From an uncultured Candidatus Woesearchaeota archaeon (GTDB taxonomy: Archaea > Nanobdellota > Nanobdellia > Woesearchaeales > B29-G15), in the NCBI GenBank assembly GCA_903915225.1, contig CAIWSB010000066.1, positions 1 to 38,358 on the forward strand: DNA of 38,358 bases, in the 5' to 3' direction. The notes beneath the pieces were generated by a model. The model saw only the letters and a list, made by a program, of their open reading frames with translations. It searched no databases and had not been told where the DNA came from. The position numbers and the translations under genes are program-made. Positions 1-38,358 of this stretch are shown one piece after another; the stretch's first letter is position 1, and each line of letters begins with the position of its first letter.

Positions 1-324
1 AAATCAAATCTTAAAAAATTTGGAGAATTTGAAGTCTGTAGCTTAATTAAAGGAAAATTTAAGAATACATTGCCCCCCTTTTCAGCTCCGATAGCATTCG
101 CATTTATTGATGTTGATTATTTTTCATCTGCCAAGCTTTGCCTGAAGCACTTTTACCCCCTGCTCCTACCGGGGGGCGCAATTTACTCACATGATGGCCA
201 CCTGCCATGGGTTAAGGAATTTATTTATGACAAGAGTTTCTGGAAAAAAGAGGTTGGATGTCCCAAGCCGAAAATATGTTCTGTTGTGCCCCCAAAACTG
301 ATAAAAATAAGTAAACCTAATTGA
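1..324 (+). CDS. TylF-like O-methyltransferase, C-terminal fragment
   Basis: The frame is open from base 1 to the stop at 324, so the gene starts outside the window; the TTG at 70 is only an internal codon. The visible 107 residues contain FAFIDVDYFSSAKLCL followed by LLLPGGAIYSHDGH. This matches the end of the Rossmann fold of TylF/macrocin-type SAM-dependent methyltransferases, where an Asp-x-Asp pair binds metal and a PGG turn precedes the last strands. These enzymes usually methylate sugar or polyketide hydroxyls, and an archaeal member would more plausibly act on a surface glycan. Substrate is not deducible. The call rests on the Asp-x-Asp and PGG pattern only, since the SAM-binding half is not visible. 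Confidence 0.6.
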   Translation, partial: KSNLKKFGEFEVCSLIKGKFKNTLPPFSAPIAFAFIDVDYFSSAKLCLKHFYPLLLPGGAIYSHDGHLPWVKEFIYDKSFWKKEVGCPKPKICSVVPPKLIKISKPN

Positions 325-382
325 AGTTTTCGAAAGAAATAAATAGCCCTTACCTAATAAAAAAACCAAGAGGTGACTCTTT

Positions 383-1774
383 ATGAAAAAACTGCTAATT
401 TTACTTTCAATGCTTCTGCTGCTCTGCCCATTTGTCCTGGCTGATGGGATGGCCCACTTTTATGTTGATGATAAAGATATGTGGAATCTTTTAGATGAAA
501 ACCAGCAACTCGCTGCAATAAATTACCAAGACGGCTTTGAGAACATGCTCCTTTCCATTGATATCAACGATCAGGTGCACGGAGCAAAGGCAGTCTGGAT
601 TTTCCCTATCCCGGCAAGCCCGGATGATGTTGTGATTGACATATTGAAAGGGTTTCCTGTGCTTCGCGGCACTGACCTTGATAGGAAATATGATGATACA
701 GTTGGCATGACTGGGGCCTTTATGGCAGGTTATGCAGTCTTTCCCATTTCCTGGTTCATTCTCCCGTTCTCCTATCTTTCTCCAGGGGCTAAAATGGGCG
801 ATACATTAGCAGCCAGGGGTGCAGAAGATAATGTGGTTGTGCATGAGACTGTAACCAAGATGGGGCTAACCTCAGAGCTTGTGACTACAAAAAGCCCAGA
901 TTCACTGGCGCAGTATCTTCAAGATAAGGGATTAAATCTGCCGAAGGAATCAAACGATATGCTTAATGAGTATGTAGGCAAGGATTACTCTTTTGTAATA
1001 AGCTACATCAGCGACCTGCAAGAGCTGAAGAATCAGAAAGTGTATGAGGATTATGTTAGCCCCGGCAGAGGAATTCCGATAGGCGTTTTTGTAAAATTCC
1101 CAACAGATAAAATTTATTTCCCGCTTAAGCCCACAAGTGTTTACGGGAGCCAGGAGATTCCAATCCTTGTCTATGTTATGGGGCATGTCAACCCAGCACT
1201 CTACAAAGAGATTAAACCCCTTACAGAGACTACCTATTTCACATATGACGGATGGTATCAACCAAATGAAGAGTTGAGCCCGTTTTTTAATGGTGAAAAA
1301 AGTATAAATAATCTCAAGTATACAAAGATAAAGATAACCGCCCCTTCGAAATATTTCAGCGAGGACCTATGGATTAAAAATTCTGCACCAGTATCTGTTT
1401 GGTTGAAGAATTTATTAATCATCTCTGTCTGGGGATGGGCCATATTACTTTTCGTGGCCTTCTCCATGATCGCCAGCCTGTTTGCAGGGATTATAAGTTT
1501 TAGGAATAACCCTGTGCCAAGAAAACAATTAATGCTGCAGGGGTCATGGAACTGCCTGACCTTCCTGGGTTTTGTTCTTGCCAGGCACAAGTTGGACACA
1601 AAAGAAATTGACATAAAAAAAGAGGTTGACCCGAGATTACTGCAAAACCTCAGGGAGAAAGGGCTGGATATAACAGTAAGGTACAGGAATAAGGGGCTCT
1701 ATATCTTCCTGTTCTATGTGTTTTTCCTTGTCTTTACTTTCACAGCAGTGCAAATCTTGATGACAATTTTGTAG
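383..1774 (+). CDS. DUF2330-like membrane-anchored extracellular protein
   Basis: 463 residues. A Sec signal peptide (about residues 1-20) ends before ADGMAHFYVDDKD. The following region resembles DUF2330 proteins: an N-terminal DGM sequence, then a region predicting self-image of quinol-like AAINYQDGFENMLLSIDI and a WIFPIPASP strand. Two membrane segments lie at about 343-373 and 438-463, with a roughly 65-residue basic loop between them, so most of the protein is outside the cell. Start ATG 383 is supported by GAGGTGA at 370-376. DUF2330 has no assigned biochemical function. No catalytic motif is visible. It is preceded by a methyltransferase fragment 58 bp upstream and faces the acylphosphatase gene, only 3 bp separating the two stops. 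Confidence 0.65.
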   Translation: MKKLLILLSMLLLLCPFVLADGMAHFYVDDKDMWNLLDENQQLAAINYQDGFENMLLSIDINDQVHGAKAVWIFPIPASPDDVVIDILKGFPVLRGTDLDRKYDDTVGMTGAFMAGYAVFPISWFILPFSYLSPGAKMGDTLAARGAEDNVVVHETVTKMGLTSELVTTKSPDSLAQYLQDKGLNLPKESNDMLNEYVGKDYSFVISYISDLQELKNQKVYEDYVSPGRGIPIGVFVKFPTDKIYFPLKPTSVYGSQEIPILVYVMGHVNPALYKEIKPLTETTYFTYDGWYQPNEELSPFFNGEKSINNLKYTKIKITAPSKYFSEDLWIKNSAPVSVWLKNLLIISVWGWAILLFVAFSMIASLFAGIISFRNNPVPRKQLMLQGSWNCLTFLGFVLARHKLDTKEIDIKKEVDPRLLQNLREKGLDITVRYRNKGLYIFLFYVFFLVFTFTAVQILMTIL

Positions 1775-1777
1775 GGG

Positions 1778-2047
1778 CTACTTTATCTCAAACCCCGCGT
1801 TATCCCTTTGGGGGGTCTGTTCATCCACTTGGCAGGACTGCACGCTTGAGCCAAACGGACCGCGTTGGCAGAAATCAACCAGCTCTGCCACCTGTGGGTC
1901 AGGGCCCTCAGCGATTATCTCAACAGAGCCATCTGATAAATTTTTTACATATCCTTTCAACCCCAGCTTCCTGGCCATAAGCCACGTATTATGCCTGAAT
2001 GCAACACCCTGCACCCTGCCCCTTATGTTTATCTGAACCCGTCTCAT
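1778..2047 (-). CDS. acyP: acylphosphatase
   Basis: 89 residues, the normal family length. It hydrolyses the carboxyl-phosphate bond of acyl phosphates in the cytosol. The N-terminal GRVQGVAFR loop holds the phosphate-binding arginine, and the catalytic asparagine lies in VKNLSDGSVE, both positioned as in characterised acylphosphatases. The usual Gly-Phe of the loop is Ala-Phe here. The start codon overlaps the sua5 stop as ATGA (2044-2047), so translation is likely coupled and the two genes share one transcript. The link between acylphosphatase and threonylcarbamoyl-AMP synthase is suggestive, because Sua5 makes an acyl-adenylate and HypF-type enzymes combine acylphosphatase and YrdC domains. 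A functional tie is inference. Confidence 0.93.
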   Translation of the reverse strand: MRRVQINIRGRVQGVAFRHNTWLMARKLGLKGYVKNLSDGSVEIIAEGPDPQVAELVDFCQRGPFGSSVQSCQVDEQTPQRDNAGFEIK

Positions 2048-3081
2048 AACTCAATCACCCTATGTACAGCTGCCTTTTCAAGCCGGTTCATTGCTGCCCG
2101 GCCAATCCCTTTCTCAGTGACCCCTGCCACAAGAATTATGCTCGCGCCCTGCTTGTCAAACTCCCTGAGCGCAGAGAATATGCTTTTAGCGAACTCGGTT
2201 TTATTCCTTCTAATTATTGTATGATTTGCCCCAAAATTCCCGCCAAAAGAGGCCAGCACAGCAACAGACTGCCCTGATTCCCTAAATTCCTTGGCCATCT
2301 CATGTAGTGCGTGGCTAACCTTGTGTTGTTCACCTCTGAGAACAATCAACTTTGCCTTTGGAGCATAATGGCGGTATTTCATGCCCGGCGATTCAGGAAT
2401 CTCTTTGGCATTTAATTTAACGCCCCGGAGACTAGAGTGGAGGACAACGTGAACATGAGTATTGAGGCTCTCAAAAGAGATGCCGCCTGGACGTAATATT
2501 GTAAAAGGTTTTTTTGTTATGTCCAGTACAGTTGACTCTAGCCCAATATCTGTCTTGCCGCTGTCAATTATGATTGGAACCCTGCCCATCAAATCGTCAA
2601 TGACATGCTTCCCCTCTGTTGGGCTAGGGCTGCCCGAGAGATTTGCAGACGGGGCTGCGATAGGGAGCCCTGCAGATTTAATCAGCGCAAGTGCAACAGG
2701 GTGTGAGGGCATGCGGACTGCAACTGTCTCAAGCCCAGCTGTAACATTGCTCGGAACAAGAGGCTTCTTCTTGAAGATGAGTGTTAACGGCCCGGGCCAG
2801 TATGCCTTCATAAGTACTTTGGCATCTTTCGGGACTGATTTCACCAACTCATTGAGCTGGCTTAAGGATGCAATGTGGACAATGAGTGGATTATCCCCTG
2901 GCCGCCCCTTTGCCTTGAAAATCTTTGAGACGGCCTTTTTGTTGAGAGCATTTGCCCCGAGGCCATAAACAGTTTCAGTGGGGAATGCAACAAGCCCACC
3001 TTTCTTTATTACAGATGCAGCCTGCTGGATAAGCTTAGAATTAATCTTATTCCTTATTATTTTTAGGACATATGTGCGCAT
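2044..3081 (-). CDS. sua5: L-threonylcarbamoyladenylate synthase (Sua5, YrdC + C-terminal domain)
   Basis: 345 residues. It makes threonylcarbamoyl-AMP from threonine, bicarbonate and ATP, the first step of tRNA t6A37 synthesis. The YrdC domain carries GGLVAFPTETVYGLGANA (residues about 28-45), KGRPGDNPLIVHI, and SANLSGSPSPT, which form the nucleotide and carbonate pocket. The length and the C-terminal region with GMKYRHYAPKAKLIVL identify the long Sua5 form rather than single-domain TsaC. ATG at 3081 lies one base before the RuBisCO stop region (3083), so rbcL, sua5 and acyP form one leftward cluster. The downstream acyP overlaps by ATGA. Confidence 0.93.
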   Translation of the reverse strand: MRTYVLKIIRNKINSKLIQQAASVIKKGGLVAFPTETVYGLGANALNKKAVSKIFKAKGRPGDNPLIVHIASLSQLNELVKSVPKDAKVLMKAYWPGPLTLIFKKKPLVPSNVTAGLETVAVRMPSHPVALALIKSAGLPIAAPSANLSGSPSPTEGKHVIDDLMGRVPIIIDSGKTDIGLESTVLDITKKPFTILRPGGISFESLNTHVHVVLHSSLRGVKLNAKEIPESPGMKYRHYAPKAKLIVLRGEQHKVSHALHEMAKEFRESGQSVAVLASFGGNFGANHTIIRRNKTEFAKSIFSALREFDKQGASIILVAGVTEKGIGRAAMNRLEKAAVHRVIEL

Positions 3082-3082
3082 G

Positions 3083-4351
3083 CTAATTACCCCATTTCCT
3101 TATGGCTTCTGCCAGCTCATGACGGCCAGTGGCATACTTCTGCAGTGGAATTCCTTTAAGGGTTGCCTCAAGCGCCTGCACTGCTGCTTTCGCACCGGCA
3201 CGCGTGCCTCGCGGATGCGCATGAATTCCGCCGCCAAACTGGAGGGCAATATCTTTACCAAACTGTTTGTAAAGCGCCGGTATCATCAATGGCTGCAGAC
3301 CTCCGGAAGCAACGGGCAAGAGCGGCTTTATTGAGTACCAATCCTGGGCTAGCACTTTTACTGCATCATTCTGTTCAATGTGCTGGTGTTCCATCTCCTC
3401 ATCAATGTTGAGCACCTCACTGCTGGAGCCCTCCATTTTGCCAATGACAGTGCCTGTATGCAACTGGTCAAGGCCAGCAAGGCGGGCCAGTTTTGCAATA
3501 ACCATCATTGAAACACCGTGCTTCGGATTCCTGGTTAGTGCCGAGTGCATACATCTGTGCCCATGCAGCACAAGCCCAAGGTTTGCATTTCTTAGCGACT
3601 GGACAGCTGTCCATCCGCTCGTGATCAGGTCAATCATGACATACTCCCCGCCAAGATGCCTCACATATTTCGCCCTGCTAAGCATCTCTTCAGTGGTTGC
3701 CGCTGTGATATTAACCATGTACATTTTCCTGCTGCCAGTTTCCTTTTCAGCCCGGTTCCTCATGCCCAGCGTGGCTTTTACCCTCTCCTGGAACGGGTTA
3801 AAGGTCTGGTTTGTGAGGTTCTCATCGTCCTTAACCAAGTCAACTCCCCCGACCCAGGCCTCAAAGGCAACCAGGGCGTGCTCTCTCGGCGTAAGGCCCA
3901 TTTTGGGCTTCACAATAGTGCCTAACAAGGGTCGACTTGGAATTCTGAGCAAGGCCCGGATTCCGGGAATGCCATATCTCGGCCCTTGAAAAGATTTTAC
4001 ATAGGATTGAGGGAAATGTACGTCCAGCAGCCTTAGATTGGCAACAGCCTTCATGCTAAGGATATTCCCTGCCAGGCTGCTCAGGAACTGGGCGATTGAG
4101 CCTGGCTCAAAAAGTGCAATTGGGTAAGCAATCTTAACATTCTTTTTGATTGAGAAAACATGGGGTTTTAAACGCCTTGCAGTTGCCGGCTTTAGGGTTT
4201 TGATATCGGTCCAGGTGTCGATTGAACTCTCACCTGCAATTGAATTAACTACTTCCTGCATTGAGCAGCCTTTTGCTGGCTCAATGAAGTATTCAGCAAT
4301 GATGTCAGAAGCATTTGGCTTGTAGCCAAAATCTATGTAGTCACCTCGCAT
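3083..4351 (-). CDS. rbcL: ribulose-1,5-bisphosphate carboxylase, archaeal form III
   Basis: 422 residues from ATG 4351. It fixes CO2 on RuBP; in archaea form III works in the AMP nucleoside-salvage route with AMP phosphorylase and R15P isomerase, neither of which is in this window. Visible catalytic residues include K148 in GTIVKPKMGL, the carbamylated K174 with D176 and E177 in DLVKDDE, H263/H265 in VLHGHRCMHS, loop 6 K305 in TVIGKMEG, S349 in PVASGG and the GGG phosphate loop at 373-375. All are intact, so it should be active and is not a RuBisCO-like protein. Form III is favoured by HPRGTRAGAKAA and the ~420-residue length. An upstream in-frame ATG at 4498 is rejected because it crosses a repeat element and the TATA box at 4373-4381 fits 4351. 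Confidence 0.93.
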   Translation of the reverse strand: MRGDYIDFGYKPNASDIIAEYFIEPAKGCSMQEVVNSIAGESSIDTWTDIKTLKPATARRLKPHVFSIKKNVKIAYPIALFEPGSIAQFLSSLAGNILSMKAVANLRLLDVHFPQSYVKSFQGPRYGIPGIRALLRIPSRPLLGTIVKPKMGLTPREHALVAFEAWVGGVDLVKDDENLTNQTFNPFQERVKATLGMRNRAEKETGSRKMYMVNITAATTEEMLSRAKYVRHLGGEYVMIDLITSGWTAVQSLRNANLGLVLHGHRCMHSALTRNPKHGVSMMVIAKLARLAGLDQLHTGTVIGKMEGSSSEVLNIDEEMEHQHIEQNDAVKVLAQDWYSIKPLLPVASGGLQPLMIPALYKQFGKDIALQFGGGIHAHPRGTRAGAKAAVQALEATLKGIPLQKYATGRHELAEAIRKWGN

Positions 4352-4372
4352 GGTAATAATCGGGGGGCTCGG

Positions 4373-4381
4373 GTTTAAATT
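4373..4381 (-). promoter_or_regulatory. TATA box of rbcL cluster
   Basis: AATTTAAAC on the minus strand, 22-30 bases before the ATG at 4351. The spacing predicts transcription starting at or next to the start codon (leaderless) and decides between the two possible starts. Confidence 0.6.
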
Positions 4382-4405
4382 ATTTTTGGAATATATTTTT
4401 ATGAT

Positions 4406-4498
4406 TGCAGCAATAATACTGGCGGTCGTCGCTACGCTCCTCCTGAACCACTCCGTGGGGAGCCGTCTCCCGGTTGCGGCGCCATTGTTGCTGCTCAC
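4406..4498. repeat. short structured repeat element with imperfect inverted ends (copy 1)
   Basis: About 92 bp between the divergent promoters of rbcL and the Thr-rich gene. The left end reads GCAGCAATAATACTGGCGG. The reverse complement of the right end reads GCAGCAACAATGGCGCCG, giving imperfect terminal inverted repeats. The middle contains GCTCC...GGAGC and GGGAG...CTCCC hairpins. The same end sequence and inner motifs (GTCGCT, CTGA-CCCCGT-GGGG) recur at 15008-15266, so this is a small repeat family. It is noticeably more GC-rich than the flanks. No target-site duplication could be identified by eye. Confidence 0.55.
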
Positions 4499-4533
4499 AA
4501 ATTCAAATACTCCTCCTCAAACGTATAGTAACC

Positions 4534-4541
4534 TTTAAATA
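4534..4541 (+). promoter_or_regulatory. TATA box of Thr-rich surface protein gene
   Basis: TTTAAATA, 24-31 bases before the ATG at 4565, predicting a leaderless transcript. Confidence 0.6.
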
Positions 4542-4564
4542 ACCCTCTCTCATTAACTTTATCG

Positions 4565-6049
4565 ATGAGGCTTCCCCGAGAGTATACTGCCACTGCTAGG
4601 TACCTCGCAATTGCCACCGCATTATTCCTTGTTCTTTATTTCGGCGGGCGCGGGCTAGTTGGTTTGGTGATTTACAGCCCTATTGTTGACCTCACAAAAG
4701 ATGTTGGGGCTTCATTTGCCAAAGAGGATACTTATCTCATGGATATGCAGGGTTTTGGCACAGTGACTGCAGTGAATATTGATGGCAGCTTTACAGGCGC
4801 AGGGAAAGCAATTGTTTCGCTAGAGGTGTTCAACAAAAGCCAGGTTATTGTCGACACAAGTAGTGTGAGGCTCGCTGAAACAACCACAACAACCAATGCC
4901 TCTGGAAACCTCCTCACTGGCCTGGTTGTGGCAGAGACAGTGGGTGAAGAGCCGCCTGCAGAGGAAACTCCAGTTACAGAGACACCCAGCACCGAAGAAA
5001 CAAGTGTTGAAACAACTGCTGAAACCTCTATTGAAACCAGTTCTACCGCTGAGACTACTAGCACTGTTGAGCAAACAACAACTTCAAGCGAAACCTCCAC
5101 GACTGCTGAAACTAGCACGACAACAGGAGCTACAACTCCTGTTGCGAACGAGACCTCAACAACTGCAGTCACGACTACAACTTCTGGCGGAGGGGGTGTT
5201 GTTGAAACCACAACAACTGCTGCACCAACAAACCAGACAACTTCAAGTATTCCTGTAACTAATGCTACCACCTCATCGATCACAAACACCACAACCACAA
5301 CAGCCCCTATCTCTAATATCACAACAACCACTTTGCTCAATACAACGATTAATGTTACATCTACCACAATTAATGCCACAACAACCTCGCAGCCCACAAC
5401 TGTAAAAACTACCACCACAAGCGAAGTACCGCCAATCATTCCATCTGTTCAATTCAGCCAGGCATGCAACGAAACTTGCAGCGTTAAATTCAATGCCAGC
5501 GTGCTCAAGTTAGTAGTGAAAATAATTGGAGATGGAGAGCTTAAGATAGACCGCGTGCATTATAGGTTCTCAAAGATATCTAAGATACTGCCTCCGGCAT
5601 TTGTACGGCCTATTCCCGACATAATAATGGAAGAGAACAAGAGCTTCTCTCTCATACTCACAGATTACTTCAGCGGGAATAACCTCAGCTATTCATTCGA
5701 CACCCCGCCAAATATAGGGATAAGGGTGGAAAAGGGGAAAGTTTACTTCACTCCCAAGAAAAGCTACTCGGGTGTAGAACAGACAACGCTCTATGCCACA
5801 AATCCAGATGGCACAGCCAGGAGCAATCTCTTCAGCATTAGGGTTAAGAAATTTGTTGAGGAAGAGCTCCTCACAAGGCTCAAGAACGCCTTCCCATACC
5901 TCTCTTTCATTGAGGTTAGCGAAGCAAACAAATTATATACGGTAGTATATGAAGTAAATAATTCAGTTGTAAGGATTCAGGGGCTTCAGAATGTCACAAA
6001 GCTCAAAAACATATCAATAGGGGATGTTGGCGAGATAAAAATTGGCTGA
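4565..6049 (+). CDS. membrane-anchored Thr-rich (mucin-like) surface protein
   Basis: 494 residues. One N-terminal hydrophobic segment at about residues 11-36, without an obvious cleavage site, acts as a membrane anchor or uncleaved signal. A short globular part (about 40-105) is followed by a ~180-residue Thr/Ser/Val/Glu-rich low-complexity linker full of TTTT, NTT and NATT strings, a likely site of O- and N-glycosylation. Cys pair CNETC marks the start of the C-terminal part. The part around FVRPIPDIIMEENKSFSL through RSNLFSIRV resembles a cadherin/dystroglycan-type Ig repeat, and a final ~60-residue domain is unrecognised. It probably stands on stalks in the cell envelope. Function beyond surface location is unknown. 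Confidence 0.75.
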   Translation: MRLPREYTATARYLAIATALFLVLYFGGRGLVGLVIYSPIVDLTKDVGASFAKEDTYLMDMQGFGTVTAVNIDGSFTGAGKAIVSLEVFNKSQVIVDTSSVRLAETTTTTNASGNLLTGLVVAETVGEEPPAEETPVTETPSTEETSVETTAETSIETSSTAETTSTVEQTTTSSETSTTAETSTTTGATTPVANETSTTAVTTTTSGGGGVVETTTTAAPTNQTTSSIPVTNATTSSITNTTTTTAPISNITTTTLLNTTINVTSTTINATTTSQPTTVKTTTTSEVPPIIPSVQFSQACNETCSVKFNASVLKLVVKIIGDGELKIDRVHYRFSKISKILPPAFVRPIPDIIMEENKSFSLILTDYFSGNNLSYSFDTPPNIGIRVEKGKVYFTPKKSYSGVEQTTLYATNPDGTARSNLFSIRVKKFVEEELLTRLKNAFPYLSFIEVSEANKLYTVVYEVNNSVVRIQGLQNVTKLKNISIGDVGEIKIG

Positions 6050-6072
6050 GCATTTTAAAGTAGTGAACAAAC

Positions 6073-6114
6073 TTTTTATATCCCATCATTAAAGTTTAAT
6101 TAGAAAAAAGAGGT
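6073..6114 (+). promoter_or_regulatory. TATA box and Shine-Dalgarno of coiled-coil operon
   Basis: TTTTTATA at 6073-6080 predicts a transcript start near 6105. AGAGGT at 6109-6114 lies 6 bases before ATG 6121. Unlike many genes here, this start combines a promoter with a short leader and a ribosome site. Confidence 0.55.
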
Positions 6115-6120
6115 AATAAT

Positions 6121-9100
6121 ATGTTTGGTAAAAGGGGTGATAATGTAGGTCTAGCTAGTGGCCCCGCTGGCTCTGATTTTCTAGAGAAGAAAGTTGATGC
6201 ACTTCAGGAAAAGATACTAACTGCTGAAAAGCTCCAAAGCCAGGTCTTTGACTTCATGGCCGAGTTTGAGCAGAGGGTTGAGGATATAGTCAAGAAAAAG
6301 GTTGGGGAACTCTCTACTCAGGCAGCTTCTGGAAAATCCCCCGAAGAGCTTAAAGAAGAGATTGAGGGGATTGTTAAGGAGGCGGTCTCTGGCCTCAAAA
6401 CAGGCGCGGATGAGGAATCAATTAACAGGAAGTTTGATGATTTGCAGGCTGAAGCTGAATCCAAGCTAGACAAGGCAATTAGTAAGCTCAATGAGCAAGT
6501 TGATGCCAGCAAGAATGAGCTAACAGACCTTAAGAATTCGCTGGAGGGGCTAAGTCAAGAAGGTGCTTCTAAAGAGATAGGAGAGCTTCGTGATAAGCTC
6601 CAGGAAATAATTAACGAAGCTAGGCAGGTTATTGACAGCGCAAAAAGGGATTCTGGAAAGCTGGCGCCTTCAATCAACCTTGATCAAGTAAAGGTAGACA
6701 TTTCCTCCAAATTTGAAAAGACAATTGAGCAGCTAAAACAACAAATCCAAAGCAATAATGATGGGATTTCCAAGCTCAAAGATGCAATCAACCAAAAAAC
6801 CCCTGATGAGGCCAAGTCTGAGAAGCTGGATGATTTAAGCAGGGCAGTACAACACCTCACGGAGCAGGTTGAGGCCAGCAAAGAGGGTTCTATCAAGGAA
6901 TTGGATACAAAAATAACTGAAATTAGGGATGAATTCCAGAATGCGCTGAGAGATGTGAACAAGGCAATTAAGGAAACCTCCGAGGCAAAGTACAGCAAGG
7001 CGCTGGAACTGCTGAAGAGGCAGATTGAGGCCACGGATGAGAGGATGGACAAGCTCAGGGAGAGCCTGAAAGCATTGCCCAAGCCGGACCCTAAGCTGAG
7101 CGAGTTCAAATCCAAGATGGAGGAAATTGCCAAGGAAACAAAGGCAACTCTTGCTGAAATCCGCAAATCCCCGCAGGGCAAGCTGGTGGCTGATGTGAAA
7201 GCCAAGCTAAGGGAGCTTGAGGGTGAATTAAGGGCCAACATCGGAGAGAAGACAGATGGACTTAGGAAAGGGGTTACAGATTCACTGAAGACCCAAAATG
7301 AAAAGCTTGCTGCAATGGAGAAATGGATTGATGCTAGCAAGTCTGAGTTTGAGGCTCAAGCATCGGAAAAACTGGCTGCTGTTATTAACAAGCTTGATGG
7401 ACAAATAAAGGAAGGGCTCGCCAAGCTGCAGATGCCTGATGCAGTTGCAGATGAGCTGAAAAGAAGGCTTGAGGAGGAAATCTCACAGGCAGTTATTAGT
7501 GGAGTGAAGACAAAAGACCTTGAGGAATTCGAGATGAGGCTCATGGGCAAGATAAACAAGGCCATGGACCTTATGAATAGGCAAGTGGAGCGCCACGGAA
7601 TGAGCATCACTGACCTCATGGAACATTTGGGCTCACTCACCCAATCGGAAATCAGAACAGAAGGCCAGGTAGCACCTGCTCTCAATGATTTGAAATCATA
7701 CAAGCTCACTGTTGACCATAAGTTCAATGATGTGATGGCGCAGCTGGATACTATTAGCTCCGGCCTCGCAACCCATGATTATGTGGCCATGCTGGAGACT
7801 GAGTTCAGGAAGAAACTGGCCAGGCTCAATTCACGCCTTAATTCCTTTGAAGTTGAGGGATTCGGCGGAGCAAAACAACCCATGCTATCCCGAGAGGCAT
7901 TGGATCTCAGGAATCAACTAAAGGGAGAAATGGACAGGATGCAGGAGGTTGCAAGGGGCATTAACGAGGTAAAGGGACTGCGCAATGAGTTTAACCGCAT
8001 GGGGGCTGAACTGATAAAAATAAGGGAAGATTTCAACAACCTCAGCAACAGGGCCGTAATGCCAGACCAGATTGGGCCGTTGAAGGATCATGTTAATGAG
8101 CTCTCCAATCGGCTTGACAATCTCCTCAAAACACACAGGGATAACAGGAAGCTGGTTGAGGATCTGACTGCTTTGAAGACAGAGGTATTTGAGGTTGCAG
8201 GGAGCAGCGTGAAGCTAGAGCAGCTGGAACAGATTAAGAAGTTCCTCCGGGATTTCAATGCTAAGGGCGACGCACTGTCTATTTCAATCGCAAAGCTTGA
8301 TGAGAAAATCGCTGCAGTTGCAAGTGAACAAAAGAAGGTAGGCAACGGGAGAGATATGGAATCAATTAATTCCAGGCTGAGCCAACTGGATGCCCGGACT
8401 TTGCAGGTTGAGGAATTGAAGAAACATTTCAACTCTGGGGAATCCACAAAACTAAGGAGGGAGATGGAGGCAATGAGGGTTGAGCTGGATTTGCTCGGAA
8501 GGGATGCCTTGCGTGCCTCGCAGATTGAGGATTTGAAGAAAGAGTTTTCTGCGAATGTTAAACCTGCCAAACAAAAGGATGAGATTGAAGCCATCAAACT
8601 GCAACTTAACGAACTTTCTAAAAATGCTGTGATGGTTGGGCAATTGGAGCCAATAAAGAAGAATCTCCAGGATTTCAACTCAAAGGCAGATTCCTTGGCC
8701 AAGGCCCTTCAGGTGATTTCCAAGAGCCCTGTTGTGGATGCACGCATAGAACTTGCCAAGCAGAGGAAGGACATCGAGTCCATGCGGCAGGCAATGCTGC
8801 AGCTCAACAGCGAGTCGGTGAAGGTTGGACAGCTTGAGTCAATTAAGAAATATCTCACGGACTTCAATTCCCGCGCAGAGGAGTTCTCAAAGAATCTGGG
8901 CAGGATAAGCAAGGATGTTGGCCGCGGAACGAGCAAAACTATAGTTGATGAGATATCCAGACAAAGAAAAGACATTGAGGCTCTTAAAGCAGGCCTTGGC
9001 AGCAGCCAAATATTTACAGATGAGCTCAAGGGGCTTGCACTGAGGCTCAGCCAGGTGCAGGAGGCCGTTAAGCAGCTCAAGAAACCAGATGATAAGCATG

Positions 9101-9591
9101 GCGAGATGGAGGTTGTGAAACGTGCTGTAAAGAGGATTGCTGATGAGACTGAGGCAATGAAAGCTCAATGGACACAGGACAGGGAGCGCCTGTTTGATGA
9201 GATGAAGGGCTTTGCCAAGGGTATTACAGCCAAGGTTGAGGAGCTCGAGGTCAGCAAACCCGACAAGACAGGGTTTGCCCACGTAAGAAAATCTGTTGAA
9301 AAGCTGGTGGGTGAGATTGAAGCGTTTGAACTGAGGGCTGACGAGGAACGCCTGGGGTTGATGAGCCAGCTTTCCATGTTCAAGGAGTTTACTGAGAAAA
9401 CCAACAGGAGAGTGGATGAACTGAGTCTACAGATGAAGAAAGCCAGTGAGTCAAAGGACGAGACAATTGATTTGGTAAAGAGGAATTTTGTAGAACTAAA
9501 CTCCCAGCTCATATCATTTAAAGGATACTCATTGGAACAAATCGGCAAGATTAACGAGTGGATTGGATTTATCAAAGAGAACCTAAAATGA
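6121..9591 (+). CDS. giant coiled-coil protein with internal repeats
   Basis: 1156 residues, almost wholly heptad-like Leu/Glu/Lys/Ala sequence with no signal peptide, no membrane span and no Walker A or ABC signature, so it is not an SMC or Rad50. The N-terminal ~20 residues are Gly-rich and non-helical. A repeated motif of the form (A/S)V-x-V-x-QLE-x-IKK-x-L-x-DFN occurs at about residues 701, 841 and 904, with weaker copies near 648, 761 and 800, suggesting tandem duplication of 40-60-residue units. It likely acts as a cytoplasmic rod or scaffold. The downstream coiled-coil gene overlaps by ATGA, so the two are translated together and may form one complex. I do not recognise a family. Confidence 0.85.
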   Translation: MFGKRGDNVGLASGPAGSDFLEKKVDALQEKILTAEKLQSQVFDFMAEFEQRVEDIVKKKVGELSTQAASGKSPEELKEEIEGIVKEAVSGLKTGADEESINRKFDDLQAEAESKLDKAISKLNEQVDASKNELTDLKNSLEGLSQEGASKEIGELRDKLQEIINEARQVIDSAKRDSGKLAPSINLDQVKVDISSKFEKTIEQLKQQIQSNNDGISKLKDAINQKTPDEAKSEKLDDLSRAVQHLTEQVEASKEGSIKELDTKITEIRDEFQNALRDVNKAIKETSEAKYSKALELLKRQIEATDERMDKLRESLKALPKPDPKLSEFKSKMEEIAKETKATLAEIRKSPQGKLVADVKAKLRELEGELRANIGEKTDGLRKGVTDSLKTQNEKLAAMEKWIDASKSEFEAQASEKLAAVINKLDGQIKEGLAKLQMPDAVADELKRRLEEEISQAVISGVKTKDLEEFEMRLMGKINKAMDLMNRQVERHGMSITDLMEHLGSLTQSEIRTEGQVAPALNDLKSYKLTVDHKFNDVMAQLDTISSGLATHDYVAMLETEFRKKLARLNSRLNSFEVEGFGGAKQPMLSREALDLRNQLKGEMDRMQEVARGINEVKGLRNEFNRMGAELIKIREDFNNLSNRAVMPDQIGPLKDHVNELSNRLDNLLKTHRDNRKLVEDLTALKTEVFEVAGSSVKLEQLEQIKKFLRDFNAKGDALSISIAKLDEKIAAVASEQKKVGNGRDMESINSRLSQLDARTLQVEELKKHFNSGESTKLRREMEAMRVELDLLGRDALRASQIEDLKKEFSANVKPAKQKDEIEAIKLQLNELSKNAVMVGQLEPIKKNLQDFNSKADSLAKALQVISKSPVVDARIELAKQRKDIESMRQAMLQLNSESVKVGQLESIKKYLTDFNSRAEEFSKNLGRISKDVGRGTSKTIVDEISRQRKDIEALKAGLGSSQIFTDELKGLALRLSQVQEAVKQLKKPDDKHGEMEVVKRAVKRIADETEAMKAQWTQDRERLFDEMKGFAKGITAKVEELEVSKPDKTGFAHVRKSVEKLVGEIEAFELRADEERLGLMSQLSMFKEFTEKTNRRVDELSLQMKKASESKDETIDLVKRNFVELNSQLISFKGYSLEQIGKINEWIGFIKENLK

Positions 9592-10433
9592 AACTCCCAA
9601 ATATCCCCAGCCCGCCAAAGGTTAAGCCGGGAAGGCTAAACGAATTCTTCAAATGGAGGAAGGATAACCTTGTTTCCAAGGAAGACCTCACTGAATTTGG
9701 GGGCTATGTTGAATCGCGCGCAATTGAGGTTGTTAACGGCGGCTTGAAAGTATTGGACTCCAAGATTGATGGGCTTGAGCAGAGACAAGGGGAAGAGCAA
9801 AGGCGCCTTTCTGACTATTGGGAGAAGAGGCTTGGGAATCTGCCAAGCAAACAGGAATATGAATTCCTTTCAAAGAGGCTTGAAACAGGGCTTCAGCTGA
9901 TTAAATCCCAGGTTATTGCAGCTGCTGAAAACACACTCAACTCAAGGCTCAAGAAAATAAGTGAGAATATACAAGCAATTGAGCTTAGGGGTGTGCGTGA
10001 AATCCCCGCAGGGCCGCCAAGAAAGCCAGGGGACATGCAGGGTGACCTAATTGACCTGAAAAGGGAAATGTCAGGGCTCAGGGACATGCTCGTCACAGAG
10101 GTTAGGGTCATCAGGGAAGAGGAAATTCCACAGATGGCAAAGAGCATTGCCTCAGGGATGAGCGCGAGCCTGGCAAAGATGGAGGAAAAGGGAGAGTTTG
10201 CAGAGATGCGCAAGGCCATTGCAGAGGTTAACAAAAGGCTCGAGCGCTTGGAGCGCAAGGTGTCAGATGATGATGCAGCCATACGCAACTGGCTGAAGAA
10301 GCTTGAGCAGGAGTTCAATGAGGAACTCATCAAGATTATTGAATGGATAAATTATTTCAGGTCATCCAACCTTGAAGTCAACGCAAACCCTGCTGACTCC
10401 GGGGGAGTAGGAGCCGCAAAGAACAGCAGCTAG
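9588..10433 (+). CDS. coiled-coil protein, partner of the preceding rod protein
   Basis: 281 residues from ATG 9588, which overlaps the previous stop as ATGA; this supports the start over an upstream in-frame codon at 9558. The N-terminus MKLPNIPSPPKVKPGR is Pro-rich and basic. The rest is mostly helical and charged, with a Pro/Gly break near residues 140-155 (IPAGPPRKPGD) separating two coiled-coil halves. The C-terminal segment around LKKLEQEFNEELIKIIEWINYF resembles the end of the upstream protein (KINEWIGFIKENLK), so the two may be paralogous at the C-terminus. No enzymatic motif. Its last 72 bases overlap the convergent trm5 gene. Confidence 0.8.
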   Translation: MKLPNIPSPPKVKPGRLNEFFKWRKDNLVSKEDLTEFGGYVESRAIEVVNGGLKVLDSKIDGLEQRQGEEQRRLSDYWEKRLGNLPSKQEYEFLSKRLETGLQLIKSQVIAAAENTLNSRLKKISENIQAIELRGVREIPAGPPRKPGDMQGDLIDLKREMSGLRDMLVTEVRVIREEEIPQMAKSIASGMSASLAKMEEKGEFAEMRKAIAEVNKRLERLERKVSDDDAAIRNWLKKLEQEFNEELIKIIEWINYFRSSNLEVNANPADSGGVGAAKNSS

Positions 10434-11357
10434 CACCTTGAATTTCTTGCATGACTTTTTTATTTTCTCAATTGTGGCCTCTGGGAAGTCCTCTTCCTTC
10501 TGGAAATCGTAGAGATGTATCACCGCCCCTTTCTTTGCTGATTTGAGAGCAACTTCAAGGAAATTCGCACCTGTTTTTGGGAGCGGCATCAGAATCCTGT
10601 CAAACCGCTTGCCAAGCCTCGGCAAGACCTTTTTAACATCCCCCCCATAAAGTGTGACATTTTCCAAGTGGTTGATGTTCTTGTTGATTACCGAATACTT
10701 GTGCGCTTCGGGGTTAAGCTCAATCCCCACAACAAGTCTGGGTTTAGCGTTTTTAGCAATAACACAGGTGAACGGCCCGCATCCCGCGAACATTACAAGC
10801 ACATCCTCATTTGGTTTTACCTGGCTCGCAATGCGCTGGCGCTCTGTACCAGATCTTGGCGAAAAGTAAACCTTTTCAATGTCCAGCTTCAGCATTATCC
10901 CATTTTCCCTATGGATTGTCTCCTTGGTCTTTTTACCAGCAAGATGCTTGTACATTTGCAGCCTGAACTGGCCTGTGTGCTCAGATGCCTTTGCCACAAC
11001 TGTTTTAATGTTGCGGTGTAATTTTAGAATTGCTTCTGCAATATGCTTGCCCTTGGCGGAGAGCTCTTCAGGCAGCTCCAGGATTGCTATTGTTCCAATT
11101 GAGTCAAAGCCGCCGGGTAACAATTCCAGTTGCCGTGGCGTTAGTTTACTCTTCAAAAGGCTTGCCAGTGTCGGCTTCTCAACTGAGCTAGCTGCCTTTT
11201 CAACAATTGTGTACTTCAATCCCTTTGTTTCTATCACTGGGAGAAATACAAAACCTGCCTCAGATATTATTGGATATCCTTTAGCAATTTTCCCAGCTTC
11301 GCCGAGCTTTCGCCTTATCTTTTCCCCATCCTCTTTCCTAACCTTTGCATATTTCAT
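10362..11357 (-). CDS. trm5: Trm5-type tRNA (guanine37-N1)-methyltransferase
   Basis: 331 residues, close to the 336 of M. jannaschii Trm5. It would transfer a methyl group from SAM to N1 of G37 in tRNA, preventing frameshifting. Recognisable parts are an N-terminal D1-like domain, the linker SEHTGQFRLQ with conserved Arg, HRENGIMLKLDIEKVYFSPR followed by a conserved Glu-Arg, the SAM motif MFAGCGPFTCVIAK, and IELNPEAHKYS. The NLP motif that follows strand 4 in studied Trm5 (catalytic-site Asn) reads LMPLP here, an Asn-to-Pro change, so activity or subfamily (Tyw2/Taw-like) is not certain. It starts with TAATG overlap with fen1 (11357-11359) and is thus co-transcribed with it. Confidence 0.85.
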   Translation of the reverse strand: MKYAKVRKEDGEKIRRKLGEAGKIAKGYPIISEAGFVFLPVIETKGLKYTIVEKAASSVEKPTLASLLKSKLTPRQLELLPGGFDSIGTIAILELPEELSAKGKHIAEAILKLHRNIKTVVAKASEHTGQFRLQMYKHLAGKKTKETIHRENGIMLKLDIEKVYFSPRSGTERQRIASQVKPNEDVLVMFAGCGPFTCVIAKNAKPRLVVGIELNPEAHKYSVINKNINHLENVTLYGGDVKKVLPRLGKRFDRILMPLPKTGANFLEVALKSAKKGAVIHLYDFQKEEDFPEATIEKIKKSCKKFKVLAAVLCGSYSPGVSRVCVDFKVG

Positions 11358-12373
11358 TAGAAAAAATCCCCCAAGGATTGCTGCGTGCCCAGCTGTCCTA
11401 ATTTTTTGTCAACTGCCTCTGGCGAGAACTCAAACCTGCCGACTAACAGCTCACGAACGCGTTTCTGATTCGGGCGTCCCCATTTGAGTTGCACATTCTC
11501 TGCATGCTCCATGTTTTTGAAAAGATTGAATACGTCCTCCCAGGGGAAATCAAAGTGCTGCGCCCAATTGACTGATGTGAACATTCCCCCTATGTTTGTG
11601 CCGTGCAGCTGGAGCAGCTTTAATGCCTTCTTTGGCCCTATGCCGGGAATTCCGCCTGGATTGAAATCTGTGCCAACCAGCATGCCTAGAACAATTAGTT
11701 GGTCCTGATTGAGCTTAAGGGTGTTGAGCAAGTCAGCAAGGACAATTAGCTCAATCTCAGATTTCTTGTAGTTTAGAACATCACGCTCCTTTTTGCGCCT
11801 GGTGATTGAGAGCCCCTTCACAAGCCTCGGCACGCCAAACAGTAAGCTGTCATAATCCTCGCTGACAGCTGCATAGCCCTGACCGCTGGCAACCAAATGG
11901 GCTGCTTGAGCCTCGCCCTCGCAAGGTGCCTGGATAACAGGCAATCCCAATGCCTCAAGCAGCTCGCGGGCATCTGCAACCATTTCACTTGTGAGCCTGG
12001 ATGTGCGCGCGGCATATTTTTTCATATCGCCTACATCCTCACGCGCAACAGCATCCTCGTATTTTGCAGTTGCCTCCTCCTTATTGACTGCACGACGTTC
12101 CCGTTCCATGTGCTTGAGCTTTGGGGCCTTGCCATCAAGGACAAAGGCAAGTTTAACGCCCGCCTCCATCAGCTTAGTTGTGCGGTTGAAGAGCCCCATA
12201 AGATGTGATGTGATTGCACCAGTTGATGTTTTTAGGGGTGTTCCATCCGGCTGCCGGATTGAGCTTAGGAACTGGTATAATATATTAAAGGTGTCAACAA
12301 TCAGAATCTTGCCACGGAGCGACTCTAGCTCAATTGGCTTGGCATCAACAAGTTCCTTTAGCTTTGTACCCAT
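11357..12373 (-). CDS. fen: flap endonuclease 1 (FEN-1)
   Basis: 338 residues. It removes 5' flaps during Okazaki-fragment maturation and base-excision repair. From ATG 12373 the protein begins MGTKLKELV, the family's typical Met-Gly start. The metal ligands fall at the canonical positions D27, D80, E152, E154, D173 and D175, followed by GTDFNPGGIPGIGPKKALKLL (the helix-two-turn-helix). The last residues QQSLGDFF form a clear PCNA-interacting PIP box. An in-frame ATG at 12412 is rejected because it adds 13 unrelated residues and lies before the TATA box at 12396-12404. It is the first gene of a fen1-trm5 operon. Confidence 0.96.
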   Translation of the reverse strand: MGTKLKELVDAKPIELESLRGKILIVDTFNILYQFLSSIRQPDGTPLKTSTGAITSHLMGLFNRTTKLMEAGVKLAFVLDGKAPKLKHMERERRAVNKEEATAKYEDAVAREDVGDMKKYAARTSRLTSEMVADARELLEALGLPVIQAPCEGEAQAAHLVASGQGYAAVSEDYDSLLFGVPRLVKGLSITRRKKERDVLNYKKSEIELIVLADLLNTLKLNQDQLIVLGMLVGTDFNPGGIPGIGPKKALKLLQLHGTNIGGMFTSVNWAQHFDFPWEDVFNLFKNMEHAENVQLKWGRPNQKRVRELLVGRFEFSPEAVDKKLGQLGTQQSLGDFF

Positions 12374-12395
12374 GCTTTCGACTATTTGAAAAATG

Positions 12396-12404
12396 TATTT
12401 AAAT
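12396..12404 (-). promoter_or_regulatory. TATA box of fen1-trm5 operon
   Basis: ATTTAAATA on the minus strand, 23-31 bases before ATG 12373, giving a leaderless mRNA and settling the FEN-1 start. Confidence 0.6.
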
Positions 12405-12442
12405 GTTTCCAAGAGGTTAGGGCCTGTTGCTGCTTGTTGTTG

Positions 12443-12450
12443 TTTTTATA
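12443..12450 (+). promoter_or_regulatory. TATA box for the small gene at 12503
   Basis: TTTTTATA, divergent to the fen1 promoter 40 bp away. Predicted initiation lies near 12475, leaving a leader of about 25-30 bases before ATG 12503. Confidence 0.4.
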
Positions 12451-12502
12451 TGCAGATTCCATCACCAAAAAAGTTATTAACGAAAATCCCACCCCGAAAG
12501 GT

Positions 12503-12877
12503 ATGGAACTCAAGGATGAAAAACCCAAATACGCTTTGCCTAACAGTAGCTTTACCATGTCCTCCAGGGAGATATTGGAGGAGAAGGTTCGCGACATTCG
12601 CGGGCGCGCGTCAACTTTTAAGCTCGCCGCAGGGCCATTACTCCGTAGCGGGGAGCCAATGACAGGGAAATATGCCCTTGAGATAGATTACTTTACCGCA
12701 GAGCAAGCCCACAAGATGAAGGTGGGGGAATTCATTGAGGGAGCCACGCTCCATAAAGACTACTCAGCCCAGGCGCATCTATTGGTGGACGAGTTCTGCC
12801 GGGAGCGAGACTTTGTCGTATATGATCTTTTGGCCTCCTGGCCCAATCTTCAGGTCATCATCGAGAAGAAGCAATAA
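12503..12877 (+). CDS. uncharacterised small cytoplasmic protein
   Basis: 124 residues from ATG 12503; the frame is open upstream to 12386 but that part overlaps the fen1 promoter. A second candidate start is ATG 12557 (MSSREILEEK). The protein is charged and probably globular, with no membrane span, Cys cluster or known motif. Readable elements are a helix EILEEKVRDIRGRAS, a strand-rich middle (GKYALEIDYFTAEQAHKM) and a C-terminal FVVYDLLASWPNLQVIIE. I do not recognise it. It sits between fen1 and the acyl-CoA synthetase gene, separated from the latter by 62 bp with its own TATA box, so it is probably monocistronic. Confidence 0.6.
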   Translation: MELKDEKPKYALPNSSFTMSSREILEEKVRDIRGRASTFKLAAGPLLRSGEPMTGKYALEIDYFTAEQAHKMKVGEFIEGATLHKDYSAQAHLLVDEFCRERDFVVYDLLASWPNLQVIIEKKQ

Positions 12878-12900
12878 TCTATAAACTATATTTTTTGGCA

Positions 12901-12908
12901 TATAAAAC
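12901..12908 (+). promoter_or_regulatory. TATA box of acyl-CoA synthetase-like gene
   Basis: TATAAAAC, 32-39 bases before the GTG at 12940. The spacing favours the GTG as start and a very short leader. Confidence 0.5.
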
Positions 12909-12939
12909 TTAATATACCCCCCAAGGATTAGCCACTCTT

Positions 12940-14970
12940 GTGGGATTAAAAAAACTCACTATAGATGAACTTATACGGAATTCTGCTGAGAAGTACCGTG
13001 ACCATCTCGCAATAACCTGGAAAGACCCACAACAGGGGAACGTTGAGATAAACGAGATGGAGCAGAAAATTAACACTTATAAAGATAAGATTAAGGAGAA
13101 TGGTGGTAACAACCATAAAGGTGGGCTGGAGAAAAAGATAAAACGGCTCTCCGAGAAGGTGGAGAAGCTGAAGTGGCAAGGGTTGACCTACAAGGCTTTC
13201 TTCGAGCATATTGAGTCATTTGCCAAGGGACTAAGGATAATGGGCCTGGGCAAGGGCGACAGGGTGGCCATCCTAGGGGATAATTCTCCCCAATGGCTCA
13301 TTGCTTCATTTGGTATACAATATGTTGGGGGAATTTCTGTACCATTGCCCCCTCAAATCCTGGCAAAGAAACCCAAGGCATTGGTGGAATCAGAACGACC
13401 TTTGCTGGAGCACAACCAGCCAAAAGCAATTGTAATAGACCAGGAATACTACGACATGCTCACTGGCGAGGACCCGGATTTCTTTAAAAACATACCCTCT
13501 ATAGAGAAGATAATACTCATTAAAGACAAGCCTATGCTGGTACGCCCGCTGGACAAGCTGGATGAGGAGGACCTGGTGGCAAAGGTCGGCAGCAAGGCGG
13601 TAAGCTATGACATCAACGAGATTTTACGGGGTGGCAAGCTGGACAAAACCCCGCTCAAGCCAGACAATAATGAGGATGATATTGCCTCCATAGTTTATAC
13701 TTCAGGTACTACTGGCTCTTCAGTTGGAGTGATGCACACCCACAAAGCAATATTCAGCAACTTGCTTTTTGCCAAGGCAACGTTCCCAATTGATGAAAGA
13801 TCCCGCTTGCTATCAACCGCCCCTTTCGCCCATGTGCTTGGGCTTCTGCTATGCGGCTATGCAATATTCCATGTTGGTGGGAGATACATTCTCTACTCTT
13901 CGCTGAAATCCATTGCACATGATGTGAAATACTCAAAAACAACTCACCTTGTGAGCTTCCCGCAGCTTTACACAATGATGTTCGATAGGATTTACAATGA
14001 GATAGATAAGAATACCTTGGCAAAACTGCTGATGAAACTGCCCATACCTAATTTGAAGAAGGTAGTGGGAAAAATGGCAATGAGCAAGGCCGGATTAGCC
14101 AGGGTCCAGTTCTTCTTAAGTGGCGGGGCAAAACTTTCTGAGGAGACATGGAGAAGGGCAGCCAGGTTGGGGGTTTACATACTTGAGGGTTATGGGCTCA
14201 CAGAAGCTCCAGTGGATAGTGTGATGGTGAAGGAAATCAGGCAGTACGGCGGCGCTGTGGGGATACCGCTTGTGGGCATTGAGCCAGATAAGGTGGGCTT
14301 TGAGCGCGGTGTTGACCTAAAGGGTTATGAATTCCTTAAAGAAGGTATAAGGGTTAGAATGCTCCCCGCTGAAATCCTCTCGGGCCAGGGGGTTGGTTAT
14401 GTTGAGGAGGTTTTATTCCGCGGACCTAATATGATGCAGGGGTATTTCAAGGATGAAGAAAAGACCGCTCGGGTTTTCTACCGTGACCCTCATACGGGAG
14501 AGGAATGGCTGAGAACAGGGGACATTGGTAAAATCTCACGCTGGGTCTGGGTTAAGGGGCGCGAGCGGCCGCTGCTGGCACTTTATGGGAGACTGAAGAG
14601 CATCATTGTGCTTCCAAATGGCAAGAACGTTGATCCCGAGGAGATTGAGGCCCGGGTAAAAACCCATACGCCTCTCATTGGTGAGTGTAGGCTTCGCGAA
14701 ATCACTCCCAACAGTGGAGACATGGAACTTTTGGTGCAGCCAAATTACAGTGAGGATGTAATAAAAGGGCTTTATCAGAAATTTGGTGAAAGTCTAGTGG
14801 AGGGACAGGCGCCGAAATCCAAGGAACTTGCTAGCTCGCTGGAAGAGGTGCTCAAGGAGCAGGTTAAGCTTGCAATACCCTACATGCCACCCCATATCTC
14901 ATTTGACAGGGTAACTTACACGCCATTAGTTGACGTTACCTGGACTAGGAAAGTCAAAAGGGGGAAGTAG
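12940..14970 (+). CDS. AMP-forming long-chain acyl-CoA synthetase-like enzyme
   Basis: 676 residues, GTG start. The family activates fatty or other acids to acyl-AMP and then to CoA thioesters. Seen are the ATP-binding loop SIVYTSGTTGSSVGVMHTH (about 250-268), FLSGGAKLSEE, EGYGLTE, WLRTGDIG and GRLKSIIVLPNGKNVDPEEIE, ending in TWTRKVKR. Two oddities: the ATP loop usually reads TGxPKGV but has Ser-Val in place of Pro-Lys, and a ~44-residue highly charged coiled-coil segment (about 34-77, rich in Lys and Glu) is inserted in the N-terminal region before LTYKAFFEHIESFAKGL. Both are unlike typical FadD. The acid substrate is unknown; archaeal membranes are not fatty-acid based, so a non-lipid acid is possible. 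Confidence 0.85.
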   Translation: MGLKKLTIDELIRNSAEKYRDHLAITWKDPQQGNVEINEMEQKINTYKDKIKENGGNNHKGGLEKKIKRLSEKVEKLKWQGLTYKAFFEHIESFAKGLRIMGLGKGDRVAILGDNSPQWLIASFGIQYVGGISVPLPPQILAKKPKALVESERPLLEHNQPKAIVIDQEYYDMLTGEDPDFFKNIPSIEKIILIKDKPMLVRPLDKLDEEDLVAKVGSKAVSYDINEILRGGKLDKTPLKPDNNEDDIASIVYTSGTTGSSVGVMHTHKAIFSNLLFAKATFPIDERSRLLSTAPFAHVLGLLLCGYAIFHVGGRYILYSSLKSIAHDVKYSKTTHLVSFPQLYTMMFDRIYNEIDKNTLAKLLMKLPIPNLKKVVGKMAMSKAGLARVQFFLSGGAKLSEETWRRAARLGVYILEGYGLTEAPVDSVMVKEIRQYGGAVGIPLVGIEPDKVGFERGVDLKGYEFLKEGIRVRMLPAEILSGQGVGYVEEVLFRGPNMMQGYFKDEEKTARVFYRDPHTGEEWLRTGDIGKISRWVWVKGRERPLLALYGRLKSIIVLPNGKNVDPEEIEARVKTHTPLIGECRLREITPNSGDMELLVQPNYSEDVIKGLYQKFGESLVEGQAPKSKELASSLEEVLKEQVKLAIPYMPPHISFDRVTYTPLVDVTWTRKVKRGK

Positions 14971-15007
14971 GTTCTGGGTTAACATTAATTTTAGTAATAG
15001 GATATTA

Positions 15008-15266
15008 TGGCAGCAATAACTATGGCGGCTGTCGCTCGGAGTTCCACCGAGCTCGTCTGACACCCCGTAGGGGGCACTCAGAGACATAGAAATTCTCTGA
15101 ATTTCTAGTCCCAGAAACACTGAGAAATCCAAACGAGATTTCTCGTGTACCAGAAATCCAGGATTTTTGAGTATGCCAAGCATTTCTGAGGATTCTTCGG
15201 AATCCCTGGTGTCCATCGGCTACGCCTCTTGACGTCCCCCGTCAGACCAGCGCCATATTGCTGTAA
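15008..15266. repeat. structured repeat element with imperfect inverted ends (copy 2)
   Basis: This fills most of the 365-bp gap between the acyl-CoA synthetase and glycosyltransferase genes; no coding frame is convincing. The left end is GCAGCAATAACTATGGCGG, and the reverse complement of the right end is ACAGCAATATGGCGCTGG. The ends and the motif CTGACACCCCGTAGGGG match the copy at 4406-4498. The centre holds extra hairpins: CTCGG/CCGAG (15036-15052), AGAAATTC/GAATTTCT (15088-15106), GAGAAATC/GATTTCTC (15122-15144) and GGATTC-TTCG-GAATCC (15190-15205). It may be a MITE-like element or a structured RNA. Confidence 0.55.
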
Positions 15267-15305
15267 GAGAATACTTCTCGTAACATAGCCTTTCAAGAAG
15301 ATAAA

Positions 15306-15314
15306 TTTAAAATA
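15306..15314 (+). promoter_or_regulatory. TATA box of glycosyltransferase gene
   Basis: TTTAAAATA, 22-30 bases before ATG 15336, giving a leaderless transcript. Confidence 0.55.
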
Positions 15315-15335
15315 CTCTCTACTATTATTATTATA

Positions 15336-16487
15336 ATGATTTACTATTACTCCTATTCTCTTGGCGAACATGTCACTGGTGCAAACCTTTTCTACAGGCG
15401 CATTGCCGAGATATTACGCAAACAGCCTGGCTCCAAAGGAATTAGGGACATGTTCAGTTTTATGGAAGCAGGCATAAAGCGCCTCCTGCCAGGGGATATT
15501 TTGGTTACGAATAACGGCCCTTACGCTTTCCTCCCCCATTACTACCGCCAGCGTTTCGGGCTCCGCTTCAGGATTCTTCGTGACGTGCAGACAACGCTTC
15601 ACGGGGCTTACCTATTCCAGGAGGCTGCCTGCGGGGCATTCCAGCAGCCCGGAGATGCCGTGATTTTCCCATCAAATTACACAAGGAATATGTACCTGAA
15701 ACTTTTCACTCACCTCAATGAAGAAAACACTTTTGTGTGTTACCCGTGCATTGAAACATTCCCGAAGCCAAGACCCCGTGCCAAGACTGATGATGTGGGA
15801 TATCTCGGCCGCTGCAGTCAGGAAAAAAATTTCCAGCAGCTGATAAATATTGCTCCAAAGCTGAAATGCAAAATTCTTGTTGCTGGTGAACTCAATCAGA
15901 AAAAGCTGCCGGAGAATATGGTTTGGGTTGGAAACCTGCCCTACAAGGATATTTGGAATTTCTTAGGCCGAATACGGGTGCTCTTGTTCCCTTCAACTGC
16001 AAACATCGAAAGCCTCGGCCGTGTGCTGCTGGAGGCGAATCATGCACGCGTTCCTGCAATTGCAGCTGAATTTGGTGCGAGCCCGGAACTCTGTCCAAAT
16101 CTCATTCCCGTGAAATACCGGGGTGATGAGATGGAGCTTCTGCACTCACAACCCCTCGGGCTTGTGAATGAAGAGATTCTAACAGAAAAAATAAAGTCCC
16201 ATCTTCGCCTGGGTGAGAATTCTGGCTATCAAGACCATGATAAGAAATTCCTTGAGATATTGGCTGGCAGTCCGGCCAAAGAAAAAAGGGTGGCTTTAAA
16301 CCCATATGTTGAAGAATTCATAAGTAGGACCAAAACATATATAAATGCGAAGTACAATTTTAACCTTATAGGGGCGATTTGTAATTCCGTCCCACAACTG
16401 AAAAAAGAGGATATTGGCAACCTGGGTCAGGCAAGCCATAACATCCTGGAAAAACTGGGATTCAAACCAACATGGAAACTTTCCTAA
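15336..16487 (+). CDS. GT4-like (GT-B fold) glycosyltransferase
   Basis: 383 residues. The C-terminal half has the GT4 pattern: VGYLGRCSQEKNFQQLI (strand and loop opening the donor domain), then PSTANIESLGRVLLEANHARVPAIAAEFGASPEL, where the Glu of the E-x7-E-type motif and the following Gly-rich turn bind the sugar nucleotide. The N-terminal acceptor domain is short (about 140 residues) and starts YYYSYSLGEHVTGANLFYRRIAEIL. No membrane span, so it acts in the cytosol or at the inner membrane face. The donor and acceptor sugars are unknown. A role in envelope glycan or archaellum/pilus glycosylation is inference. It overlaps the next gene by 16 bp. Confidence 0.85.
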   Translation: MIYYYSYSLGEHVTGANLFYRRIAEILRKQPGSKGIRDMFSFMEAGIKRLLPGDILVTNNGPYAFLPHYYRQRFGLRFRILRDVQTTLHGAYLFQEAACGAFQQPGDAVIFPSNYTRNMYLKLFTHLNEENTFVCYPCIETFPKPRPRAKTDDVGYLGRCSQEKNFQQLINIAPKLKCKILVAGELNQKKLPENMVWVGNLPYKDIWNFLGRIRVLLFPSTANIESLGRVLLEANHARVPAIAAEFGASPELCPNLIPVKYRGDEMELLHSQPLGLVNEEILTEKIKSHLRLGENSGYQDHDKKFLEILAGSPAKEKRVALNPYVEEFISRTKTYINAKYNFNLIGAICNSVPQLKKEDIGNLGQASHNILEKLGFKPTWKLS

Positions 16488-16855
16488 GCTCAAACCCAAA
16501 AAGAACCAAAGAAAAGCTCCTAACATTCCTTCTTGTTTTTCTGATACTACTTGTGCCTTTGTCTCTGCTGTCAAAATCCAGCGGCCCGAATGTTGAGATT
16601 ACCGGGCTATATACCCAGTCTGCAGGGGATGCCTCTCAGAGGGTTTTCTTTGAGATTCGCAACATCCAGGATTATGACATGCACTGCAAGATTATTGTTA
16701 CCTACTTCAAGAACAACGCCCCATATGAGAAAAAGATTGAGGAGTTTGGTGTTCTAAAAGCCCATGAGGCGAGGGAAGGCTCACTGTTCCTTGAGTTCCC
16801 GCCAGGGCAATCCTCAATGAAGATTGAGCCGGATTGTTTTGCAGTCTCACCTTAA
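16472..16855 (+). CDS. small single-span membrane-anchored protein, beta-rich exterior
   Basis: 127 residues; the ATG lies within the 3' end of the glycosyltransferase gene (16-bp overlap), implying coupled translation. A basic N-terminus (NPKRTKEK) precedes a hydrophobic segment at about residues 16-34, then an exported ~90-residue domain with alternating hydrophobics (QRVFFEIRNIQDYDMHCKI) typical of a beta sandwich. Two cysteines (in MHCKI and PDCFA) could form a disulfide. No family recognised. Pairing with a glycosyltransferase suggests a surface role. Its last 9 bases overlap the convergent radical SAM gene. Confidence 0.7.
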   Translation: METFLSSNPKRTKEKLLTFLLVFLILLVPLSLLSKSSGPNVEITGLYTQSAGDASQRVFFEIRNIQDYDMHCKIIVTYFKNNAPYEKKIEEFGVLKAHEAREGSLFLEFPPGQSSMKIEPDCFAVSP

Positions 16856-18127
16856 AACCGGGCGCTTCATCAAAGGGTCTTTTCCTGCAATATCTCCAGA
16901 ATTCAGTTTAGCCAATGCCCTGCTGCCGCCCCGGCATGTGTGGCGGTGAATGCATTTTGTGCATTGGATTGGCATTCTTCGGAGTTCCCTCAATGCAAGC
17001 CATTCTTCGGAGTTCCACGCATCCCATAGCGGGGTTTGGAGCGCATCACCCATAGGAACAACAAGGTAGTAGCTGGGTTTAAGCATGCCCCTGCTGTCAA
17101 CAACAATTCTTGTTGCCCCGTCATCATATACTCCACCCTGTGCGACTCTCGCAACCTGGCTGTTGAAGCAATATGGTATTGCATTGGCAATGCGGAAATT
17201 ACGGTTGTGTTTTTTGTTCAGAGATGCAATATTCGATATTGCCTTTTTCAGATAATCATGTCTGCCCAGCTCAATCGGACGGTAAAACTCCATAATTCGG
17301 ATGCCGTGCTGTCCGGCCAGCAGATAAAATCTCTCTATGTTGGCCGCATTCTGCTTTGTAAGCACGACACCGCACCTTACTAAGCAGTGTGGGTTGAGTA
17401 GTTCAATTGCCTTAAGCTTGAGCCCAAAAGAACCCTTAAGCCGGGTCTCTGCTTCATCTGTCTTTTCGTCAAATCCGTGGATTGGGATTAATACGTTCTC
17501 AACAAGCCCGATTAACTTTGCAATCTCTGCAACCAGGGTGCCATTTGTGTTTAGCCAAACCTTAAGACCAAGGTCCTTGGCGAATTCAATTAGATTAAAA
17601 ATATCCTTACGAAGCAAAGGCTCGCCTCCGGAGAATCTAACTATTTTAACTCCCATTTCCTTAACTTTCTTCAGCACGCACTTAACCTCTTCTCCATTCA
17701 TTTCCTTTCTGGCATTTCTTGCATCTAGGCGGTATTCAAATTTATTGAAGCAGAAACTGCAGGCCTGGTTGCATTTGTCCGTGACTTCAATCACAACCTC
17801 TATTGGGATATCTGGAATTGCCTTCACATACTCCTCCATTTCTGGGTAGAATCCGTTGCAAAAGAAATTAAACTTGCATCTCACGCATTCCTGGCTTTTC
17901 CTCTTTTCAGGTGCTGGCTTGTTGTCTAGATGATTGAACGCCACATCCATAAAGCACATTGGCAGCCGGGCAACAGTAATATCGATAAGATGCTCATATT
18001 CAAGAAGCTCCAATATTGTTATCCTGAGCTCTCCTTGCTCCAAACCAGGCTCTGGCTCTATTACCACCCACTCCTTTCCCTGGCTAAGAACCGGGCCTAT
18101 GAGGTTGGCAACATTAGATTTTTGCAT
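16847..18127 (-). CDS. radical SAM/SPASM peptide-maturase-like enzyme (HxsC position)
   Basis: 426 residues from ATG 18127. An N-terminal domain ends in a Cys cluster CVRCKFNFFC (C81, C84, C90) that could bind an extra Fe-S cluster. The radical SAM core starts with VTDKCNQACSFC (C119, C123, C126), followed by RFSGGEPLLRKD, which contacts SAM. The C-terminal SPASM part holds CTKCIHRHTCRGGSR. These enzymes use 5'-deoxyadenosyl radicals to crosslink or epimerise peptides. It lies directly downstream of a candidate precursor gene and one gene from an HxsB-like enzyme, occupying the place of HxsC, though its core looks more like general PqqE/SPASM enzymes than HxsC. The ATG 18127 is chosen over TTG 18142 because the TATA box at 18149-18159 is 22-32 bases away. 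Confidence 0.85.
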   Translation of the reverse strand: MQKSNVANLIGPVLSQGKEWVVIEPEPGLEQGELRITILELLEYEHLIDITVARLPMCFMDVAFNHLDNKPAPEKRKSQECVRCKFNFFCNGFYPEMEEYVKAIPDIPIEVVIEVTDKCNQACSFCFNKFEYRLDARNARKEMNGEEVKCVLKKVKEMGVKIVRFSGGEPLLRKDIFNLIEFAKDLGLKVWLNTNGTLVAEIAKLIGLVENVLIPIHGFDEKTDEAETRLKGSFGLKLKAIELLNPHCLVRCGVVLTKQNAANIERFYLLAGQHGIRIMEFYRPIELGRHDYLKKAISNIASLNKKHNRNFRIANAIPYCFNSQVARVAQGGVYDDGATRIVVDSRGMLKPSYYLVVPMGDALQTPLWDAWNSEEWLALRELRRMPIQCTKCIHRHTCRGGSRALAKLNSGDIAGKDPLMKRPVLR

Positions 18128-18148
18128 CAATGAATACAACAATTAGAG

Positions 18149-18159
18149 AATATTTAAAC
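18149..18159 (-). promoter_or_regulatory. TATA box of second radical SAM gene
   Basis: GTTTAAATATT on the minus strand, ideal spacing to ATG 18127. The gene can therefore be transcribed apart from the precursor gene, whose stop is at 18176. Confidence 0.55.
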
Positions 18160-18175
18160 TTTTATGGTGAGAACA

Positions 18176-18508
18176 CTAATAGCTGGTGCTTGTGCTTGAG
18201 GTGCTTGAGCTTGATGAAGTGGTTGAGTGCTCGTGAGTCACCAAGATTGTGTTGGAGGGTGTCAACTCAAGAGAAACGTTGTTGTCCAGGTGGATAATCC
18301 TTGATTTTCCCACAGACCTAAAGAGCCTTATCCCTGCACCTTTGGCAGATTTTGAGGCTATTGCTGCGCCAATTGCAGCACCACCAACAATTGCCCCGAC
18401 AGTGAGCATTGATTGCTTAGAAATCTTACCGCTTTCGCCACGGGCATAAGCGCCCAGAGTCTTCTTCAACCGAGGAATAATCTCTTTAGCCCCTTTTTTT
18501 GCTGTCAA
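18176..18508 (-). CDS. candidate modified-peptide precursor with Gly-rich hydrophobic segment and Ser/Thr/Tyr tail
   Basis: 110 residues, TTG start. The N-terminus is basic (KKGAKEIIPRLKK). Residues 34-52 form a Gly/Ala-rich hydrophobic segment (MLTVGAIVGGAAIGAAIA). A ~40-residue beta-like part follows, then an abrupt low-complexity tail with H92, H94 and residues 95-110 made only of Ser, Thr and a final Tyr. It lies between two radical SAM/SPASM genes in an Hxs-like cluster, where a peptide substrate with a biased C-terminal repeat is expected (HxsA has His-Xaa-Ser repeats). The tail is only His-Ser-like at its start, so assignment as an HxsA analogue is inference. The start rests on AGGTG at 18515-18519, 6 bases upstream. 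Alternative: a small structural membrane protein. Confidence 0.65.
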   Translation of the reverse strand: MTAKKGAKEIIPRLKKTLGAYARGESGKISKQSMLTVGAIVGGAAIGAAIASKSAKGAGIRLFRSVGKSRIIHLDNNVSLELTPSNTILVTHEHSTTSSSSSTSSTSTSY

Positions 18509-18514
18509 TTGTCA

Positions 18515-18552
18515 CACCTTTTGTAAGTTAATAGATAAATTGTTTATAAATC
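18515..18552 (-). promoter_or_regulatory. promoter and Shine-Dalgarno of the precursor gene
   Basis: TATA-like GATTTATAAAC at 18542-18552 overlaps the stop region of the HxsB-like gene (18544). AGGTG at 18515-18519 precedes the TTG start by 6 bases. A private strong promoter would let the peptide be made in excess over its enzymes, as is common for precursor genes. Confidence 0.5.
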
Positions 18553-19902
18553 TTTTGTTTTCGCCCAACTATTAAAAACTTCCTTGAATCTGGGCTTTGA
18601 GAAATAGGTCTCAAATAGCCATTTGAACTGGGCTTTTCTAAGTCTGCACTGGAAGGTTTGTGTTTTGGTTATTGGAGAACCGGTGGTGACATAACTAATG
18701 ACTGGGCAAACACCACAGAATGGCTTGAATGCGCACCTCTGGCATGCAAGCACATCATTTATTGAGCATTTGATTAATCCGCGCACCGAATCTGAGCTAA
18801 CAATCTCTTTGTAACCCTGGAAAACATTCCCGAGCCGGAACATATCTCCGGCCATCCTGGCCTCATCGCAACTGTAGATATCGCCATTATAGTCGTAAGC
18901 CAGCTGGTTAATGACTGCACCGCATGGGCTTTGGAGCTCGGTAAGCATTGGATTTAATCCGAGGATTGCTTTCTGGACCATTAAATTTGTGCCGATCTCG
19001 GAGATTGGTTTTTTCTTAGTCACGATGTAAGTCAAAAGCCTCTTCCAAAAAGTGAAGTATTGTTCGGGAGTTATGCCCAAAACCCCTGCGTTATCGCAGC
19101 CGCGCCCAAGCCTGTCAAATGGCCTAACCCAAAATTTCCTAAATCCAAGGCGAAGATATTCATCAACTATCTTCTCTGGAAAGCCCACGTTATTGGAAGT
19201 GATTGTCGCAATTGCAGACAAACGGTGCTCGGTAACTTTCATTAGGGTCTTTATCCATTTCTCCATCACTGCAAAATCCCCTGGGCGATTCTTGGAATGA
19301 AGCTCCTTGGGGCCGTCCAAAGAAGTTCCCGGAAGCACCCAATTCTGGATTATGAAGTCCATCTTCTCTTTATCCATAGCCAGCAGATTTGTTGTGAAAC
19401 TAATCCTGAGCATTTTTAGGCGCCTATTGCTAACCTCACGCGCATAACCTGTGATGTACTTCATAACCTTGAAATTCAACAGGGGCTCACCCCCCTGAAA
19501 CTCAATTGAAATTGACTTGCTTGGGGATTTGAAGATAAAGTCAACCACCGCTTTCGCGGTCGGGATGTCCATATCATAGCCAGACTCATTCTGGGGGACA
19601 GTAGGGGCGTGGCAGTATACGCATGATTGGTTGCAGCGGCGGGTGGGGATAATAATGTGGAGGCACGGGCCTTGAAGCAATTGCCTCTTACTAAACCTGT
19701 ATTTGTTGACAAGTTTGTGGCGATTACTGTTTGTTACAATTATACCTTTCTTTTCAAGCACCTGGTGCAGCTCCCCATCCAGATTGCCAGTCTTGAACCT
19801 CTGGTAATCCGCAGAATTGAGAATAACATAATCCCCGCAATCATTGGTTATGAGGTAGCCCCCTAAAAGCCTCTCAACCCTGGGTGAGAAGAGCTCATAC
19901 AT
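18544..19902 (-). CDS. HxsB-like radical SAM/SPASM maturase
   Basis: 452 residues. After an N-terminal ~75-residue domain resembling a peptide-recognition region (GGYLITNDCGDYVILNSADYQ), the radical SAM motif is PTRRCNQSCVYCHAP (C90, C94, C97), followed by IEFQGGEPLLNFKV and GTSLDGPKELHSKNRPG. The C-terminal part has LAYDYNGDIYSCDEARMAGD, then CQRCAFKPFCGVCPV, a SPASM domain with auxiliary Fe-S clusters. The sequence of motifs (EFQGGEPLLNF, SLDGP-LH-NRP, DEARM, CAF-P-FCG) matches what I recall of the His-Xaa-Ser maturase HxsB. It would modify the tail of the peptide encoded just downstream. Its start overlaps the HxsD-like stop by 8 bp. Confidence 0.85.
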   Translation of the reverse strand: MYELFSPRVERLLGGYLITNDCGDYVILNSADYQRFKTGNLDGELHQVLEKKGIIVTNSNRHKLVNKYRFSKRQLLQGPCLHIIIPTRRCNQSCVYCHAPTVPQNESGYDMDIPTAKAVVDFIFKSPSKSISIEFQGGEPLLNFKVMKYITGYAREVSNRRLKMLRISFTTNLLAMDKEKMDFIIQNWVLPGTSLDGPKELHSKNRPGDFAVMEKWIKTLMKVTEHRLSAIATITSNNVGFPEKIVDEYLRLGFRKFWVRPFDRLGRGCDNAGVLGITPEQYFTFWKRLLTYIVTKKKPISEIGTNLMVQKAILGLNPMLTELQSPCGAVINQLAYDYNGDIYSCDEARMAGDMFRLGNVFQGYKEIVSSDSVRGLIKCSINDVLACQRCAFKPFCGVCPVISYVTTGSPITKTQTFQCRLRKAQFKWLFETYFSKPRFKEVFNSWAKTKDL

Positions 19903-20134
19903 TTTGCATTATTCCCAGCACGTAATTGAAGAACTCATAACCCAAAGGCTCAAGCTCCATGCCTGGCTCCTTGGGGGTTAATTGCACCAAATAACTGCCC
20001 TCTGACATATCCAGGTTGACCCAGCAGCTCTCCCCAAAAGCCTCAGAAGCCAGAAGAACAGCCTTCTTTAAGTAAACCCCGCTATTTAGTTTGAGAGTCA
20101 CGCCGCCAGCCCTCACCTGAACACTACTCTCCAT
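19895..20134 (-). CDS. HxsD-like small protein (second copy)
   Basis: 79 residues from ATG 20134, overlapping the upstream gene by 11 bp and the HxsB-like gene by 8 bp, so translation is tightly coupled. Motif order LKLNSGVYLKKAVLLASEAF, then a strand pair (CWVNLDMSEGSYLVQLTPK) and a C-terminal helix (PLGYEFFNYVLGIM) parallels the neighbouring protein at 20124, so the two look like paralogues of the HxsD family. HxsD proteins are small companions of HxsB/HxsC; their fold suggests a substrate-binding accessory, but biochemical role is not established. A longer in-frame start at 20284 is rejected because it would overlay the neighbour. Confidence 0.7.
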   Translation of the reverse strand: MESSVQVRAGGVTLKLNSGVYLKKAVLLASEAFGESCWVNLDMSEGSYLVQLTPKEPGMELEPLGYEFFNYVLGIMQNV

Positions 20135-20453
20135 CCTCTTCCTCCTCTGGCGAGATGAGCCCGGCCATGGCCTCTTCCACAATGGCCTCTGTGATTTTTG
20201 ATTTCTTTGCAGACTCAAGGAGATAAACCTGCGCGCCAACCAATTCATTGCCGAATTCCTGCGCAAGCTCTTCAGGATTCCCATCCCCTTTGGGCTTAAG
20301 CTCTACACACAGCTGCCGGTCTATGTCACCATCAATCACAACATAGGCTTTTTCAGTCAGCGAATAGGCTGCATTGAGCACAGCCTCAACAGAAAAGAGC
20401 CCGGGATTAATCTGAAAAAATGCACTGCCCCCCTCCACCTTAATATTGCTCAT
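20124..20453 (-). CDS. HxsD-like small protein (first copy)
   Basis: 109 residues. The core INPGLFSVEAVLNAAYSL, then a strand pair (AYVVIDGDIDRQLCVELKPK) and the helix EELAQEFGNELV, matches my memory of HxsD of the His-Xaa-Ser system (a helix with a conserved AAY, a DGD turn, strand, PK, then a helix with EF-NEL). The C-terminus is acidic (PEEEEDGE). ATG 20453 is chosen because a G-rich ribosome site sits 2-8 bases upstream; a GTG at 20465 lies within that site. It is the first gene of the Hxs-like cluster, 30 bp after the prepilin peptidase stop and on the same strand, with a TATA box at 20483-20494. Confidence 0.72.
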   Translation of the reverse strand: MSNIKVEGGSAFFQINPGLFSVEAVLNAAYSLTEKAYVVIDGDIDRQLCVELKPKGDGNPEELAQEFGNELVGAQVYLLESAKKSKITEAIVEEAMAGLISPEEEEDGE

Positions 20454-20482
20454 GTCCCCCCTCACTTTTTCTAACTAAAGAT

Positions 20483-20494
20483 ATTATATAAAAC
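20483..20494 (-). promoter_or_regulatory. TATA box upstream of Hxs-like cluster
   Basis: GTTTTATATAAT on the minus strand, overlapping the 3' end of the prepilin peptidase gene. It is 30-40 bases before ATG 20453 and allows the cluster to be transcribed apart from the pilin genes. Confidence 0.5.
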
Positions 20495-21605
20495 TTTCTA
20501 TGAGAATTTTTACGAACATGGCAATGTCAGTTGTCAAAATGAGTGTGAGTATTGCACCAACAAACATGAACGGGGCAAAGGGCAGGGTTTGGTAGATTCG
20601 GATAGTATGCTCCCGTAGAAAACCACTGCTATGGGCTTTCTTGACCATTTTAACCTCACTATCAGTCAAGCCATCCCCCAACCTGTTGAAGAGGGAGCTC
20701 TCTTGGGATTTCCTTAGGAGTGCCTCCAAGAATGAGAAATAAGCAAATCTCCTTTTCCTGAAATGGGATTTAGCGACTTTATATACATCCTCAGCGGGTA
20801 TCATTCCCCTCTTAAGGTTTTCAATGAAAATATCTTTTGAAAAAACCTCATAGGAGAGGGTAAGGAGATAAAACCTAAGGATGAGCAGTAGCACCATAAC
20901 CAAGATAAAGTTCCAGAGATACTCGAGGTTTGCATAATTCTTGAAATCAAAAATCAACCTAAGAATGCACAGCAGAACGCTTACAGTAATGAGCCTGAAC
21001 TTGAGGTACCTACTAGCAACAAGAATTATTGTAAACAGGGCAACCACCTGGAGGATTGCATTGCTAGGTACGCCCAGAAGGTTGAAGAGCGCAGTAACGA
21101 CCCATCCAAACCCAAACAGGAAGAGCCCTATGGTGAGCAGCAGCTTTGGCTGGAATGTCCACTTGAGCAGTCCGGGGTTCAGGGCTTTTTTAATCCTGAT
21201 TAAAACATAAATTATGAAGAACAGCAGGAACGGGGTGAATGTGTTAACGAGCAGCGTGTAGGCCGGGAAATGGGGGAAGTAACCAAACTGGTATGTTGTT
21301 ATTGGTATTAGGAAAGCATATGCCAGGAAGAGTTTTGCATCACCCGCGCTCCAGAGCCCAGTGTACCAAAGGATGTAACCCAAGACAAATGTGCAGAGCA
21401 CATTAAGGTAGAACTCAACAAGGTATGGCCCTCCTCCCGGGATTGTTAGCTTGGGGTTTGAAATAAAAACGAAAATAGATACAAAAACACCGAAAGAGAT
21501 AGCCAGCAGCACCCACTTGTTCCTTATCCTGTTGAAGCGTATGTCCTCATATGAGGTTATTAGTCCAAATGCCACTATAAAGATTAAGATTAGCTGCTCG
21601 AGCAT
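20484..21605 (-). CDS. archaeal prepilin peptidase (GxGD aspartyl protease)
   Basis: 373 residues with about eight membrane spans. It cleaves class III signal peptides of type IV pilin-like proteins at the inner face of the membrane. The two catalytic aspartates are D21 in SYEDIRFNRI and D89 in the SAGD motif of GLWSAGDAKLFLAYAFLIP, which define family A24 (FlaK/EppA-like). It is longer than EppA-type proteins (about 230-270 residues). The extra ~100 residues near the C-terminus include a cytoplasmic loop (SFLEALLRKSQE, LTDSEVKMVKKAH) before the last span. It stands 2 bp after the pilin-like gene at 21608 and follows four substrate genes, so its substrates are probably these pilins. Confidence 0.9.
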   Translation of the reverse strand: MLEQLILIFIVAFGLITSYEDIRFNRIRNKWVLLAISFGVFVSIFVFISNPKLTIPGGGPYLVEFYLNVLCTFVLGYILWYTGLWSAGDAKLFLAYAFLIPITTYQFGYFPHFPAYTLLVNTFTPFLLFFIIYVLIRIKKALNPGLLKWTFQPKLLLTIGLFLFGFGWVVTALFNLLGVPSNAILQVVALFTIILVASRYLKFRLITVSVLLCILRLIFDFKNYANLEYLWNFILVMVLLLILRFYLLTLSYEVFSKDIFIENLKRGMIPAEDVYKVAKSHFRKRRFAYFSFLEALLRKSQESSLFNRLGDGLTDSEVKMVKKAHSSGFLREHTIRIYQTLPFAPFMFVGAILTLILTTDIAMFVKILIESFI

Positions 21606-21607
21606 TT

Positions 21608-22003
21608 TCAGCTGCTGCTGTTGCAGCGCACCCCATTGATGGTTACTTTAGGGCTCCCTATGCCAACAATCTTGCCCTCGTCATCTATGTACTGGAGATC
21701 CCCCCGCTCATCCGTAAAATATATGCAGAAATCATTCTTGATGCCCATTTTGTTCTTGAGGTCCTGATAGCTCATCTGGCTTAAGTCCAGCAGTGCCTCC
21801 GGATTAACCTTCCTTTCATCCACAATCTGGCCCGACCCTTTATCGCTTAATGTGGAGAATATCCTTTCCCCCTCCATCTGGAGTTCATTTGTTTTAGAGC
21901 CCTTGCCTTGGGATAATGAGAATGCAAGCACAGCAATCACAATAATAATGAAAAGTGAGACACCCACAATGGCATCGATGCTCCAGGCTTGGCCTGATTT
22001 CAT
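21608..22003 (-). CDS. pilin-like protein with class III signal peptide
   Basis: 131 residues from ATG 22003, which overlaps the preceding stop as ATGA; ATG 22012 is another possible start. The N-terminus MKSGQAWSIDAIVGVSLF has the short basic leader, Gly-Gln cleavage context and following ~20-residue hydrophobic stretch of type IV pilin-like proteins. The exported part is polar, with KTNELQMEGERIF then Asp-rich strands and two Cys (DFCIYF, VRCNSS). Probably a minor pilin in a small pilus or a secretion pseudopilus. No ATPase or platform protein gene is in the window. Confidence 0.8.
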   Translation of the reverse strand: MKSGQAWSIDAIVGVSLFIIIVIAVLAFSLSQGKGSKTNELQMEGERIFSTLSDKGSGQIVDERKVNPEALLDLSQMSYQDLKNKMGIKNDFCIYFTDERGDLQYIDDEGKIVGIGSPKVTINGVRCNSSS

Positions 22004-22434
22004 GCTTTGCATCTCACCCTTATCCAATTCTCCTCTTTTATTAGTAAGTTTGTGCGGTTTGGTCCAACGCAAATCCTGCCAGTCACATTTCCCGGGATGC
22101 GCTCAACAGCCGAATAATCCTTGGTAAGATTTGTCTGGAGCACCAATGATGAATAATTGGAATTAAGCGTAGTGGAGTTTATAAGCGTTACGTTGTAAAC
22201 CATCCCGTTTATCCTTACCGGGACTGAAAATTCTCGCCTGTAACCCGGCTCAACTTTTAGGGCTATATCCATCTCGTTCCTTATCAACACAGCCACTTCC
22301 TCCAGAGAACTGAGCTGCTTCTGCTGCTGTGTCTCAAGAGTCCTTTTTGCTATAACCCCAACAAAGGTGATCATCACCATCATCATAAAGGTGATAATCA
22401 ATGCTGCCTCTATGGAGGACTGCGCCCGGCTCAT
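22000..22434 (-). CDS. pilin-like protein
   Basis: 144 residues. The start MSRAQSSIEAALIITFMMMVMITF shows the class III signal (Arg-Ala-Gln cleavage site) and hydrophobic helix. The exported region is beta-rich with many Asn-x-Thr/Ser sequons (NVT, NST, NYS, NLT, NVT, NRT), which suggests a heavily N-glycosylated pilin. ATG at 22434 overlaps the stop of the upstream gene at 22431 as ATGA. It belongs to a four-gene pilin cluster with its own processing peptidase. Confidence 0.82.
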   Translation of the reverse strand: MSRAQSSIEAALIITFMMMVMITFVGVIAKRTLETQQQKQLSSLEEVAVLIRNEMDIALKVEPGYRREFSVPVRINGMVYNVTLINSTTLNSNYSSLVLQTNLTKDYSAVERIPGNVTGRICVGPNRTNLLIKEENWIRVRCKA

Positions 22435-22892
22435 CTAACTTCTACCCTCACAAAAGCGACGCCCGATGCATTCCTACTGGCCGTAACTTCTATGTTTTTC
22501 TGACCGGCTGTAACAGCCACGTCCGAAAAGCTCCCATTGATGTTAACCCTGGATGTGAACACCAGCAGCTCTGAACCTCCTGTTCCTCCCGAATAATTGA
22601 AGATGAGCTGGTTTACTGGAGGTATCCTGTTCCAATCTGAAACAATATACATGCTCTGGACTCCTGAAGGCATGTCCTCGCGGAGGGTAATGCTTGAGGG
22701 CGGCCCTTGGTAAAAAATCTCCTCAGCTGTGTTAACAACTGAAGTGCCCAGCTTGGTGAGCTTGGACTTTGAGAGTTCGTCTGAAGATTTACTAATCTGG
22801 CTTAGAAAGATGTAAGTTGTGGGAACAAAAACCAGCAGGAAAAGGGCTGTAACAAGGACGTATTCCATCACAGCCTGCCCCCTTTTTTGCAT
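22431..22892 (-). CDS. pilin-like protein
   Basis: 153 residues from ATG 22892, chosen over TTG 22904 because it gives the classic MQKRGQAVMEYVLVTAL start and lies 23-31 bases after the TATA box at 22915-22923. KRGQ is the processing site, then a ~25-residue hydrophobic helix. The exported domain has NINGS and NAS sequons and a Gly-rich stretch (YSGGTGGSELLVF). It heads an operon of three pilins plus peptidase, since overlaps are ATGA-type. Confidence 0.85.
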   Translation of the reverse strand: MQKRGQAVMEYVLVTALFLLVFVPTTYIFLSQISKSSDELSKSKLTKLGTSVVNTAEEIFYQGPPSSITLREDMPSGVQSMYIVSDWNRIPPVNQLIFNYSGGTGGSELLVFTSRVNINGSFSDVAVTAGQKNIEVTASRNASGVAFVRVEVR

Positions 22893-22914
22893 GGTCAGGC
22901 ACAAATGAAAAGAG

Positions 22915-22923
22915 TATTTAAAC
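22915..22923 (-). promoter_or_regulatory. TATA box of pilin operon
   Basis: GTTTAAATA on the minus strand, 23-31 bases before ATG 22892. It predicts a leaderless transcript for the three downstream pilins and the peptidase. Confidence 0.55.
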
Positions 22924-22924
22924 T

Positions 22925-23440
22925 TTATTCAACAACAGCCATCAGCTGCCCCTTGGCAGTGTGGGTGAAAGAGCTTGTTGAATCTGCATCATACCATTTT
23001 ATGGCCAAGTCCCACTTTAGCTTGGTGTTCTTGCCCTTGTAGACTGATTCAATAGGGCAGCCCGACCTATTCAGTTTGAACTTATACGACGCCCCATTGA
23101 GGATGAGTGCATCGCCCGTGCCAGGGACTGTTGGGAGCCATGAGCAGTCTGCAGTGCTGGCAGAGGTGCCGTTTGCAGTAATTCTTGCTACTTTAATATC
23201 TGTGCCTCGGCCGTTTTCTATTTTCAATACAATGCGGCCAACGTTGGTTGCAGTTGTAGTATTGACAAGATGGTCTGCGCATTGTATACCCATCTGGATT
23301 TCACACCTCTCCGGCAGCAGTGTTGCTGGGTTGAGTATACCAAAATAAGCCAATGCACCGATAACAACAAGAACAACCAGGATGGCCCAACCATAGGTCA
23401 TCAGGAATTCCATTGCAGCCTGAGCGCGTTTTATCATCAT
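22925..23440 (-). CDS. major-type archaeal pilin
   Basis: 171 residues. The N-terminus MMIKRAQAAMEFLMTYGWAILVVLVV is the classic archaeal pilin sequence with KRAQ processing site and ~22-residue hydrophobic helix carrying the filament core. The exported domain has several Cys (RCEIQMGIQC, ADCSW, SGCPIES) that may form disulfides, and NTT and NGT sequons. This is the best candidate for the major subunit. ATG 23440 is preceded by AGAGGGAT at 23444-23451 and a TATA box at 23488-23498. Confidence 0.87.
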   Translation of the reverse strand: MMIKRAQAAMEFLMTYGWAILVVLVVIGALAYFGILNPATLLPERCEIQMGIQCADHLVNTTTATNVGRIVLKIENGRGTDIKVARITANGTSASTADCSWLPTVPGTGDALILNGASYKFKLNRSGCPIESVYKGKNTKLKWDLAIKWYDADSTSSFTHTAKGQLMAVVE

Positions 23441-23443
23441 AAA

Positions 23444-23498
23444 TCCCTCTTTTGTAGTTAATTTATAGAGGTAAAAAGAGTATCCTCTTATTTAAAAC
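23444..23498 (-). promoter_or_regulatory. promoter and ribosome site of the first pilin gene
   Basis: TATA GTTTTAAATAA at 23488-23498 and Shine-Dalgarno AGAGGGAT at 23444-23451. Because the pilin has both, it has a short leader; initiation lies near 23465. The second ATG (23437) is also possible. Confidence 0.55.
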
Positions 23499-23546
23499 TT
23501 TCGCTGAAAAAATTTTTTAAGAGCTTCCCATTATTCTTCTACCAGA

Positions 23547-24191
23547 ATGAACAAAACAGATAAGATACTGGAGATTCTGGAATCCCAGTACAGAGGTTAT
23601 TTTGAGCCACTCCACAGCAAGTTGGGTAACGGTAATTATCCTTTCCGGGTCCTAATTTCCACAATCCTTTCACTAAGAACCAAAGACGCTGTGACTGCAA
23701 AAGCATCTAAGCAGCTCTTCAACCTTGCAGATACCCCACCGGGTATTCTCAAACTCACAGAAGCCCAGATACAAAAAGCAATTTACCCGGTTGGATTCTA
23801 CAAAACAAAGGCTCGCACTATTCGAAATCTGTCAAAAACAATCCTAGAAAATGATGGCAAGGTGCCCGACACTATGGATAGGCTTCTTGCCCTCAAGGGA
23901 GTTGGGCGCAAAACAGCAAACCTTGTGCTTTCAGAGGGTTTTGGCAAACCCGGGCTGTGTGTTGACACGCATGTCCACAGGATAAGCAACCGTCTTGGTC
24001 TGGTCAAAACTAAAACCCCTGAGCAGACGGAGTTTGCCCTCCGTGAATTGCTCCCTCAAAGGCATTGGAGGGGATTCAATACTATGCTCGTTGCCCACGG
24101 GCAGCAAGTTTGCAATCCAATCTCACCGAAATGTTCAATCTGCAAACTGTATAATCTGTGTGAAAGGCGGGGTGTGGAAAAACACAGGTGA
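23547..24191 (+). CDS. nth: endonuclease III (HhH-GPD, 4Fe-4S)
   Basis: 214 residues, normal length. It removes oxidised pyrimidines and cleaves abasic sites in DNA base-excision repair. The helix-hairpin-helix LLALKGVGRKTANLVL includes the catalytic Lys of the GRKTA motif, and the catalytic Asp lies in CVDTHVHR. The C-terminal 4Fe-4S cluster is CNPISPKCSICKLYNLC with C-x6-C-x2-C-x5-C spacing. All are intact. TTTTTTAAGA at 23513-23522 is the likely TATA. The last ~105 bases of the gene plus 17 downstream bases are repeated at 25753-25875. Confidence 0.95.
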   Translation: MNKTDKILEILESQYRGYFEPLHSKLGNGNYPFRVLISTILSLRTKDAVTAKASKQLFNLADTPPGILKLTEAQIQKAIYPVGFYKTKARTIRNLSKTILENDGKVPDTMDRLLALKGVGRKTANLVLSEGFGKPGLCVDTHVHRISNRLGLVKTKTPEQTEFALRELLPQRHWRGFNTMLVAHGQQVCNPISPKCSICKLYNLCERRGVEKHR

Positions 24192-24208
24192 GTTTGAGAG
24201 TCCTGCTG
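24086..24208 (+). repeat. 123-bp direct repeat, copy 1 (3' end of nth)
   Basis: Spans the last ~35 codons of the intact nth gene and 17 bases after its stop. It matches 25753-25875 at an offset of 1667 bases; by eye I count two mismatches (24089 and 24113). Upstream of 24086 the similarity decays gradually. Confidence 0.85.
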
Positions 24209-24221
24209 ATAGATTATACAA

Positions 24222-24230
24222 AATATTTTA
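24222..24230 (+). promoter_or_regulatory. TATA-like box for the B12 radical SAM gene
   Basis: AATATTTTA, about 65-73 bases before ATG 24295, which leaves a leader of roughly 40 bases. It lies just inside the inserted segment, after copy 1 of the direct repeat. Confidence 0.35.
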
Positions 24231-24294
24231 TACTTCTCCCCTTTATCCAGGTTGTTACCTTAAAACTAAGCTCAAAAAAAAGATTTGAAGAATA

Positions 24295-25689
24295 ATGAAC
24301 ATTCAGCTGTTTAATGCACCCTCAGAAGTTATTGAGGATATCTCAACACCCCCAATAGGCATGGCCATTTTGGCAAACAATCTCAAAAAAGCGGGCGTAC
24401 AAGTTTTTCAGGATGACCTTTACATCAAATCCGTGAGGCTATTGCCACGGCAATTTATGGAAAAATGGGCCGGAGGTTACCTAAAGCATTGCCTTGAATC
24501 TGGGAAAAAAGAGCAGCTCTCCTCTTTTTCTAAGAAAGTGCTTAGCAATACCCGAATACGGGCGGGAAATGTTGGGATATCAATTGCATCTCATTATCAA
24601 ATGTATCCGGGCATGGCATTGGCCTCTTATTTGAAAGAAAAAGGTTACAATGTTTACCTTGGCGGGCAAATGTTTTCAATCGTAGATAACGGGTTAATCA
24701 TAAAGACATTCCCACGATTGCCACAAATATTTCCCAACCAACTTGAGTTCTTTAGTTATTTGAAATCCAGGGGAGAAATAGCTGGATTTGATTTAACTTC
24801 AATCTTCCCAAATTTTGAAGGGGTCCCATGGAAGCTTTACAGAACATGTATTGGCAATAGGAGAGAGAATGTAATTCCTTACGCCCATGAAATGGGGTGC
24901 AATCGGAGATGTGTTTATTGCGTAACCTCTTTTACTCCTTTCATCCCAGGGGATCCACTCCCGGAGAAAATCCGCCAGATTATATGGTTAAAAAGAGAGT
25001 ATAACTCAAATTATTTTTTCTTCTGTGATTGCGCAATTAACAATGACCGCGAATATTTTCTCCAGTTAATAGATGAGTTACCCAAGGTTGGAATCCGCTG
25101 GGGTTCTTTTGCAGCATTGTCATATATTGATGGAAATGTTGCCAAAAAGCTAAAAAAATCAGGATGCTCGCACCTTTTGCTGGGAATGGAATCTGGCAGC
25201 AACCGGGTTCTAAGACTAATGGGAAAACCCCAAACAGTTGAAAGCAGCAGTAAAATCTTGAGATGCCTTTGGGAAGAGGGGATATTTGTTTTTCTCACAA
25301 TGATAGTAAATTTTCCTGGTGAAACTGATAAAGAATTTCTTGAAACAAGGGATTTCCTTTTTAAAAACCAAAAGTACATCGGTGGAATAAGCATTAATGC
25401 ATTCAACCTCAATGAGAATTCAATTATCCTTAAACAACCGGAAAAATATGGTATTCGGCCTTTAGGCAGGCAGGATTTCATCTATTACAGATATGAATCA
25501 GAAAAACTCTCATGGGATCAAATTGAAGCTGAGGGATTGAGAAAGAAGAGCGAACTGGAGAGAGTAATGAACATGGTTAGTTTAAAGAAAATTTTAAAAC
25601 ACCCCTTTTCAAAATTGAAAAACCACCTCTACGCGAAATTAGTGCTTAGATCCTATCCATGCGACAGGCTTTTTGATTATAAAACTTAA
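24295..25689 (+). CDS. B12-binding-type radical SAM enzyme
   Basis: 464 residues. The N-terminal ~150 residues follow the cobalamin-binding fold of the BchE/TsrM-like class (ISTPPIGMAILANNLKKAGV, then GISIASHYQMYPGMALASYL and YLGGQMF), though the DxHxxG motif for base-off binding is absent. The radical SAM motif is MGCNRRCVYC (C202, C206, C209), and FPGE (IVNFPGETDKEF) ends the core. The family includes methyltransferases and oxidative cyclases; the substrate is unknown. The gene is richer in A/T than its neighbours and lies between two copies of a 123-bp nth-derived repeat, which suggests it was inserted. It has a weak ribosome site (GAAG) and no visible operon partner. Confidence 0.8.
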   Translation: MNIQLFNAPSEVIEDISTPPIGMAILANNLKKAGVQVFQDDLYIKSVRLLPRQFMEKWAGGYLKHCLESGKKEQLSSFSKKVLSNTRIRAGNVGISIASHYQMYPGMALASYLKEKGYNVYLGGQMFSIVDNGLIIKTFPRLPQIFPNQLEFFSYLKSRGEIAGFDLTSIFPNFEGVPWKLYRTCIGNRRENVIPYAHEMGCNRRCVYCVTSFTPFIPGDPLPEKIRQIIWLKREYNSNYFFFCDCAINNDREYFLQLIDELPKVGIRWGSFAALSYIDGNVAKKLKKSGCSHLLLGMESGSNRVLRLMGKPQTVESSSKILRCLWEEGIFVFLTMIVNFPGETDKEFLETRDFLFKNQKYIGGISINAFNLNENSIILKQPEKYGIRPLGRQDFIYYRYESEKLSWDQIEAEGLRKKSELERVMNMVSLKKILKHPFSKLKNHLYAKLVLRSYPCDRLFDYKT

Positions 25690-25752
25690 TAGGGAGAAAT
25701 GACTCGGGGCAGTTTGAGTAATATCATTCTTCAACAATGGCTTCAACTCCGC

Positions 25753-25875
25753 GCTGGTTGCCCACGGGCAGCAAGTTTGTAATCCAATCTCACCGAAATG
25801 TTCAATCTGCAAACTGTATAATCTGTGTGAAAGGCGGGGTGTGGAAAAACACAGGTGAGTTTGAGAGTCCTGCTG
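25753..25875 (+). repeat. 123-bp direct repeat, copy 2
   Basis: Near-identical copy of 24086-24208 (about 121 of 123 bases) located 64 bases after the B12 radical SAM stop. The two copies bracket 1544 bases holding that gene. After 25875 the sequence diverges and leads into the aminotransferase promoter. Confidence 0.85.
25754..25858 (+). pseudogene. 3' fragment of nth (endonuclease III)
   Basis: The fragment reads in frame from LVAHGQQVCNP through the 4Fe-4S cysteines to the same stop codon as nth. It lacks the N-terminal domain, the HhH motif and the catalytic Lys and Asp, so it cannot be active. No start or promoter precedes it. It is a relic of the duplication that brackets the radical SAM gene. 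A different frame through here gives an open run of ~60 codons, which is a shadow. Confidence 0.85.
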
Positions 25876-25924
25876 GAAATAGGGCATCTGTTACCGGCAT
25901 TAACGCAAGCACCAAAGCGTAAGA

Positions 25925-25975
25925 CTTTTATACCTACTAATCATACCTTGTAATATGAATTCTGCCCGGGGGGGA
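25925..25975 (+). promoter_or_regulatory. promoter and ribosome site of the aminotransferase gene
   Basis: CTTTTATAC at 25925-25933 predicts a transcript start near 25957. A G-run at 25968-25974 lies 6 bases before ATG 25981. Confidence 0.5.
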
Positions 25976-25980
25976 TTTGT

Positions 25981-27423
25981 ATGGTTGAAGCCACAAGATA
26001 TGATAAGAATCTGCTTTTTTCAGAGCGCGCGATTAAGCAGCGTCCGTCATTTGTGAGGCAAATGCTTGCCCTGTTGCAGGAGCATCCCGAGATAATTTCT
26101 TTTGCTGGTGGTTTGCCTGATCCAGAGACCATGCCCACAGAAGAAATGTTCAAATGTCAGCAGCTCCCAATTGACTTGGTTTCCCCGGAAGGCAAGGCTA
26201 TCGCTGAAAAGCACCTCAAACAGCTAGGGCTGAAGCGCTTTGCAGGCGACCTCAAGCGTGAGCTCAACTACTGCGCCACCACTGGCCGCGGGCATTTCAA
26301 GGGGGAAATGGTAAAGCTGCTCAAGGAGCTCACCGGGGTTGAATACGGCAAGGATGAAATCCTGGTCTGCAATGCAGGTCAACAAGGAATATCACTCATG
26401 GCCCGGGCCTTTCTTAATCCACATGACGTGGTTTACACTTATGGAAATACTTACGTGGGGGCCATTCCCGCCTTCGAGTTGGTCGGGGCTGTGAAACGGG
26501 GAATTCCCGTAGACAAGAGGGGGATTGTAATTGACAAATTGGTGGAAGACCTTGAAAGAACTGTCCCAAATCCAGATTTGAGCCACAAGGTTAGAGTTCC
26601 TGGGCAGCTATCGATTAAGGAGCTTGAGGAGATTATAGAAAGGGAGAAATCAATTGTTGATAAAGACCGAAGAGGGAAGATGGTTTACATCAACGCATTC
26701 TATGACAACCCCAACCAGACTGTGCTTCCCAGGGAGAGGGCTGAGAAACTGGTGAAACTGGCATATAAATACAACCTTGTTATTTTTGAGGATGAGCCTT
26801 ACGGTGAGGTGGGATTCCTAGACGGCGAGTTCAAGCACGATGGTTTGCCCTATTTGAACAAGATTGGCAAGGACATGCAGAAAGGGCTTGGAGAATCGTC
26901 AAATCCTGTGCTCTTCCTGTTTACCATCTCTAAAATAATATTCCCTGGCTCAAGGCTGGCTGTGCTGGCTGGTGATGCAGAGTTCATAGATAAGATACAA
27001 GTCATTGAGCAGGCAGACTCCCTCTGCCCATCAACCAAAGCTCAGGCAGAGGTTGCCACATACCTCATGAATTATGACATTGCAGAGCACATTGACATAC
27101 TCAGGCGGGGCTATAAGGCCAAGGGGGATTTGTTTGAGAGTGAGCTACAGAAAACCAAACACCTGTGGCCGCTCATTGAGGGATATAATCGCGGCCCGTT
27201 GTTTTTCTTTATCACATTCAAACCTGGCGTTGCTGTTTCAGAGATGTTCACAGAAGAAAACATACTCAAGTATGGTGTAATGGCAGTCCCGGGAAAATTC
27301 TGTGGGGATGAAACAGACTTAACCGTTAGGTCAAACCAGGGGTTTGCATCCCCAGACCAGATCAAAGAGGGGCTAAAACGCTGGGACAGGCTTGCAGAGG
27401 ATTTATACCCCTCAAAAAGGTAG
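25981..27423 (+). CDS. class I/II PLP-dependent aminotransferase
   Basis: 480 residues. It transfers an amino group between an amino acid and a 2-oxoacid. Fold-type I signatures are ISFAGGLPDPETMP near the N-terminus, the cofactor contacts YDNPNQTVLPRERAEKL and FEDEPYGEVGF, and the PLP lysine K318 in FTISKIIFPGSRLAVLAG. The Arg that binds the substrate carboxylate lies in VRSNQGFASPDQI. The pattern is closest to the 2-aminoadipate/aromatic (LysN/ARO8-like) subgroup. The segment between residues 175 and 240 (LSIKELEEIIEREKS, with Lys/Glu) is a longer insertion than usual. Substrate is not deducible. Confidence 0.9.
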   Translation: MVEATRYDKNLLFSERAIKQRPSFVRQMLALLQEHPEIISFAGGLPDPETMPTEEMFKCQQLPIDLVSPEGKAIAEKHLKQLGLKRFAGDLKRELNYCATTGRGHFKGEMVKLLKELTGVEYGKDEILVCNAGQQGISLMARAFLNPHDVVYTYGNTYVGAIPAFELVGAVKRGIPVDKRGIVIDKLVEDLERTVPNPDLSHKVRVPGQLSIKELEEIIEREKSIVDKDRRGKMVYINAFYDNPNQTVLPRERAEKLVKLAYKYNLVIFEDEPYGEVGFLDGEFKHDGLPYLNKIGKDMQKGLGESSNPVLFLFTISKIIFPGSRLAVLAGDAEFIDKIQVIEQADSLCPSTKAQAEVATYLMNYDIAEHIDILRRGYKAKGDLFESELQKTKHLWPLIEGYNRGPLFFFITFKPGVAVSEMFTEENILKYGVMAVPGKFCGDETDLTVRSNQGFASPDQIKEGLKRWDRLAEDLYPSKR

Positions 27424-27468
27424 TTTTTGCTTCAAAACCGTTTCTCCTCTCTAAAATAGTGAAAAAGG

Positions 27469-27477
27469 TTTATAAAG
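27469..27477 (+). promoter_or_regulatory. TATA box of the single-span protein gene at 27500
   Basis: TTTATAAAG, 23-31 bases before ATG 27500, so a leaderless transcript is likely. Confidence 0.55.
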
Positions 27478-27499
27478 TGAGCAATCCAAACTCTCCTCT

Positions 27500-28369
27500 A
27501 TGGCAATCATCACTTGGGATAAAAATTCTGCCAGCGCGGCAAAATGGGCAATAATCGGATTAGTTGTTGTTGTTTTAATCCTTATAGCAGTGGCTGCTCT
27601 TGTGAAAAAAGGCCCTGCTCAAGATGTAAGGAAGATGGCTTATTCGAATGTTGACCTTGAGAGCTTCAATGAAGCATTTACTAAGGAGTGTCCAGACATA
27701 TCCACTTGCCCTATGGAGCAGGTTAGCTCATTCATAGGGAAATATATAGATGAAGGTATCCCCGTGGATCAAATCCCAAGAAGTTTTGAGCTAAGAACAG
27801 ATATCTCGGCAAGGATTGCTGCGCAGAAGAGCAATCTTGTGACAGTAAAGAACTTCTGGGAGAATCTCGACACATTGTCTTCCGGAATTGCCTTGGGTTT
27901 GCTGAGCCATGAAGACCAGCTATCCTGGATTGACACCCTAGTTTCATACAATTCAGCAGATTTCTGCTCCAGGCTCTATGACTTGGAACCTGACAAAAAC
28001 CCAGATGTAATTTTGGGAAGGGATAGAGAAGGGTATGGATACTTCTGCCATGTGAAATGGATTGATACAATCTATACGCTAATATACACAGTCACCCAGA
28101 AGCAAGGTAATATTGACTTTTTCAAGGACAGCCCAGACTATGAAATCATAAAAGCTAAGCTTTGCAGGGATATTAGTAAATTCGCAACAAAAACCGATTA
28201 CTTCAATTATCTTTATGGATACGGCTGGAGCTATGTAAGGCAGTACAGGTTCTGTAACATCCCTCTGCCAGAAAGCGAGGTTGCCAGGATTAGAGAGTTG
28301 GTAAATGGTGGGACAAGGACCGACCCTGAAGAGGAAGCCTACAGGCAGGCCTACGCCACGCTGGTTTAA
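27500..28369 (+). CDS. single-span membrane protein of unknown function
   Basis: 289 residues. After a polar start (ITWDKNSASAAK), residues 16-36 form one hydrophobic helix followed by KKGPAQDVRK, so the bulk of the protein sits on one side of the membrane, most likely outside. The exported region is helical and carries several Cys (ECPDISTCP, DFCSRLY, YFCHVKW, KLCRDI, RFCNIP), enough for two or three disulfides. Aromatic residues are frequent (YGYGWSYVRQY). I do not recognise a family. Its TATA and stop (28369) are closely flanked by separate promoters, so it appears monocistronic. Confidence 0.7.
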   Translation: MAIITWDKNSASAAKWAIIGLVVVVLILIAVAALVKKGPAQDVRKMAYSNVDLESFNEAFTKECPDISTCPMEQVSSFIGKYIDEGIPVDQIPRSFELRTDISARIAAQKSNLVTVKNFWENLDTLSSGIALGLLSHEDQLSWIDTLVSYNSADFCSRLYDLEPDKNPDVILGRDREGYGYFCHVKWIDTIYTLIYTVTQKQGNIDFFKDSPDYEIIKAKLCRDISKFATKTDYFNYLYGYGWSYVRQYRFCNIPLPESEVARIRELVNGGTRTDPEEEAYRQAYATLV

Positions 28370-28378
28370 TCCCTAAAC

Positions 28379-28388
28379 TTATTTAAAC
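28379..28388 (+). promoter_or_regulatory. TATA box of the GT-C-like gene
   Basis: TTATTTAAAC, 23-32 bases before ATG 28411, a leaderless start. Confidence 0.55.
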
Positions 28389-28410
28389 CTCTTTCTTTAT
28401 TCTATTTAAT

Positions 28411-30213
28411 ATGCGGAAGCAATCTGTTTGGATTCTCATATTACTTCTAGTTATTCAGGTGGTATTGACAAACAATTACCTGCCCTTTGAAAAGATTTGG
28501 GATAAAAACCCGGTAATAACCTATGATTATCCCTTACACCTGCATTCCCTCCAATTGATGAGGGATTCTTTGTCTATGGGCAAGCCTTCCATAATCCCAT
28601 ATGATTTTAGTGCAGGGATTGGTTTCTGGGGATATGCACCAAAGTTCTTTCATCTTGGGATTCTCAGCTTTTCTCTACCCAACCTTAACCTAACTATCCT
28701 TTTCAAACTCTACCTGTTTATTTCAAATCTCTTTCTGCCTTTTTTCCTGTATCTCACATCAAGGAACTTTGGTATAAGCAAGAGAGGGAGTATAATCTCT
28801 CTGGGGATTGCGATAATTCTATGGAATTTCTCAAGTGTTCATAGCTACAATAGTTATGGCCTGCTGCCCTTCTTTGAATTCGTGGTAATGTGGCTCTTTG
28901 CAGTTTCATTTATAGTAAAGTATTGCATCACAGGAAAGAAGAAATTGCTTTGGATATCAACCATACTGTTGGTTGGCACATACCCCCTTCATGAGTATTT
29001 TTTCCCCCTCTCCGCGCCACTTATTTTTCTGCTCATCTCTTACATTATCCTAAAATTTAAGTCAAATTGGAAATATCTACTCCTTGCCCTAAATGTGTTA
29101 ACTGCCCTTTTTTTGGTATTTGCCGCATGGGAAATTGTTGGAACACCCTTAAGTGTGTTTCACCAGGAATCTGGGTTTTCAGAAGTTCTCTTTGAAATTC
29201 AATCCTCTCCATTACCAACAATAGTCCTCATTTTAGGCCTGCTGGGGCTGGTTTATTCTCCTTTAAAAAAGCCAATCCTTTTTGTTATTATTCCCTTCCT
29301 CCTAATCGGGTTTTTTGGTGGAGGCAAACCACTCATTTGGATGCTTCATCCCCAGAGGTTCCAATTCCTTGCCTTTTTTTTAATGGTGCCTTTCTCTGCC
29401 CTTTTTCTGGAAAAATTATTCTTGAAGAAAATGTGGCTTTTGGGGCTTACCCTCCTATTCCTTTTGGTGTATGTTTGTCTCTCTAGCTATTCTCCAAGAG
29501 AGATTTGGGAGCAGAAACTCTCAACCGAACCGCCTGAGAATACAGTTCGACTGTTGGGGTGGCTTTCCAATAACACAGACAACAATGGGAGAATCCTCCT
29601 TGAGGGATCGGGCACTAGGAGCGGACATATTTACGGGGGGAGCTACCCTTCCCTCTTTCCTTCGATACTGCATAGAGAATTCGCAAGCAATGAATTCCAT
29701 TACGTTAATGCCGACCTACACTATCTCTCCTTAGGGGAAGGCGACCTGCTCTGTGATGGGCGGGTTAATGATAATGGGAATGTAATAAACTTGCCAATCC
29801 AAACTTTGCAATGTGAGGATTTGGTGAGTTACATTGACATATTTAATGTGCATTGGGCAGTGATATGGGATAACAACTCCAAAGAGAGATTCTCCACCTG
29901 CCCTGAATTCAAACAGACTGCGGAAATTGGGAATTTCAGCATTTTTGAGCCAATAGTTAAACCCACTTACTTCTACTTGGGAAACGGGTCAATTAGCGAA
30001 GACAAGAAGGGTGCACTTTTTTTAAAATCAACAGCAAAAATGGTTGTCCTAAAATATAGGTGGGCTCCTCAACTGACTAAATTTGGAGTTTTCCCTTTCA
30101 AAGCCAACGTTTTCGGAAAGTTTAATATGACACTTATTGAAATTAATAACCCCGGAGAAAGTGTGCTCCTACCGTTTTATATGAATAATAACGGTGAATT
30201 GCTAGCAAGATAA
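28411..30213 (+). CDS. polytopic membrane protein, GT-C-like glycosyltransferase candidate
   Basis: 600 residues. About ten to twelve hydrophobic spans fill residues 5-370, then a ~230-residue exported domain. After span 1 the loop NPVITYDYPLHLHSLQLMRD has the Asp and His residues expected where GT-C enzymes bind the lipid-phosphate sugar donor. The following YDFSAGIGFWGYAPKFFHLG also fits this class. GT-C enzymes transfer sugars from dolichol-linked donors on the outer face. The exact family is unsure. The C-terminal domain contains Cys and NNT, NFS, NGS and NMT sequons. Possibly involved in glycosylation of pilins or surface proteins, but no direct partner is adjacent. Confidence 0.65.
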   Translation: MRKQSVWILILLLVIQVVLTNNYLPFEKIWDKNPVITYDYPLHLHSLQLMRDSLSMGKPSIIPYDFSAGIGFWGYAPKFFHLGILSFSLPNLNLTILFKLYLFISNLFLPFFLYLTSRNFGISKRGSIISLGIAIILWNFSSVHSYNSYGLLPFFEFVVMWLFAVSFIVKYCITGKKKLLWISTILLVGTYPLHEYFFPLSAPLIFLLISYIILKFKSNWKYLLLALNVLTALFLVFAAWEIVGTPLSVFHQESGFSEVLFEIQSSPLPTIVLILGLLGLVYSPLKKPILFVIIPFLLIGFFGGGKPLIWMLHPQRFQFLAFFLMVPFSALFLEKLFLKKMWLLGLTLLFLLVYVCLSSYSPREIWEQKLSTEPPENTVRLLGWLSNNTDNNGRILLEGSGTRSGHIYGGSYPSLFPSILHREFASNEFHYVNADLHYLSLGEGDLLCDGRVNDNGNVINLPIQTLQCEDLVSYIDIFNVHWAVIWDNNSKERFSTCPEFKQTAEIGNFSIFEPIVKPTYFYLGNGSISEDKKGALFLKSTAKMVVLKYRWAPQLTKFGVFPFKANVFGKFNMTLIEINNPGESVLLPFYMNNNGELLAR

Positions 30214-30221
30214 AAAGGAGC

Positions 30222-30326
30222 TTAATTCTTATTAGTTAAACTACTAAAGTCAATAAACCTGTGTAGGAGTGCCCTCTTTATCTTTCCAATAGCTTCCAGA
30301 ATTTTTTCCGTTTTTCCTTTGAACAT
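30222..30326 (-). CDS. possible 34-residue small protein
   Basis: The reading frame runs from ATG 30326 to TAA at 30222-30224. The product (start MFKGKTEKILEAIGKIKRAL) is basic and looks like an amphipathic helix followed by a polar tail. The case for a real gene is the promoter: GTTTAAATATT at 30347-30357 on the same strand is 21-31 bases before the ATG, identical to the TATA box of the radical SAM gene at 18149-18159. No homologue is recognised and the length is close to chance, so it may equally be a noncoding transcript. Confidence 0.35.
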   Translation of the reverse strand: MFKGKTEKILEAIGKIKRALLHRFIDFSSLTNKN

Positions 30327-30426
30327 AACGCTTCTCAAGGGTACCTAATATTTAAACTTTTCTGTGGATAATTTTGAGGGTGGACGCCCACTTTTAGTTA
30401 GAATTTGAAGAAAATTTTTTAAGAAA

Positions 30427-30437
30427 AATATTTAAAC
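30427..30437 (+). promoter_or_regulatory. TATA box of methylthiotransferase-like gene
   Basis: AATATTTAAAC, 22-32 bases before ATG 30459. It favours this ATG over GTG 30441, which lies too near the box. Confidence 0.55.
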
Positions 30438-30458
30438 TCAGTGGGGTTTGGGGAGAGA

Positions 30459-31655
30459 ATGGTTCAGCGCTTTTTTCTCTGCTCCACTTGGCACTGCCCA
30501 GAAAGGGGACAGGACTTGCACCTGCTCAGGAATCACCTTTTGGCAAATGGCTATGAGGAAACCAATTCAATAGGTAAGGCAGATGTAATTATTGTGTGCA
30601 CATGTGCTGTCCTAGAGTTCAGTGAGAACGAGGCGCTAAAAATAATAAGGGGCGTTTATCATGCAAAGAAAAATGGTGCAAAGGTTATTGTTGAAGGCTG
30701 CCTGCCCGTGATAAACCCAAAAAAGCTTGAGAGTATACATCACGGACCCGTTCTTATACCACGTAAACTCGAACAGATAGACAAGATACTCCATCTCAAA
30801 GTTCCGCTCGGGGGGGCTCACTACAGCGGCAAATTGGATTCAAATGTGTCTCTCGTGAGGATTTTAAGCTCTCTCAGAATCAACGGGCTTGCGTCTCTGA
30901 TTATGAGGGGGTACAATTATTTGTGTGAAGGGAAATACGAAACCTATTCAATACGAATCAACATGGGCTGCACAGGGCATTGCACCTACTGCGCAATAAA
31001 AGGGGTGCATGGCGATATAGTTAGTAAGAGTGTCGATTTGATAGTCTCAGAATTTAAGAGGGGCTTAAAGGAAGGATACCATTCAATTTTATTGTACAGC
31101 GTGGATGTTGCAGGGTATGGACGGGATATTGGCACAAACTTCACTCACCTGCTTGAAAAAATCTTTGAGATTCCAGGAAATTACGAGGTTAAACTCTACA
31201 ATTCCCTCAACCCTGGTCTCTTAATGGAACAGGGAGAAGAATTCATAAGGGTGCTGGGGGCCAATAGGGGGCGGATCCGCAGTATCATTCTATCAATAGA
31301 ATCTGGCAGCCCAACGGTGCTAAAAAGAATGGGCCGCGGAAAGCTTAACCTAGACAAGCTGAAAAAATATTTAAAAAGAATAAAGCGAGAGCTTCCAGAG
31401 GTGGAACTCCTGGGGCAATTCATGATTGGCTTCCCTGGAGAAACCGAGAAAGACTTTTCTGCAACATTAAACTTTATTGATGGCATTGATTTTGGAATGA
31501 TCTCCTTCTACAGGGCAGAGATTAGGCCGAACACGCCCGCTGCCAAAATGCCAGGAAGGTTGGCACCAAAAATAATAAACAACAGAATAAAGAGGTTTAA
31601 AGAGTTCCTCACCCGCAATGGTTTGAAATTCAAATTCGAAAACCCCGTTCAATGA
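30459..31655 (+). CDS. methylthiotransferase-like radical SAM enzyme, divergent
   Basis: 398 residues. An N-terminal UPF0004-like domain carries Cys at C8, C13, C47, C49 and C81 (FFLCSTWHC, VIIVCTCAV, VIVEGCLP), and the radical SAM motif NMGCTGHCTYCAIK has C171, C175 and C178. SIESGSPTVLKRMGRG and GQFMIGFPGETEKDF complete a MiaB/MtaB-type core, which adds a methylthio group to tRNA A37 (t6A in the archaeal/eukaryal branch) or to a protein. No C-terminal TRAM domain is present: the protein stops about 40 residues after the core. Since a tRNA substrate usually needs TRAM, another substrate is possible. The t6A enzyme Sua5 is encoded elsewhere in the window. Confidence 0.75.
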   Translation: MVQRFFLCSTWHCPERGQDLHLLRNHLLANGYEETNSIGKADVIIVCTCAVLEFSENEALKIIRGVYHAKKNGAKVIVEGCLPVINPKKLESIHHGPVLIPRKLEQIDKILHLKVPLGGAHYSGKLDSNVSLVRILSSLRINGLASLIMRGYNYLCEGKYETYSIRINMGCTGHCTYCAIKGVHGDIVSKSVDLIVSEFKRGLKEGYHSILLYSVDVAGYGRDIGTNFTHLLEKIFEIPGNYEVKLYNSLNPGLLMEQGEEFIRVLGANRGRIRSIILSIESGSPTVLKRMGRGKLNLDKLKKYLKRIKRELPEVELLGQFMIGFPGETEKDFSATLNFIDGIDFGMISFYRAEIRPNTPAAKMPGRLAPKIINNRIKRFKEFLTRNGLKFKFENPVQ

Positions 31656-31694
31656 ATCTTTTTCTCGCTTTTAAGTCCACACTCCATCACAACA

Positions 31695-31705
31695 AATTAT
31701 TTAAG
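31695..31705 (+). promoter_or_regulatory. TATA box of the winged-helix gene
   Basis: AATTATTTAAG, 23-33 bases before ATG 31728, a leaderless start. Confidence 0.5.
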
Positions 31706-31727
31706 CGCTCCATGCATCGCTTAAGCC

Positions 31728-32696
31728 ATGCCTCAGCCTGATGAGATTGTCTCTTTTATTCGCTCCAAAGGCCCAGTGCTGCCTGTGGACATTGCCAAAT
31801 TCCTAAACACAAACATAATATTTGCGGGGGCGCACCTTTCTGAGCTCACTTCCCGCGGACTGGTCAAGGTATCAAGTGTAAAGGTGGGGGGCTCACCACT
31901 CTACTACCTACCCGGACAGGAGGCCAGGCTTCAAGAATACTCGGAGAGGCTCCATGAAAAGGAGCTGCGCGTTTATGAGATTTTGAGAAATGAACTGCTG
32001 CTGAAGGATTCTGAGCAAACCCCTCTTTCCAGGGTTGCGCTCAGGCAGATGAAGGATTTTGCAAAACCAGTTGAGGTAAAGATTGGCGAGGAGCAACAAC
32101 TTTTCTGGCGTTGGTACCTGCTGCCAATGGAAGAGGTGGAGGCAAAGATAAGGGAAAAATACCTGCCCAAGAAACCTGAACCTGTAAAAGAAATTCCCAA
32201 ACCGGTTGAAGCAATTAAGCAAGATATGCCTGAAGCTGCAAAGCCAAAGCTGATTGAACCAAAAAAACAGATGATGCCTGAACCCGTGGAATCCCCAAGG
32301 CAGTTGCCCCAAAAGCCAAGGCCTTTGCAGACGCAGTTGAAACCTGAGTCCGTTCCTGCAGAAGAGAAACCGCTTTCCAGCTCCCAATATCTTGGCCAAG
32401 CTGTCAAGTATTTTGAGCAAAACAGAATTGATGTGCTTCAGGAAGAGATTCTAAAGAAAGGCGTACACGCCTGGTATCTCCTCAAGGTCCCGAGTGCAAT
32501 TGGGACAATAATATACTATGCTGAGGCCAAGTCCAAGAAGAGGATAAATGAGGCTGACCTGAGTGAGGCTCTGGTGCGCGGGAGCAACAAGAAGCTGCCT
32601 GTGCTGTTCCTCACAAATGGCAAGCTTACCAAGAGCACGGAGGCAATGCTTGAAAACGAGTTTAAGGCAATTTCTTTGGTCCAGCTATCAAAATAG
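31728..32696 (+). CDS. winged-helix DNA-binding-like protein with nuclease-fold-like C-terminus
   Basis: 322 residues in three parts. Residues 1-65 form a winged-helix pattern (IVSFIRSKGPVLPVDIAKFL then LSELTSRGLVKVSSVKVGGSPLYYLPG). A charged helical part (70-160) is followed by a Pro/Lys/Glu linker (about 160-225). The C-terminal ~95 residues (SQYLGQAVKYFEQNRI onward) end in LPVLFLTNGKLTKSTEAML. The strand IIYYAEAKSKK has a Glu-x-Lys at about 266-268 that recalls the PD-(D/E)xK nuclease core, though the partner acidic residue is not evident. It could be a DNA-associated nuclease or a regulator that lost activity. Membrane segments are absent. Confidence 0.6.
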   Translation: MPQPDEIVSFIRSKGPVLPVDIAKFLNTNIIFAGAHLSELTSRGLVKVSSVKVGGSPLYYLPGQEARLQEYSERLHEKELRVYEILRNELLLKDSEQTPLSRVALRQMKDFAKPVEVKIGEEQQLFWRWYLLPMEEVEAKIREKYLPKKPEPVKEIPKPVEAIKQDMPEAAKPKLIEPKKQMMPEPVESPRQLPQKPRPLQTQLKPESVPAEEKPLSSSQYLGQAVKYFEQNRIDVLQEEILKKGVHAWYLLKVPSAIGTIIYYAEAKSKKRINEADLSEALVRGSNKKLPVLFLTNGKLTKSTEAMLENEFKAISLVQLSK

Positions 32697-32728
32697 CTTT
32701 GTCCTATTTGCTCTCCCTGCACAGTAAT

Positions 32729-32738
32729 GTTTATAAAG
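32729..32738 (+). promoter_or_regulatory. TATA box of tRNA-Ile gene
   Basis: GTTTATAAAG, 26-35 bases before the first base of the tRNA (32764), the usual archaeal spacing. Confidence 0.6.
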
Positions 32739-32763
32739 CCCTCAAATTTCATCTCAACATCTT

Positions 32764-32852
32764 GGGCCCGTAGCTTAGCCTGGTTGGAGCGCTCGACTGA
32801 TAGCTCTTGCCTAGAAATCGAGAGGTCCGGAGTTCGAATCTCCGCGGGCCCA
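32764..32852 (+). tRNA. tRNA-Ile(GAT) with probable 14-nt intron
   Basis: The acceptor stem pairs GGGCCCG with CGGGCCC, with discriminator A; CCA is not encoded. The T arm is CGGAG-TTCGAAT-CTCCG. The anticodon stem CTCGA pairs with TCGAG (32792-32796 and 32818-32822). The loop between them has 21 bases; removing 14 (32803-32816) gives the 7-base loop CTGATAA with anticodon GAT at 32799-32801. The intron would sit at the canonical site after base 37. A bulge-helix-bulge form pairs loop bases 97-99 with intron bases 812-814 (three pairs, one wobble), so the motif is relaxed. A T-run follows at 32854. Confidence 0.85.
32803..32816 (+). other. probable tRNA intron
   Basis: 14 bases between A37 and A38 of tRNA-Ile, which would be removed by the splicing endonuclease. 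The boundary is shifted by a base or two at most, because the A-run at its 3' end is ambiguous. Confidence 0.6.
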
Positions 32853-32880
32853 GTTTTTTACAGTACTTCTTGTGTATCTC

Positions 32881-32967
32881 CCGGATTACAACAAATTACC
32901 AGTTAAATTTTTTAACCTAGCTAAATTCTAAGACGAGATGTTGCATGTATATACCGCATTACAACAA
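32881..32967 (+). repeat. repeated 14-mer in the tRNA-lipoprotein intergenic region
   Basis: CCGGATTACAACAA at 32881-32894 and CCGCATTACAACAA at 32954-32967, 13 of 14 identical, start to start 73 bases. Both stand upstream of the candidate TATA at 32969-32978 in front of the lipoprotein gene, which fits a regulator site, but two copies may be chance. Confidence 0.3.
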
Positions 32968-33048
32968 GTTTTATATATGAGTTTTTTATTTTAGAATAGT
33001 AATTAGTATTTGCAACTGTATAATTAGTTTTAAAATGAGGTGGAGGGA

Positions 33049-34278
33049 ATGAACAAAAAAGGGTTAGTTATAGGATTGCTGTTAATTGGTATAATAGCAA
33101 TTGCGGGCTGTGCCCGAGATGCTGGGAAGGGGAATCAAACAGGGGTGTTTGTTTCTTATTATAATGACAGTGGAAACGCCACCAAGGAACCAACCAAAGT
33201 GGTAATCGAGCCGCCAAAAACAACTGTGGCGACAACTGTCAAGCCAGTAACGCCTCCAACGGGGGCAGTGACTGGACCAATATCGGAAGGGACTCCTGTC
33301 AAAAAGTACAAAGAAGGAGACCTTGTGGAGCTTCAAGTCAAGGCGACAGACCCTGACAGTGATAAGCTCACGATAACATATTCTGCGCCTTTGGATGCAA
33401 AAGGGGAATGGCAAACAAAGGATGGAGATGCTGGTCAATATAAGGTCATTATAACAGTATCAGATGGTAAGACTGAGACCACAAAGGAGGTTCTCCTTAT
33501 AATTGAGGCTCGCAATAAGCCTCCTGTAATCGATATTAAATCAGAGATTACAGTGAAAGAGGGGGAAACCGTTGTGCTGCAGCCTGTTGTTACAGACCCG
33601 GACAATGACCCGGTAACAGTAACCTACACTGGCTGGATGACATCGGCAACCTACCAGACAGCATATCAGGACGCTGGTTCCTACATTGTGACTATAATTG
33701 CCTCTGATGGCAAGAACTCTGTGGCTAAGGACGTGAAAATAAACGTGCTGAATGTCAACAGGCCACCTGTGATTGCTAAGATAGAGTCAATCACTGCCAC
33801 TGAAGGGGACCTTGTAAAGGTTACCGCAGAAATATCAGACCCTGACAAGGATGATTTGCAAGTGACCTATTCCAAGCCTTTCAACAATGAAGGGCAATGG
33901 CAGACCAAACAGGGGGATGCTGGCGTTTATGAGTCAAGCGTCCTCGTGTCTGATGGGTCAGCAGAGACAGTCCAGAAGTTCAAGGTGACCATTGTGCCGC
34001 TAAATAGGGCTCCTGTAATACAGAGAATAAATGAGATATCTGTGAACGAGGGGGATACTGTAAGGCTTGAGCCTTCAATCTTGGACCCTGATGGGGACAC
34101 CTTCACTGTGTCATACGCTGGCTGGATGACATCACCGGTCTACCAGACCAACTACAACGACCAGGGCACGCACACAGTCACAATAACAGCCACAGACTCA
34201 AAGGGAGCCTCATCATCAATTGATGTGAAGATAGATGTCATTGATGTCAACAGGCCACCCGTGGTTGAAATAGAATAA
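33049..34278 (+). CDS. surface lipoprotein with four Ig/cadherin-like domains
   Basis: 409 residues from ATG 33049, preceded by AGGTGGAGGG (GTG 33040 lies inside this ribosome site). The signal MNKKGLVIGLLLIGIIAIAGC ends in the lipobox IAGC with Cys21, so the protein is lipid-anchored outside. After a Thr/Pro/Lys linker come four ~82-residue domains, each opening with PPV or APV and an EGD/EGE turn, then DPDxD (calcium-type or turn motif). Domains 1 and 3 share (K/E)GxWQTKxGDAG; domains 2 and 4 share GWMTS-x2-YQT, so a two-domain unit was duplicated. The last ends VNRPPVVEIE. Such repeats act as stalks or adhesins. A terminator follows the stop. Confidence 0.88.
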   Translation: MNKKGLVIGLLLIGIIAIAGCARDAGKGNQTGVFVSYYNDSGNATKEPTKVVIEPPKTTVATTVKPVTPPTGAVTGPISEGTPVKKYKEGDLVELQVKATDPDSDKLTITYSAPLDAKGEWQTKDGDAGQYKVIITVSDGKTETTKEVLLIIEARNKPPVIDIKSEITVKEGETVVLQPVVTDPDNDPVTVTYTGWMTSATYQTAYQDAGSYIVTIIASDGKNSVAKDVKINVLNVNRPPVIAKIESITATEGDLVKVTAEISDPDKDDLQVTYSKPFNNEGQWQTKQGDAGVYESSVLVSDGSAETVQKFKVTIVPLNRAPVIQRINEISVNEGDTVRLEPSILDPDGDTFTVSYAGWMTSPVYQTNYNDQGTHTVTITATDSKGASSSIDVKIDVIDVNRPPVVEIE

Positions 34279-34287
34279 ACAATTTTA

Positions 34288-34318
34288 GGGGGCTTTGCCC
34301 CCAACTTTTCCTTTTTTT
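34288..34318 (+). terminator. hairpin and T-tract terminator after lipoprotein gene
   Basis: GGGGGC (34288-34293), loop TTT, GCCCCC (34297-34302), then a T-rich run to 34318. The hairpin is 9 bases after the stop codon at 34278. It separates this gene from smc. Confidence 0.7.
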
Positions 34319-34339
34319 CTCTCGACGTTCACCAAAACC

Positions 34340-34348
34340 TATATATAA
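34340..34348 (+). promoter_or_regulatory. TATA box of smc
   Basis: TATATATAA, 39-47 bases before ATG 34387, leaving a leader of about 10-15 bases. Confidence 0.5.
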
Positions 34349-34386
34349 TGCCTAATTTTTCCCTACACTGAAAAAAGGGCTGTGGA

Positions 34387-37300
34387 ATGACTAAGATAAA
34401 CAAAATCGTTATGCAGGGTTTTAAGTCATTTGGCAAGCACACAGAAATCCCTTTTGGGAGCAAATTCAACGTCGTGCTCGGCCCAAATGGTTCTGGGAAA
34501 TCAAATGTGACAGATGCCATCTGCTTCGTCCTGGGCAAGCTCAGTGCCAAGGGTCTGCGTGCTGAAAGACAAGCAAACCTCATATACAATGGGGGTAAGA
34601 ACAATCCACCTGCAAAAAACGCGGTGGTTTCAATATTCTTTGACAATAGCGATAAGGTCTTCCCATATCCTGAAAAGGAGGTTATTGTCAGCAGAAAGGT
34701 GCTCCAGAACGGCAACTCACTTTACCGCATAAACAATAAATCGTGCTCCAGAAAGGATGTCATAGATCTTATCTCGCTGGCCAGGATTGACCCCAATGGC
34801 TACAACATTATTCTGCAGGGGGATATTGACAAGTTCACGGAGATGTCCTCTGAAAAGCGGCGTGAGGTTGTTGAGGAGATTTCTGAAATTTCCCTCTACG
34901 AAGATAAGAAGCACGAGGCCCTGCTGGAACTGGCAAGGGTGGATGACAAGCTCAAGGAAGCTAAGATAGTGCTCACTGAGCGTAAGACCTACCTGGATGA
35001 GCTCAAGACCGAGCATGACCAGGCTGTAAAGTATAGGGAAATGAGGGACAAGATTGGCCAAAATAAAGCCACGTATGTCCATCTCCAGATAATAAACAAA
35101 AAAAAGAATCTTGAGGAGCTTGAGAAGAAGGCTGACAAGCTCAAGAGCGAGATGGATGCCACGCAGGCAAAAATCAAGCAGCTTGAAGATGAGATAGGCA
35201 AGGCTCAAGGGGGGATTGACAAGGTTAATGCCGAGATTGAGCAGAAAGGTGAGAAGGGCCAGGTTGATTTGCAGAAAGAGATGGATGTTGTGCGTGCTGA
35301 GACTGCCACAAACACAGCCAGAGTTGAGGCGTGCAAACAAGAGATAAATAACATCAAGCAGCGCAAGGAACAGCTCACAAGACAGCACGTTGAATTGAAC
35401 GAGAAGCTTGAGGCGTTAACTAGGGAGGCGGAGGCGCTCAAGCAGGACAAGGTTAAACTTGCTGAAGAGCAGGCTGAGCTGCAGAAAAAACTTGATGCAC
35501 TCAAGAAGAAGTACAAGATGGAGGACACCTCCAAACTAGAGGGGGAGATTGAATCCCTTGATAGAGAGGCTGAGCAGTTGACAGCTGCCATGTTGGAGCA
35601 AAGGGAGAAGCAGCAGACCTTTATGCTAGACAAGGACAGGTATGAAATCCAGCTGGCCAATATTGCCCAAAGGATTGAGAAGATTGCTGAGATTGAGAAG
35701 GGGAATAAGGAAGAGCTGGGCAAGCTCAAGGATTCTAAGAATAGGTTTAAGCAGGTTACTGTTGAGCTTAACAAGCTTATCACTGAAGACTCGGGTATGG
35801 CTGCTAGGCTTGCCTCGCTCAGGGAGCACCTGATGGCTGCGCGTGAGGAGCTAGCCAAGATTAATGAGCGCAAGAGCTCCCTTAATGAAAAGATAGCGGG
35901 GAATATTGCGGTCAAACGTGTTCTAGAGCTCAGGGGAAAAATGCCAATATTTGGTACTGTTTCGAGCCTTGGGAGTGTACAGAGCAAGTACGCCCTGGCG
36001 CTGGATGTGGCTGCAGGCTCCAGGTTAAGGGATGTTGTAGTGGAAGATGACGCTACTGCCACAAAATGCATCAAGTTCCTAAAGGAGGAAAGGCTAGGTA
36101 TTGCGACTTTCCTGCCATTAAACAAGCTCCGCGCAAATGTTCAAGACCCGGAAATCAGGAAGATGGCCAAGGCCACGGGAGTGCACGGGTTTGCAATCGA
36201 CCTAATCAAGTATGATCCAAAATTTGAGAAGGTTTTCCGCTACGTCTTCCGTGACACGCTGGTGGTTGACAACATAGATGTTGCCCGCAGGCTTGGGATT
36301 GGCTCAGCCAGGATGGTTACAATTGACGGTGACATTGTTGAGCTCAGCGGGGCAATGATTGGCGGCTACAGGCACGTCAAGAAGGAATCGCTGGGATTCC
36401 AGGAGGATGAGGTGAGCAAATACCTCTCTGACAGCGAGGCTCGCGTTGATGAGCTCCAATCGCAGATATCAAAACTGGAGAATGTGAAGGCTGCGAGTGA
36501 GGAGCGAATTGCCAGCCTGAAGCGGGAGAAGGCTAACCTTGAGGGGGAAATAATCAAGGCTGAGAAGAGCCTCCATCTGGAGTCTGAGGATTTGAGTGCA
36601 TCTGCCAAGGAGAGGGAAATTCTGCAGGCGAACCTTCGGGCTGCGCAAAATGGATTGAAAGAGGTTGGCAAGGTAATCGGCGAATTGACAGGTGCCATTA
36701 CATCAAAGAAAATGGCTAAGGAAAAGCTAAGGGCTCAATTGACTGCGCTGCGCTCACCGAATGTTTTGGGTGAGCTTAATACATATGAAGAGAGGCTCCG
36801 CAAGATTCAGGGGGAGATGGTGGCAATTGATGGCCACATAAAGAACAACAAGCTGCAATCCGATGAGGTTTTCGGAAAAGAGCTCGGGCGTGTTGCACAG
36901 GTGCTAAAGCAGCTGGACAAGGAGGCGGGGCAGTTCACAGATGAACTCGCTGAGAAAAGTAAGAAGAACAAAACCCTAACAGATGAGCTGGCTGCCATGG
37001 AAAAGCGTGCAGAGGCTTTCTACTCAAAGTACAAGGAGCTTTTCAAGACAAGGAACGGGCTGGCTGAGCGTGTTCGTGAGCTGGATGTTGAAAAGGCAGG
37101 GCTGATTGAGCGTGTGCGCCAGAATGAACTGACAATGAATTCATTTTCACTGGATAAGGCAACTGCGAAGGCTCAGCTGGCTGGGCTTGAGGAGGAATTC
37201 AGCCAGTACAAGGATATGGAACTGCTACCTGTAAAATCCATGACTGAAGTTAAGAAAGAGATTGACAAGTTCGAGGCGCTGATGGCCACTTTCGGGGCAG

Positions 37301-37881
37301 TCAACCTCAAGTCGTTGGAAATTTACGACCAGGTGGAGCATGAGTATAATAGGCTTTTGGAGAAGCGTGAGAAGCTCCTCAAGGAAAAGGAGGATGTTGA
37401 GAAGATGATGGCTGAGATTGAGGCCAAGAAGAAGGATTTGTTCATGCAGAGCTTCAACAAGCTCAACCAGAATTTCAGGGATTTCTTTGGGAAGCTCTCG
37501 ACAAAGGGCGATGCGTACCTCATCCTGGAGAATGAGGAGAACCCGTTTGCAGGCGGGGTTGAGATTAAGGTCAGGATTTCAGGGAACAAGTTCCTTGACC
37601 TACGAGGGCTATCTGGCGGTGAGAAGGCGTTGACTGCGCTGGCGCTGATATTTGCAATCCAGGAGTTTGAGCCTGCGACTTTCTACATTATGGATGAAGT
37701 TGATGCTGCGCTGGACAAGCAGAACTCTGAGAAGCTGGCCAAGCTGATTGCCAACTATTCGCAGAAGGCCCAGTACATTGTGGTTTCACACAACGACTAC
37801 ATAATCCAGGAAGGGGACACGCTGTTTGGAGTTAGCATGGCTGAGAACGGCATCAGCAAGCTGGTTTCGCTGCGAGTTTAG
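34387..37881 (+). CDS. smc: chromosome segregation ATPase SMC
   Basis: 1164 residues. It condenses and holds chromosomes as a dimer with kleisin partners. Walker A is GPNGSGKS at 32-39, the Q-loop is ILQGDIDKF, and coiled coils fill about 170-515 and 670-1000. A hinge domain (about 518-668) has GSVQSKYALALDVAAGSR and the Gly-rich VELSGAMIGG. The C-terminal head has the signature LSGGEKALTALAL (about 1074) and Walker B FYIMDEVDAALDKQN (about 1099). All ATPase residues are present. No scpA or scpB gene follows: the next gene is convergent. The protein is of normal length for archaeal SMC. Confidence 0.96.
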   Translation: MTKINKIVMQGFKSFGKHTEIPFGSKFNVVLGPNGSGKSNVTDAICFVLGKLSAKGLRAERQANLIYNGGKNNPPAKNAVVSIFFDNSDKVFPYPEKEVIVSRKVLQNGNSLYRINNKSCSRKDVIDLISLARIDPNGYNIILQGDIDKFTEMSSEKRREVVEEISEISLYEDKKHEALLELARVDDKLKEAKIVLTERKTYLDELKTEHDQAVKYREMRDKIGQNKATYVHLQIINKKKNLEELEKKADKLKSEMDATQAKIKQLEDEIGKAQGGIDKVNAEIEQKGEKGQVDLQKEMDVVRAETATNTARVEACKQEINNIKQRKEQLTRQHVELNEKLEALTREAEALKQDKVKLAEEQAELQKKLDALKKKYKMEDTSKLEGEIESLDREAEQLTAAMLEQREKQQTFMLDKDRYEIQLANIAQRIEKIAEIEKGNKEELGKLKDSKNRFKQVTVELNKLITEDSGMAARLASLREHLMAAREELAKINERKSSLNEKIAGNIAVKRVLELRGKMPIFGTVSSLGSVQSKYALALDVAAGSRLRDVVVEDDATATKCIKFLKEERLGIATFLPLNKLRANVQDPEIRKMAKATGVHGFAIDLIKYDPKFEKVFRYVFRDTLVVDNIDVARRLGIGSARMVTIDGDIVELSGAMIGGYRHVKKESLGFQEDEVSKYLSDSEARVDELQSQISKLENVKAASEERIASLKREKANLEGEIIKAEKSLHLESEDLSASAKEREILQANLRAAQNGLKEVGKVIGELTGAITSKKMAKEKLRAQLTALRSPNVLGELNTYEERLRKIQGEMVAIDGHIKNNKLQSDEVFGKELGRVAQVLKQLDKEAGQFTDELAEKSKKNKTLTDELAAMEKRAEAFYSKYKELFKTRNGLAERVRELDVEKAGLIERVRQNELTMNSFSLDKATAKAQLAGLEEEFSQYKDMELLPVKSMTEVKKEIDKFEALMATFGAVNLKSLEIYDQVEHEYNRLLEKREKLLKEKEDVEKMMAEIEAKKKDLFMQSFNKLNQNFRDFFGKLSTKGDAYLILENEENPFAGGVEIKVRISGNKFLDLRGLSGGEKALTALALIFAIQEFEPATFYIMDEVDAALDKQNSEKLAKLIANYSQKAQYIVVSHNDYIIQEGDTLFGVSMAENGISKLVSLRV

Positions 37882-38002
37882 GCCTGCTGTTTCTTGATAC
37901 TCTCTTTAACGCGAGCTGCTTCATCAGTTAGATTAGGTTATGCATTTGGGAAAACCCCGTTTTAAAACAAAAAGGATTTCAAGACGACAAAATTAAATTT
38001 GG

Positions 38003-38039
38003 GGTACTTTTGGGTACCGCTAAGGTACCTAGAAGTACC
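38003..38039. repeat. 37-bp imperfect palindrome
   Basis: Outer arms GGTACTT (38003-38009) and AAGTACC (38033-38039), inner arms GGTACC (38013-38018) and GGTACC (38024-38029), with 3-base internal loops TTG/TAG and loop GCTAA. It sits in the 198-bp gap between the convergent ends of smc and the partial gene, with no long T-run after it. Confidence 0.7.
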
Positions 38040-38079
38040 AATGGAGATTACTTTGCATTTCCCAATTGGAGAAACCAAG

Positions 38080-38358
38080 TTATTTAGCAGGGATGTGGCG
38101 CTTACCCCGCATTGCGCTGTGGGGGTTGTTGACATCCCTGGCACTTGAATTAAATACAGGCATCTTACCAAAATAATAAAAGAAGGATGCTCGGGCTATG
38201 TCTTCTTCCCCCCTTAAGTGCGCCCTAAGGTATTTTGGATTTAAAACATATACCCTAACTTTTTCCTTTCCTTGTCTTGCCAGCATCAACATGTTCTCAC
38301 TAAAATCCTTGCCTGTGCCAAAGACAATCTCGGCAAATGCCCTCTGCGAAGGGTTTAA
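38080..38358 (-). CDS. uncharacterised protein, C-terminal part
   Basis: The minus-strand frame is open to the edge, so at least 92 residues are visible and the start is outside the window. The C-terminus includes AFAEIVFGTGKDFSENML, a strand (KVRVYVLNPKYLRAHLR), and a basic end (RGKRHIPAK). No membrane span or catalytic motif is clear, and I do not recognise the family. A methionine at 38292 is internal. It converges on smc with a palindrome between them. Confidence 0.6.
   Translation of the reverse strand, partial: LNPSQRAFAEIVFGTGKDFSENMLMLARQGKEKVRVYVLNPKYLRAHLRGEEDIARASFFYYFGKMPVFNSSARDVNNPHSAMRGKRHIPAK

Follow-up and report, generated by a model that had tools for sequence, protein, structure and literature searches.

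Gene content of the locus

The window, which here means the whole stretch of DNA analysed (38,358 nucleotides), corresponds to contig C66 in the draft genome (1.69 Mb) of a DPANN archaeon. On its minus strand, positions 16847 to 20453 encode in tight packing two HxsD-type proteins (D1 and D2), an HxsB-type enzyme, a small precursor peptide and a second radical SAM enzyme (RS2). D1 and D2 overlap by 11 nt and D2 and HxsB by 8 nt; the gaps measure 35 nt between HxsB and the peptide and 33 nt between the peptide and RS2. A sequence-only reading of this DNA had described five leftward genes with overlaps or short gaps, and all five were found, with no gap above 35 nt. An A24 peptidase gene (21605-20484), 30 nt ahead of D1, extends the set upstream. 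We annotated the following features:

20484..21605, minus strand: A24-family prepilin-peptidase-like membrane protease, 373 aa, the proposed leader protease (PF01478, PF06819, catalytic Asp, locus position)
20124..20453, minus strand: HxsD1, 109 aa, ATG start (TIGR03976, E 1.4e-9)
19895..20134, minus strand: HxsD2, an HxsD-like paralogue of HxsD1, 79 aa, ATG at 20134 (NF038315)
18544..19902, minus strand: HxsB-type radical SAM/SPASM maturase, 452 aa (TIGR03978; SPASM TIGR04085)
18176..18508, minus strand: HxsA-type precursor, 110 aa, TTG start (leader common to 27 relatives; NF038309)
18425..18430, minus strand: proposed prepilin-type cleavage site Gly27/Lys28 (SG/KISK) in the precursor, predicted from the leader alignment
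16847..18142, minus strand: RS2, second radical SAM enzyme, 431 aa, TTG start with an in-frame ATG at 18127 (PF04055)

The 129-aa open reading frame listed for D2 merely has a longer in-frame start within D1; D2 itself comprises 79 aa. The closest named relative, a Woesearchaeota MAG (L009), has the identical gene order and proteins that are 54-68% identical. On the plus strand (15336-16855), a glycosyltransferase-like gene (383 aa, recognised by eye) is accompanied by a gene for a 127-aa single-TM protein, the end of which overlaps RS2. The order of this gene pair is also conserved with L009.

Putative maturation enzymes and their relation to known Hxs systems

HxsB matched TIGR03978 over nearly its full length (E 3.7e-107). 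The score of 359 bits lies 11 bits below the cut-off of 370, and TIGR03978 is the best family for this protein by more than 200 bits. Its SPASM domain was recognised by TIGR04085 (43 bits, cut-off 27). Screening with TIGR03976-TIGR03978, as proposed in the sequence-only reading, gave a mixed outcome: HxsB and D1 matched below their cut-offs (D1: 38.1 bits to the HxsD model TIGR03976, E 1.4e-9, cut-off 50), D2 passed the HxsD_rel model NF038315 instead (45.9 bits, cut-off 41), and RS2 did not qualify as HxsC. An HxsB search found the enzyme in 36 of the 371 genomes of the same phylum; viral carriers of HxsB were looked for and none was confirmed.

The profiles of D1 and D2 align with each other (hhalign probability 97.7), identifying the two proteins as paralogues. 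We considered HxsD1 as a PqqD-like RiPP recognition element, a winged helix of three strands and three helices. The predicted model (mean pLDDT 83) instead has the topology b-b-a-b-b-a, and its best PDB matches are weak and Rpb11-like (E 3e-3). The model thus gives no support for HxsD1 as such a recognition element. Since subunits of the Rpb11 type associate with a partner, D1 and D2 might likewise form a pair, a weak inference from the modelled fold.

RS2 matched the radical SAM domain PF04055 with 67.7 bits, together with a sub-threshold SPASM match, and the models that fit it best are those of generic radical SAM/SPASM families. That the second enzyme is not a typical HxsC, as had been claimed, was borne out by scores of 40.4 bits to TIGR03977 (cut-off 267.9) and 50.4 bits to HxsC4 (cut-off 500), and we rejected an assignment as HxsC. 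RS2 differs from HxsC4 as an enzyme with two CxxCx5C motifs, one on either side of the radical SAM domain; the region around the N-terminal one is similar to the C-terminal end of small HxsC4-like enzymes (hhalign probability 93.8). The predicted fold (mean pLDDT 53) was too poor to use. Outside the window, RS2 was found at the Hxs loci of just two genomes, L009 and the bacterial MAG L011. All three Cys motifs are invariant in both orthologues, and the L011 precursor has full HGS repeats. No further strong full-length RS2 match was found in the phylum, and the remaining loci have either no radical SAM enzyme beside HxsB or an HxsC4-like one. RS2 is an occasional addition and not a core part of the system.

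Like bacterial HxsDBCA systems (TIGR03976-TIGR03979; compare the Aeromonas locus L082), the archaeal form encodes its small exported precursor in tight order with an HxsB-type maturase and a partner of the HxsD type. In contrast to them, it has two HxsD paralogues, an A24 protease and an N-terminal leader extension of HxsA, and has no HxsC; the window precursor, in addition, is without HxS repeats. The window thus fails two defining features of classical HxsABCD, namely HxsC and the HxS repeats. That it is a homologous, Hxs-related system, close to the NCBIfam HxsA4/HxsC4/HxsD-like models, is well supported. Among these models (NF038313, NF038332 and NF038315), HxsA4 is passed by some relatives' precursors and HxsD_rel by D2. 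HxsC4 is the best match of small enzymes beside HxsB in some loci, although with scores of only 102-163 against a cut-off of 500. In the openly readable literature, we found no paper that describes Hxs in archaea or RiPP maturation by an A24 protease, and none that settles the Hxs product or the protease freeing it.

The precursor family

The window precursor consists of a leader (about residues 1-27, ending in ESG), a hydrophobic stretch (33-50), a THEH motif (91-94) and a Ser/Thr tail ending in SY. It matched the HxsA3 model NF038309 in the leader alone (E 0.009) and gave no match to HxsA4. A profile of the leader recovered 27 precursors at E <1e-9, window and L009 included, plus a giant one in L010. 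The family leader is basic, of the type PKIKKKxxxFLxxE-x-[G/A], followed by x-[IVML]-x-K and then the hydrophobic stretch. Beyond it, relatives often carry T-H-x-H and HGS/HSS repeats and commonly end in Ser plus Tyr or Trp. Several exceed the HxsA4 cut-off of 55 (L044, 59.4; L046, 66.1; L011, 66.3). Together with the profile matches of the enzymes, these precursors uphold the claim that the cassette is of a divergent, archaeal Hxs type. If the locus were instead a generic radical SAM RiPP cluster with a mere resemblance to Hxs, this would account for three components scoring below curated cut-offs and for the absence of HxsC. However, the margin of TIGR03978 over any other family, the HxsD-type proteins preceding HxsB, and the HxS repeats in relatives of the same leader and gene order, some of them passing HxsA4, make this explanation, already disfavoured, highly improbable.

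The sequence-only reading was also right that the window peptide is without His-Xaa-Ser repeats (tail THEHSTTSSSSSTSSTSTSY). As a trait of the archaeal version, this does not hold, since the repeats persist in many relatives whose leader and gene order are the same. The window peptide shares the leader, THEH and the SY end with the family, and its repeat region is a Ser/Thr run without His; the missing repeats are therefore probably a derived state within the HxsA family. A frameshift as origin of the Ser/Thr tail was rejected because the other reading frames give no HxS repeats, as judged by eye. No second HxsA paralogue was found in the same genome, and a search for plasmid relatives of an archaeal precursor gave no match.

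His repeats shrunk to THEH plus a Ser/Thr tail, and an HxsB slightly under its family cut-off, could also mean that the cassette is decaying, so that HxsA has ceased to be a substrate and the enzymes have another target or are being lost. We consider this quite improbable, as every gene is open, and the RS2 Cys motifs, the A24 aspartates, the leader motif and the C-terminal SY are all retained. Moreover, few repeats are likewise found in relatives L009, L043, L048 and L058. In our preferred reading, the drift of the core from His-Xaa-Ser to Ser/Thr only makes it more likely that the modified residues in the window are Ser/Thr or THEH rather than repeat histidine. The peptide, with a repeat region devoid of histidine, offers a test of whether histidine is the modified residue.

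The long A24 protease and its proposed role in leader processing

A24 prepilin-peptidase-type membrane proteases trim pilus proteins. The window A24 protein matched PF01478 with 27.3 bits (cut-off 26.5) and PF06819 with 25.9 bits (cut-off 23.4). In the aligned long-A24 family, the catalytic Asp21 is present in 25 of 26 and Asp89 in all 26 sequences. In the 28 genomes checked, a gene for an A24 protein of about 280-300 aa is usually accompanied by a second one, longer and diverged. The longer gene most often lies at the Hxs locus, the shorter one elsewhere. Across the phylum, 38 of the 371 genomes encode the long A24 and 36 encode HxsB, with 30 shared (Fisher p 6e-31, a value that ignores shared ancestry).

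This association is reflected in gene order. In 27 loci, drawn from at least 20 families, the long A24 lies directly ahead of HxsD in the same direction, with <300 bp between them (a count that includes L086, which has only an HxsD fragment); HxsA or HxsB occurs within 3.5 kb of the long A24 in six further loci. Where loci are split from the HxsB cluster, the long A24 stays beside an HxsA gene (L094, L096) or adjoins a giant His-repeat gene (L095 and L097, seen by eye in the translation); in L010 it adjoins a giant HxsA gene. Eight genomes have a long A24 without detected HxsB, and three of these hold diverged HxsD/HxsB or HxsA nearby. By contrast, Hxs parts were found near none of 19 housekeeping A24 genes within about 3 kb on each side or up to the contig end (L100, with too short a fetched region, is left out of this count). 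Counting against a role in Hxs, we found no Hxs system beyond one HxsD fragment around the long A24 of L086, L089, L090, L092 and L093, the last cut by a contig end, and none near the A24 of L099. Conversely, the long A24 was undetected in the HxsB genomes G069, G091 and G318. The HxsD-like fragment of L086 (7051-7155) directly follows the long A24, in a genome where no HxsB was detected, and is possibly a relic.

The conserved gene set is thus an HxsA-type precursor, two HxsD paralogues, an HxsB-type enzyme and the long A24 protease, with RS2 added in the window, L009 and L011. The five-gene set of the sequence-only reading stands in one respect, as the small peptide is conserved beside the enzymes in relatives. 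It does not stand as a constant set, RS2 having been found at those three loci only, or as a complete one, as it omitted the conserved partner directly upstream, the long A24.

Does the protease act on HxsA? Aligned on the Gly/Ala as position 0, the leaders have F/Y at -6 in 28 of 28, E at -2 in 27 of 28, G/A in 28 of 28 and K at +4 in 28 of 28 sequences, followed by hydrophobic residues. The succession of Gly/Ala, x-[IVML]-x-Lys and a hydrophobic stretch, present in all 28 leaders, resembles a prepilin cleavage site. Archaeal prepilin peptidases require Gly before the cut, cleavage by the related PilD takes place at the cytoplasmic side, and EppA represents a larger type with substrates acidic at +5, whereas archaellins have basic residues ahead of the cleavage-site Gly (PMC4187195). 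The long A24 shares with FlaK, PibD and EppA the A24 domain, the archaeal C-terminal domain PF06819 and two catalytic Asp residues, and is large in the manner of EppA. It differs from them in its genetic linkage, which is to HxsA/HxsD instead of pilin loci, and in a putative site with acidic residues ahead of Gly. The two residues preceding Gly are mostly acidic in HxsA, versus basic in archaellins, and an acidic +5 residue occurs in only 10 of 28; both count against cleavage. The window's pilins also have a stronger hydrophobic stretch than HxsA does (mean 2.1-3.2 versus 0.5-2.0), a further point against cleavage. Since the neighbouring E and K are equally invariant, the block around Gly could instead be a docking site for HxsB/HxsD.

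Four small genes lie directly upstream of the A24 gene in the window (21608-23440, minus strand), and three of them encode class III pilin-type signals such as KRAQAAMEF. The A24 enzyme could thus process pilins and not HxsA, its linkage to Hxs reflecting shared regulation or genome order; HxsA would then be exported and cut by Sec/signal peptidase I at the AxA-like ends that several HxsA show past the hydrophobic stretch (NNANA/G, SVSA/HH). We regard this alternative as unlikely. In the same scan, the pilin-type genes were absent from other Hxs loci, so their linkage is found in the window only. Furthermore, nearly all genomes checked also have a housekeeping A24 with no Hxs parts nearby, and the long A24 accompanies HxsA to the separate loci L094 and L096. 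In the genome of the window, the housekeeping A24 is encoded on contig C80.

We therefore think it probable that this RiPP operon is a divergent archaeal form of the His-Xaa-Ser system and brings its own leader protease. Modification and cleavage would proceed as follows. The basic leader PKIKKKxxxFLxxE-x-G would be recognised by HxsD1/D2 and HxsB, and HxsB, aided by the HxsD pair, would modify the precursor tail with the leader still attached. Where present, RS2 would also act on this C-terminal part, which is rich in His, Ser and Thr. Once the hydrophobic stretch has inserted into the membrane, A24 would cut after the invariant Gly/Ala at the cytoplasmic face in the fashion of a prepilin peptidase, and the modified peptide would be released as a membrane-bound, exported or filament-incorporated product. 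What is new compared with the known Hxs family is that these genes are accompanied by a pilus-type membrane protease, which probably trims the peptide. More tentatively, and with slightly less than even confidence, we propose that many DPANN families use an EppA-like prepilin peptidase dedicated to removing the leader in a radical SAM RiPP system, and that modified His/Ser peptides, giant repeat forms included, mature like pilins and may join membrane-anchored or filamentous surface structures. If so, prepilin peptidases would join the proteases of RiPP maturation, and such modified peptides would be widespread in small-genome archaea. A protease tied to the system by gene order and phyletic pattern provides a testable handle on the leader end and on the destination of the product.

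The giant protein of L010 (1543-4404, minus strand) exceeds 900 aa and combines an HxsA-like leader and THDH with many THDNC/SHSNC repeats; its neighbour is a long A24 protease. The MAG carries the label Aminicenantes, and transfer or mis-binning is possible. The frames directly before the long A24 in L095 (7380-7899) and L097 (3430-3758), both on the minus strand, have HTNCxHxS-type repeats and end in SITVxNTE. Several loci also encode, after or beside HxsA, a protein that is probably secreted and shows a recurring cysteine pattern (L045, 8703-9344; L052, 8722-9453; L056, 6175-6699; L011, 7470-8564); it is a possible accessory factor.
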